From: Tetraselmis striata
Lineage: Eukaryota; Chlorophyta; Chlorodendrophyceae; Chlorodendrales; Chlorodendraceae
Length of the DNA: 64,000 bases
Direction of reading: 5' to 3'
Assembly (NCBI GenBank): GCA_006384855.1
Contig: VCJN01001097.1
Span: 142,001 to 206,000 of the forward strand
Positions 1-64,000 of the stretch are shown piece after piece (the first letter of the stretch is position 1; each line of letters begins with the position of its first letter). A program made the translations under genes and the position numbers. The notes below the pieces were generated by a model that saw only the letters and a program-made list of their open reading frames with translations, made no database searches and was not told the DNA's origin.

Positions 1-45
1 GAACTGCCGTGCGGTTTCAAAAGCCACAATTATTCTATCATGCAG

Positions 46-1442
46 CGATGTCAGGCCCTTTCACAGCGCGGTAGGTGACCGAGACGAGGTAGGCACATTA
101 CCCACATTGCACACATTGCAGGGTCAGCGTCCTGGAGGGTGGCCTCCCCGCGTGGAAGGCCGCGGGCGGCGACATTGAGACCTCCGAGGTGGAAGAAGCG
201 GACAAGGTTGCCCTCCCTGCCTTCAACTCTTTGATGCGACAACCGAATGTGCTGGCCGGCTCAGCCACTGTGTCCATTCACCTGCGCCGTTCCCTCTCAG
301 GCTCTGATGCTCGCTGTCCCCACAGGTGAACCTGGGCATCACGCCGGCCCTATCTAGCCCGGGTTCCCCGACATTCAGTGCCTCAAAGGATGGCAGCAAG
401 GTTCGAGACCTCAAGCAGATGTGGGAGAATGTCGACGCTTCCACTGACCAGGTACTTTTTGGAGCATCACCTGTTTGGCACGCTCTGCGTGTAGGGCGAA
501 GTATCTGCAAAGGAGGGGCTGGGGTATATTTCGAATCTGCAGCTCTCCGCGCATCTATGTGCATTTTGATCCCGAAGACATGTGGCTGTCTTTAGTTGAG
601 GCACTGCTGACATTCATGTTGATGCTTACGCTCATCGGGCATCAAACTTGGACTGATTCATTGGGATTGCAATCGGTTCTCTTGCATTGCGTCCTATGCC
701 CTACTCCTGTAGGCAGTTTGCCTGCTGATTGGTGGCCAGTTTCGCGTTGAATCAGCATTTGCATGTGAGATTTTCTTTTCCCTTCCCTCATTGCGTGGTA
801 TGCGCTGTGTCAGGTCGTGGACGCTCGCAGCTCTGGGCGCTTTTATGGGACTGCCCCAGAGCCGCGTGCAGGGATGCGAGGTGGCCATATCCCTGGCAGC
901 AAGAGCGTCCCGTTTGACACTGTGCTGACAGAGGGGAAGGCTGGCCTGAAGAGCCCCGAGATCATCCGCAGCATCTTTGAGGGTACTCTGCCTCCGCTTC
1001 CTAGCCGGCGCCGAGTAGGGTTGCGCGCCCTCGCACCTTCACCGTGCCTCACCGAGCCGTGTGTGCTGACTGGGTGGGTGCAGAGGCAGGTTTGCAGCTG
1101 GATGGCGGGAAGCCAATTGTGGCGTCATGCGGCTCTGGCATGACAGCTTGCGTGCTGGCGCTTGCGTTGGATCAGATTGGCCAGCCACTGGTGCGCCTAC
1201 TCGCCCCACCAACGCTGCGCTGTGGCCCATCCCATACCACCGCCCCATAACCTACGAGCTCAGCCTACGCATGGCATCCCCTGTGCAGCTGAGCCCCTGG
1301 GAGGGCTTTGCATTTCAATTGACTTTTCTGATGCGCCGTTGTGCTCTGTATGCATGTTCGCCAACGCAAGACCGCTGTCTACGATGGGTCTTGGACAGAG
1401 TGGGGAAACAACCAGGAGGTGCCTGTCGTAACTGAAGATTAA
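46..1442 (+). CDS. 3-mercaptopyruvate/thiosulfate sulfurtransferase (rhodanese), 5'-partial
   Basis: Two-domain rhodanese that transfers sulfur from mercaptopyruvate or thiosulfate to acceptors such as cyanide or thiols; the start lies before the window. Exons read as 46-70 (tentative), 122-248, 326-451, 814-982, 1084-1190 and 1371-1442, all with GT-AG borders and consistent phases. Exon 122-248 gives the end of the first rhodanese domain (VSVLEGGLPAW). Exons 814-982 and 1084-1190 give the catalytic domain, with VVDARSSGRFYG, then GHIPGSKSVPF, then the active-site loop CGSGMTAC carrying the nucleophilic Cys. The last exon has the family C-terminal motif YDGSWTEWG and ends EVPVVTED-stop. The CGSGxTAC loop favours the mercaptopyruvate sulfurtransferase branch, but substrate preference cannot be settled here. 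The domain assignment is firm; the first exon is a guess. Confidence 0.9.
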
Positions 1443-2789
1443 AGGGGGTCGGATCCATGCCAAAGCAGCCTGGCAATTACGAGCTCTGCTAATCGGCCAG
1501 CATAAGTGTGCCTGCCCGGAAAGTGTGCATTAAGCGCAGCTACAGAGAGCGACTCCTGTTAAGCGCGCTCTTCTACATTTCATGAAAGCCATATGTTGCT
1601 GCCTCAACACACAATACAATTCCTGGCTTGCACACTGCACGTACGGAAGGGCAGAAAGGGCCTACTGGCAGTGCCTGAACCCGCCAATGGAGAGTAGATA
1701 AAATGGGGAATGGGATTTTTTTTTTTTTTTTTTGGAAGGGGGGGGGGGGGGGGGGGGCAGTGCCATGCCATGCCATGATGTGCTGTGCTGTGCTGTGCTG
1801 TGCTTCTGGTTACCACAATCGGGAGACCTTCAAAGAACAGCACGGTTTTTTGCGATATTACGAGTGGGTACTGCCGATGCTACTACTCGCGGAGCGCGGC
1901 ACTGGCGTATTGTTGTTATTAGTTGCATACTCATATTAGGCAGGTCCGGTTTAATTTTATGTTTTAGACCCCGCCCCCCCCCCCCCCCCCCCCCCGGCCC
2001 CCTCTGTTTCCAGCCCCCGCCCCCCGCCCCCCCCCCCCCCCCCTTCCACTTTATTTATGTTGATCTCACAGTACTTAGTTGAACATGCCCCAAGCTGCAT
2101 AATAACTACCACTGGCATGACTTTTTTTTATGGTTGCAATGCATGGCTGTGTGCAGAAGGGCGTTCCCTGCCATATGCAAGCATAGAATGGAGAGGGGGT
2201 GGGGCACTTTTTGGAACCATCGCCATATTACAGTCAGCATCATATGATGCTGTTGGTTTGTACAAACCAACCGTACGGTGGCCTATCCACCCCTCCATGT
2301 AGTGCTATGATGCTGCTAAGTCGCTGTATGCCTGGCCTGGTTATTAAAGACTTTCCGTGCGTTCTCTAGATGCTATCCACGTAACCAACACAGTATCTTC
2401 ACGGCGGCGGTGCGGGGCTGAGCCCCCAGCCGCTCATGCACAGCTCCCAGCCGCCAAGTACTGCTTAAGTACGTGAACATAAAGTTGAGGCCACTTACAA
2501 AGTGAACCCCCCCCCCCCCCCCCCACCCCACTCTGTTTCTCCGCAAAGTAGAGTAATGAAACATAACATTAAATCGGACCTGCCTTATTCGCATTTTGCT
2601 GTTAAATATTATATTAATGATACTTGTATTATCATTTATGATAATAGTAATATCATTATTATGCTGATCATTGTTATTGCTACCGTAGTATTTGTAGCAC
2701 ATGGCACGGGGTATTAGTAGCAGCAGTAGTATTGTCCCATTAGTGTGCTACATGAGGAGCACTATACATATAGGTCTACTGGAATGGAA
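1443..2789. other. 3' flank of the sulfurtransferase gene, low complexity
   Basis: I see no gene here. It holds a T run followed by a long G run (about 1710-1757), a TGTGC-type pentamer repeat (about 1776-1803), two long C tracts (about 1973-1996 and 2021-2043) and another C tract (about 2506-2524). Open frames across it are artefacts of the homopolymers. From about 2560 to 2760 the base composition turns AT-rich. Confidence 0.7.
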
Positions 2790-3158
2790 GATCACACCTA
2801 TGGCCGACAGTAGGTAAGGTTGCAGCGACGTAGCCCAAATGTGACTCCGCTCACCGATCTAGGCGACGTACCGAAAAGCAGTGGCAGTAGTCGCCTCCAT
2901 TAGGGGGTTGATGTTCTTCGAGTCGTGGCAGAACTCGGCGAACAATGACAACCTCCCGGTGTATAGCACTTGAGAGGTGAAGCGGTGAGAGCCGGAGAGG
3001 AGGTCGAGGGCGCGTTGACCCAGCTCGTCTGAGCCGAAGGCCTCCTCTGTAGACGGGTCCGAAGTGAAGCTGCCCAAGGGGCGAGAGCTTCGGGCTCGTA
3101 CGTTATGTAAGTGCGGCGTTTGGCAGAAGCGGCAACAGGGGAGCGGGACATTTGGCAA
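2790..3158 (-). pseudogene. Tyrosine recombinase (phage-integrase-like) N-terminal fragment
   Basis: Read on the minus strand, this encodes a helical core-binding region of the kind found before the catalytic domain of tyrosine recombinases: ELGQRALDLLSGSH, then YTGRLSLFAEFC, then ATTATAFRYVA. After a frame break near 2850 it continues as GERSHIWATSLQPYLLSAIG. The pattern of a short leader, FxxFC, AFRYVA and SLQPYLSAI is the layout seen in Crypton-like and DIRS-like recombinases. No catalytic R..HxxR..Y domain follows downstream, so this is a truncated relic. Upstream minus-strand sequence to about 3960 shares a short repeat with about 7010-7045 and is probably part of the same mobile element. 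The family name is inference. Confidence 0.5.
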
Positions 3159-4091
3159 AAACAGTCGGCTGCGCCCGACAAGTTGCCGGCAGTTGCACTA
3201 TAACTGTTGGACGGGTTACGGGTTTGCGGGCAAGGTTCAGGTAGGAGGGCCGCCCCGCGCGCCCGTCGCGCTCCTAGCGCGCGTAGTCTCGCGCGTAACG
3301 TACGACACGCGCAAATGAAGGTCATTGCGAGCCATTTGTAACCCGTAGAGAAACAAGCGAAGGGCGCAGGGAAACGGTACGGGGGACTACGGGTTGTTGA
3401 ATTGCTGTGTGCATGTGTGCGGATGGTTGAGCCGCCTTCGGTTGTTGGTGCTTGGAGCGCCGCACCGAGGAAGGTCTCGAATTAGGTCTATAGTAGGGTA
3501 GATGGTCCAAACCCGCCGGAACACTACGGGGATCTCGTCTCGACGTTGGGAGGCAGGGATTATCACCGTGCGGCAGCCACCGAAAGGTGGCCTCGCGCCA
3601 AAGCGCAGGCAGCTCCTACGAAAGTCGCTCCACGCCATCACGCTTGCTCACCTTTGCGCCCGCGCCCCCAGTTGCCGTCGCGCCCACGCCCATGTCCACG
3701 CCCGCTTCCTGTCAGTATCGCATGAACGTGGGCGGTAGCCGAAGCCTTGGCACTGCTGGCGACCGTCACCTTGAAGACTCGGCGCTCGTAGTCACGCTGT
3801 AAGTCGCCGAAGACTGCCGAGCCCAAGTGCTCCGCGGGGGGCTGGAAAAGCTGAGCTCGCAGAGTCGCAGTACGTCCACATCGCTTCCCGCGATAACCCG
3901 TACCGTAGTGCGAAAACTGCCTGAATGTGTCATATCCAACATGCCGTTTTCCGCCCACTCAGTTGCATGCGTGCGGGTGCGGCACAGCGCCATGTACAAG
4001 CCAACCCACTCGTCACCCTACCACATTCTCAGTCACAGCCACTCACCGCCCCGCAACCAACCCTAGCACCGGCCCCCGCGGCGGGGGCGCA

Positions 4092-5135
4092 ATGGACCCA
4101 AAACGGGACTTTCGGCTGCCTGGCGCGGCTGCTCTGGCCGCAGAGGCCAAGCAGTTCGGCATCTCCGTGACCACCCTCAAGACACTGTACAGTGCGCGCA
4201 CGCCCACCCACCCACATCCCTCAACTTCGCACCTATTCCGCTGCTTTACCCGGCCTAGGAAAAGTGTCTTAAACGGTTGGGATACCTAGCCACGTGTATT
4301 AGGCAACTTTCTGCCTAGTGGATTCTCTCCTAGTGTGTTTTAGAGTCCCCTAGTCCGGTTTTCGTGGATGGGTATTTCTGTGGCAGAGCGCGAGTGGGGG
4401 GTGGCACCGGCGGGGGCGTGGCACCCAGCCGCAACCAGCCGGCCGCGCAGCCGGGACTAAACCCCCATACCCGAACCACGACGGCACCAGGTTCCTGGAC
4501 CTTTCCTCGGATGAGGACTAGGACGTGGTGGGTAGTGGGTCGGAGTGGGAGTACGAGGGGAGCGACGAGGAGGACGATTTGGAGCTGTCCCTGACTACCG
4601 GGCGCGTCCTAACGGCCCCGGAGTGTCTCGTCAAGCACGGCACCGTAGTCGAACGCGGTGCCGCTCACTTACTGCTTGCCTTGCCTCGCCGAGGCGGAGG
4701 CCTTCAACATCACGAACGTCGATGGTGGGCAGCCCACCGGCCTGCTCTACAAGTGAGCGCCGCAACGTTCCTGTGCGATGGCGGAGGGGTTGGGTGGTTG
4801 ATTATTATAATTAACTAGAAATGCCAGTCGTACTCGCTACATGCCATTCTAACTTTTCTGTTGCCGCCCCCGGCCCGCCCTTCAGGATACCGGCCGGCAC
4901 GCTCTGCCGGTCATGCAAGCAGGACGCCGGCAGCCACCCGCGCTCTCCCACCCCAAGGCAGCCAGACGGTCGGAAGCCATGGCGTGCCGATGGGACGGTA
5001 GGCAAGTACGGCGGTATTAGCAACACGGAGTCCCCCAACATGCTTAGGGATGCCGGCATGCTTATTTACAGATGCAAGGCAAGAGAGTGCGCGAGGGAAA
5101 GAAGATGCTCGCTGACAGGAAGGCGGCGGCCAGGC
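4092..5135 (+). CDS. Hypothetical spliced gene or transposon ORF with acidic segment
   Basis: I do not recognise this. A candidate start at 4092 opens MDPKRDFRLPGAAAL, with a possible exon to about 4190. A second coding-looking stretch (about 4510-4755) is rich in Asp/Glu/Ser and includes SEWEYEGSDEEDDLELS, followed by EAFNITNVDGGQPTG just before a GTGAGC donor. Further pieces at about 4886-5000 and 5072-5135 end in a basic tail (GKRVREGKKML) with a TAG stop. Exon joins are uncertain. Proximity to the recombinase relic makes a transposon origin plausible. It could also be spurious. Confidence 0.25.
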
Positions 5136-5522
5136 GCTAGCCGCATGCTGTAATCTTTTCACTGCATCTCTCAAACTTTGGATCGCAATTGTCATGAAAA
5201 AGCTACTACAATGTTTCTATGGGGGGGAAGGTCTGCGGTGCTGCGGCTCCCGTGGGCGCGGCCCGCTTGGTGCCCGGGGGGAGGGGGGGAGGGGGGGGGG
5301 GGGGGGGGCGCTCTTCGTGGGCGTATGTAGCGCTGTGGGCCACGCTTCGGCCGCTCAGGTGTAGGCAGCTCATGTTGGTGGCTTTCATAAATTTTCATGT
5401 GGCCAAGGACCTCCTCCTACCCTGAACTCTGGGTGCCCAGCAGCGCCCATTCGGTAGGCAGTCTTTGTGACCAAGTGAGCGTGCTCAGACCCGTAACAAT
5501 CACATTTCAGCTGGTCGCCATA

Positions 5523-6380
5523 CTAGCTTATGTAATCGTCAGGGATATGGCACTGCAGAATGTGGCAGTACACGGTGGCAGCGTCATTCTCACCTGCAGC
5601 ATTGACAAATGCATGCACGAATTTCACTGCCACCTGCTTGACCTGTTGTGCGCGAGCCTCCCGCAGGTGCATGGGTGGCGGATGGACGGTGCCATGTGCG
5701 CGCGCTGGGTCCATGGGCTCTAGCAGCATCTCCCAGACCTGCTTGCAGCTTTCCCATGCGGTCTGCGCCTTCACATCATCGGAGGCGCTTACCGCTGGGT
5801 AAGTCTCCCAGGCGTGCTCCAGCGCCATGTCGTACTTGGCGATATAAGCTTCCTGCACTCTGCGCCGATGAAGGACTCCTTCTTCTAGCTAATGGAGATA
5901 GCATCTTGCTTCTTGCTCTTTCTCTTCTTGCTGTTGATTGTGATACCGAGCTCGTCGAACATCCATTGCCGCAGCGCCTGCATGTACTCTTGGGTGGCGC
6001 AGTGGCACTGGACCGTGTAGTAGTACCGGCCCGCCATGATGCGGAGGTTGATGTGCAGAAGATCAGGTATCTTCTGCTTGGCTTCGATGTGTAGCAATGG
6101 GGGCACGAGGTACCTGCAATGTGCATATAGTTATAAACAATCAGCAACATAGTATTACCAATCAGCATGAAACATATTAATACATATGCAAGCGCTGCAA
6201 AACAATTCGAGGTACCTCTCCGCAGCATGCAGCCTTGCAAATTCCCTCAGTTCGTTCTTAATCTTCTTTGGGGGGACATCGCGGATCATCTTAGTCTTGA
6301 AGCACGGGCACGTGTATGCCTTGTCGACGATGCCCTTTACAAAATTGTGAGACGCGCATGCATGCTGGCTAGCTCCTTGT
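5523..6380 (-). CDS. Unidentified protein-coding relic or gene, minus strand
   Basis: Three adjoining minus-strand reading frames look coding. The first (about 6380-6210) contains KGIVDKAYTCPCFKTKMIRD, with a CPC pair, and runs on to LREFARLHAAERYL. The second (6106-5885) contains RIMAGRYYYTVQCHCATQ, then LRQWMFDELGI, and a lysine-rich end. The third (5858-5523) contains YIAKYDMALEHAWETYP and ends near CHILQCHIPDDY. They are separated by plausible short introns or frame breaks. Cys/His pairs (CPC, CHC, CHIL..CHIP) recur. Upstream, a helical charged segment (about 6687-6400) may belong to the same protein. I know no family match. A DNA transposon ORF or an orphan algal gene are both possible. 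Confidence 0.35.
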
Positions 6381-6689
6381 CCGTGTCCTCTACCGCCAGG
6401 GTTGGCTGTTCGGCTCGTTGCCCCGCCTCGCCCTCACAGAGCTGCATCACCTCGGCGTGCAGCTCATCCAGTTGTTCCTCCACGCTCCGGCGTGCGAGCT
6501 GTTGCTCTTGTGTTGTTGATTGGGCGGCCGCCAGGTGCGACTCCAACGAGGCGACCGCGCCATCGCGCCCGGCGTGCGGGCGGGCAGCGTAGCGTCGTGG
6601 CCCACGCGCAGTGCTGACGAAGTGCCCAACGCGCGCATCGTTCGAGACCTCGTCCTTGCCTTGGCGGGTCGAGGCCGTCGACAACAATA

Positions 6690-8149
6690 GCTGTTGCCTT
6701 TGTTACTCGCGTTTTGCGGGCGACAGGCGGGCGGGCTGTTGCCGCATGCCGCGTCCGCGGGCGATTCGGTACCCCAAACAACACCATCACGGTCAAAGCA
6801 TGTAACTTCGAGTGACCCCCCCCCCCCCCCCCCCCCCCCCGCCCCCCCCCCCCCGGGCCCCATGGGCCTCTTGCCAGTCTCTTGGACTGACCGACGACCG
6901 ACTTGGTGGCCGGCTCGTTGTGTGGGTGGGCCATGTGGCAAGGATGGCATGGCACCACCGCCGGCGGCTGTGCGTGACGCCTTTGTGTTGTCCATGGTGT
7001 ATTCGGAATCCGAACTACGGTACGGGTTACCGCGGGAAGCGGTAGGTGTGGTCCAACATATCTTGGTCACCATACACGCATACGCTTGATCTCGTTAACC
7101 TTCCAGAAGCAGAAGGCCAGATGAAATCGAAACGCCTTGTCGATGGGCGAGGCGTGGAAGACAGGCCTCGGCGTGGTTGCGAGCACGCGCGAGGTACGGG
7201 GTGAAGTCTTGATTGGCATCATGAACAGAGGGAAGCTGCTCGTCGAGAGCAGCCACGCAAAGAGAGGCGGTGTGAGCCCCAAAGCACGTTATCTAAATGT
7301 AATCCTCCTGGCGGGCCGGCAACACAGGCCGGGCATCATGCTTGAGGTAGTCGTTCGTTCGTCAAGACGGTATGTATTGGGAATATACCGGGCACCCGGC
7401 TAACTGTCCGAACCGTCGAACGTTCTCGTAGCCATGATCTGCTCTACAGTAGCAGCTATGGCACCGCGAGGTAGTCGTCCTCGTCACTCGCAAACTTTGC
7501 ACCGGAACGGCCGCTCATCTGGGCTGGCTCTAGCAAGTCGGGGCGCATTAGGCTCCCCCGCCGCCTACCGCTTGTCCCGCGTCACGCTCCTGCCCTACAT
7601 GATCATGAGCCATCTGCCCCGACTCCATCATCGTCACCGCTCCACGAGCCGTCACTTGAGTTAGCTCCGGCAACAACGCAGATGACTGGGCATGCATGCC
7701 CGCAAACTGCATGAAGGCCTCGGGTTCTTCTCCATCTCATATGGTAATGCACGGACGTACGGACGAGAATATCACACTCGGATGGTGAGCCGAGTGCGGT
7801 CTTTACCCGCACGGATGGTGACGACCCTGCTTTTATGTATGCTTGCGATGCACACGAAGGGACACGGCGACGGGTGAACAGGTAACCCATACCGCTCCAT
7901 AAGCACATGCAACTAGACAGCGGCTTGGAAAGGAGGGAACCCCATGACCTAGTTTAGCACACAATACACTAAGTAAAAGTAAAGTTCGCCCCGGGACATC
8001 GGCCGAAGCCGCCCCATCACTTGACATCTTGCGCCAACTGCAGTCGTAGGTGTGGCATAGCCCTCAGACCATTGCCTCACTCGATCCCCGAAGGGCTCAA
8101 TGCATCAACCGGGTAAACCGGGACACGCTGGGCCGATATTGCCGAAATA
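6690..8149. other. Repeat-rich stretch without a recognisable gene
   Basis: It contains a long C tract (about 6818-6854). A 30-nt block near 7011-7045 encodes YGTGYRGKR in one frame, and the same block recurs on the opposite strand near 3880-3915. Minus-strand frames near 7067-7282 are open but without a recognisable motif. I see no supportable gene. Confidence 0.5.
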
Positions 8150-8235
8150 CATTGACCAGGAATCGAACCTGGGACCTCTCGGATAACACTTTGAATAGAC
8201 GATCGCTCAGCAACTGAGGGGACAAGGATTGTACA
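8150..8235 (-). tRNA. tRNA-like or tRNA-derived (SINE-head) sequence, probably not functional
   Basis: On the minus strand there is a textbook T arm: stem CCAGG/CCTGG closed over a 7-nt TTCGATT loop, which also gives the internal B-box GGTTCGATTCC. Upstream sits a D-like hairpin (CTCAG/CTGAG). I cannot fold a convincing anticodon stem or a matching acceptor stem, so this is more likely a tRNA pseudogene or the head of a SINE than a working tRNA. Confidence 0.3.
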
Positions 8236-8747
8236 GAGTAGAACATATGGGATTATTAATCGCAGTGAACTGCATATACAGGTATATAGTACATATATTA
8301 ATGGGGCGGCTAATCCTTTTAAATTACTACCCTTACGTACCTGGTACGGGTAGCTAGGAACTAGCGCAAAAGCGCGCCTGCTGACGGGCGCTGCGCGCGA
8401 CCTGCGCGCCGGTGCTGATGCCGGTGCTGAGCTGATCTGCTCCCCGCCCTCGTCTTGGCACCTGTGTGGTGCTCAGAAAGCTGAGCGTGTAACGCCGGCC
8501 GTGCTCAGCTTGGTACTCCCGCAGCACAGTTTCGCCCCCTGACATGCTAAGTTTATCCCGTGGCTCGCAAAAATCATCCTGAGGCAAGTGGTCGCGATCC
8601 CTACGTTGTTGCGTTAAAAGCCGTGCGCCTTCTTTCTGAACGGCAGCGCAGAGCTTCTTACCCAACTCTACCATACCTCGTCGCTCCCCCGCTTCCTTTC
8701 GACTATCCCCATCCCTGTCCCGAAGCGTCGGGGCTGAACGGGCAGTC

Positions 8748-11700
8748 ATGGCCGGGATCAGCGAAGAGACCTCACAGCGCGTGGACGACCTGCTGGTTGC
8801 GCTGAGCACTGCAGGACACGGCGACGAGGAGCGGGCGCGGATAAGGTACATGCCCGGAGCGCGCCAACTCTGACTCCGCTCCGCCCCTCTTCGTCGGACT
8901 CACGCGACGAGCCGTGTCAATCTGCAATAACCTGACCCCGCACTCCTGCCCGCCTGTTGAGAATACAGTAGTGGCACCACGATTGCGAGACGGGGGAACC
9001 GCCGGTAGAAAGACAGTTGTGTTATAATCCGTATTCGCCAACCGTGTGGTTCTCAGCAAGTACAGCCGAGGAGGACGTCGTACCGCCTGAACTCGCCAGC
9101 GCGTTCGCCGCTTCCTGACACCCCCCCCCCCCCCCCCCCCCGCTCCCCCCCCCAAACCCCCTTCCTGCTTTTCCGATGACCCGAAATCAGGGCCACCATA
9201 GATGCGATCGCGACGACGGCAAACGTGTCAGGCTCAGTTCTTGCCAGGAGCCGCGAGGAGGCGCTGCGTGTGGCGTTGGCAGTGGCGATGCGGCGCCGGA
9301 ACCACGCGCTGTCGATGGCCGCAGGGGATGGGGCAGGCGAGCGCGACCTCTTGCGAGAGGCCCTCTCTGCGGCCCGGGAGCACGACCCGTCGGCAGTGGC
9401 CCGTCTGCTGCCGCTGGTGCCCGCGTATAGCTCCTGGCGGGAGATGCGGGTGCTGGGAGAGCGCTGGCTTAACGACGCCGTGCAAGCGGGCGCCTTCCCG
9501 GGGCCACCGGTGGCTGGCGGTGGCAGTACCAGCGGCGGCGGAGGCGAGCAACCGAAGCTGCCTCCCGAAGTGGCCGAGGTGTGCAGGCTTTTCGGGGAGC
9601 AGCTGTCCAGGGACAAGGCGCTGCTGGATGATGGGCATGCGAAACAGGATCTGGACGGCGACAAGGACAAGAAAGGTGGGCGCTTTGTTGAAGGCCGTAA
9701 TCTATCACACTGCCATTGCAGAGCAGGACGGAGGCAGACCGACTTCTAAATGGTATTAGGAATCCTACTGCTGAACAGCAGGCACTTTCAATATAGCAAC
9801 TCATGCATGTTATCAGTTTTTGCTGCCCTGCTACGTTTTTGTCATAGTTGCCGATGCGGAATCCTGAGACCATGGATGGACTCCCTCAGGTTATGCAAGA
9901 CCTCAAGTAGAATTAGTATGGCGCAAACATGTGTGTCGGGAGTAGATTATCATCACGGATCTTTCTCAACTGTCTAAGTACTGGTATTTTGCATAGAGTA
10001 TTTTACGACATGCTGCGTCTAGACACATATGAACCTTCACAAAGAGAATAGAATATGAGGGGCAGTGCGGTAATCACGCAGTGACATAATGAGATTTTGA
10101 GGCCCGCGCCACCTAGAGTCCAAGCATTGAATGGCGCTGTGCCCTGTTGCTGGTGACGCTGCTGTCCAGGCAAGCGCAAGGCGCTGCCATCCAATGCCGC
10201 CAAGTACGCACCGCACCCCAACCGCCACAGCGGCAGCGGCGGATCCGGCAAGCGCAAGGCTGACAAGCCCGAGCAGGATGGGAGCCCCAGGAAGAAGCAC
10301 AAAGCGCGTGCGGCGCCCAAGGCCAGCGACTCGGCAAAGCTGCGCTGGTTATGCAAGAAGCTGGCAAACGCGGTGGCCGAGCACGTGTTTGGCGGGGATC
10401 GCCCCACGCTTCAGGCAGACTACCGCCGCCTGCGGGCGTCTCTGAACCGATGCCTGACGGAGGAGGTGGGTGAGAGTGGTCACTCCCAAAAGTTCCCTCC
10501 TGCCCCACCTCGCGCACACGTGCGCAACCTCGAATGAAAGGGCACCGGATTTGATAATATTGCACCTGACACTTTCCTTCTTATCGTTGCTTTGCAGGGC
10601 CACCTCGTGGAGCCGCTGCTGCCTCCCAAGCGCCTGAAGGAGATCAACTTCAAGGCTGCCCCAAGTGGCAGTCTGAAGAAGTACTCCAAGGCTATCAAGC
10701 GGGACCCGGAAGCAATGGCGCTCTGGCGGCGAGCGATCGCGACTAGCGACCGTGCGGTCCCAGACCTCGAGAACCTTTTCCAAGACACCGAGGCGTGGCT
10801 GGAGGAGGACAGTGTCATGCAGGAACTCATGCCCCGTGCGGTGGACAAGGCCATCAAGGCGGCGCAGGAGGAGCGTGCCAAGCTGCAGCGGAGTGTGGCC
10901 TCGCTGCTAGAGCAACTGGGCGCCACAAGCGAGGGCACAGAGGAGCTTTTGGTGACCACCCCTTTCCCCAGCTTGAATCCGTGAGCTTCTCCATGTGCCA
11001 TGCCCTGCAACTGCCCCCCTCCCCCAAATCCCCACCTCCCAACTGTGAGGCAAGGGCAACAGCGCTGAGTTCCTCGCTTCCCTTCCACCGCAATCAACCA
11101 CAGGAGGATTCCACGGTGCTGGTGGCGGTCAGCACCTCCGGAGCATCCGCCACACAGCGGCGGGCCCTGCTGCTGGCAGCACTGCTGGTGGCGCGTGTGC
11201 AGGGCGCTGTTTCCATTGCGGTCGACGGGGAGGTGGTGGAGGTGCCGTCTGAGGAGAGCGGGCTCGGCCTGCTGGGGTCCTCCGCAGCGGCGGAGACGGA
11301 GGGCGCCAAGGATGCGGATGGCTGCGGCCCCAGCGGTGGCCCTGCTGCCCCCCTGCCGGGCCAGGCGCTGGAGCGAGGCGCCAGGGCGCTGCTCAGCCAG
11401 CAACCAGATGCCACAGAGGACAGCAGCGCCGGCACCGGCGGCCGCCGAGAGGTAGACTTGATGTTCCTGTGCCTGCGGCCACCGGAGCCGGAGGAGGTGG
11501 ACATGGCCGCCCTCGTGGCAGAGTTGCAGGAGCAACACGGACTGCGCTCGCTGCTGCTCCACCGCATGAAGCCGTCAGACTCATCTGGTGGTTTCCGGCC
11601 GCGCCTGCCGGCGGACCTGCCCCCCTCCCCGGCCGACGTCGTGGTGGACGTCTGCTTCATGATGGATCTCACGGGCAGCATGGGGTCCTGGATGGACGCC

Positions 11701-12910
11701 GCCGTGGCGCACCTGGCGGGCGTCATGCGCGAGCTAAAGTCCGAGTCCAAGATCGGCCGCATCAACATTGCGTTTGTCGGGTACCGTGACTACCAGGACC
11801 AGGGCCGCAAGGTGGTGAAGCCCTTTGTGCCGTCCACGCGTGTGGAGGAGGTGAGGACCACCTCTTTCCTCCCCCCCTCTCCCTCCCTGAATGCCATATA
11901 TTTCTGTCCTTCTAGGGAGGACAAGTGCTTGCCTGGCGAATGTCATCATGAATTGCATAGATACTACTGCCTCCATGGGACGTGCTCACTCTGAACCATC
12001 CATCTAGATACACACACACACACACACACACACACGTGGGAGCCTGACACATGACATAAATGCATGTGCCCTGCTCTTGCCGCAGGTGGTGGACTTCATC
12101 AAGAAGGAGAGCCCCAGTGGAGGCGGCGACACGCCTGAGGATGTCATCAGCGGCTTTGAGGCAGCGGGCAGCCTGGCTTGGAGTGGCCACCTGCGTTTCA
12201 TGGTGCTCGTGGCAGACGCGCCTGCGCATGGGTACGCCGGCAAGGTGGGCGACGACCACGCGAGCGGGCTCTGCCCGGACCAGGACCGCGATCTCAAGAG
12301 CTGGGCGACGGAGCTAGCGGAGGACAAGCGCGTGGACCTGCTCATGTGCCGCCTGGAGTCTTCTACCACCGCCATGGAGGACATGCTGGCGGGGGTTTAC
12401 GCTGGGTACCGTGGCGCGGGCTACGGCTGCCTGCCGCTTGAATGCGGCTCGGCCAACTTCCGCGACGCACTCCTGGGGACGCTGTCAGGCACGCTGCTGC
12501 GCGCACTGGCGCCGGAGCCGGAGGTAGCTGGGCTGCAGACCTTTGACGGCGTCACCCGCAGCGCGGTGATGGCCACGAGCATGTCCTCCCTGAGGGAGTC
12601 TGCGACGGCCGCAGCGCGGCGCGTCTCCCGAGGGAAAGCCGACAGCCATGAAGACGCTGACACCGATGCCCCCACGGAGGCCCGCAGCGACGTGATGCGC
12701 CTCAAGGCAGACCTGGAGGCAGATGACATGGCGGCAGTGCGCCTGGCGCTGGGGCTGCCTGTGCTTGGTGACGAGGCGCTGGTGGCGCAGGCTGCCCGGG
12801 CGCTGCTGGAGGCTGGCGTCACGCTGGCGGACATGGAGGCGCAGGGCTACCCTCCGGAGATCCTGGAGGCTGTGCGGGAGGCGGGGATGCGCATGCTCGG
12901 CCAGCTATAG
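8748..12910 (+). CDS. DUF2828-like / von Willebrand factor A domain protein
   Basis: Six exons, 8748-8845, 9191-9675, 10170-10465, 10598-10951, 11104-11850 and 12086-12910, give 934 aa with all phases consistent. Residues about 34-410 resemble DUF2828: LLPLVPAYSSWREM in exon 2 matches the family's tract after the start, and NAAKYAPHPN plus the segment from RLKEINF to KKYSKAIKRD matches the family's core. From residue 416 a DUF2828-type VWA segment begins, but its metal site is degenerate (VSTSGAS in place of a DxSxS). A second VWA domain starts about residue 590 with an intact metal-ion site: DLTGSMGSW (Asp599), Thr676 in GGGDTPED and Asp704 in ADAPAHG. This domain resembles the VWA of alpha-kinase/vwkA-type proteins, but no kinase domain follows. 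The C-terminal 170 residues are helical and acidic, without a known motif. A cytosolic or nuclear scaffold role is inference. The start is the first Met in an open first exon. Confidence 0.8.
9119..9150. repeat. Poly-C tract in the first intron of the VWA gene
   Basis: Nearly pure C run interrupted by GCT near its end, about 40 nt upstream of exon 2. It is one of many such tracts in the window. Confidence 0.9.
12010..12035. repeat. (CA)n microsatellite in intron 5 of the VWA gene
   Basis: Thirteen CA units lie in the intron between exons 11104-11850 and 12086-12910. Confidence 0.95.
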
Positions 12911-13011
12911 AGGGCTGAGCTGGAGTCCTGAAGATCGCAGTACGGGGATCATGATGGATGGATGAAGGGCGGGCAGGCATGTGCTGAACTGGAGAAACAC
13001 ATAGCCAATCG

Positions 13012-13016
13012 TGTAA
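13012..13016 (+). terminator. TGTAA polyadenylation-type signal for the VWA gene
   Basis: TGTAA lies about 100 nt after the TAG stop of the VWA gene. TGTAA is the established polyadenylation signal of chlorophyte nuclear genes. Position and strand fit; no transcript evidence is available. Confidence 0.5.
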
Positions 13017-13462
13017 TGTATCATATACTCTGAAGCCCCGTCTCGCTGCCGCTGATATTTCTCCTGATATGTGGCACCCCCCATCTGTGTGCAGGATTGC
13101 GCATAGCACCTGACTCTGCGGCCATGACCTCTGCCGGCATTCCAAGCAGCATTGCGCCTGCCAAGATGCCCCGCTGTCGTGCCCTTACCCCCTCTCTCCC
13201 CCCTGGCCCTTTCCCAGGTGCTGCCAGGCCCCGCTGCAAGGATGTGGGGTGCTCACCACAACGACCTGGTCAGCCGCAGCCTCTGTTTGCAGTCCTCCTC
13301 CCTTGCGTGCGCCAGGATGGTGGAATAAAGTAGAGCACCATATCACAATGCCCCCCCCCCCCCCCCCCCCCCCCAACCCCAACCCCGCGCGGTGCCCTCT
13401 GGGTGGAGGGGACGGTGTGCTGCAGCATCCAAATGATGCACTCTCAGCCAGATGCGTACTTG
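13017..13462. other. Intergenic space between convergent genes, with poly-C tract
   Basis: The 3' ends of the VWA gene (+) and the CRAL-TRIO gene (-) face each other here. A C tract occupies about 13350-13374. I see no gene. Confidence 0.6.
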
Positions 13463-14396
13463 CTATTCTATGATTGACTCCCTTGGGCGCGTCAAAGCGT
13501 CCAGCTCCCGCATGCGTTTGCCATACTCCGCCAGCTCAAACGCCGGAGACCCGCTGCCTCCAAAATCAGCTTCCAACTTGGACATGTCGAAGGTCTTCGC
13601 TAGGGCATCCGCGCCCGCCTGGTTCTTCTCAATAAAGTTTATCTTTGTGCGCGTAACGGGGTCGACAAAGGGGGAGATCGTCTTCCAGAAGAAGGAGAAG
13701 AACGAAGGGGCGTGGTACAGCTGCGCCGTGTGCAATCGCTCAGGGTAGTGGTTCTGCAGGATGCTCAGCGTCTCGCGGCTCGTCTTTAGAGGCGGCGCAT
13801 TGCTCAGGCCGTAGCCCACGAAATCCTGAAGGATCGTCAGCTGCACCGTGCCGTCCTGGTCTGCCAGCATCGAAATGGTCTCCAGCATGTACACCAGGTT
13901 CTTTATCTGCCCCTCGTGTGACTTGGAGTTTTCGTTACGCGGCCGCATGATCAGCACGTGCCTGCAATACATGCGCCAAGAATTCATCCTCCCGCAATCA
14001 TGGACCTTCAGGGCATTGTGAAAGCAGTCTGCTATGGCTGAGAGACACGGAGGCGAGGAGCATGAGGGCGCGCCTGCCGCCTTTATCCTTCTCTGGGAGA
14101 ATGAAGAGCTTGCCCGTCCTCGATTCCGCCTCGATGTCTTCCCAGCGCAGTGCCTCTGGCTTGAACTCCGCCCGCCACTGCAGAGTAGCCCTCAGCATGC
14201 CCTCTGCCTTGGCCAGGTCCCAGCCGCGCGCGCGCAAGTAGCGCAGCGCGGTGATCGGCGTGACCCAGGAGCTGCCGACTTCCGCGACGCGCCGTTGCAG
14301 CTGCTCCACCTTGCTGCGCTGCTCGTCACTCAGCGCGGAGGGGTCGTTGTACTTAGTGGCGACGGGTGCCATGCTGGCGCCAAACCTTGTCTCCAC
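13463..14396 (-). CDS. SEC14-like CRAL-TRIO lipid-transfer protein
   Basis: Two exons on the minus strand, 14396-14074 and 13961-13463, encode 273 aa. Residues about 45-80 form the CRAL-TRIO N-terminal helical region (ITALRYLRARGWDLAKAEGM, then LQWRAEF). The lipid-binding domain follows with VLIMRPRNENS, GQIKNLVYMLET and VGYGLSNAPP, then the late lipid-gate part (YPERLHTAQLYHAP, FVDPVTRTKINFIE). Known relatives exchange phosphatidylinositol and other lipids between membranes in the cytosol. The join of the exons restores GGRHVLIMRP only if the intron uses a GC donor (CAG then gcgcgc) with a normal AG acceptor. A Met eight codons further in (14372) is an alternative start. It is convergent with the VWA gene. 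Confidence 0.85.
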
Positions 14397-14912
14397 AGGT
14401 GTCTGGTGCTATGGCGACCGGACTGCGAGAGGGGCGGCAGTGTTCAGCTCGCCGAGCCAGTGGGTGCCGCTGCGGTGCGGCAAGGCCGGTCGGATCGACG
14501 CGCCACCCACGTGGCACGCCAAGTCCCTAGTCGCCGTGGCGGACAGCAAAGCTACAGGCTGGGCACACTTGTCTAATCTTCAGACGTATGAACGCATGGG
14601 CTTGCTGCCTGCTGCGGCCCCGCTGCGCCGCTGGCCTCCGTTGTCTGACGTCTGCCGTGCCGAAAATTGGACGGTGCAGCTGCTCGTCGCGGATCGGCAT
14701 CGTCCGCCCGCATGCCGCGCTGTCGAATAAATGAAATAATGCACATCGTTCGTGGAGACTCGTACTACCTGTACTTACTGGGGTACCACCCGCGCCCCCT
14801 CCCGACGAAGACACGCGACAGATCTCGCGATTAGCGACGATATCATAACGAGGGATGAATATATTACGGACTTGTTTTAGTACATATATGAGGACGATCA
14901 TAAACACCGGTA
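14397..14912. other. 5' flank of the CRAL-TRIO gene, no gene seen
   Basis: Presumed promoter side of the minus-strand CRAL-TRIO gene. Open frames here lack recognisable motifs or codon bias. The sequence becomes AT-rich from about 14735 up to the start of the retrotransposon cluster. Confidence 0.5.
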
Positions 14913-15820
14913 CCATAGATGCTGCAGTACAGCGGATTATTGCTAGTTTATTTATTACATCAGGGCTTTAACAAATGCGCACTACAAACAGAACTAACAA
15001 CTATGAAAGGTTGCCAGCGAAAGAGAGACATAAGCCTGAAACCAAGGTCGAGCAGGAGGCCGGGGAGCCAAGAACCACGGAGGGGTCAAGGGAACCGGGA
15101 AGTCGCCAAGCTGCCAGGAACCAAAGGGACCACGCACTGCCCCGGGGTAGGCCATCAGCCGCGGCGAGGACGCTTGCAGCCAATGACCCGGGTCATTGCA
15201 ACACAGGCCGACGAGCGACGCGACGCAAGCGCAGGAGCATCATCACGTACCGCGCGCGCGGCCGTGATCCCGCCAAGAACGTTGTATGCATGCGCCATGT
15301 TGATGAGCAACTAAGGAGAAACGGCGGCGCCACGCAGACGAGAGCTGGCCATTTTTTGGCCAGTGTGTGTGTGGCTAGCTTTCGCGAGCTCCATCAAGAA
15401 GGCCTCAGCGTGCGAGGCCAGCGAGCCTAACTCGGAAACGGCGACAAGAACAAAGCGAAGCATGCCGGCGGCGTTTCGGACACCCTCGCCATACTTCTGG
15501 ATTTTGTGGCGCTTTGCGGCCCGCAATGCAGTCGTTGGATCCGAGCTTGACACGCCGAGGATAGGTGCAATGGTGGTATCGACAGCAACCGTGTTCCCGC
15601 GGATACCACCATACCCAAAAAGTCCAACATCGGCCGGCCGGCCGGCCGTCGCTGCACAGCTTCGGGAGATAAACAAGCACGGGTCCGTGAGGATCTGTAC
15701 TCCCACGCCAGCGCGGATTTCACATCGTGGCAAACGTCGGAAAGGCCATGTGCCGCCCACTCGTGTGTGGCGTGATTGGAGTCGCCCCCAGAGCAACGTG
15801 CAACGTGATCAGCGGATCAG
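14913..15820 (-). mobile_element. RLE-type non-LTR retrotransposon, copy C: 5'-truncated 3' end
   Basis: This is the 3' part of the element, minus strand. The frame at 15796-15311 encodes the restriction-like endonuclease (RLE) domain that non-LTR elements of the R2/CRE/NeSL type use to nick their target: DVGLFGYGGIRGNTVAVDTT, with the catalytic-type Asp in VAVDTTI and Lys in AAKRHKIQKY, then RFVLVAVSELGSLASHAEAF. This copy keeps the cleanest RLE frame of the three. It is cut off near 15820, where copy A begins, and lacks the reverse transcriptase. Its 3' UTR is about 95 nt shorter than those of copies A and B. Confidence 0.8.
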
Positions 15821-15828
15821 CACGTGAC

Positions 15829-18800
15829 CAGCGGATTATTGCTAGTTCTTTTTGGTTGCAAGGAGAGCGTCAAGAGAATGTACGGAAAGTACTGGGGAAG
15901 GAAAAAGCCTACATTTATGAAGCAGAACCGGATGATCGCTTACATCAGTGCTTTAACACATGCGCACTACAAACAGAACGAAAAGCAACTAAAAATAAAA
16001 GGTTGCCATCGAAAGAGAGACATAAGCATGAAACCAAGGGTCAAGCAGGAGGCCACGGAGCCAAGAACCAAGGAAGAGTCAAGGAAATAAACTGGGAAGT
16101 CGCCAAGGAACCATAGGGTCAAGGGAAGCATTGAAGCCAAGGAACGACAAGAAAGACCGAAAGGGAAACATGAATTCAATGGGGACCACCGCCCTGGGGT
16201 AGGCCATCAGCCGCGGCGAGGACGCTTGCAGCCAATGACCTGGGTCATAGCAACACAGGCCGACGAGCGACGCGACGCATGCGCAGGAGCACCATCACGT
16301 GCCGCGCGCGCGGCCGTGACCCCGCCAAGAACGTTGTCTGCATGTGCCGTGTTGATGAGCAAGGAGAAACGGCGGCGCCACGCAGACGAGAGCTGGCCGA
16401 TTGTCTTGCATGTGTGCTTGTGGCTAGCTTTCGCGACATCCACCAAGAAGGCCTCAGCGTGCGGGGCCAGCGAACCGAACTTGGAGACGGCGACAAGAAC
16501 AAAGCGAAGCATGCCGGCGGCGTTTCGGACACCCTCGTCATACTATTGGATTTTGTGGCGCTTTGCGGCCCGCAATAATGCAGTCGTGGGATCCGAGCTT
16601 GACACGCCGAGGATAGGTGCAATGGTGGTATCGACAGCAACCGTGTTCCCGCGGATACCACCATACCCAAAAAGTCCAACATTGGCCCTCCGGCCGTCGC
16701 TGCACAGCTTCGGGAGATAAACAAGCGCGGACGGGTCCGTGAGGATCTGGACACCTACGCCTAGGGCGGTCTTACTGGCGTGGCAAACGTCGGAAAGGCC
16801 ATGTGCCGCCCACTCATGTTGTGCGGCGTGATTGGAGTCGCCCCCATAGCGATAACGTGCCACGTGATCAGCGTACGCGACCGCCCAAGCCGAAGGAGTG
16901 AATTCCACGCCAGCATCCTCAACACGGGCCAGCATGCCTTGTACCGAGAAAGAGCAAAAAGCACAAGAGCATGGCTCGCCTAGGAAGAGGACAGGAGCCG
17001 CCGGAAGGCCAAATGGGCGGCAAGCAACAACGCGGAACATGGAAACGTAGTACTCATGGGAACGCTCACGGACTTCACTAAGGCGACCCTCACTTGCATC
17101 AGTCACAAGGAGCGCTATCGCATCGCGTAAGAGACGGCCCCGGAAGCGGTTACTGTCAGGGCCGCTTGTAGGCATACGCGCAGCAAGCTTTGCGAAGCGG
17201 ACAGTGTGGGTGTGGTGGCTCAGGGTTTCCTGGAATTTCCGCATGGAGTGCAAGGGGAAGTCCGAGTAATGCGGGATAGCTTGGAGGTCGGCCGCCGGGC
17301 GCATCGCATGCAGACGCCGGCTCAGGCCCAACGGCCGAGTAGCTGGCACGGGCAACCGGAGAGCGCTTGGAGAGGAGCAACTCTAGGGCAGAGGCCAACG
17401 GCCCCGCTAGATCCTCGAGCACCCCGTCTCCAAACTCGTCAACGACACGGGTATGAGCAGCGCGAAGCTCGACAGCCCACATCGGCGCCGACAACCGCGT
17501 TATTGCCGATGCCGAGGCCGAGAAATTGCACGGGAGGGACAGCTGCGTGCGCATGGAGGGCGTATCCAAGCAAATCGAGGCGAACACCCCAAATGCCGGC
17601 GAGCGATGAAAACGCGGCAGGGTCTGCATCTTCAAGGAAGGACGTAATGGTGTCGCCATACCCCTCAAAGCGACCCAAGCCCCGAGGCGTGGAGCGGAGG
17701 TGGTGGCCTAAACGGCGGCCGCAAACTTTCAGCAAACGAGTAGCGGTGTGGGAGTGGAAGTGGTCGGCCAAACCGATAAGCCGGGAGCCAAATTGGTGAA
17801 AATTTTCCCGTTTTGTCCAACATGTCCCAGGCGAAAGCAGCCGATGAGCCCACATGGGGAACCGAGCACCTTGATTCCGGACGAGGAGGCTGCAACATCA
17901 TGCAACAAATACCCAAAAGGAAGGGCGCCGAACGGGGACGAAGAGCCAAGCTGACAATACGTACGCTTGTCGTCTGCGAATAGTGACGCTTAATAACCCA
18001 ACGGCTGCAAAAGCGGACGGGGCCACCCACGTAGCAAGCGCAAGTCCGTCACCAATGCCGACCAGGTTGGTGTCGTCAGAGAAATCTGCCAACACCGAGT
18101 GACTGGGGGCAGCCGCGGCGATGCGAGCATGCACTCGGGCAGCGACGGCGGACGGAGAACAAGATGGGGCCGAGGACGCAACCCTGGCGGACCCCTCGAC
18201 GGCTTGGAATCTGCACGGAGGGGCCGGGTTGGGAGCCGTCGAAAACGTACATATGGGACTCTTTGACCATAAAGCACGATCGCCGAACGGAACAGAGGCT
18301 GCCAAACAGGGTCCTCGAGCAGTGTGCGGAACATTATGGAGTGGTAGGAAGAATTGAACGCGTTCCCGGCGTCGAGCTCCACCAAGACGAGGGATGGATC
18401 CGAGTCTAGGAGAGATCGCATAAAGAATTGAACTAATTCCACGTGGAATTAGATTCCACGTGGAATTAGATTCCACGTGGCGTGCACGCCACTTTTAAAG
18501 CCAAAATCGAAGAGGCCGCAGGCGGCAAGCCATTGGGCGATGGGGTCGCCATGAGCGCGCAAGAGGACGCACATAGCGTACCGGACGAGCACGCTGCCGA
18601 TGCCAATGGGCCAAACGGACCCCTTCATGTCTCCGGCATTAAGTTCCATCGCATTGCGCTCCGCCGACGTGAACTTCTTATCTAGGGGCATCAAGGTAGC
18701 GGAGGAAAGGAAATGGGCGACGCCAAGAGGGACCTCCGCATTCGCGATGACCTCAGCGATGCCACGGAGGTGGAAGCGCGAGCAGAGGACACGGAGAGCC

Positions 18801-19470
18801 TCGAAGCGGATGCCAAGGAGGAACGGGGCGGAACCAGCATTGGGGCTGCCGGACAACACGTCGCAAACGTCCACCGAGGCCTCAGGGGAAGTGTGGCGGT
18901 AAAACGAGAACGGATCCGGGAGTGCGCAAGGAACATGGTCCGGGGTCTGGGGATGCATGCAACCGGAGGGGCTCGACGTGAAGCCGCAAGCCAACGGGCG
19001 CGAGCGGGACTGAGTACAGGGCGGCATCTGAATATCTGTCGCGGATTCTCTGTCGCTCGATACATAATAAGATGAGTACAGTGTACCCTATACTACGAGT
19101 ATAGTTGAGAGACGCGCGCGGCGACACAACGGCGGCGCGCGGATCGCGGAGCATGCAGACAACCTCGTCGGCCTTCGACCGGGGACAGGATTGGCCATTG
19201 AAAACCCTTCGCGCTACTTGCAGCATCTCAACGACGGCCTTTTAGGCAGCGATATAGTTACGGAAAGCCCTGCGGGGTTCTGAGGCGACGCTCCATTATT
19301 CAGGGGCTCATCAAGCATGACGATCGCTCGTCGTATGCCGATATACATGCAGATATTGTGCGTTGTTGGTGAGTAAATAAGCAGATTAGGGTATAAGTAC
19401 GATACCCCGGACGTTCGGCATGTGGCAGTCGGGGAGTTGGAGTGGCGCGCGGCGGAGCGGCGGCTAGCAG
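15829..19470 (-). mobile_element. RLE-type non-LTR retrotransposon, copy A (degenerate, nearly full length)
   Basis: From right to left on the minus strand it shows: an untranslated leader (about 19450-19060); an N-terminal region (about 19030-18480); a reverse transcriptase with GDMKGSVWPIGIGSVLVR, LVELDAGNAFNSS, SRRGVRQGCVLGPILFS and an intact catalytic FSDDTNLVG (about 18060-18080); a thumb/connector region; then the RLE domain (about 16750-16220) with VAVDTTIAPILGVSS and AAKRHKI. Several frame breaks separate these blocks, so it is not coding-competent. It pairs with copy B at high identity over its whole length. A run of CACGTG palindromes at 18436-18480 is unique to this copy. Confidence 0.85.
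18436..18480. repeat. Triplicated palindromic CACGTG unit inside copy A
   Basis: Three tandem 17-nt units of ATTCCACGTGGAATTAG type replace what is a single short segment in copy B (about 23163-23175). Each unit is itself palindromic around CACGTG. Confidence 0.85.
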
Positions 19471-20290
19471 CAGAGGGCGATATCGGAAATCACCAAAATA
19501 AAAGGCAATCAGAAAGGTCCTCTACATCGACTGCGGGGTGGAAGCAGTAACATGAGAAGACGCAGAGTGGGCACGAGCACACGCATCAGACTTGGCCATC
19601 TGCACACCGGCAGAGAGAATGCCGCCCAGGGTACCATGCACGCAAGCCGAGACCCGCTGCAACAGCCCCCGCCGTGTGCGCGACAGGTGACGGCGGAACT
19701 CAGCAGGTTGGCCGGCGACAAAGTTTCGAAGTGCCTGAACGGATTGACCACGAAGAAAGCAAGAGGTCGGGGCGGAAGGACCGCCAGGGAAGTTGCGCAC
19801 AGCCAACAGCACCGCGAAGATGTAGACCACCGTCAAAGCGGACTTCCCGAGTCGGCCGCGGTCCTCAACCACAAAAGGGTAGTACCGGTGAACACCCTGC
19901 ACTGGGGCGGAAGACGCCCGGTCCGCTGCCAACTTAGCATGCTCCGCCTCGGTCGCCGCGATTCCCGGGATCCACCAGCGGGGGTCGTTGCTCCAAGTGG
20001 GGGTCGTGGAGGACACGCACGCGAAGTCGATCATGTAATTGCACGCCGCCCCTCCCCACCCCGCCAGCGTCAGGTCCGACGGCCGCGAGCGGTCCGCTGG
20101 GCGCAGCCCACTCGTCTCAAGGGTCAAGTCGCCGGCTCCCGAGCGGTCCCGGTCAAGCACCACCCCCGCATCAATTGCCACAGATGCCCACAGATTCTTC
20201 AAAGCGGTATGCATGCGGTGCTTGTAGTTCGCTACGGGGCATATGGGTAGATGATCCACGATGAAATCCGTAGCGCTCCGGTTCGAGCCA
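19471..20290 (-). mobile_element. RLE-domain fragment of a second non-LTR retrotransposon family
   Basis: A single open minus-strand frame (20259-19522, about 245 aa) encodes an RLE-type region clearly different from copies A-C: RPSDLTLAGWGG, then NYMIDFACVSSTTPTWSND with the catalytic-type Asp, PGIAATEAEHAKLAAD with the Lys, and YYPFVVEDRGRLGKSALTVV. The element is 5'-truncated at about 20290, where copy B begins. Its inferred 3' end near 19466-19490 (minus-strand reading CGATATCGCCCTCTGCTGC) matches two short inserts near 53.3 and 53.7 kb. Confidence 0.7.
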
Positions 20291-20304
20291 TCCGTAGAGC
20301 GAAG

Positions 20305-23300
20305 CCATAGATGCTACAGTACAGCGGATTATTGCTAGTTCTTTTTGGTTACAGGGAGAGCGTCAAGAGAATGTACGGAAAGTACTGGGGAAGGAAAAAG
20401 CCTACATTTATTAAGCACAACCGCATGATCCCTTACATCAGCGCTTTAACACATGCGCACTACAAACAGAACGAAAAGCAACTAAAAATAAAAGGTTGCC
20501 ACCGAAAGGGAGACATAAGCATGAAACCAAGGGTCAAGCAGGAGGCCAGGGAGCCAAGAACCAAGGAAGAGTCAAGGAAACCGGGAAGTCGCCAAGCTGC
20601 CAAGGAACCATTTATAGGGTCAAGGGAAGCATTGAAGCCAAGGAACGACCAGAAAGACCGAAAGGGAAACATGAATTCAATGGGGACCACCGCCCCGGGT
20701 AGGCCATCAGCCGCGGCAAGTACGCTTGCAGCCGATGACCCGGGTCATAGCAACACATGCCGACGAGCTTCGCGACGCATGCGCATGAGCACCATCACGT
20801 GCCGCGCGCGCTGCCGTGACCCCGCCAAGAACGTTGCCTGCATGTGCCATGTTGATGAGCAAGGAGAAACGGCGGCGCCACGCAGACGAGAGCTGGCCGA
20901 TTGTCTTGCATGTGTGCGTGTGGCTAGATAGCTTTCGCGACATCCACCAAGAAGGCCTCAGTGTGCGGGGCCAGCGAACCGAACTTGGGGACGGCGACAA
21001 GAACAAAGCGAAGCATGCCGGCGGCGTTTCGGACACCCTCGTCATACTATTGGATTTTGTGGCGCTTTGCGGCCCGCAATGCAGTCGTTGGATCCGAGCT
21101 TGACACGCCGAGGATAGGTGCAATGGTGGTATCGACAGCAACCGTGTTCCCGCGGATACCACCATACCCAAAAAGTCCAACATCGGCCGGCCGTCGCTGC
21201 ACAGCTTCGGGAGGTAAACAAGCACCGACGGGTCCGTGAGGATCTGGACATCTACGCCTAGGGCGGTCTTACTGGCGTGGCAAACGTCGGAAAGGCCGTG
21301 TGCCGCCCACTCATGTGCGGCGTGATTGGAGTCGCCCCCATATATAGCGACTAGCCACGTGCCACGTGATCAGCGTACGCGACCGCCCAAGCCAAAGGAG
21401 TGAATTCCACGCCAGCATCCTCAACACGGGCCAGCATGCCTTGTACCGAGAAAGAGCAAAAAACACAAGAGCATGGCTCGCCTAGGAAGAGGACAGGAGC
21501 CGCCGGAAGGCCAAATGGGCGGCAAGCGACAACACGGAACATGGAATCGTAGTACTCATGGGAACGCTCACGCACGGACTTCACTAAGGCGACCCTCACA
21601 TGGAGGATCAGTCACAAGGAACGCTGTCGCATCGCGTAAGAGACGGCCCCGGAAGCGGTTACTGCCAGGGCCGCTTGTAGGCATACGCTCAGCAAGCTTT
21701 GCGAAGCGGACAGTGTGGGTGTGGTGGCTCATGGTTTCCTGGACTTTCCGCATGGAGTGCAAGGGGAAGTCCGAGTAATGCGGGATAGCTTGGAGGCAGG
21801 TCGGCCGCCGAGAGCATCGCAGACGCCGGCTCAGCCCCAGCGGCCGAGCAGCCGGCACGGGCAACCGGAGAGCGCTTGGAGAGGAGCAACTCTAGGGCAG
21901 AGGCCAACGGCCCCGCTAGATCCTCGAGCACCCCGTCTCCAAACTCGTCAACGACACGGGTATGAGCAGCGCGAAGCTCGCTTCGACAGCCCACATCGGC
22001 GCCGAGACGTCGGCGTCGGCATCGGGCGCCAATGCTAAGGTGGCCAAAGCCCGGTAAATCGAGGACGCCCCAACAAGGTAGAGGCTATGAGGGTTGGATA
22101 CGCATGACGGCTCGGAAAGGAACGTGCCGGCGTCGCTCAAGGTGGCGTGTTGAGCACGGAGGAAAGTCACATCTTGACCAACCACAAGGGCCGCAGCGCC
22201 GACGTGGGAGGCATTTGCGATAACCACGTTATTGCCGATGCCGATGCCGCGAAAATGCACGGGAGGAACAGCTGCGTGTGCGTGGAGGGCGTATCCAAGC
22301 AAATCGAGGCTAACACCCCAAATGCCGGCGAGCGTTGAAAACGCGGCAGGGTCTGCATCTTCAAGGAAGGACGTAATGGTGTCGCCATACCCCTCAAAGC
22401 GACCAAAGCCCCGAGGCGTGGAGCGGAGGTGGTGGCCTAAACGGCGGCCGCAAACTTTCAGCAAACGAGTAGCGGTGTGGGAGTGGAAGTGGTCGGCCAA
22501 ACCGATAAGCCAGGAGCCAAATTGGTGAAAATTTTCCCGTTTTGTCCAACATGTCCCAGGCGAAAGTAGCCGATGAGCCCACATGGGGAACCGAGCACCT
22601 TGATTCCGGACGAGGAGGCTGCAACATCATGCAACAAATGCCCAAAAGGAGAGGCGCCGAACGGGGACGAAGAGCCAAGCTGACAATACGTACGCTTGTC
22701 GTTTGCGAATGGTGACGCTTAATAACCCAACGGCTGCAAAAGTGGACGGCGGGGCCACCCACGTAGCAAGCGCAAGTCCGTCACCAGTGCCGACCAGGTT
22801 GGTGGCGCCAGAGAAAGCTGCCAACACCGAGTGACTGGGGGCAGCCGCGGCGATGCGAGCATGCACTCGGGCAGCGACGGCGGAGAAAAAGATGGGGCCG
22901 AGGACGCAACCCTGGCGGACCCCTCGACGGCTTGGAATCCGCACAGAGGGGCTGGGTTGGGAGCCGTCGAAAACGTACATATTGGACTCTTTGACCATAA
23001 AGCACGATCGCCGAACGCGACAGAGGCTGCCAAACAGGGTCCTCGAGCAGTGTGCGGAACATTATGGAGTGGTAGAAATAATTGAGCGCGTTCCCGGCGT
23101 CGAGCTCCACCAAGACGAGGGATGGATCCGAGTCTAGGAGAGATCGCACAAAGAATTATTGAACTAATTCCACGCCACCCTTAACGCCAAAATCGAACTG
23201 GCCGCAGGCGGCAAGACATTGGGTGATGGACTCGCCATGAGCGCGCAAGAGGACGCGCATAGCGTACCGGACGAGCACGCTGCCGACGCCAATGGGCCGA

Positions 23301-24150
23301 ACGGACCCCTTCATGTCTCCGGCATTAAGTTCCATCGCATTGCGCTCCGCCGACGTGAACTTATCTGGGGGTATCAAGGTAGCGGGGGAACGGAAATGGG
23401 CGACGCCAGTAGGGACCTCCGCATTCGCGATGACCTCAGCGATGCCACGGGGGTGGAAGCGCGAGCAGAGGGCACGGAGAGCCTCGAAGCGGATGCCAAG
23501 GAGGAACGGGGCGGAACCAACATTATTGGGGCTGCCGGACAACACGTCGCAAACGTCCACCGAGGCCTCAGGGGAAGTGAGGCGGTAAAACGAGAACGGA
23601 TCCGGGAGCGCGCAAGGAACATGGTCCGGGGTCTGGGGATGCAACCGGAGGAGCTCGACGTGAAGCCGCAAGCCAGCGGGCGCGAGCGGGCGTGAAAAAG
23701 GGGCGGCAGGTGAATATCTGTCGCGGATTCTCTGTCGCTCGATACATAAGTAATAAGAGTACAATGTACCCTATACTACGAATATAGTGGAGAGACGCGC
23801 GCGGCGACACAACGACGACGGCGCGCGGATCGCGGAACATGCAGACAACCTCGTCGGCCTTCGACCGGGGACAGGATTGGCCATTGAAAACTCTTATTCG
23901 CGCTACTTGCATCATCTCAACGACGGCCTTTTAGGCAGCGATATAGTCACGGAAAGCCCTGCGGGGTTCTGAGGCGACGCTCCATTCAGGGGCTCATCAA
24001 GCATGACGATCGCTCGTCGTATGCCGATATACATGCAGATATTGTGCGTTATTGTTGGTGAGTAAATAAGCAGATTAGGGTATAAGTACGATACCCCGGA
24101 CGTTCGGCATGTGGCGGTCGGGGAGGTGGAGTGGGGCGCGGGGTAGCGGC
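20305..24150 (-). mobile_element. RLE-type non-LTR retrotransposon, copy B (degenerate, nearly full length)
   Basis: Near-identical partner of copy A, same strand and order of parts. The 3' UTR starts with the shared CCATAGATGCT-type sequence at 20305; the RLE domain is about 21230-20700; the reverse transcriptase lies about 23400-22700 (RPIGVGSVLVRYAM, LVELDAGNALNYFY, SRRGVRQGCVLGPIFFS). The catalytic FSDD of copy A is FSGATNLVG here, so both catalytic aspartates are lost. An in-frame stop also separates the VELVQ and FFVRSLL segments near 23160. The leader ends near 24150, where homology to copy A stops. Confidence 0.85.
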
Positions 24151-24159
24151 GGGCTGTGG

Positions 24160-25791
24160 CGGACAACATGAAGTAGGCGCATGTGTTGTTCGGTGCTCGC
24201 GCCGTCTCAGTTCGGCGTAAACATCTCCGCAACTACCACGGGGCTCCGTGCTCATCATCCACGGCGGTGTCCACCTCATTGCCGAGAAGCTCGACCCACA
24301 CGCCATGATCGTCCACACCGACTGCCGCAACGCATACAACGAGGCGTGGCACCACACCATCATCCAACGCCACATCGATTGCTCTCTTCTCCCCGGCATC
24401 GATACTTGCGCTCATGTTGGTCTGCTCGTGGACGATCGATCCGCCCGTGTGCGGTCGGAGGACGGCGCGCGTGTAACAGGGTGCGCCGTTGGCCACGATG
24501 TTTTTTGCGTGGCAATTTCCCCCGAGGTCGAGGAGTGCGACAACACGCCGGAGGGCACAAGGGGGCGGCGCGCTTTAACGCCGACTACGATGGAGGTCTT
24601 GTGGGTCTACCGGAGCACGACACACTGCCGGCCCGACTTCACTGGGGCTGTTGGAGGTGCGCTTCGACAAGATGCACGCGTACAACGCCGACATGGAGGC
24701 CGCGCACGGCGCGAAGTCCCCGGCCGACATCGAGTGGGCAGAGCTGGATGGCCACCACGGTATCATCCCAGTCATCAACTTTCCGCTCGGATAGCTAGCT
24801 AGGGTATAGTGTGCATGTCTACATATATAGGTACGGAAGATAGGTAGTAAGAAGGGCGACACGAGTAGGAGGTGAACGCAAGCCTGAGCAAGATTCTGCC
24901 CGCCAAGCCTAGCCGTCGTACATCCATGCCCTTCATCAACACGCATTGGCCATGCGCAAGCATTGCAGCATGCCGCTCATGTCGGGGTATCGGCCCCGCA
25001 ATTGCCTCATCCCGTCCGAGGTGGATGCCTGCGCAAAGGCGAGGGATGCCACCGTCCTCACGGGGCCGGAGGGGGCGGAGGGGGTGCTATGGGTATCTTT
25101 AGACCCATGCACAGTGTACGGCACCGACACCAATTCGATGGTCACCAATTTTTTGGCAGGGCTCTTGCGCGGCCCAAAAGATCATGACCTCACGGGAAAG
25201 GGAGGCGGCCACTTTGAGCAAGAATATAGTGGCCATGGCACGCAGTAGCCTCCACCTCCCCACTCGGCTGAAGGGAACTGGTATCCGCCGCATGGCTATC
25301 GTCCGTGATATGCTGCCGCCTTCATCGGCTGCATGAACGAAATCCTCCCGCCCGGTTCCTCACTAGCAGGATCCCCGACACTACCAACACCCATGGTTTC
25401 TTTGACCCGCATCTTGAGTCCGTACTTGGCCGAGGTAGCTTCAACTCACCTTCTACCGCCCACCAGTATGATCAAATTCTCTGCGATGCTCGTGGGTCAA
25501 CTACCCGCTGCGCCGTGGCGGTGCGGGATAGGCGTGCTGCTGGGGGGCGGCGTTTTCATGCGGCTACTGATCCACCTATGCGATGCATGCGCCCGTGTGT
25601 TAGAGCTCGGAAAGCGGAGGCTGCGTTAGGCTCGCAGAAGGAGCTGACATCTTTCTTGGATTAGGACAACAAATATCGGTATCAGAATGAGGGGGTTGGG
25701 CACTCTCCCTGTCAATCGCTCTGTCGCTTGCATTGTTAACATATATCTTTTTCGGCCAGCATAATCTCAATATGGCGTCGGGCATGCATAT
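24160..25791 (+). mobile_element. Third non-LTR retrotransposon family (family B), reverse-transcriptase part
   Basis: Plus-strand fragments carry reverse-transcriptase hallmarks. HGGVHLIAEKLDPHA and HTDCRNAYNEAWHHT (about 24253-24350) match the D-x-x-NAFN region. VRSEDGARVTG (about 24450) and HGIIPVINFPLG (about 24755-24793) follow. LPTRLKGTGIRRM (about 25260) and a region with HGFFDPHLESVLGRGSF (about 25390-25450) follow again. Frames are broken. The same LPTRLKG-GIRR block recurs on the minus strand near 63400-63470. The element is interrupted at 25791 by the copia insertion and continues at 29512. Confidence 0.7.
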
Positions 25792-26235
25792 TGTTAATGT
25801 TGACACAAGGCGGCTGCGGCTGACAAACAAGCAGCAGCAGGTGAGTGTGAGTGCACAGGACGGCAACACGACCTTGCAGGTCGAGTGAGGAGCTGGTGGG
25901 AAGAACGAAGTGATTTACAAAGGCTAGGTTTCTCCAACTTGGCTGGTGGGCATGTTTGCAACATGCCTAGCCGGTCTGTGGCATCCTGGCCACTGAGATG
26001 GCCTCTAGTAGTTACAGTTGTACCTTGGTTCTGGTACGTTTGATGTAACTTTTCTAGTACTTTATGCTTTGTTGGTGTGGACATGAATGGTCAACAGTCA
26101 CTTGAGCCTGTTGCCCATCTGAGCGCAATCCTAAATGTACCCAGGTGCAGTACCACTGTGGCAGCCTGTTAGAGCAGCAAGAGCAGCTACAAGTCACAGC
26201 AGTTCAGCGCTCTCATCAGCATATTAGTATTAACA
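25792..26235 (-). repeat. 3' LTR of the copia element
   Basis: 444-bp long terminal repeat, TG...CA bounded. It is preceded on its outer side by the target-site copy CATAT (25787-25791). Confidence 0.95.
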
Positions 26236-27846
26236 CCCCTCCTCGATGAACTGCATGACCTTTGCAGCAAACTTGGCGAAGAGAGGGTTGCGTAAAGGCT
26301 TGGTGAACATGTCGGCGGCCATCTCCCTGGTTTCCACGTAGTAGATACTGATGTCGCCATTCTTGCATGCCTCGCGCACGAAGTGGTAGCGGATGTCCAT
26401 GTGCTTGGTACGACTGGATGTCACGTCATTGGTGGCGATAGCGATGCATGCTTGATTGTCCTCTCCGATAGGGGTAGGGCCGTCAAGTGCGAGTCCCAGC
26501 TCCTGCAACATCTGCCTGATGAACATCACCTCCTGAGTGGCGATTGCCATGGCGACGTATTCCGCCTCCGCAGTGGATAGGGTGACGATAGGCTGCAACA
26601 GCGACTTGTAGCTCACTGCTCCTCCGCAGATGGTGAAGTAGAATCCGCAGGTGGCCTTGCCTTGGCTGGTCATCGTGGCGTGGTTTGAGTCAGACCATCC
26701 AGCTAGCTGCAGCACGTCGCTCCCGCCGAAGGTGATGCCTCGATCATGGTACTTCTTGAGGTAGCGCAAAACATGTTTTGCATCTTCCATGTGTGCGCGA
26801 GTTGGGGCTGACATAGCTCTGCACAGGCGGTTGACGGCCTCAGTGATGTCAGGCCTGGTGGCAGTGGAGGCGTACAGCAGTCCGCCGATAAGGCTCCTGA
26901 AAATGCTTGGATCGTCTAGCGCAGGTGAGTCGCGAGCATCGTTGCCGACGCTGGGAATATCAGCAGGGTTGCAGTCTGTCATGTTGAAACGCTCCAGCAG
27001 GTCGGTCACGTACTTCCCTTGATGTATCTTGATGGTGCCCGCGTCTCGGTCGCGCTCCACCTTCATGCCTAGAATCCAGGTGCATGCTCCCAGGTCCTTG
27101 ATGTCGAACTCGTCAGCGAGGTTGCGCTTGAACTGAACCACCCAAGTGGTGCAGTTGCTGCAGATCAGGATGTCGTCCACGTAGATCGCCACAATGCTGA
27201 AGGTGTTGCCGGATCGGTAGATGTAGGCGCCGGGGTCGGTCTTGAGTTGAGCAAATCCCTGCCCCAGCATGTGCTCGCGCAGCTTGAGGTACCAATCGTG
27301 CGGCGCCTGCTTGAGGCCATAGACGCTCTTCTTCAGGTGGTAGACCAGCTCCTCTCCGTTGGGGCCTTGCTGTTCAAACTCAGGGGCTTGTGTCATGTAG
27401 ATATCCTCCTCCAGGTCTGCGTAGAGGAACGCACAGTCGATGTCGGTCTGCTCGAGCTCCATGCCGTAATGGGCTGCCAGGGAAAATATGATGCGTAGCG
27501 TGGTGAACTTCACGGTAGGTGCGAAGGTGTCGTTGTAGTCGATGCCATGCACTTGGCTAAAGCCCTTGGCCACCAGTCGCGCCTTGTAGCGTGCCAGGCT
27601 GCCGTCGGCGTTGCGCTTGGTCTTGAATACCCACTTGCACCTGACTGCCTTCCTGCCGGATGGTAGGGTCACCAGTACCCACGTCTTCCAGGCTATGAGG
27701 GATCGGTATTCTACCCACATCGCCTCCAGCCAGTGTGGTGCATCAGGACCGGTCAGAGCTTCCGTGTGCGTCTGCGGATCGCCGGGTGCCTCGCCTGCCA
27801 GATGGGCATGATCTCGATTGCTCCATGCCTGGTGGCGGGCGCTGAC
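26230..27846 (-). CDS. Copia Pol remnant: reverse transcriptase and RNase H
   Basis: Open minus-strand frame; the clear coding part starts near 27800 with HTEALTGPDAPHWLEAMW and ends at the TGA at 26230-26232, overlapping the LTR edge by a few bases. Reverse-transcriptase motifs are intact: VRCKWVFKTKRNADGS, ARLVAKGFSQVHGIDY, FAPTVKFTTLR and the catalytic AIYVDDILICS. Copia RNase H motifs follow: LAGWSDSNHA, TAEAEYVAMA, GEDNQACIAI and SSRTKHMDIRYHFVRE. A separate start codon is not obvious. In complete elements this frame continues upstream into integrase, which is deleted here. Confidence 0.92.
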   Translation of the reverse strand, partial: VSARHQAWSNRDHAHLAGEAPGDPQTHTEALTGPDAPHWLEAMWVEYRSLIAWKTWVLVTLPSGRKAVRCKWVFKTKRNADGSLARYKARLVAKGFSQVHGIDYNDTFAPTVKFTTLRIIFSLAAHYGMELEQTDIDCAFLYADLEEDIYMTQAPEFEQQGPNGEELVYHLKKSVYGLKQAPHDWYLKLREHMLGQGFAQLKTDPGAYIYRSGNTFSIVAIYVDDILICSNCTTWVVQFKRNLADEFDIKDLGACTWILGMKVERDRDAGTIKIHQGKYVTDLLERFNMTDCNPADIPSVGNDARDSPALDDPSIFRSLIGGLLYASTATRPDITEAVNRLCRAMSAPTRAHMEDAKHVLRYLKKYHDRGITFGGSDVLQLAGWSDSNHATMTSQGKATCGFYFTICGGAVSYKSLLQPIVTLSTAEAEYVAMAIATQEVMFIRQMLQELGLALDGPTPIGEDNQACIAIATNDVTSSRTKHMDIRYHFVREACKNGDISIYYVETREMAADMFTKPLRNPLFAKFAAKVMQFIEEGC

Positions 27847-28931
27847 GGGCTGCTGATGTGGGGCAGCTGGCTGGGCAGGTTGAGGTGAGAGGTCGCCACA
27901 AAAGCAAATTCCTTGGCCACGTGGGCATGCTCCTTGTCGCCAGCGGCGTCAGGGCGGCCGCGGCCGTCTCCTGCAGGTGGGTTGCGATCAGGGTGAACAC
28001 GGCCCGCGGCCTTGTCCCGGGCGTAGCTTCGGCAGTCACGCTTCGGGTGGCCAGGGATGCCACAGTAATAGCAGCGGCGCTTGTTGACGCCGGGGCGGTC
28101 TGACGGCTGCGTAGACGAGTGGCCAGTGCCGCCGGACGCCAAGGAAGACAGCATGGCGGCGAGCTTGGACATGGTTGCATCTTCAGCGCCGGGCTGAGGA
28201 GGAGAGAGCTCCTCTTTGAGTCTTGCGACCAGGGCAGTGAGATCAGCCTCACTCAATTTGCCATCCTTCACGGCACTCGGCTGCGACGGGGGCGGCGCGG
28301 CCAGGAATGCTGCAGCAGTTGACTCGGCGGCAGGCGCACGGGAGGTGAGACGGACAGCCTTCGCTGCCTCAAGGAAGGTGTAAGGCCTGCTGCGAAGAAG
28401 GGGGTCGTACTCAGACTTGAAGTCAGGTTGACGCAGACCATCACGGAAGTGGTTGATCAGCTTGGCGTCAGGGACAATCGTGCCGGCTCTGTCAAGCATC
28501 AGGCGGGCAAGCATCAGGCGGGCGATGAACGATTCGAGGTCCTCGTGAGGAGATTGCTTGGTAGACAGGGAGCCCTCAAGGGTGGAGATGTAGGTCTCAG
28601 GTGGCGGAGCAAAAGCGGCCTTGAGGGCTTGCAGGGCGTGGTAGCCCTTACGGGTGTTGTAACGGTAGCTGACGTCCAGGAGGTGAGTCGCCGCGGTCCT
28701 GCCAGGAAGCAGGTTGAGCAGCAGGCGGAAGACTTGGGCGTGGCAGTCCTCAGAGGTTGTGGTGTCATCAGCGACAAAGATATTAGAATACCCCTCCTCG
28801 CTGGTGAGACGACTCTCAAGCTGAAACTGCCACAGCAGCCATGAGGCAGCATCAAAATCACCAGGACGAGCAAAGGACTCATAGTCCTTGGTCTTCAAGC
28901 GCGCATGGGACATGGTAGCAAGGATTCCCAC
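27753..28931 (-). CDS. Copia Gag with CCHC zinc knuckle
   Basis: A 392-aa open frame starting MGILATMSHARLKTKDY (a second Met 18 nt in is equally possible). Residues about 10-200 are the retrotransposon gag domain (FDAASWLLWQFQLESRL, then LLNLLPGRTAATHLLD, then LMLDRAGTIVPDAKLINHF). A single zinc knuckle CYYCGIPGHPKRDC (C-x2-C-x4-H-x4-C) lies near residue 290. The frame enters the start of the protease linker (EFAFVATSHLNLPSQ) and then runs across the deletion junction, ending in the frame opposed to Pol. An imperfect repeat of LMLARLMLDR suggests a small internal duplication. Confidence 0.92.
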   Translation of the reverse strand: MGILATMSHARLKTKDYESFARPGDFDAASWLLWQFQLESRLTSEEGYSNIFVADDTTTSEDCHAQVFRLLLNLLPGRTAATHLLDVSYRYNTRKGYHALQALKAAFAPPPETYISTLEGSLSTKQSPHEDLESFIARLMLARLMLDRAGTIVPDAKLINHFRDGLRQPDFKSEYDPLLRSRPYTFLEAAKAVRLTSRAPAAESTAAAFLAAPPPSQPSAVKDGKLSEADLTALVARLKEELSPPQPGAEDATMSKLAAMLSSLASGGTGHSSTQPSDRPGVNKRRCYYCGIPGHPKRDCRSYARDKAAGRVHPDRNPPAGDGRGRPDAAGDKEHAHVAKEFAFVATSHLNLPSQLPHISSPSAPATRHGAIEIMPIWQARHPAIRRRTRKL

Positions 28932-29067
28932 GAGGGGTGACGGAGGACGCCAGAGGACGACGAGGATGAGACGAGCGGAGAAACCCAGAGGTTGAGAAAC
29001 CTAGGTGGAAGCGAAGACGAAAACAACGATGAGTGGCGCAGGGACATGCGCGATCAAGCCTATAACC

Positions 29068-29511
29068 TGTTAATGTTGACACAAGGCGGCTGCAGCTGAC
29101 AAACAAGCAGCAGCAAGTGAGTGTGAGTGCACAGGACGGCAACACGACCTTGCAGGTCGAGTGAGGAGCTGGTGGGAAGAACGAAGTGATTTACAAAGGC
29201 TAGGTTTCTCCAACTTGGCTGGTGGGCATGTTTGCAACATGCCTAGCCGGTCTGTGGCATCCTGGCCACTGAGATGGCCTCTAGTAGTTACAGTTGTACC
29301 TTGGTTCTGGTACGTTTGATGTAACTTTTCTAGTACTTTATGCTTTGTTGGTGTGGACATGAATGGTCAACAGTCACTTGAGCCTGTTGCCCATCTGAGC
29401 GCAATCCTAAATGTACCCAGGTGCAGTACCACTGTGGCAGCCTGTTAGAGCAGCAAGAGCAGCTACAAGTCACAGCAGTTCAGCGCTCTCATCAGCATAT
29501 TAGTATTAACA
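29068..29511 (-). repeat. 5' LTR of the copia element
   Basis: 444-bp LTR matching 25792-26235 except at two G/A positions near its inner end. It is followed by the target-site copy CATAT (29512-29516). Confidence 0.95.
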
Positions 29512-30665
29512 CATATGCAGACGGTGCTGGCCATCCCCAAATACAACGCGAGAATAACGGTAATGACTCCGCATGATGAAGAGGTTGCGGGAGGTCGCAG
29601 CTAGGTATGTATTTTTTTGCCTAGCCCATGCTTGACCCTAGTGATTAGGAGCCAGATCATCCCGCCCTCGACATTATTGCACGGCCCCGTGCGTAACTGC
29701 TGTTGTCGACGACCTCTAGCTATGGCGACGCGCTCATATGGGCTCCCGGCACATGGCGACGCGTGCCGCAAGTTGCCATCGCGGAGGCCTTTCGATATCT
29801 CTGCGTTAACGATATGGCCATCCATAATGTACGCCGAAGGGAGTAGAAATCGACGAATTGTTCCAGCGGGCCATGCCTTTGGGCGACTACATAACTACAG
29901 CGTACCCATGGGTGATCTCGAGGACATGGTGTCAGATGCATAGCTCTCTCTCCCTCTCCCTCTCTCTCTGCTCTCTACCCTCTCTCCCCGAATTCAACGT
30001 CGTGACAGGGAGCTACATTTTTCGGAGCTTGAAGCCCACGCAGGATGGAGTTATTCAAGGTTCGGTACGGGGTCGAGTAAAAACACCGCAGTCATCGTGC
30101 CCCGGGACACGCACCATGCATGTTGGGTTGCTGGGCGACATACGACGGGGGCGGCTGGCAGTGCGGGATGCGCGGCGTGGCACAACACGGAGCTGACGGG
30201 GCCGCGTGGCCCAGCACTTCGAGACATCCTGGATATGTCGGAGTATCCGGGCATATCCTGGTCTTCGGCGCACTCGGCGAGGTGAGCAAGGGGGTGCGCC
30301 GCACGGTGCGCGCCGTCGCGTGCTTGGCAGCGGATCGGGTCGCCCTCTCATCGTGAGAGCGTGAAGCACTCGGTACAACGCCCGAGATCATCATCAGGAG
30401 GCCTTGCTCGCTAGATATTTTATCGGGCGGGTTCTGAGCTTGGCGGCAACTCCTCGTCTCGAGACGGGCATGCACGCTGCCTCATCAGCGCGCGGCGGCG
30501 TAGATTCGTCTGTCATCCCGTTGCCGCAATTGCACAACGCGGCCATGGATCACGACCCTCGCACACACGTGCACGGTTGGCCCGGACTCTAATGCGAGCG
30601 CGCGTCACTCATCCGTCCCGCCTCGCCAAGGTTGCATGCCGCTTTTAATAAGTAGCAGCTAGTGT
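29512..30665 (+). mobile_element. Family B non-LTR retrotransposon, 3' continuation beyond the copia insertion
   Basis: Resumes the element split at 25791. The block at 29700-29900 parallels 58.6-58.75 kb (+) and 62.6-62.85 kb (-). All three encode variants of a putative C-terminal domain with GDAL, PAH-ED and A-x-A-FR motifs; the 62-kb copy shows GDALMKLPAHEDAHRRVHHD. FNVVTGSY-type sequence follows near 29995. The 3' end near 30560-30660 carries the same terminal sequence (GGCCCGGACTCT, later GCTTTTAATAAG) found near 57.9 kb. Stops in every frame show it is dead. A CT-rich run sits at 29946-29972. Confidence 0.65.
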
Positions 30666-31542
30666 GGATCTCATAGTTTGTACCGCTTTTAGAGGTGGGT
30701 TTGTTACTCGCCCTCGTGCCCGCGCGCGCTTTTGTGGTTTACAGCAGATAGTAGTTTAGTACAGTGTAATTTGTATTGTCCGCCGCGTGTTATCCGTACT
30801 GCGCGCGTGCCGCCGTCGTCGTCGTCGCGCCGATCATCATGAGCGTCGTCGTGGTCAAGGCTCGCATGGATGCTGCCACCCCCCGCAGCCCTGCCTCGCT
30901 CAAGTGCTCTGCGGCAGTGTCCACACAACAGGGTGCGCCCCACTATCGAAGACGTGAAACGATAGTAGGGGACGGGCATCTAGTGGCATCCGCCGGGACT
31001 ACTTCTCCTGCCAAGTGACGGGGCAGAACCTCGGGGCGACTGTACGCCCCGTTGACCGGGCCGTGCCGTTTGCCGCCTATCTCATCCAGCGGCACCATCC
31101 GCTCCTGGTGCACTTGATAACAGAACGGCGCCTCGCACCAGCACTCGCCCCGCCGGAACAGCGCAGACATGCCACGGTTCCTCACGGGTTCGCAGGTCCG
31201 CTAAGTGTCGCTTTGCTCGGTCTGGTCCAGCAGCGGGGAGGGATTGCGACCGCGAGGCACAGCGACAGCCCCGACATTCCGCGGCAGGCCCTGTCGTGAC
31301 TCCCTGCGGCGGTCAGTGTGTCTCCCCTAGCCCCCTGTCCGCGCTGAGGCTGACCGCCCGTGGCCAACAGTGCTGCTGATCGGCCCGCTTCACCAGCCTG
31401 CCCGGCGTGGGTCAGTTGGCCAGCGAGCTAGGTCGGCTGCCAGCCTGCGGAGCCCTGCGCCCGCACATCCACAGCTGCCACGCTGTGTCGGCCGTGCCCC
31501 CGCTGTGACGCGACGCATACATTGCGCACAGGGTAGGCCAAG
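30666..31542. other. Upstream region of CC2D2A
   Basis: No gene recognised. GC-rich, with a CGTCGT-type run near 30812-30830. This is the presumed promoter side of the plus-strand CC2D2A gene, whose first Met I place at 31543. Confidence 0.4.
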
Positions 31543-34500
31543 ATGTCGACTCGGAGCATAAGGACAGACTCCCGCCGGGAGTCGCGCGGGGGCGAGTCCC
31601 GTGGAGGCGACTCCGAGCGTGACCCCGAAAACCCGGAGCCTGAGGAGTAACTGCCCCCCCCCCCCTCCCACCCCACCCCACAAATCCATCCCCAACTCGT
31701 TCTGAGCTGCGATGTGTCATTTGTGTAGGAGCGAGCGTAGCGAAGTGGAGGCTGCTTCCCCAGGACGCGCCACGCGCTTCTTGGGGAAGCTAGGCGGCAT
31801 GGGCGCGGGCTTTGGCGGCCGCTTTTTCCGCGGTGGCAGCGGACCCAGCGGTGGTGAGCTCCCCCCCCCCCCCCCCCCCCCCCCCCCCGCCGGCGGCCAT
31901 ATTTAAGCTACCTCACGAATCCCTCCCATGACCTCCATCATGCACGCCTCGCAACAGACGAGCAGGGAAGGCCGCTTGCGGGACAGCGCGACACGGAGAT
32001 AGAGGAGTCCGCTGCACAAGCCGCAGCGCAGATGGCCGGCGGCGACCTGGAGGGGCAGGTGACTGAGGAGTTTGGTGCCAGGATGACATTGGTGGCGCCC
32101 GGCGAGGTGTGGCCACGCCCCGTGCTTCCTTCCTCCCGCATGCCCCAACCACTGCTGCAGCAAAAAGGAATATTGTATTGCGATGATCCCCACATGTCGG
32201 TGATCCCAACCCTGCGGGCCCCTGCCTGTTCCATCCGTTCATTTCCAGAGGGTTCCCTTCAGCGCGGAGCAGGAGCGCGAGCGCTTTGTGCGCCTGGATC
32301 GCAACCTGCTGGGCGGCGCGCGGCGTACGCCCGCCCATGCACAAGCGGCGCGCCGCAAAAAGTTCCAGGAGTGAGTGCCGATGCCGCCAGGCATCCAGCT
32401 GCTTATACGTACACCGGTAGACAGTCAGGCTGGAACGGTTGGGGGCAGGGGGGGTCCAGGCGCGCCGTGGTGAGGCTGAGTTGCTGCGTCCCAGGGTGAA
32501 CGCATCGGATGTGAGCTACCTGTGTACACTACCATACGCGCACAATGGGTTCATGCACTATGATACCCTGAGATCATACAAGTCTTTGACGGATTTCACT
32601 TGGTGGTGGTAGCCGGGATCTCGACGGTCCCTGTTTCATGTTAGACATGACTCTCGGTTGCTCCAACGCCGATGCTCAGGACTGAAACCGCCCAGCTAGC
32701 GCCGGCTTTCCCAAGCCAGGGTACGAGTGCACGTGCCTGATGGCGCTGCGGCGGGTGGTGCCTCAGGGAGGAGCTGGGCTTGATGCGGGAGGCGCGGCCC
32801 TACATCTTTGAGGACGTGGTGAACACGATGGAGCAGCGGCTGACCCGGTTGCAGGCGGCGGGCGTGAGCAATGTGATCGGGCACCACAAGGTGGCGCACG
32901 CTCTCCCAGCCGCAGAGCCAGCGGACCCCGGCGGTGCGGGGCTGGAGACCATCGCGGAGGCGCCGCCGCCGCCGCCAGGCGAGAAGGTGGAGGGCAGGGT
33001 GGAGAAGGAGGCGCGTGCGCATGCTGCGGCGCATGGCACCACCGCGTACCTCGACAAGTACGGAACCATGATATCGCTGCCGGATCCCGTCAAGGTGCGA
33101 CCGATTTGGTACTTTTCATGTCAGGAACCCCCCCCCCCCCCCCACCGGGCCCGTGAGCCGCCCGCCGCCTCACTCCGCCAGTCCGACCGGCAGCGTGGAA
33201 TGCGTTGGACGGAGTCGACATTGTTTGAGAACACTGATGTGTGGGAGCCCGCCGGGATAGCGGGCAGCAGCTGCCGTTAGGAGGGGGGGGGGGGGGGGGG
33301 TTGTATGGGGCCCTACAACGCACGAGGAGTGCCCGGCCAGAGTGGAATAGGGTACGGGTGGGGACTTGGGGGGTTTACAAAAAATCAAAACCGAAAATAC
33401 AAAGGAGACGCGATGCGCCCGCTGGCTGAGGGACCTGGCCTCCAGAGGGCTGCCCGCTGCACAACACTATTGAATTCGTGCCGCCGGGTTGTAAGACAGC
33501 CGGCATGTGCAGCATCAAAGACGAAGCGGGAATAAAGCTGCAAGAGATTTCAGACTGTGAGTGAGCATGTGGTTTGGCGCGGCCGGCAGCGCTATCACGA
33601 GCGGCCCAGCTGGCGCTTTGACGTGGAGGCGCCCTACCTGGAGCAACGCGTCGTCATTCCCAGCGTGGACGCGGCAGCGACGGCAGGCAAGGAGCACTAC
33701 TACACGCTGGATGTCGAGGTCAACCACCTGGAGGTCGTGGCGGACCCCCTCATGGCGCGAGAGGAGTACCTGGTCCGGCCCCGTCCCCCCCAGTCTGAGC
33801 GCATGCGCCCTGTCCCTTTGGCCGCCTGACCCCAAGACGTGTGCACCTCTCCGTGCCTGCCACTCAGCACCCCGACCCGCCCTGCCGGCTCCGCAGATGG
33901 CCCAGCTCATGTGCATGATGCGGAACTTCAAGCGCCGGGAGGTGGTAGGCCTCGCGGATTTCTACGCCGCCAAGCTGGCAGCGCTGGAGGAAACCCTCCT
34001 GGTGGGTTGGCCGCTGCGCTCACTGCTGCCGCCGTGCCTACCAGTGCGCCTGCCGCATGCCGATGTTGGCACCACCGCACTGCCCCGCAGGTGGCGCGGG
34101 AGGACCTGTTTGCCGCCCAGGAGCGGCAGGAGCAGGCCCCGGCCTCCAGCAGCGCTGGCGCCGCCGCCGACAGGGTGTCGGCCGCTGACAAGGCGAGCGA
34201 AATCGCAGGGCTGCTGGACAACTGCGCCAAGTTCGAGCTGCAGGTGCATGCCCTGCCATCTGCCCCGTGGCATGGGCTCCCAGCCGGCTGCGCTGCGGCA
34301 TGGGATGGGATGGAATGGGGTGTGCTGCGGCATGGGATGGAGTGGGGCAGGGTGACCGACTGCCTCCGGCTCGCGTGCAGGTGGCGGAGACGAGGCAGCT
34401 GAAGGAGGAGGAGGAGCTCAAAATGGCTGAGACGGCGGAGGACATGGCCAAGCTGTACTTCACCATCGAGGAGCTGCGCGCAGCGCAGGGCTACCGGTAC

Positions 34501-37500
34501 GGGGCCGCCACTACCAGACAGGCTAGCAGTCCCGCCCCAAAGGAGCCAGCACCACGGGCCTCGGACACAGCTGAAAGGATACGGTCTCCCGCCTTTCCGG
34601 ATCCTTCGAACCACCCATGCACTGCCGCCTTCCCCGTCCCCCTTGTCCAACAAGAGGCGGGAGAATGCGGCAGCCTGTCCCCATCCCATGAGTCCGTCCG
34701 CCTGGGCGTGCGTGTTGAGCCGCCGGTGCCTGTGCCGGCCGCAGGTTGACAACGCAGCGGCTGGAGATGAACATGATCCCATACGACCCTGACAGCATCG
34801 AGCTGCAGGTCAGTCGGCTCGCGGAGGCCAGGCCGTACCTCGGCAACTGCGCAACGCCGTGTCATGGAAACTCACCTTGCCACACCATAATGGTGGCACT
34901 GTCCCGCCACGTGTATCGTTATGTTACGACCTCTGCTACCTGGGCAAACAAGGCCAATACTGTTCCGCTTCGTCTTGCTGATACACAGGCTGACAGTGTT
35001 GACACTGTATCATTACCTGCTACTGCACCCTCCTGTCCCTGCGCTACCACTGCATACCTCGTTTGTCTTTGTGTCTCCCTGGTGGAGACACGAAGATGGA
35101 GACTGTCTCACTGGCAAGCGGCCGCCGTTACCGCCGTGTGTTGCGCAGACACGAAAGACGCGCGACGAGCTCGACATTGAGCTGCTGATGGCGGAGGACG
35201 AAGTCATTGCTGCGCTGCCGGCGCCGCCAGACTTCTTCCCAAACGTGCAGGTGCGCCGCTCCCGCATGCCGAGTCCCGCCTCGTCTGCGGCCCCGGAGGT
35301 TTGGGCCCCCGGCGCAATGCTGCCTCCCCGCTGAGGCGCCGCGGCCCCGCCCCCGGCGCTGCAGCCGCCAGCGGGCGGCTTCCGGCTGCGCCGCGTGGAG
35401 AGCACCTGCGCCTCGCACCTCCGCGAGGTGAAGGAGCTGCACGAGGAGGAGGCGCACCTGCTGGGGCGCGAGTCGGTTGCGCCCGACTCGGAGGAGCTCC
35501 AGGAGGTGCAGCGCCGGCTGGTGGAGCTCGGGCCGGCGCCGCGCCGGATCCCGCTATCGGAAAGGGCCGAGATGAAGAGCCGCCGTGCGGCGCGCCGGCG
35601 CGTGGAGAACGGCGACGTGAGCGGCCCCTATCCTGCCCCCTGCGCAACCCTAAACCTGCAGGGCCGCGGCGTGCCGCCTCGCGTGCCGCGCTGAGCATTG
35701 ACTCCATGAGCGTGCTGGCGCGCGGAGCGAGTACGGCTGAGGCAGCGCGGAGCGCGAGCATGGTCGGTGTCAGATGCTGAGGTCTGGTTGTGGCCGGTGC
35801 CGCAGTACGGCGTGCCGCGAATCCCCAAGGCGGTCCCGGTGCTGGTGGAGGACCCGCTGCGGGAGGAGGATGCCGCCGTGTTGCCAGCGGCGGAGGCGTC
35901 GCGCCGGCAGCGCATCGCCAAGCAGGGCTACTACGTGAAGCTGCTCATGAACGGGAGCTACTTTGCCGGCAAGTCCAGCGTCCACAGCATGCGCGAGGAC
36001 TTCACCCTTGACTTCAACGATGTCTTCCGGTCCGCCCCCTCCCCGCGGATGCGCTGCCCCGATGACCGCGGCCGCGCCTGTGCGCCCCCCACCCCCCCCC
36101 CGCTGAGCCGCCACGCTCTGCCCGGCGCACCAGGGTGAAGGTCCGGCGGTGGCCCGAGCAGGCGGTGCTGCAGCTGTGGCGAAAGGGCTTGGTCCGCGAC
36201 GCCTTTGTGTGCGACATCCCGTTCAACGTGCCCGGCGTCGGCATCGGCGCCGCGCACAAGGACCCCTTCCCCGTGCAGTACAACTGGAGCAGCCTCGACC
36301 GCTTCACCCCGCCGTGGCCGCTGCCAGGTGAGGAAGCGCCCGGCGGCCGTGCGCTGCTGCCGCCTGATGCGGCTGCCCTTCTGCCGGGGCGGCTGACGCG
36401 CCGTTGCCGGGCCTGCTGCGGCGCGCCAGGCCCGGATGAGACACAGGCTGCGATCTTCCGAGACCCGAACCTCTTCGGGAGCGGCAGCCTCTGGATTCGC
36501 TGCGCCTGGATTGCAGATGACGAGGACCCTTCCATGATGGTGAGCGCAGCCGCCCCGGGTGGGTGCGGAACCTCCGCACGACGCGCGCTTCTTTGGCGGC
36601 AGATGGATGGGCACTGCGGGGGGCGAGGCCGGCCGCACCGGGCTGTGCCGGCACCTGCTCCTGCTGTCTCGCTGTCCGACTCGGGAAGTGCTGGGTGCTG
36701 CCCGGCGCAGGGCTACACCAACCCGCTGGCAGCGGGCGAGTGGGAGGAGCAGGAGGCGCCGGCCATCATGCCTGTGCCGCCCTTTGCCAGGAACCACCTG
36801 GCGCTGCGGGGGGGCGGCCACGGCGTGGGTCAAGTGAGCAAGGCGCGCCTCGCGGAGTGGCTCGGCCGTGCCGGGCTCGACCCCAACGACCCCCGCAACG
36901 CATGGTGGGAACCCCCCGCCACCGCCCCTGTTGGCCGCCGCCTGTCCACAGTGAGAAATGCCGCAATTTCGCACACTAGCGCGGGCCCCCTTCACTTGAA
37001 TCCTCACACGATTTGGCGCGCGGTCGCGCCATCCGCCCCCCTTCCCTCGCCCTTCCACGCGCTGCCTTGGGGCGTCGCCCGGCTGACGGAAGCCATCTCA
37101 ACGGCCGTCGCCCGCTGAGCTCCCCACAGGTACCTGGAGCTACTCAAGACGCGCGAAGCGCAGGCGGCGGCGGCGGGGCGCATCGTGGATGGCTACTTCC
37201 GCCTGGACACCGCCGAGGAGGTTTGACCCGTCACCTGCCCCCTCCCCCCTCCCCCCCCCCAACAAGCTTTGTGCGCCCGTCTCACCGGACGGGGGGTTCT
37301 TAGCGTCGATTGCTGACGCACGCCTGTCCGCTGGGGGTAGGTGCTGCTGCGGCCCACGCCGGCGGTGGACAACAAAGCCAAGTTTCTGACCTCGCGCTGG
37401 GAAATGGGCCCCGGGTATAGCAGCCTCTTGTCGCAGCGGGAGGTGAAAATGTCGACCTTCGAGATGACGGAAGCAGCGGTGAGCGCTCCCTTGCCATGTA

Positions 37501-40500
37501 GGGTGCGGACGCGGGTCGGAGCGTAAGGCGGCTCTGCAGCTCTGACTCGCGCTCCACGCGCTGCACAGAAGCACCCCGCGCAAGGGCGGCCGTTCATAGA
37601 GGCGCCGCTGGACAGCGACATGCTGGCGGAGGAGGCGTTGGCGCAGCTGGACACGCTGAGGGCGTACGACCTGGAGGATGCTGCGTGAGCGCCGCAGCCT
37701 CCCCACTGCGCGCTACCTTGAGAAGCTCGGCGTGTGTGTGTCAGTATGAATGCCCTCGCTGCCCTTTCAGCCACCTCCTCTGACTACCCCATACTCCTCC
37801 TATCACCACCTCCCCGCACCCGGCGGGTCCCTCTGCAGGGACATCCGGCGCGACCCGCTCATCCGCATGTTTGGGCGCTCCGGCGTGGGGCAGCGCGACA
37901 CGACGAGCGCCAAGCTCCACGAGCGCGACCGCCTCATCCAGGAGTTTGTGCTCGGCATCAAGACGCGCGCGACCAGCCGCGCCAAGATCGCGCGCAAGTA
38001 CCAGACCATCCAGACGGAGGACGTGGTGCGCGACATCATGCTGCCGGAGTTCCGCTTCACGCTGAACCTCGCCATCTTCCGCCCCGTGCGCCGCTTTGGG
38101 CCGGTGCCGCGCAAGGTGGGCGTGCTGGGGCCGTGCCGGTGGCGACGTGTGCGAACATGCACCCCCTTGATGGAAGGAAGGGGGGTGATTGCCCCTCTCA
38201 AAACGGGACACGGACCCCCCGCGCAGTCCGGTTGAGAACACGGCGATCCGCCCCAGCTGCACGCCAGTAGTCGATGTCGGACGTGTTGTCTCATAGGAGG
38301 GGAGTCGGGAGTACGCGAGTTGGCGCGATGAGGGTCACAGGGAGGCCGGACAGATCGCGATGTCGTTCTGCTGGCTCTGTCCCAGTTGGTGTCCCCCCCC
38401 CCCCCCCCCCCCCAGGCTGGGCTCTCCCTTGGGACCTGAGCCTGGAAGTTGTGCCTGTGCGCCCGCCCTCGGCAGGCGGCCACCGCTGTGTCGCAGCCCA
38501 AGACCATCTCGCTGTCCGTCACGGTCATCAAGGCCACAAACCTCCCGCAGCGCGCGCACGCCTCGGGCGCGTCGGGGCTCACCGGCGCCGGCAGCCCGCG
38601 GCGCAACCGCCGCCGCCCGCTGCTGGAGGCCGGCGAGGACGAGGAGGAGGAGGAGGGGGAGGACGACTTTGGCGGCAGGGATCGCGGCGGCCGGCGCCTG
38701 GCCCAGTTTGGGGCGGGCGCTGCGGCCAAGGCCACCGACCCCCACACGCTGTCGCCCTTTGTGGAGGTCAGCTTCCAGGTGGGGCCCACTGCCAGCAGCT
38801 TTCCGTGCAACGCCTGTCGGCTGCCCCGCCCGCGCGGTACCAACACGCGATCCACGCCCCCATGCTGCCCTACAGGGCCGCCAGGAGCGCTCCGGCAGCG
38901 CCACCAGCTCGGCAGGCAGCTGCGTGTGGAACGACCAGGTGGGTCTGCCGTTGCCCCTGTGCCTCCCCGCATTCGCACACCACTCGCACATGTTGGCCAT
39001 CTCGTGCGCGCCACCGGGAACGGGCTGCCTGACGCCAAGGGCGGCCTGTCTCCGCAGGTGATGCTCCCCTTCAGGCTGCCGAACCAGACGGAGTTCTCCC
39101 CCACCGCCATGGCCGAGTGCAGGGACGAGATCGTGGTGTCCGTCTACGACAAGGTCCCCACCCCCTTCTTCCCCCCTGACCCTCAAAACTATAAACTATG
39201 CCGGCTGGGCTGGCGTTATTTAAACGCTCCACACCATAACAACGTCTAAAGCTATGTGTGTATTGCCCCGTGCGATACCACCTGATCAAAGTCAACTCTC
39301 AGCAACGGATATCTTGGCTCGTACAACGATGAAGAACGCTGCGAAGTGCGATACGTAGTGTGAATTGCAGAATTCCGTGAACCATCAAGTCTTTGAACGC
39401 ATATTGCGCTCGTGGCCTTGGCCAAGAGCACGCCTGCCTCAGAGTCGGTTTTCCTTGCGCGTGAGGGTTGATAGGGCACCACGCGCTGGAAGTGTTGAAA
39501 TCTCTTCCAGCTTTGTCTTTGATGCTATACATGCCGGCTGTCGTACGGCCCGGCTGCACGAGCCCGCATAGGGCCCACTCATGAAAGCGCGTAGCGTGGC
39601 GCCCTCTGACGGCCAGGTCGCGCTGCCAACACCGTGCGGGCTGGCAGGTGATGCGCGACGAGACGGTGAAGGCCCGCCGCGAGCCGGACAACGAGGGCGG
39701 CGAGAAGCTGTGCATCCACTGGACCAAGCGACTGCTCGGCACGCTGCGCCTGAGCGCCGGGGCCGTCTACCGCGCCATCCAGATCTCTGGAATATTTGAG
39801 CTGGAGGTGCGAGCCGTCTCGCCCTTAGCACCTAATCACCTTCGATCACCGGCTTCCTGACCTGCGCCATGACGTTGCTGTCCTGCTCCCCCCCCCCCCT
39901 TCTTCTTCCCTCATCTCCGCGCGATTCGCGGGCAGATCCCACCCATCCTGGCCGGCTACACGCCAACCACCTCCTCCTCCACTGGCACACCTCGCAACCC
40001 GACGCTGCAGCTGGTGGTGGAGTACAGCCCCCAGCTGAGCGTTGCGCCCCAGACCCCTGAGGTGCGCCCCCCCCCCCCCCCCCCCGGCACGCACCCTGGG
40101 GTAGTCGCCACACGCCACTGCGCACCTGACGGAGCCCCTGCCCGTGGGTATCACCCAAGCACGCGGCCCCCTATGGCCCCCGCTGCCTCTTATGGCATTC
40201 TCTGATGCCCTTGTTGGCACGCGCAGGACCAGCTGCGTTCCTTGGAGGCGGAGGACATCACCCGCCACGCGGGCCGCTGGCTGGGCGAGCTCCTTCAGCT
40301 CAAGCAGTGCCAGCGGCGGTACATCAAGGTGCCGCCTGGCGCCCTCTGCCCTGAGTGCCGGCGCGCGTGCACGCTGATGCGCCGTTGCTCGAGCCGCGCC
40401 TGGGAACTGAGCCCGCGGTGGTGGCAGGCGATGGCGGTGGACGACCAGGGCAAGTCGGCGCTGCTGTGCCGCTACGTGGGCGCGTCCTTTGAAATCCCGG

Positions 40501-42248
40501 AGGGCTACAGTGAGGGCGACCGCGCGACGGTGATGCACCGCCTGGCGCGCCTCGTGTCGCTGGTGCCGTTTGTGCACGACAACGACATGCGACGGCGCCG
40601 CCACGACATGTGGACCAGGTGCCCATCCCCTCGAGCATGCCCCGCAGTCGCGGGAAGCAGGCGGGGGGAGTCAGATGCATGCCAACCTCCCTGCGCCTGC
40701 AGTCAGACCATCCCCCCCCCCCCCCCCCCCCTTCCCCCCCTTCTCCTCGCAGCTGCGCCAAGTGCCTCCAGCTGGCTATGGGCGACGGCGAGGAGCACGC
40801 TACACTGCTGGCGGGCTACTTCCGCACCATCGGCGTACAGGCGCGCCCCTCCCGCCTCTGAGCATCCACACCGACCCTGTGGGCAAACAATGGGCTGAGG
40901 ACCCCCATAGCATGGGCCCCGGAGTTCGTGAGCTGGTCGCTAAACACTGCCGCTGACGTGGTGTGCTGTCGGCAGGCGTATGTGGTGCTGGGCACGTCCC
41001 TGACAGAGGCGGAGGCGGCGTGGGTGCTGACGACGTCGCTTAGTGCCGGGACGGGGACGGAGAGCCACAAGGGCGACAGCCTGGAGCCCGGCTCCCTGCA
41101 GATGTGGGACCCGACGTCCGGGCGCTGCTACAGCGTCACCGACCCCGCCTGCCAGATGCGCATGGTGCGCGCCGGCCGCGCCCGTCGCCCCGCTGTCGGC
41201 CTGCGGTGGGCCGCCCCCGCGGCGCTGACGCCGCTGTGCCCGCGCGCAGGTGGGCGCCGTGTTTGACCACACCAACATCTGGGCCAACGTGCAGTCGGAG
41301 GGGCTGCCGTCCGACATGAAGTGGGACCTTGCCAGCACACGGTGCGCCCGGCCGAGCTGTGCAGCAACCGCAAGAATGAGGATGTGCAAACCGGTTTGGG
41401 AAGGGTGGGGGGACGTTGGACTGACTAGACCGACTCGCTGGGATGGGGCGCTGCCTCCAGGTGCTGGCGGCCTTTCTTCGGCGCTGCCCTGCAGTACCGC
41501 GCCCTGCGCACGCTGCAGAAGGAGATCACGCGCCGCGCGCACTACCGCAAGGAGTCGCTGGGGAAGGTGTTTTACGACGGCCTGGAGAAGCGCGCGGAGA
41601 ACTGCACCTGGAGCGTGCTCACCGACCTGCGGAAGCGCCGGCTGCGGCAGAGCACCGAGCGTAACACCCGCTTCGCCCAGGAGTTTGTGCGGCGCGACTT
41701 TTTCGGCGACAAGGACAGGCTGCTGGAGCTGGAGGCCTTTTACGAGGCGCGAAGCGGCACCTCGGACGAGGCCGGCGGCAGCCAGGCGGAGCGCTGCCTT
41801 GCGCTGTCCCGCGCACACAACGAGGCGCTGCGCGCGAGGCTGGGCAGCCGCAAGGTGCTTCAGGTGTGTCCTCGGCGGAGGAGACGTGTCCCGCCCATAG
41901 CAGCGCTGCCCCCTGCGCAGTGGCTGTCCTCAAAGCCACGACGAGTTTCGATTTTGTCGCGACATTCGAAGCACCACCCACAGCTTCATGCAGTTGTGCA
42001 CCCCGTGGTGGCAGAGGTTATGATGGTATGTCTGCTTTGTTTCCGGCGCGCAGGACTTCATCTGCCACGTGTTTTGCCTGCCGATGGCGGACAACTTCCG
42101 GGATCAGGTGGAGGCGGTGCTGGCGCGCACCGGCCTCGGGGTGCTGCCAAACGACTGGCAGTATGCCGTCGTGGCGCATGTGGCGCAGAAGAAGGTGCCG
42201 TACGTGTGCGGAATCTGGGTCTACGTGGCCGCCATCCGCCAAGCGTGA
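31543..42248 (+). CDS. CC2D2A: CC2D2A, ciliary transition-zone protein with C2 domains
   Basis: Predicted 1737 aa from 32 exons: 31543-31646, 31729-31853, 31958-32106, 32249-32370, 32767-33094, 33554-33772, 33897-34001, 34091-34243, 34381-34496, 34745-34808, 35149-35250, 35365-35616, 35782-36029, 36134-36327, 36430-36539, 36711-36904, 37130-37220, 37341-37478, 37569-37684, 37839-38115, 38476-38778, 38876-38938, 39058-39153, 39648-39806, 39936-40061, 40227-40328, 40428-40618, 40753-40840, 40976-41164, 41250-41341, 41461-41863, 42054-42248. All phases agree. The N-terminal half is charged and coiled-coil-like. At residues about 614-760 is the CC2D2A-specific N-terminal C2 ([20 protein letters not shown], then [12 protein letters not shown]), followed by [11 protein letters not shown] second C2 lies about 1070-1320 ([28 protein letters not shown]). 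The transglutaminase-like region follows ([40 protein letters not shown]). The family builds the ciliary gate with other transition-zone proteins. Intron 28 needs a GC donor. Introns 5 and 23 carry rDNA-related sequence. Confidence 0.88.
31860..31888. repeat. Poly-C tract in CC2D2A intron 2
   Basis: About 29 consecutive C between exons 2 and 3. Comparable C or G tracts lie in CC2D2A introns near 31655, 33126, 33282 (G), 38395, 40069 and 40713. Confidence 0.95.
33430..33553 (-). repeat. Antisense copy of the rDNA spacer-like segment, CC2D2A intron 5
   Basis: Read on the minus strand, this matches the sequence that follows the 5.8S copy at 39500-39630. TGAAATCTCTT-CAGCTTT is shared, then TCTTTGATGCT, then CATGCCGGCTGTC, then CCCGGC-GCACGA, and finally GCCCTCT with GGCCAGGT. 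There are substitutions and an 11-nt insertion. The 3' splice site of the intron (ATTTCAG before 33554) lies inside the shared block. Confidence 0.75.
39285..39450 (+). rRNA. 5.8S rRNA copy inside CC2D2A intron 23, probably a pseudogene
   Basis: Essentially full-length 5.8[65 protein letters not shown], and the CTGCCTCAGAGTCGG end. Two conserved places deviate from the usual eukaryotic sequence: GCTGCGAAGTGCG where GCAGCGAAATGCG is usual, and CATCAAGTC where CATCGAATC is usual. About 50-100 nt of ITS1-like sequence precedes it and ITS2-like sequence follows to about 39640. No 18S or 28S is present, and the whole lies between exons 39058-39153 and 39648-39806, so it is a dispersed rDNA fragment and not part of an rRNA operon. 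Confidence 0.85.
39451..39640 (+). repeat. ITS2-like spacer attached to the intronic 5.8S copy
   Basis: Follows the 5.8S copy without a break and runs almost to the acceptor of exon 24 (GGCTGGCAG at 39647). It is the segment whose antisense copy occurs in intron 5. No 28S start was found before the exon. Confidence 0.6.
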
Positions 42249-42570
42249 CACACCCCATCGTGGACAGCCGTAACGTGGGACGACCAGCGGTCGTCCGCGT
42301 TGTCGCATCGCAGCCTGCTGTGCCGTTGTGTGTCTGAGCCGGCGGTTCTGGTGGCTGGAGAAGAGACACTGGGGGTTCGGGCAACCCGGCCATTCGCGTG
42401 TGGGCAGCCAGCGCGGCCAGCGAGCAGGGCCAGGGAGCAGGCCAGCGCGGCAAAGGAAAAGCGCCGCACAAAAAATTGAAAATGAGCTTTTTACACCTTG
42501 ATATATTGCTGCCAGTCTTCAAACTAAAAAGAATTGCACAAGCCAGCTATCTACTCACGGCCCACCTGTA

Positions 42571-42575
42571 TGTAA
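42571..42575 (+). terminator. TGTAA polyadenylation-type signal for CC2D2A
   Basis: TGTAA about 320 nt downstream of the CC2D2A stop, the first on this strand after the gene that I noticed. Confidence 0.4.
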
Positions 42576-43464
42576 TCTTTATTGCCCGCATTGCGCCGAA
42601 CGGTATAAACGGAAACGATGTAGGAGCTCATCAGCTGCAGCAGCAGCATGGCAACATGGCATCTCGGAAATGGCCGACGGAACCGGAATTTGCTAATAGC
42701 GTGATTCGTTTGACGCCTTACTAAAACCGTCACACAAACGTGTGCTGCAGGCAACCATAGCATGGTCCATCAGGCTTCTAGCATCACTGGTCATCCTATG
42801 CTGATTCCTATCAACAATCAATTGCAGCATTGGATATACGGCGTACATATCATACACCACTCCGCTAATGCCGCGGGGCCGCCACTGCGTCACTCAGCCA
42901 CCAACATCATTACATTACACCTGGCCATTCTCGCTGAGAGAAGAGCATATGCATCCCCACATCACTTATTTGGGCTTCTCAACGGTTCAGTGCCTACCGG
43001 GGTAATATCATGACGGCGGCGCCTGTTATTCAACCCCGGTCATGACAGCACCCATGTGGACTCGTGGAGGTGTCATGACAAGGCAGGCGGCAAATGTTGT
43101 TTCGTTTGGCATATGGTAGTGCAGCAATTGCAGAACTTTGTAAAGCAAGGTCATCCAGTGATCAAGGCATCACTCTCTAGCACAAAGTAAAAAGCCAAAA
43201 AGGGAGCAACATGTTGCGCATTGAGGGCTGCAAGGGCATGCGCGCTCTCTAGTGGGTGGATTGTGCAGGCAATACTGTAAGGGGTGTAAGATGATGCGCT
43301 TGGCGCGTTTGAGTGATCAAGTCCAATCACCCTGTTGTGTTATTGATACCATCATTGTTATGGCACTGTGGGGCGCATGAGATGCAATAACGTTAAATTG
43401 AGTTCGTAGTAACTTCGTTAGCATTCTCGCTCATTACATGCTATCATTTTGCAGCAGAGGCATG

Positions 43465-43520
43465 TGTGTATATATGTATATACACATATGTACATGTATA
43501 TATATATATATATATACATA
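43465..43520. repeat. (TA)n / TATG simple repeat
   Basis: Alternating TA with TATG and CACATA interruptions in the AT-rich intergenic gap. Confidence 0.95.
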
Positions 43521-45229
43521 TAAAATATTTGTATACGCATGCAAATTCTAATATATATACATTTATGTAATACATTTTGTATCAAATAGTATGCGCGAGT
43601 TCATCGCTTCAGCTCATCTTCTCTGGGCTAGCGCAGAAACGACGGCCCGCGTCAATCAAAAGAGCAGCCAGGAAAATACATCAGTGCAATGACTTTTGTG
43701 GGATGATATATTGACTAACAGCCGGTAGCGCAGCAAACAATGATGCACTGCAATTATTACATATTACGCACAGGGCGCGTAGTATGCCAGTATGCATGCG
43801 GCGTTTTATTTTTCGTAACTCTTCTGCGCAGTTTTAGCCATATAATCTGCTCTTATTACTTGTATTCGGTCCCTACAGCAGTAGTGAAGCAATAATATCA
43901 TCGGCCAACCGATATTGCAGCCGGGGCCATATCGGACGCTGAGTGGGCGACACTTGTTCGTCGCTATGCTGTATCCGACACCCAGCAAGGGCGGTCGCTA
44001 GCTATTTGCTGAGTAGCCGTCAACCTCAGTGATGTCTGCTTGCTGCTATCTCAAGCAATCCCGCCTGCTGAGCGGCCTCTTTTCATGTCATTCAAAATTG
44101 AATATGACATTCTGACCTGATGATAATGGGAAATGAAAGTCAAATGCCTGACATTATATTGTATGTATATATATGTATGTATTACCGGTGAGTATACTGT
44201 CATTATTACAATCCGTCCAAGGTACACTGTTTATGGATTATCATCCATCGACACGTGGATGGCTGTCGTCAATTGTATATGGATATATGTAGCGATGCTC
44301 GATAGATTGACAGCAGAACGCCGTGGCCCCTCCCTACCCGTCCTGATACACTCCTGGCTGTCCGGTCGCGGGTATATATAGAATGATGACATAAAATGCT
44401 GTCCCTAATGCGCCTTACAGTAATACAAAAAATGATATTGCGCAAAATTCAAGTCAAGTGGCATTGTACATACACTCTGGATGTGACACATAAAAGTAAG
44501 CAGGCTGCGATATATGCGTACAGGTTATATACATATCAGCAGGACCCCCAGCATCATCAATCGTTTATTCAATATATGCCCAAGCAGCAGTGCCCAACAC
44601 GCCGTATCAGCGGGAGTCGGAGCGGGGCGGCATGTAAATGGAATGTGGCCGCGCGGAGGGCTTCGTCTGATCCACATCTACGGTAGTCACGCTCCATGAG
44701 CGGTAGTAACTACGTTGACCCTGTCCGTCCCGCCCTGTAGCAGTACTATATTCGAAATACTATTAATCCAGTCACGGATATATATTCTGCATAAACTACC
44801 GCATTGCTACGTCTTGACCATTCTCTCCCCTTATGCGCACCGCCTCAGCGTCATCATCAGCCTAAAGTACCGGACCGTGATTGCGTGAACTCATTGTTGA
44901 TTCTTGCGGACAATGAGACAAGGTCCTGATAATATTACAGGGGCCGGTTAGACCGGCAATTACACAGAAAAAAAATGCTCCCCGGCTAATACGAGGAACA
45001 CGCACCTGCGTGTTCATGGCGCCCCGGCCCGGCACCGTGATGGATAAAAGGTCGCAAAGGGGCCATAATGTCAGGAGAGAATGTCCCCTGCTGAGGCGGC
45101 TGGTGGTCGCTGGGGGCGGCCGCACATCCATGGCGGGGTGTTCACCACCTGAATGCATGACTAGTACTATCATGCAGGACCGCAGGTTATGGGGGCTTGC
45201 TTGGGAAGCGGCAGGACCGCGTCACGGCG

Positions 45230-48200
45230 TCAGCCCGCCTCGGAGGCTGCTGTGCTGCTGCTGAGGGACAACGTGCTGCGCGACCCTCTCGTCCAACTCG
45301 GCGCTGAGTCGCCGCCAGAGGTGGGAAGGTCCGGCTGGGGCGCCTGGGGCCCCTGCCCGCTGCTTGCGCTCGCGGAGCCAGCGCCCCTGGTCATCGCAGG
45401 CCGGCGGCGGGGTAGAGAGGACACCGACGCCGTCACGGCGGGCATGGACCCCAGCATCCCGCTCCCGCTGCTGCTGCTGGAGAGGAGCGACGACCCGCTG
45501 ATGTCGCTCGCGGGTGGCAGCCAGCCCACGGAGGCGGCGTCGCCCGTGCTCGAGTCGCCGGAGGCCTCGCTGACCAGCAGCGAGTCCTCCACACCGGCCA
45601 CCCGCGTCAGCTGGCGCCGCCGGTCGGAATACTGCCCCGCGGCCGCCGCCTGCTGCCCCGATCGAGTGGGCTTCACCCTCGCGCCCCCTCCCGCCGCGGC
45701 CAGGAAGGAATCTGCCCAGTCACAGCCACTGCGTCAGTCCCCAGAGCCTGCGCACATCCCGCCCTGCTGATCGGCACAGCCGGGCCGCTGGCGCAGCGTG
45801 GTACTCACCCTGAGACGAGTCCCGCGAGTCGCTGGCGTCGTCCGATGTGTAGCCAGCGGCGCCGCTGCTCTCCGTACTGGCCGACAGCAGGGAGGCGGAG
45901 GGCAGCGGGCCCGGCGCAACGCGGTCCTGTGGGCGCCACAGCTTCATCCGCTCGCCCGCGGCCGGCAGCTCGGGTGGCCGGTTGATGGCGGTGGAGGGCG
46001 GCGGGGGCAGCAGGTCGCCCGGGGTCGAGGTGGCTCGGTCTAGGGAGGGGGTGGGTGGCTGGGCATCGTCCCCGCCAGGCGGCAGCAGCGTCAGCATGGG
46101 GAGCGGCCCCGCCTGGACGAGGCGCAGCAGCGAGGCGGACACGTCGTCGGGGGTGGTGGGTGTGGGAGGGCTGTTGGGCCGCCGGCGCCCGACTTGTTGT
46201 CCGCCGACGGCCTCGTCGTCGCTGAGCACGTCGTCGAGCGACTCCCGGGGCAGCGCAAGAGTCGCAGGAGGCGCTCCCGCGAGGTGGGATGGCGGAGGGA
46301 GGAGCCCTGTGGGGGTGGCTGTCGGGATGGCCTCCGGCGTGGGCGGCAGCGCCTGCGTGGAGGGTTTTGGGGCGGCTCATCAGTGACACTCGCGCGCAGC
46401 TGGCCGCATAGACAAAAGACAGCTGGGCCGGTGGGGGAGGGGAGGCACCTGCTGGCGCGGCGGCGGGGTGGGATCTCCGCCGGGCTCGCCGGCGCTGTCT
46501 ACACTCAGCGAGGAGATGCTGGTGTATGCCTCCGGCGACGACTCGCGCCCCTCGGACCTCACCGACCGCGCCTCCTCCGAGGGCGCCTCCTCTGCGTCCG
46601 CCTCCTCCTCGTGCACGCTGCTGGCTAAGGAAGAGCCGCGCCGGCTCTTTGCGGGCGCCACCTCCACCCGCTTCGGCAGCGGCTGGCCAGGAGACAGTTG
46701 GCCGCCGGTCCCCACACCGAATTCACTGCCGGAGGGCCCTCCCTTCTCATCGCGCACCTGCCCCAAGCCACCTGCCCCTTCCGCCTCCGCTTCCGCGTCG
46801 GTTGCCGAGGCTGTCTCGCCGCCACCCTCGTCCACCATCGCCTGCAGCACCAGCCGCAGCAGCGCGTCGTGCATGCTCGAGTCGACGGACGCCGCAGCTG
46901 CGCCGGCATCCACGCGCCGCTCACTGCCGAGTCCGCCGGGCACAAGCGTCCCAGCAGTCGAGGGCAGCTCTGCTGCCCCCGGATCTGCGTCCGCCGGGTC
47001 GCTGCTACCGTGCAGCACCTCACCCACCACCTCTGCCACGGCCTGATTCACCAACACCAACACACACACACACCGTGCGTCAGTTCCGCCCAGCCCCAGC
47101 CCCTCCAGTCCCCCCCCCCCCCCCCCCACCACATGCACATGGCGCCTGGATGAACAGAGACATCTGAGCAGGTGGGGACGGCGTCTGGCAGATGCCTGCG
47201 GGAGGTACGCGGGGCCATACATCGTACACCACGAGCTCCGCAACGTCCATGTCCGGGCCTTTGCGGCAGCCAGCTCCGCTGGTGCTTGTGCCTTCAGCCT
47301 TGGCGGCCGTGACGGCATCGGGCCCGCTACCCCCCGCCCGCGAGAGCTTGTCCAGGATCATCTCTGCCACAACGCGCGACGCCAACCAGTCCTCGACGCT
47401 GCTCGCCATGCTCTGGTCGGACTGCTGCGATGGCGGCTCACCCTCCTCCGCCCCTCCCTCCGCCTCCAGAAATGGCTGCGGCCCTGTCTGCCACTCCTCA
47501 TCAGCTGCTGGTGGAATGGATGTGCCGCTGCCAGAATGAGCGGCGTCGGACCCAACAGACCGCTGGGCAGTGCAAGTCTTATCGGCTTGCACAGCACCAC
47601 CATGGCCGCGGCTGCGGTCCTGGGGATCCTGCCCCCGGATGTCACGAACTTGGGAAAATTCCCGCTGTGCGGCAGCTCCACTATTGCCAGGGGGCCCGGA
47701 GTGCCCTGGTGGGTTGCCGTCCGGGCGCTGTAGGCGATCGCCTGGTAGCTGCTGCCTGACAGGGGAGCGCGCCGAGCCAGCTGCAGCATCGCCACCGTGC
47801 TGCTGCAGCAGCGCCGCGGCAAAGGCTCGCAGCATCTCGTACAGCGGCCCGCTTCGGTGCTCCAATGATGCGAGGCCATCCTGCGACGGTGGGTGCTCCA
47901 GCGAGGGTGCGCCTCCCGCACCTGAGATCCGAAATTTCAAGCGACATTTATGGCGGAATTCTCACGCAGTGCTGCCGACGGTTCACGTGGGACACTCAAG
48001 ATGGCATGCAGTAAACGTGTGAGGGTGGCGCTGTGGCAGCGAGCGCTAGTGTAAATGAAACTAGGAAAACATGTATGTGCAGAGTATGGACGGCAGTTTG
48101 ATATAGAATGCGGAGTACCATTCACTAGGGATAAATTACTATGTCAATCATAGAATGCACTTTATGTTTTGCGGACTATGTACCGTGGACATGTTTTCAC

Positions 48201-51200
48201 CCGCCCACACGAATACTTCGTCAGATGGTCGCAGCGAAATCCGCAGAAATGTTCATACGAAAGGGGGCATATTGGCGCAAAGTCAGTTCATGCGCGGTGT
48301 TTGCGGGCGTACCACCGCGCCGTCTCGCGCCGACAGCGGGGCTCGCTCTCCTCGGACCCGGTTGGCCACGCCTCAGGTCGCTCAGGAACTCGCCTCGACG
48401 GGCCGCTAACTCGGCAGCAGCTCGTTGCGCGGCCTCTCGCCATGCCATTGAGCCATCGTCGACGCTTCTGCCGAGCTTCTGTCGAGGTGTCGGCGAGGCC
48501 TTGGCACTTCCGAGGTTCGCCACGCGCGGCATCCAGCCGGCTGGCTTGCGGACCGCCTTATGCCGGGGGGGCGGCGGACCGGACGCCGCCGGCAGCGCGG
48601 CCTTGACCCGCGAGCCAAATGCAACTGACACGTGCCCTGGGCGCTTCTGGGGCGGTGGCGAGCTGTTCCTGGCGGGAGGCGCCGGTGGCGGACGAGCCGC
48701 TGAGGACAGCCGTCGCACCGTCGCCGGCACGGACGGAGGAGACTGCGACCGTTGGCGACGTTCATGCTGCCCCCCGGTGCTGCGTCGCGGACCAGCAACG
48801 GCGGCTGACGGCAGTCGACCTCGTTGCCTTGGCGATGACGTCGCGACAGCAGCTGCGCGACCGCCGGAGTATCGATCATGGATTCTTGACTTGCGCGACT
48901 TGATGGGCGCCTGATAGGCCGCCGCGATTCGTTCCTCAACCGCCTGTCGGGCGGCCTGCCCGTGGGAGGCACGACACGAAGAGGGAGATAAGGCTCCTTT
49001 GTGGCCCGATGCACAGCTGGGCAGAGGCATCTAGCTATGAATACGGCGAGCATCTGCTATGGAGATGCTGCAATGCGAAGACTTTCGGCAGACTAACGGG
49101 GAGCGCCGTCGACGGAAGACTCTGTCTAAAGCGGGCTGCGTCGGCAAAGGCGACGCCGTAATGCCAGGCCGTTTAGTTTGCAGTGCGTATGCGGTGTGAT
49201 GAGGGCACGTGATGGTCTGCGGATGGCGAAACCGCGGAGAGCAGCTCCGAAACCACGGCTGAGTGCGGAGGTCGCGCTTCTACTTGACGTCGTCGTTGCG
49301 AGAGGGGCTGTGATGCTCCGAAACCAAAACCCCGCAGGCGCCGACACTCCCGGTACACGCGCTCCGAATATTAATAAAATCACATCCCAAGAACGACACG
49401 TGTTTCTCCGAAACCAACAACGACAATTGTTTCTAGTCGGCCCTACATCGGGCCGCCGGGGGAAAAACGACGCACAACGTGGACGCACTTCTAAGGGGAA
49501 TGTGCTTCCGATTCGACATTTCGACGTCAAAGAGAGCGCTCGCAGGCTCGCCCCTGAAAATACAAGCAGGCGGATCCTTGAGACGAAAACGAGGCCGTAC
49601 CTTACGCAACGCCTCGTCGTCCTCAAACGTCGCTTCGTCACTGAGCTGAACGCCCGGCGCGTTGAACATCGCCATGTTGAGCGCGTGCTTCTGCCGGTAA
49701 TGCTCTTTCTGTTGGCGCAAGTCAATACATCAGCACGCTGATATCGGATTATGGTCGTCACGCAACTCTGCGAGAAGTAAGCGGACTCCGCAGAGAATGG
49801 GCCGCACCTTGGCGCGGCCTTCGAGTGACTCCACCATCTGGTGCAGGTCCTCCAGACCGGATATTGCCGCAGAGTAGTCAAACTCGCCGCCTACGGCACG
49901 AAGAGCTGAGATGCGTGCCTTGGCACGGACATCTTCGTCGGGCAGTGGCACCGGTCCAGGAATCTGCGAGAAATGCAGGGCGGCATGTCTGATCTCATCG
50001 CTTGTCAGCATGTAGACGCTCAATCCTGCGTCAATGCCGGGATCTAAAGCTAGTGCTTGCGAGGCGCATAATTTGCAGCAACCCTCACAGCTATCAGGCA
50101 ACATATGCATAGTGAAGAGCGGGAGGTCTACTCAGATCAGGACACTACTCAAATCACGAGACGAATCATGTCACAAGACACAAGAGCAGCGATCTAGCGC
50201 GCACCATCAGGCGGCGCTCAGGGTGTAACTGGTCGTATGCACGCTTTACAGAGTCGGCAATCTCCGGCGGCAAGTTTGCCCGCCGCGGAACAAGCGCTCC
50301 AGTAGGTGGCCAGCGCGGTCCGCTGTGCGCCTCGCCCGCCGGTGGCTGCTTAGACTGCCCCTCCATGCGTTGACCGTGCCCAGCCTAAGGGAAGGGAAAA
50401 GCCAGGCATGAATCAGGCACTCCATGCATTGTCCATCAAGCAAGTCACTCCTCGCAAGCAGCTTGCTTGCAGCGGTTGAATACCTGGGGCGGCGGCTCCG
50501 CTGCAACAGCAGCTGCGTCTCCCTGTCGGCCCTGCTGTGGGAGATCCGGGCTGTGCCGGCCGGCCCTGCGTGCCTGTAGCATCTGCTCTGCCAGGTCCCA
50601 AAAGCTGCCCTGTACATTTCGCAGCCGCTCTGAAACTTCCCGCTCGTAACGGTCCGGCCTACCGTGGCCCGGAGAGTCGTCCTCATTGCTGCCTTGCATT
50701 CTGTTTGTTGGCTGTGGGGCGGCACGGTTCGCGTGAAGGGCTACCTGCGCTGCCTCGGCGGGCCCTGCATACGGGTTGTAGCCGGGCTGCCCTGCCGGCG
50801 ATGACGGAGCGGCCTCGTGCTGCGCCGTGGCCGCCCTGGCTGGCGGCTCCTTGGGCGTGGGCCAGGCATGGGCGCCGCCGGAGGGAGTGGCACCGTTGCC
50901 TTCCTGCCGCGGCGGCTCCCTCATCACTGGTTGCGGAACCCAAGGCCTTGCTTGCTGCGGCCCCGCAAAGCCGCGGCGGTGCAGTTTAAGGGGAAGCTGG
51001 CGCGGTTGCGGTGGCGGCTCGTCCTCTGCGGCACCTGCCTCTGCGCCGGTCTGGAGGCCTGCTGCGGCGCGCCCAGGGCTCCGGGGCGCAAGGAACGGAG
51101 CCCACTGGTCGATTGATCCGCCAGTTTGCACGGCCATTTCTGCCAGCTCTGATCAGACGGATGGGAGGAGGGGAGAGGGAGTTAGAATGGCTGTCAAATA

Positions 51201-52983
51201 CACAGGATAGAAAAAGCGAGATGGAGGTAGAGATGCTATGTGGTGTATCTGCGTGCGCACGTAGGTGCGTGTGTGTGTGTGTGTGTGTGTGCTGGGAGCG
51301 GAAGGAGGAGCGGCCCTGCCCTTACCTGGTGGCACCTTGTTCTCCTTGCCTGGCAGCAGCTGCCCCAGCGAGGCGCGCACCTCCCGCAGCCCCGCAATGG
51401 CGGCGCTGACCTCTGCTGCAGCGGCTCCGGCTTTAGCGTAGTCGTCCTCTCCACGTAGCTGAGAAGTCGGACTCGTCGGTGCACCGTTCCCCGCCCGCCT
51501 GGCAAAGGGGCCTGCTGGGGCGCTGCGCCGCATGCCGGGACTGCCTGGTACTACCGGCCTGGGTGAGCGCCGCCTCTCTCCAGCGGAAGCGAGCAGCGAG
51601 AGGCGCGCCTGCTGAGCTGCGCCGGGGTCCAGTAGCGGCGAGCGGCAGTTCACTGGGGAGGCCGTCTCGCTGGGGGCTCTTTTGGCCGGTGTGAGGCTGT
51701 CTGTGACGGCCGTGGCGGGGCTCTTGGCGGTCCCTTCCCCCTGTGCCGCTTGCGGGGCCGACCCACCCAGCATGGCAATGACGGAGCACAGGTACTGTCT
51801 TGCTGCTGCCATCTCTGCGACATCCCCGCCGTGCCCATCCTCCTCCTCTTCGCCATACATCTTGGCAAGGACGCCCTCCAGCTGGGCCTCCGTAACCTGC
51901 AGGGTGGCAGCAAGAATGCGCGTGTCAGGGGCGAGTATCGGGAAGCTCCCTCTGGAGTAGGTGCAAGGGGGGGAGTGTGCCATGCGGGCGGGTCAATTAA
52001 CAGCACGGCGTGTGGTTGCGGCTGGCGAAGCGAGCACCAACATGGCAGCACATGTGGAGCTCTCTGCAGCCCACCTGTGCGCCGTGCTCGTCCTGCAGCC
52101 GGAGCAGCTCTGACACGCTGGCCTCCAGGCGCGGCACACGGCTGGGCCTGTTGAAAATGTCGGCAATGCAGGCGGCGCCCGCTCTGTCGTCACACGTCAC
52201 CTCCTCCTCCTCCTGCTCCCCTGCCGCCACCACTGTCATCACCTCCGCCTCATTGGCTACGTCTGCCTCCACGTGCTTCATCCCATCTCTGTCTGGATCA
52301 GGTCGGACAGTGGCACTGGCAGTAGTGATGGCCACAAACCCACGCAGCCGCCTGCCAACAGGCTGCCCCACCGCTTCCTCCGCCGCCTCGTCCATTGCCA
52401 TTGCCGATGCTGGCGGAGGTGCTGGTGAACTGGCTGCAGCTGACACGGCTTCGGATGGTATGTCCTGTGACTGCGGGGCTTCAAGGGCTGCGCCGGAGCT
52501 GGGCGCTGCTGGCCGCGCAGCGGTGACGGTCAGCTCTGCTTTGAGGCGCCCTACTGGCAGCGGACCGGCGAAATCTGTGTGAAGCCACATGGGATAGCCA
52601 AGGTTGCAGAGGATTAGGATACGAGAAGGATTCAACTGAACATGGTACAAGGTAGAAGGTGACCAGGCGCCGCCCAGCGGAGGACGGTTGTATGGGAGGC
52701 AGGGTGTCCAGGGGGATGTTATGTGTGAGGGGTAAGGATTCCGTCGCAGAGGAGGATGGCCACCTGCTGCTGGCGCAGGCACAGTTTGCGGTTGCAGCGC
52801 AGCCGATGCTCCCGTCTCGACCTGCGCCACATGCTCGCCCTCGCCGCCGTCATCGCTGGGGGAGGTCCCCCGGCTGGCACTGCGCCGGTGCGCGCCCAGC
52901 TGGGCCAGAAAGCGCTGCCGCTCCGCGCGCAACGCAGCCAGGCCGCCGCCGGCCCCCTCCCCGGCGGTATTCCAGGTGTCCAT
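45230..52983 (-). CDS. Large low-complexity protein, possibly TALPID3-like
   Basis: Twelve exons on the minus strand, 52983-52764, 52574-52075, 51896-51326, 51148-50484, 50384-50205, 50083-49808, 49708-49601, 48955-48313, 47921-47209, 47042-46449, 46352-45809 and 45711-45230, give 1831 aa with consistent phases; the borders of exons 5, 6 and 8 are the least certain. The start MDTWNTAGEG leads a helical segment (LAALRAERQRFLAQLGAHRR). Short conserved-looking helices are set in Pro/Ser/Glu-rich linkers: TEAQLEGVLAKMYG, EVSAAIAGLREVRASLGQLL, PPEIADSVKRAYDQLHPERR, AARQAVEERIAAAYQAPIKS and, late in the protein, SSVEDWLASRVVAEMILDKL and QAVAEVVGEVLHG. Proline-rich TP repeats follow. The VEDWL-type helix and TP-rich tail recall TALPID3 (KIAA0586), a basal-body and ciliary protein. 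I cannot confirm that by inspection, and another centrosomal coiled-coil protein is possible. Confidence 0.6.
51268..51291. repeat. (GT)n microsatellite in intron 3 of the minus-strand gene
   Basis: About twelve GT units between exons 51896-51326 and 51148-50484. Confidence 0.95.
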
Positions 52984-53283
52984 CGCCGCCTCGTCTCGAA
53001 GGGTGCCGCTGTTAGCGGGCTCGTGCGGAGACGCTGCCCTGCCGTGCGGCGCACCTGCGCGAGGACTCTGCAGACAGGCGCCCCCCCCCCACCCACTGTC
53101 AGTGCGCCTATCGTAGTCGCCCGGGCGTGGCGCCCTGCTGCTGGATGTTGATTCCGCCGGATGACGATGTTGGCTTCGTCATACCGCCGGGGGGTACCGG
53201 TACGGGTATCGTACAACACCGGTAGTCTTTCGGTCAACTATTCGACTGCTGCGCTGCTTAAGGATTTATTTATTTTGCGGTCG

Positions 53284-53350
53284 TTGCACAATAAATATAA
53301 TTACATGAGCTAGCAGCAGAAGGCGATATCGATAAATTGCACAATAAATA
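53284..53350 (-). mobile_element. 39-nt insert with 14-bp target duplication
   Basis: TTGCACAATAAATA occurs at 53284-53297 and again at 53337-53350. Between the copies lies a 39-nt insert that on the minus strand reads the same CGATATCGCC-TCTGCTGCTAGC as the 3' end of the RLE element at 19466-19490. It looks like an extremely 5'-truncated retrotransposon insertion. Confidence 0.6.
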
Positions 53351-53691
53351 CATTGCTTATTTACTTTTCGCTTAATCGTCCTTATGTTTATATGTATCAG
53401 CACAAATGCTTTATAATGTAGTGACCTTACTTTCCATCCTCATTTAATCCTTACAGCACGATCATCATCATCAGTCGCGCGATGTGATCGGTCGGACTGT
53501 GCGCACCGCCCACCTCGTCATGTTATTGATCGGTGCGTTGACTTTGTTGTCCTCAGCATCTCGCGCGCAGCAGCAGCTTTGTCTGATGAGTGCCTGTAGG
53601 GGCTAGGGCTTCATAGTGGCCAAACCCGTGTCGAATAACCTACCACCCAGTCGCTACCGGTAATAGCAGGGGTCATTGACCCCTGACCTGG

Positions 53692-53753
53692 TACCCTGTA
53701 ATAGTATTACCTTCTGCTGCTAGCTCATGTAATTATATTACCCTGTAATAGTA
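53692..53753 (+). mobile_element. 32-nt insert with 15-bp target duplication
   Basis: TACCCTGTAATAGTA occurs at 53692-53706 and 53739-53753. The 32-nt insert between them carries CCTTCTGCTGCTAGCTCATG, the same 3'-end sequence as the insert at 53298-53336 but on the opposite strand. A 30-nt stretch (53294-53323 and 53710-53739) is a perfect inverted repeat. Confidence 0.6.
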
Positions 53754-54100
53754 CCGCCGCCCTGCGAGATTCTTACTCGTATTTTATTTTCGCCGCCGCC
53801 TGCTCAGCATCGTCCCCAGCTCATCAGCTCTCGCGCTCGCGATCACAGGAATAGCAGCGGACGTCGCGGTCGAACACGCGGATCGTCGCCTCAGATACGA
53901 GCAGAGTTGCAGCTCCAAGTGACCTCCAGGCTCCAGCACAATCCGCGCGTCCAAGATCCGCCGTTCGAAGTCCCCTGTACACGTGGAAGGCATCGGTGTT
54001 GCTTCCAAGGTGGCACTTGGCAGACTAGGCTGGCACTGCGAAAGCATCCTCGCGAAACGTCGTCGGCGGGTCGGCGGGCCGGCGGTCGCGGCGAGTAGAA

Positions 54101-56938
54101 ATGGCGCGGCGCGGTCTCTCCGCACCTGCAGCAGTCGCTGCGGCTGCTATGCTCCTCTGCATGTGCGTGACACCGGGAACGCGCGGCGAGGAGACAGTAC
54201 GTGTCGAGTGTGGAACCAGCGTCGGGGACATCGTCATCGAGGTGTCCCCCCCGGCCCCCGGCGATCACCCGCCAACCGGCGGTTCGACCGCCGACGGCTG
54301 CCTCCGACTTATGCTGACGTGGGGCAACTCCTATCCGAAGTGGCGCCCACCTCGGCTTGCCGAGACGTCCACATCGGGGAGGCAGCGCATGTGTGATTCA
54401 TGCACATTATCGTATCATGTTTTCACCGTTAGGGACCTTTTGGCTGCTGTCTTCACTGTCTCTGAAGACGGGGCTCCAGCTCGGGGCGATGTGGGTGTGT
54501 GGAACGTCACTGGGAGCCGCCACGGAGTGCCAGGTATTACGTATGGCCGTGTGCGAGACGAGGGTGTGATAACAGGAGATAGTAGCAGCCGAGTTAAACG
54601 CCACAGACAACCGTGGGGCCGGCTTACTCTGTCTGGTGTCCCACCTCCTCAGCGAGAGAGAGAGAGAGAGCATGAAATGTACGCAGCCTCAGGGGGGGTA
54701 CAGAGAAGATACGGTGGCTCAGGGGCATCACCTCGCCTTGATCGGGTGTGTGGCTGCAGCCCCTCTGCCTTCTCAGCTTGTATTCTGATAGCTCTGATAG
54801 CCCTCCGCTCCTCCGTGGACTTTCCATGCCATCATCAGGTGCACCCGGCCTGGTCCCCGCTCGGAGCTGCGCGGTACTTGGAGTTGGTGAAGTCCGGTGA
54901 GCAATAACTTGTCTTCTGCGTCCCCCCCCCCCCCCCCCCCCCCTCCCCCATTCCATCCTCGTGGCCTCTATCAAGTGAAGAGAAAGGCGCCTGCCCGAAC
55001 AGTAATCCCTCCTCTGCCTCCTTGGAGCCTGCTGTCGCTATCCAGCTGAGCGATATAGGCGGATGCTGCCCTGCATGCAGGCTTCTTCACCGAGGTGGCC
55101 CTTTTCCGGGTCGTCCCACGCTTTCTCGTGCAGTTTGGGGTTGCTGCGGACCCTCAGGTAGGCCAACAAGGAGCCCCCGCGCGCGGAGATGATCCTTGAA
55201 GACAGATAGATGCCCCCCCCTGTAGGGTGCCTGGCCTGCTTAGAGCACAGCTGATACGCCCTGGTGGAAACTGGTTGCAATAGGTTTCCAAGGAGTGGAC
55301 GGCCAAGGGGACCATCAAGGATGACCCCAACATAGGTAAAGTAGTTCCAACTGAGCCCCTTGAATGCTATGGCTGAGGCGCCTGCTGAAATGACGGCGCT
55401 GACTGCTCGTGACTGATGCGGTTGCCCAGGTATTCCTGTCAAGCGTGGGACGATGGCATTTGCAGGTGCGCTGCCACCCTCGCACCTGTATACGGTTCAA
55501 CTCTGTTGCAGGCCCTTGTCTAGGCCCTGTATGCAATGCCGGACCGGGCCTCAAAGCCAGAGAGACAGCATGCTAAGGAGCTTGAACAAGGCCGCATAGG
55601 GGGGGGGAGGGGGGGGGCTCTTTCACGGTTGCAACGCTCCCTCTGGTTGATATCATTGCTGACATTGGGCCCACATCCAACACAGGCGGCGGGAAAGACT
55701 CGCGCACCACCCAGATTTGGATCGCATTCTCTGACAGCGAGCACCTTGGGAAGGCCCTCTGGGAGACACCCTTTGCGCAGGTGCGCCCACGTCTACGGCC
55801 GCCGCTGCCTGCTTTGGGATGTCAGCTGCGCTGCCAGGGCGCTTTCCGGAGGCCCGTTACAGGTGCACACGTGTGACATGCTGATGCATGTGCTGCAGGT
55901 GGTTGAGGGCATGGACGTGGTGGACAAGTTCTACTCTGGTTACGGGGACATGAAGGCTTTTGGCGGGAGCTGTCCGGACTCTGGGCGCATGATGCAGGAG
56001 GGCAATGCCTATGTCAAGTGCGGGCCTGTGCACACGCGGTGCATACCTCTGGCAGTCCATCCAAGCAAAATCTTGTCTAGGAGGTGCATGGCTGCACTGC
56101 CTATAAGCGGTGCTTGGTGCGCTGCAGGCCCAACTTTCCCGACATTTCCTACGTCACGAGCTGCAAAGTGGCACAGCAGGCGCCCAGCAGCAAGTTGGCA
56201 TCACAGCAGGACAACGTGGAGGCTCGATCTCAGGCAGAGGTGCGCCGCAGCATCACCGAGCGGAGGCAATGTGCCCAGCACCGACAGCGCGCTGAACGGC
56301 TGAGCTGCTTCCAGCAGCTGCGTGACCAGCGCGCGTCCCCTTAAGATGACGTCATGGGCGTTGCCACTCGTGGTAGGTCTGTTTCTAGGCGGTAGCTTAC
56401 GCTCCGCGAGCTCATGAACTGAAAGAAACACAACCTGCCCTGCTGCGTGATCAGCACCCCTCCTGCATTTCCCTTTCCTGGAGAGTTTCTCTACGAACTC
56501 ATCTTACACATCCTCTACGACATACATCCATTCTGTGGCGTGTCATACCCCCCCCTCTTCTCCCCCCCCCCTCCTCCTCCCCATGCGGTGGCCCATTCTC
56601 TTCACCGCCATCTGTTAAGCGTGCGATGTGGTGCCAGCTGTCACCATGCAGTTGATGATAATGATGGTTGCTCTGCGGTGCAGGCGCATGACGTGGTGCA
56701 CAAGGATCCCGTCGGAGGGGAGCATGTGCCCATTGTGGACGCAGATGACTTGGGCCTGGACGGACATGAGGTCGAGCATGTGCTGCAGCCGAGCAGCCCG
56801 CAGGGCATAGGCCCGGTTGGCATGGCAATCTGCTTCTTCATTGCTGTTGTCGCCATCCTTAAGGCGGCGCACATGCTGCTCATAGCAGACAGACAGTCGT
56901 CCGGGCGAGCGAGGCAACGCCCTCGGCACCTCCTATGA
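54101..56938 (+). CDS. Membrane-anchored secretory-pathway cyclophilin-type peptidyl-prolyl isomerase
   Basis: Nine exons, 54101-54241, 54839-54896, 55081-55157, 55284-55335, 55430-55465, 55686-55780, 55899-56017, 56128-56239 and 56684-56938, give 314 aa with consistent phases. Residues 1-30 are a signal peptide (AAVAAAAMLLCMCV core). The isomerase domain spans about 34-225: VECGTSVGDIVIEVHPAWSP, AARYLELVKSGFF, LFRVVPRFLVQFG (Arg76 and Gln84 match the catalytic Arg and Gln of cyclophilins), IPVKRGTMAFAG, and VVEGMDVVDKFYSGYGD with FGGSCPDSGRMM. The usual GTNGSQFFI segment is replaced by GKDSRTTQIWIAFSDSEHLG, as in a divergent cyclophilin branch. A hydrophobic segment at about 271-297 (PVGMAICFFIAVVAILKAA) precedes a basic tail, giving a type I topology with a lumenal isomerase. 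It probably assists folding in the ER or Golgi. Confidence 0.85.
54922..54943. repeat. Poly-C tract in intron 2 of the cyclophilin gene
   Basis: Run of about 20 C between exons 54839-54896 and 55081-55157. Confidence 0.95.
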
Positions 56939-57649
56939 GGAGTGCCTGTCACCAAGCGATTTGTGTCGTTGAAAGCAAACGCAGTTTACATTTCGACATA
57001 GAGTGATGGTCATACTATTCACATCAGACCAAGGTGAAACGAGCACCATGCCATCGTCCCTCAGCGACGCTCTACAATCGAAGATATTTCAAAATGGAGA
57101 ATGCTATCGGAACAATCTTTTCCTCTTAAACCAGGCTTTAGTTTTAGCCATTCATTCAGTAGCGACACCCGTATACTCACGCCGTGTGCAGTGCAGGACA
57201 AGTGCATCCATACAACCCTATGAAACCGTACCTAACCATGGACTTGCCCATGCTTGCATCCACACAACCCTAAAAATCCGCACTTATCCGTGTGATTGCC
57301 CATGCTTTTGATGCGAAGGATGCGGGCAGCACAAAGTAGGTGACATGTTCATTCACATGCGCAGGCCAAGTCCGACCGAGGTGTGCTCGTGCACACAGCT
57401 AATGCTGCAGATTCTCATCCAAGCGCAGCGTCCGATTATTATTGTAGTTGCACGAGATTACTCAGAGCCCTTGTGTTCTACCAAGTGCAACGATCTATGT
57501 ACTTTTCGATCACGTGGGCCTTGGAATGGTGGCACAAACTACGGAGCCATCGGATACGCGCATTGACGAAGCCATCGATGCCGTCGGATTCGACATGTGG
57601 CTCGTGAGAGCAAATATCGCCGGGATAATATGATTTTAGGGGGAGAGAA
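56939..57649. other. 3' flank of the cyclophilin gene
   Basis: No gene recognised. Near 57205-57300 an imperfect duplication of about 50 nt occurs (the ATACAACCCTATGAAACCG and CACACAACCCTAAAAATCCG neighbourhoods). Sequence from about 57480 may already belong to the family B element downstream. Confidence 0.4.
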
Positions 57650-58119
57650 CGGCCGGCTCGACACGGTCGGTCGCCGTCATGTCGTCCGGGACGCGCGCCG
57701 GTCCGCGCTACTCGTACTCGTACCAGTACTTCTGCGAGATTAAGAGATTTCCTCGGGGTCCTGAGCTTGGTGGCCGCTCGAGAGCGCGCTCGCTGCCTCA
57801 TCAGACGGCGCAGATTCGTCTGCCATCCCGTTGCTGAAGCTGCACAGCACGTCCGAGGATCACCCACACACACACGTGCTCGCGTGGCCCGGACTCTGAA
57901 CCGTGTGCGCATCACTCATCCATCCCGCCTTAAGCGGGATGCGGGCTGCTTTTAGGCGGCTTGCTGTGTTGATTTTCTAATTCTGGGGAACTGCCCTTTT
58001 TGTAATTCACACCAGTACTTCTGCGGGATGCGGGCCGCTTTTAGGCGGCTTGCTGTAGTAATGTTGATTTTCTATAATTATGGGGAACTGCCTTTTTTGT
58101 AATTCACACCAGTACTTCT
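57650..58119 (+). mobile_element. Family B retrotransposon 3' end with tandem terminal duplication
   Basis: The segment 57770-57933 matches, in opposite orientation, the 3' part of the element at 61.9-62.1 kb (GGCCCGGACTCT core). The terminal unit, with a GCCGCTTTTAGGCGGC-type hairpin and TGTAATTCACACCAGTAC, occurs twice in tandem at 57934-58022 and 58023-58119. Confidence 0.65.
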
Positions 58120-59405
58120 TCCGCCCGCCAGATCACTTTCTCAACGATGCTCGCGGGTCAGTCATCTGCTATGCTGTGGTGCTGCGTGAGGCGCGGAGGC
58201 GCCTTCGAGCGGCTAGCGATCGCAACCGCAGCGATGCGGACGCCCGCGTGATGGAACGGGAGGCGGAGGCTGCGTCGGTCTCGCAGCATGAGCTGGCGGC
58301 ATTCTTGGAATATGCTAACAACTCTCGGCTTTTGAATGAGGGGGGCACTCTCCGTGTCACTTGCGTAGGGAACGAATATTTTCCGGACAGCTCGACGCGG
58401 CGTCGGGCATGTGGATGGTGGCCATTCCCATTGCGAGGAGGGTCATGACTCCGCACGGATAAGCTTCATGAGGTCCCTCCTGAGTACTTCTTTTTGCCTA
58501 GCCCCATGCATTTCTCCGCTGGTTGGGAGCCAAATCATCCGGCCCTCGACTGGGCACCACCCCGTCACTGACAGGGTCCACCCCGACTTCAATGGCAACA
58601 CGCGCACTTAACGCGCTATGGCGACGCGCTTTTGGCACATGGAGACGCTCACTAACATGTGCAACACGATGCTATCGTTAACGCCTTTCGCGACCATTGT
58701 GTCCACGATATGGAGATCGTTGCACGCCGAGATGTGCGAGAATAATCCATGAAAGCACTGTGCAACTTTGGCAACGGCGGTTCAACGGGATGGCGTCGGG
58801 CGAATCTACGCCGCTTGATGAGGCAGCGTGCAAGCTCGCGCAAGCCGCCACCAAGCTCCTGACCCCGAAGAAATCTCGTTCACGCGAGCAAGGCCTCCTA
58901 TAGTGAGCCCGGGTGCTGCACGAAGTAGTGTCCCGAGATGAGAGGGCACCCCGTTCCGCGGTAAAGCATATGCAATAATGCGACAACTCGCAATGTGCGG
59001 AGCAACCCCCATGCCTTGCCCATATCACCCATTGTGCCAAAGACCATGCCCGTGTACTCCGACATGTCGAGGATGTGAAGTGGGCCCTCTTGTCCTGGCT
59101 CGTCCGTGTTGTGCCACGCCGTGTCCTACACTGCCAGCCCCCGTTGCATTTCGCCCAATAAGCTGCTGCACTGAAACCGATCAATAGCCGTGGCCCGGGG
59201 ATTGCAGTGTACTCGGTGCCCTTGTACCGCAATCATGGTCTTGGACTCTAGCAGTGTGGGCTTCAATATCCGGGAATCATGGCTCCCAGTCACGACGTTG
59301 AACGCCGGAAAGGAGAGCTTGGCGTCTGGCACCAAGACGATCTTTATTGTCATTCAATGGAGATCAAGGAGTTCATTGGCCACGGGTACTGTGTTGCCGG
59401 CTTAA
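58120..59405 (+). mobile_element. Family B retrotransposon internal fragment
   Basis: Begins with sequence parallel to 25450-25790 (PPDHFLNDARGSVICYA, then HELAAFLEYANNSRLLNEGG near 58280-58345) and continues past the point where the copia element split the other copy (the GGCGTCGGGCATG block near 58397). It therefore shows the uninterrupted order of that element. Many stops interrupt it. Confidence 0.6.
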
Positions 59406-60677
59406 CCCCCCCCCCCCCCCCCCCCCGTGCCCCCCCCCCCCTCCGTCCCCCCCGCTCCCCCTACTCGTACGTACAATCCCCTTCGTAAATCTTGCCATGT
59501 ACGTATCTGCTTGATTGAGATGTGATAGGTGGCGGAAGGGGGGCCTGCCTGTTACGCTCGTGATTATTCAACTCTGCGCGGTTTCAAATCCTTCCGGGCC
59601 CCTCGGTGGACATATAACCAAGCGGGGTAAGGGGGGCCCGATGCAAATATTTTCAGTTTTCCCACACACCCTAATACAGTGTGTGGCTTACTGTGCGACT
59701 CGCATCCCGATAAAAAGGTAATGTACTCACCCCGCACGGGCGGATTTCCCCGCGCATGGGGCCGGCTTGGCGCAGCTCAATGGCATAATATAGAACGAGC
59801 GTGTTGATGGCCAGCCCTATCACATACCTTAGAAGATGCCCTAGCAAGTGGCCATATGGATCCACCCGCTGACTCGGGGGCTGCACCCCTTCGCAATACG
59901 GGCTACTGAAGCCCGGCTCTACCAATAGGTAAGCTCATTGAATGCGAACATCGGCTGTAGGTGGGTTGGTTGTGGAGCATGCCTTCATTGCCGTATTGTC
60001 CGTTATGCGGGAACTGCTCGCTTGTTTGCATGTCGGCGGCGGCGGGGAAAGCGCGCATTTGTGAATGTGCCTACTCACGATGATAGAGCTAACTCTTGGC
60101 GTGAATCCGTGCACGTAGAACGCATACACGTGCTATAACAGGAACTCGTGCCCTCGCGTGATATAGGTTAATATCAACTTCATTACTAGGTAGCCCTAAA
60201 CAACTACACGCGCACACGTATGGCTCTATCTTACAACGAGAGCACAACAAATGCCATTGATTTGGAGTTGCCTCGTCCATGCATGATGCCAAGTTCATGT
60301 ATGGCACATGGCGCGGCCGGAAACCAAGGCGACGGCTGATAATGAGCCAATCTACAATTATGACACAATTTTGATACAATTCTTGACGCTCGACAACGGG
60401 GCAAGACCTTTGTGGGAAGGTGTAGTGTCGCCCGCACAAGCAATAAGGCGCACAAAGCATGCAATAAGCACAAGCGCACACGCAATAATAAGGCGCGCGC
60501 GCAAATAAGCAGCAGTCACGCTACTCCCTTTTTTTCGCCCCCGGGACAGGGCTGGCACCAGTGAAACCAGGGGTAAGGGGGTCTTCGCGTGAAATTGGAG
60601 AGAATATTGGAATGGCTGGATATACCGCCACGTCGCGCACCGGTCTACGTCAGTATGTAATCGTTACATGGGAGTCA
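59406..60677. other. Decayed repeat DNA without a recognisable gene
   Basis: Opens with a long C tract broken by GTG (59406-59450). A minus-strand frame at 59671-59925 is open (HLLGHLLRYVIGLAINTLV) but matches nothing I know. Nothing else can be supported. Confidence 0.4.
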
Positions 60678-61241
60678 TCATCGCCCGGGCACGGTACCGC
60701 CCGCCACCGTCTCGGTGACGGCCTCATCCGGCTGCAGCGGATGGCCGTCCGGCAGATCGGCTCCGACCCAACCCACCAGGAAGAGGTACTCCCGTAGCTT
60801 CGACCACTGCTTGTACCCGGCCTCGCCCTTCTGCAACGCGTCCTCCGCGCACAGCTGCGGCAACAACGCCTGCCACATGATGCAGTTCAGGCCGTCCTTG
60901 CTCTTTCGAGCATCACCAGCCGACCAGGCGCAGGCGATCTGCTCGACGCCCTTGACCCGCACCCGCCCCTCGGGCAAGACCGCCGTACCGGAGTCAGGGC
61001 GAAACTGCCCCATTTCGCAGTGATTTCCTTTCGCAGCTTGTCTTGCAGCTTGCCCTTCTTCCCGTGTTGACTGTCCGCCTTCCAGTAGTCGCAGATTTCC
61101 GCGGCATCCGCTGCGTGCATCAGCGTCGAGATCCACTCATCCACGTCCCGCTCCCAGCGGCGCTTCCATTATAGCGAGGATACTGCGGTAGCCTTCGCCC
61201 CCTCAGTTGCGGGGACTTCGTCACTGTCCGCCATAGTCAGG
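60678..61241 (-). pseudogene. Unidentified broken ORF, minus strand
   Basis: Starts MADSDEVPATEGAKAT at 61241 and meets an in-frame TAA after 21 codons. It continues in the same frame with WKRRWERDVDEWISTLMHAA, then YWKADSQHGKKGKLQDKLRK. After a shift in frame it gives VEQIACAWSAGDARKSKDGL, then YKQWSKLREYLFLVGWVGAD. A stop and a frame change indicate decay or a missed intron. The tryptophan- and lysine-rich helical start could be a DNA-binding or transposon ORF1-like domain; I recognise no family. A G tract (about 61249-61265) lies directly upstream. Confidence 0.4.
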
Positions 61242-61433
61242 CGGCACCGGGGGGGGGGGGGGGGGCGTGCGAACAGGGTAGTCGCTGCAAGGATGAGGTG
61301 GTGGGTCGGTTTTTGAAACGCGAGAAGGAGGATGCGCGGCCGTGACAGCAAGACGGAATTCCGCCAGCCCAATTTGAAATTACCGGTTGATAACGCCTTT
61401 CCAATTTGCTCGCGCCTCTCCAATATCGCGCCG

Positions 61434-61459
61434 AATTGGAGAGGCCAGCCTCTCCAATT
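61434..61459. promoter_or_regulatory. Perfect 12-bp inverted repeat with adjacent TTTTGGCGC
   Basis: AATTGGAGAGGC and its complement flank a 2-nt spacer, followed by TTTTGGCGC, which fits the E2F/DP consensus. CTCCAATTTG-like words recur four more times between 61390 and 61545. It lies about 190 nt upstream of the minus-strand start at 61241, so a promoter role is possible but unproven. Confidence 0.3.
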
Positions 61460-61807
61460 TTGGCGCACGCGAGGGTGCACGCGCTTAATACGTGGCGCGG
61501 GGATGCTGACGTGCCACTCCAAAATCCTCTCCAATTTGCCGCGAATACCCCGTACTGGCGTCACTATTGGGGTTACCCCTGGTGAAACTGGCACCACTGG
61601 CGCTACTACAGCAGCACCGCCAAGCGTGGCACGACTGCATCGCTGCTACTGTTGGTACAACTTCTACAACGCTCCGATATTGCAGTCACTTTCGTGCTGG
61701 CGTATCGATATCGGATTGCTACCGTGCAGACTCGGGCCACATCAACGCGCAGATTATTACACCAAGCACGAGCATACATTATTCCGAGCCATGGTACTGG
61801 TACGCGT

Positions 61808-62380
61808 AGTATGGTACTAGTACTGCTACTTGTGTGAATTACAAAAAGGCCAGTAGTAATAACGAGTCCACCGCTAAAAGCTGTACTAAAAGATCAACAG
61901 AGCAAGCCGCCTAAAAGCGGCCCGCATCCCGCACGAAGCGGGATGGACGAGTGATGCGCGCACGGTTAAGAGTCCGGGCCACGCGTGCACGTGTGTGCGA
62001 GGGTGATCCCCGGACGTGTTGTGCAGCTTTGGCAACGGGATGGCGGACGAATCTGTGCCGTCTGATGAGGCAGCGAGCACACTCTCGAGGCGCCACCAAG
62101 CTCATGACCCCGAGGAGATCTCTAGCGAGTAAGGTCTCCTGGAGACCCCGGGTGGTGCACCGAGTGCCCGCGATGAGAGGGCACCCCGATCCGCCCTCAG
62201 GCATGCGACACCGCGCACATTGCGGCGCACCCCCTCGCTCACCTCACCCAATGTGCCGAATACCTACTGCTATGCCCGTGTACTCCGACATATCCAAGAT
62301 GTCTCGAAGGGGGCTCTTCTGTCCCGGCTCCGGATTGTGCCACGCCGCATCCCGCACTGCCCACCCCCGTTACAAACGTG

Positions 62381-62439
<59 letters not shown>

Positions 62440-63660
62440 CAACACCCGTTGTATGTCGCTCAGGAGGGAGCGCTCAAACCGATCCACAGCCGTGGCCCGG
62501 GGCACCGCAGTGTACTTGACCCCGCACTACCGCATAATCTTGAACACCAACAACGTGGACTTCAAGCCCCGGGGTTCATAGCTCCCAGTCACGACGTTGA
62601 ACGCCGGGAGGGAGAGCTCTCCGTCCGGCACCATGTCCTTGAGTTCATCCCTCGGTACGGTGTTGCCGAGAGGCACTGCATGATGGGACAAGTCATCCAT
62701 CTCCCGGCGTACAACGATCTCCAAATCGTGAACACAGTGATCGCGGAAGCCGTCTGCGATAGCGTCGTGATGAACACGCCGGTGAGCGTCTTCATGTGCC
62801 GGGAGCTTCATGAGCGCGTCGCCATAGAGGTCGACCGTGACGGGGTTGTGCTCTGTCGAGGGCATCAGAATGAACTCGCTCCCAACCACTGGGGCTAGGC
62901 ATGGGATAGGCAGAAAGAAGTACCCGGCAGCGACCTCCCACGCGGTGGGGACGGCCACCGTTCACATGCCCGACGCCGCATCGAGCTGGTTAAACAAGAT
63001 CCGTTCCCTACATCTGACAGGGAGAGCGCACACCTCATTTTGAAGCAGAGAGTTGATGGCCTAATCTAGAAATACCGTCAGCTCCTTTTGCGAGCCCAAT
63101 GCAGCCTCCGCTGCCCGCTCAATCACGCGGGCATCTACGTCGCTTAGGTGGCCAGCAGTAGCCGCATGGAGGCGGCCCCACGCCTCGCGCGCACCGCCGC
63201 AGCGTAGCTAGCCGCCCCACAAGGATCGTTGAGGAAGTTAGTGGTCATGCCGGCAGGCGGAAGAAGTTGCGTTAAGACTGTATCGGTCATTCACGGAATC
63301 AAGATGTGGCTCAAAGAAACCACGCAGGTGGGGGTGCTTGCGTCGGAATTCCTAGTGAGGAACCTCGGGAGCATGTCGTTCACGCAGCCGATAAAGGCGG
63401 CATAACGAACGGTAGCCCAGCGGCGGATGCCAACGCCCTTCAACCGAGTGGGGAGCAGGTGAAGCGTGCTGCGCGCCCTGGCCACTTCATCCTCGCTCAA
63501 AGTAGCCGCCTCTGCTGCCATGGGGTCAGGGTCGTGCAAAAGCTCCGCCAGGAAATCGGTGACCACCGGATTGGTGTCGGTGATGTACGTGGAGGTATCA
63601 AAACAGACCCGCCCCTAGCACCCGCTCGACCTGGTACTGAAACTGGTGGTACCCTAGCTT
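61808..63660 (-). mobile_element. Family B retrotransposon, minus-strand copy with internal deletions
   Basis: The 3' end at left carries GTGTGAATTACA and the GCCGCCTAAAAGCGGC hairpin near 61908. The frame at 62958-62530 encodes a C-terminal domain (DGFRDHCVHDLEIVVRREMD, MVPDGELSLPAFNVVTGSY). The frame at 63566-63291 encodes LHLLPTRLKGVGIRRWATVR, then YAAFIGCVNDMLPRF, matching 25.26-25.33 kb. CT and CA microsatellites interrupt it near 62384-62439. Confidence 0.65.
62384..62439. repeat. (CT)n then (CA)n microsatellites
   Basis: About 16 CT units followed by about 11 CA units inside the family B copy. Confidence 0.95.
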
Positions 63661-63689
63661 CTTAATTTGTTTTCCTGCCCCCGGGACAG

Positions 63690-63915
63690 TCGGACTGGCA
63701 ACAATGAAACCCTTGCCGCGTCCTTACCTCTTCGACGGCCGTTGCGGCAGCGATCTAGTAGTCACGGAAAGCGCAAAGCCCTAGGTAGTCGGACGGCGGT
63801 CGGCGACGCTGCGTCCCCCCCCCCCCCCCCCCCCCCCCCCGCCCCTCCATGCGGCCACGCTCCGTTATTGCAGTCATCAAGCAAATTGCCAAATCATTCC
63901 GCAAGACTAATTAGA
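63690..63915 (-). mobile_element. Leader-like fragment related to copies A and B, split by a poly-C tract
   Basis: GACGGCC..GGCAGCGAT-TAGT-ACGGAAAGC and later GCGACGCT, CATCAAGCA match the leader of copies A (19230-19320) and B (23920-24005), on the same strand. A C tract of about 24 nt (63817-63840) has expanded within it. The fragment adjoins the family B copy on its left. Confidence 0.5.
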
Positions 63916-64000
63916 GGTCAGTGAAAGAATTTCCGACACTGTTGGACCACCGTCGACACAACTGCCACAAAAATACCAGGCACTGCTGACCAGCAGCCAA

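Follow-up and report, generated by a model that had tools for sequence, protein, structure and literature searches.

An intron of a CC2D2A-like gene in Tetraselmis striata combines a 5.8S rDNA fragment with a copy of a SINE-like repeat

A 494-nt intron of a CC2D2A-like gene, within the 64-kb stretch of Tetraselmis striata DNA analysed here (the window), is a composite of a 5.8S rRNA sequence, an ITS1-type flank, and a copy of a dispersed repeat. With a probability of roughly two in three, we favour a history in which the gene already had a short spliceosomal intron that then received two unrelated insertions: part of the nuclear rDNA unit (the end of ITS1, all of the 5.8S, and the start of ITS2) and a SINE-like element, probably antisense and bounded by a 7-bp target-site duplication. 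Both inserts would now be non-functional intron ballast that splicing presumably removes, and the intron is probably still delimited by the donor, branch-point region, and acceptor that it had originally. The parts of the interval and its neighbouring exons are, in order:

39058..39153, plus strand: upstream exon of the CC2D2A-like gene (gene model)
39154..39201, plus strand: 5′ part of the intron, containing the donor GTCCCC, a run rich in pyrimidines, and CTGAC (39176-39180) as a candidate branch point
39202..39293, plus strand: 3′ end of ITS1-type sequence, contiguous with the 5.8S both here and at C532:75106-75243
39294..39447, plus strand: full-length 5.8S rRNA, probable pseudogene (RF00002, 155.4 bits)
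39448..39488, plus strand: ITS2-like remainder of about 41 nt, continuing from the 5.8S 3′ end
39482..39488, no strand assigned: CGCGCTG, the left-hand copy of a probable 7-bp target-site duplication, exactly at the repeat end
39489..39618, minus strand: copy of a SINE-like dispersed repeat found in at least 39 other places, tail-like end on the left
39619..39625, no strand assigned: right copy of the probable duplication CGCGCTG, exactly at the repeat end
39626..39647, plus strand: last part of the intron, carrying the acceptor GGCAG, either ITS2 or original intron (from sequence and reading frame)
39648..39806, plus strand: downstream exon of the CC2D2A-like gene (gene model)

The gene model, joined by eye, comprises 11 exons from 38876 to 42248, which are free of stops up to the final TGA (42246-42248). 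As the first-pass annotation had it, the GT..AG interval at 39154-39647 on the plus strand joins two in-phase exons (phase 0, between residues DK and VMRD); read through unspliced, the frame meets a TAA stop at 39247-39249. The nine other modelled introns measure 85-190 nt, and one of them (40841-40975, CAG followed by GCGCGC) is apparently GC-AG. The spliced protein matched Pfam family PF24656, the CEP76-type peptidase-like domain (E 1.2e-33), with no second Pfam family at E 0.01 or better and no solved structure at E 0.001. Upstream of the model, an ORF at 36066-37118 matched CC2D2AN-C2 with an E value of 3.4e-4, below the curated cut-off. Since we take CC2D2A to be defined by a C2 domain together with a CEP76-type peptidase-like domain, these two matches make it the likely host gene. 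The original naming is supported, though not beyond doubt. The exons flanking the intron presumably resemble vertebrate CC2D2A. Elsewhere in the window, AT skew reached about 0.25 at 16001-24000, compared with 0.06 or less in most other 4-kb steps; no stop-to-stop frame as long as 300 aa was present in 14000-26000, and a two-copy tandem repeat with a 97-nt unit occupied 57934-58119.

The 5.8S sequence (39294-39447, plus strand) matched Rfam RF00002 at 155.4 bits (cut-off, 42; E 7.1e-40) over model positions 1-154 of 154, which bears out the earlier claim of a complete 5.8S rRNA in the intron. This was the sole Rfam match above cut-off across the 64-kb window, so at that threshold neither 18S nor 28S lies beside it there. 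On its left, 39202-39339 aligned without gaps over 138 nt to C532:75106-75243, with nine substitutions (6.5%), six of them in the 92 ITS1 positions and three in the 46 positions of the 5.8S. Because two separate loci have the same ITS1/5.8S junction, the left flank (39202-39293), which had been called ITS1-like, can be regarded as confirmed by this comparison as genuine ITS1-type spacer. The C532 piece ends within the 5.8S and adjoins an AC-rich tract. The match has its left limit at 39202, where either copy could be the one that is broken; reading this shared breakpoint as a pre-rRNA 5′ end is consequently unprovable. A piece of rDNA or pre-rRNA did land in the CC2D2A-like intron; it may have come in by retro-insertion or by copying of DNA.

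The proposed ITS2-like right flank did not hold up in the same way: only the approximately 41 nt at 39448-39488 can be ITS2, and its continuation past 39488 is ruled out by the dispersed repeat at 39489-39618. An ITS2-like hairpin (GCGCGUG/CACGCGC) begins right after the 5.8S and folds best with 4-5 nt that are assigned here to the tail of the repeat (fold z, -2.59 for 39448-39495 versus -1.00 for 39440-39487). The rDNA makes up 50-58% of the intron and the repeat 26%; the idea of an intron that is largely 5.8S plus ITS does not hold, as an unrelated short repeat takes about a quarter. Where the Rfam consensus has CauCGAauc, the window 5.8S reads CAUCAAGUC, which turns the conserved CGAA into CAAG. 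An alteration at such a conserved position, judged against the Rfam consensus, is in keeping with a decayed pseudogene. Both the window and the C532 copies carry TACAACG against the consensus cGcaUCG, which may be the species' own 5.8S or go back to a shared ancestor. With gene exons on either side and the CGAA altered, the locus does not have the makeup of a functional gene in an 18S-5.8S-28S unit.

Searches of the species' own genome covered 224 Mb in 2903 contigs. The 5.8S family search, which scored 39 of 5294 candidates, returned the window copy and, at C532, a weak match of 45 nt that fell short of the cut-off. A DNA search with 39290-39450 gave the window, C532, and no further candidate, in a procedure that skips words very common in the genome and so leaves absence unproven. 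Queries with the 5.8S and a typed 28S stretch did not bring up the species' own rDNA unit in the assembly; baseline patterns for 5.8S or ITS had no exact match (three patterns against viral contigs, one against genome contigs), and five ORFs near the C532 fragment matched no Pfam family. Two other stretches of rRNA sequence were seen. The end of contig C1291 carries about 330 nt of eukaryotic 28S rRNA (L043 1503-1831; L045 4493-4829), which stops abruptly on its inner side after CAGGGATAACTGGCTTGAGGC and gives way to other DNA; roughly 4 kb from it, an ORF weakly matches RT_RNaseH (E 0.0068, under the cut-off), and the piece is possibly the edge of an rDNA array or the site of an insertion in 28S. 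Contig C1010 (116 kb) has a bacteria- or organelle-type LSU-5S-tRNA cluster (L042 907-3172; in the wider stretch L046, 3900 of 9401 bases are N), which may be organelle DNA, a nuclear insert of organelle DNA, or contamination.

The same searches bear on an assembly chimera, that is, rDNA reads misjoined into the gene. They brought up no other 5.8S above cut-off in the assembly, so rDNA reads may have troubled the assembler. A misjoin, however, would be expected to bring in intact rDNA with long flanks, whereas this piece looks decayed (CAAG for CGAA), sits between exons that are in phase on both sides, and has a second, diverged counterpart at C532. We regard such an artefact as highly improbable. 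A search for a second haplotype without the insert, made with a 1033-nt query that starts with the downstream exon, yielded the query itself and four hits of 30-40 nt, all within one C-rich stretch of the query.

The right part of the intron belongs to a dispersed family. In a whole-intron search, query positions from 342 (mostly to 466) matched many places; among the matches listed there were 41 places, 39 of which were neither the window nor the C532 rDNA. Searching with 39475-39647 recovered the window and at least 39 other places at 79-89% identity, a lower bound since 40 of 477 first-look candidates were scored. The alignment holds 30 loci, the window's own included, and several are near-duplicates with long shared flanks. 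This many dispersed copies is what a SINE or other non-LTR element would leave. By eye, repeats of the TTTGAAA/TTTGACA type and of varied length stand at one end of the element, whereas its other end varies between copies. The repeat is thus probably a non-LTR element lying antisense to the gene with its tail on the left, an orientation read from the tail. As to a Pol III promoter, a GGTTCG was noticed by eye, and Rfam at E up to 1 reported nothing in the intron besides the 5.8S. The window copy differs from the consensus at 16 of 126 aligned positions (12.7%; its first part is poorly aligned), and the 18 other copies compared differ by 6.4 to 15.4%. About 110 nt from another copy, L006 contains CCGTAGGTGAACC (1352-1364), which we take to be as at the 3′ end of 18S rRNA; its proximity to the repeat is probably due to chance.

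The heptamer CGCGCTG abuts the repeat exactly at both ends (39482-39488 and 39619-39625). From the 30 loci, removal of 10 near-duplicates and of 2 without clear anchors left 18 copies for an unrestricted test, in which at least 7 nt were common to a copy's own flanks in 6 of 18 cases, against 26 of 306 mismatched pairs (8.5%). Permuting the mean length over these 18 copies gave no significant excess (880 of 10000), and many of them extend further right than the place tested. Among the eight copies that stop near the end of the window copy, a subset picked after their flanks had been seen, 7 nt or more were shared in 5 of 8 versus 0 of 56 mismatched pairs (permutation p 2.5e-5); the five include the window copy, L028, which lies in repetitive sequence, and L015, which has two equally long matches, the printed one away from the tail. 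An earlier test with a shorter left range, a mismatch-tolerant score, and the window's duplication cut off gave p 5e-5. From these comparisons, CGCGCTG is well supported as a target-site duplication of the repeat.

The rDNA piece, at whose ends a check for target-site duplications had been proposed, offered no convincing one. The intron contains four direct repeats at least 8 nt long: ATGCCGGCTG (39198/39531), GGGCTGGC (39207/39638), GTGCGATAC (39270/39346), and GTCTTTGA (39389/39515). That is about the number expected for 494 random bases by rough arithmetic rather than shuffling, and we rejected them as a flanking duplication of the rDNA. The left GGGCTGGC belongs to the rDNA piece itself, as C532 has it too.

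Since the rDNA and the repeat abut, both might have arrived in one chimeric retro-insertion, with a non-LTR reverse transcriptase that was primed on the RNA of the SINE-like element and then changed template to pre-rRNA. Such products have reported precedents, in rRNA/retroelement chimeras of mammals (PMC13174262) and RNA chimeras of a fungus (PMC2104539). A template switch of this kind would place the partner RNA 5′ of the element, within a single duplication. In the LINE-1 chimeras, as reported, the RNA joins the 5′ end of the element, whereas here the rDNA adjoins the tail-like end, read as 3′, in an orientation inferred from the tail only; moreover, the probable duplication flanks the repeat alone. 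A single chimeric event is therefore unlikely, and we prefer two insertions because the rDNA sits at the tail-like side.

The splice sites are probably older than both inserts. GTCCCC, the pyrimidine run, and CTGAC lie 48 to 22 nt to the left of where the detected rDNA begins. In such algae the branch motif is CTNAC, and a second CTGAC occurs in the repeat at 39606-39610, 37 nt before the intron end. The leftmost 48 nt (39154-39201) matched no other place among the matches listed in the own-genome search. GTCCCC is an outlier, as 9 of 9 other donors of the gene model have G at +3. Two more GTs precede the in-frame stop at 39247: GTTATT (39215), which is out of phase, and GTCTAA (39244), which is in phase 0, lies inside the ITS1-like part, and would add 30 residues if used. 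GTCTAA also has C at +3 and so, by the gene's own rule, does not improve on GTCCCC, which is the likeliest, predicted donor. Within 39560-39647, one AG in phase 0 besides the acceptor was found, at 39587 in the repeat.

The unusual donor and the alternative phase-0 GT at 39244 could also mean that the interval is not spliced as drawn but is a retained intron, uses another donor, or belongs to a decaying gene. Exons that stay in frame to the final TGA and the strong domain match speak against this, and we consider it quite unlikely. The earlier suggestion that the fragment supplied the splice sites fares poorly, given a likeliest donor and branch-point candidate on the left of the rDNA and an acceptor on the right of the repeat; what remains of it is that the phase-0 GT at 39244 does lie in the ITS1-like part. 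In its general form, that suggestion would have an rDNA or pre-rRNA fragment landing in an exon and creating the intron, contributing one or both splice sites either by itself or together with the repeat. The leftmost 48 nt and last 22 nt are without assigned origin, and the atypical GTCCCC and the in-phase GTCTAA are compatible with such an event. Against it stand the donor, pyrimidine run, and CTGAC to the left of the detected rDNA, the equally poor +3 base of GTCTAA, the repeat and its own duplication between the rDNA and the acceptor, and the ordinary lengths of the nine other introns. This origin is very unlikely, and intron creation from rRNA is unsupported, its chance being very slim. 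The more specific version, in which a reverse-transcribed pre-rRNA intermediate with its 5′ end in ITS1 and its 3′ end about 40 nt into ITS2 was inserted into CC2D2A and supplied part of a working intron, with either its acceptor or, within ITS1, the donor GTCTAA, is very doubtful as well.

A pre-existing intron is favoured because GTCCCC and CTGAC lie on the left of the rDNA and the acceptor on the right of the repeat. Subtracting 137 nt for the repeat with one copy of the duplication and 246-287 nt of rDNA from the 494 nt leaves 70-111 nt, near the low end of the range of the other introns, which supports an intron of ordinary kind before the insertions. Counting against this reading, the searches did not bring up the species' own rDNA unit, so that the last 22 nt, acceptor included, might be ITS2. 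As to the order of events, the left CGCGCTG completes the hairpin that follows the 5.8S, as it would if ITS2 had been the landing site of the repeat, and we lean slightly towards the rDNA having come first. A younger repeat is not favoured by its 12.7% deviation from consensus against the 6.5% between the rDNA pieces, and the divergence figures do not show which insertion came first.

This composite intron is a new example of known things, namely dispersed rDNA pseudogenes and retroelement insertions in introns. Pseudogenes of rRNA or rDNA are described from filamentous ascomycetes, for example (PMC5555474), short rRNA pieces (5S and 28S among them) fused to LINE-1, with duplications of 7-17 bp in 20 of 27 5S/LINE-1 insertions (PMC13174262), and RNA chimeras from the rice blast fungus (PMC2104539). 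As in the ascomycetes, a diverged 5.8S-bearing copy has escaped from concerted evolution; here it is a single short piece in a protein-gene intron, whereas the ascomycete study concerns paralogs detected in whole-genome data and discusses RIP mutation (PMC5555474). The LINE-1 chimeras likewise show an rRNA fragment adjoining a retroelement with short duplications, but the rDNA here adjoins the tail side and contains spacer, and the main text of that paper has 0 occurrences of 5.8S (PMC13174262). With its short length, many copies, tail-like end, and probable 7-bp duplication, the repeat resembles a SINE inserted in an intron. Introner elements, which generate introns from transposons, also place a mobile element inside an intron; here, nothing indicates that the rDNA piece or the repeat supplies both splice sites. 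Among titles and the openings of abstracts, in a sample covering few subscription journals, none described a protein-gene intron that contains an rDNA fragment.

The locus shows that protein genes of this genome can contain nuclear rDNA pieces and tolerate them in introns. Should one of its splice sites prove to derive from the rRNA piece, it would be a rare and datable example of an intron gained from rRNA; for now it serves mainly as a warning for ITS barcoding and intron annotation.
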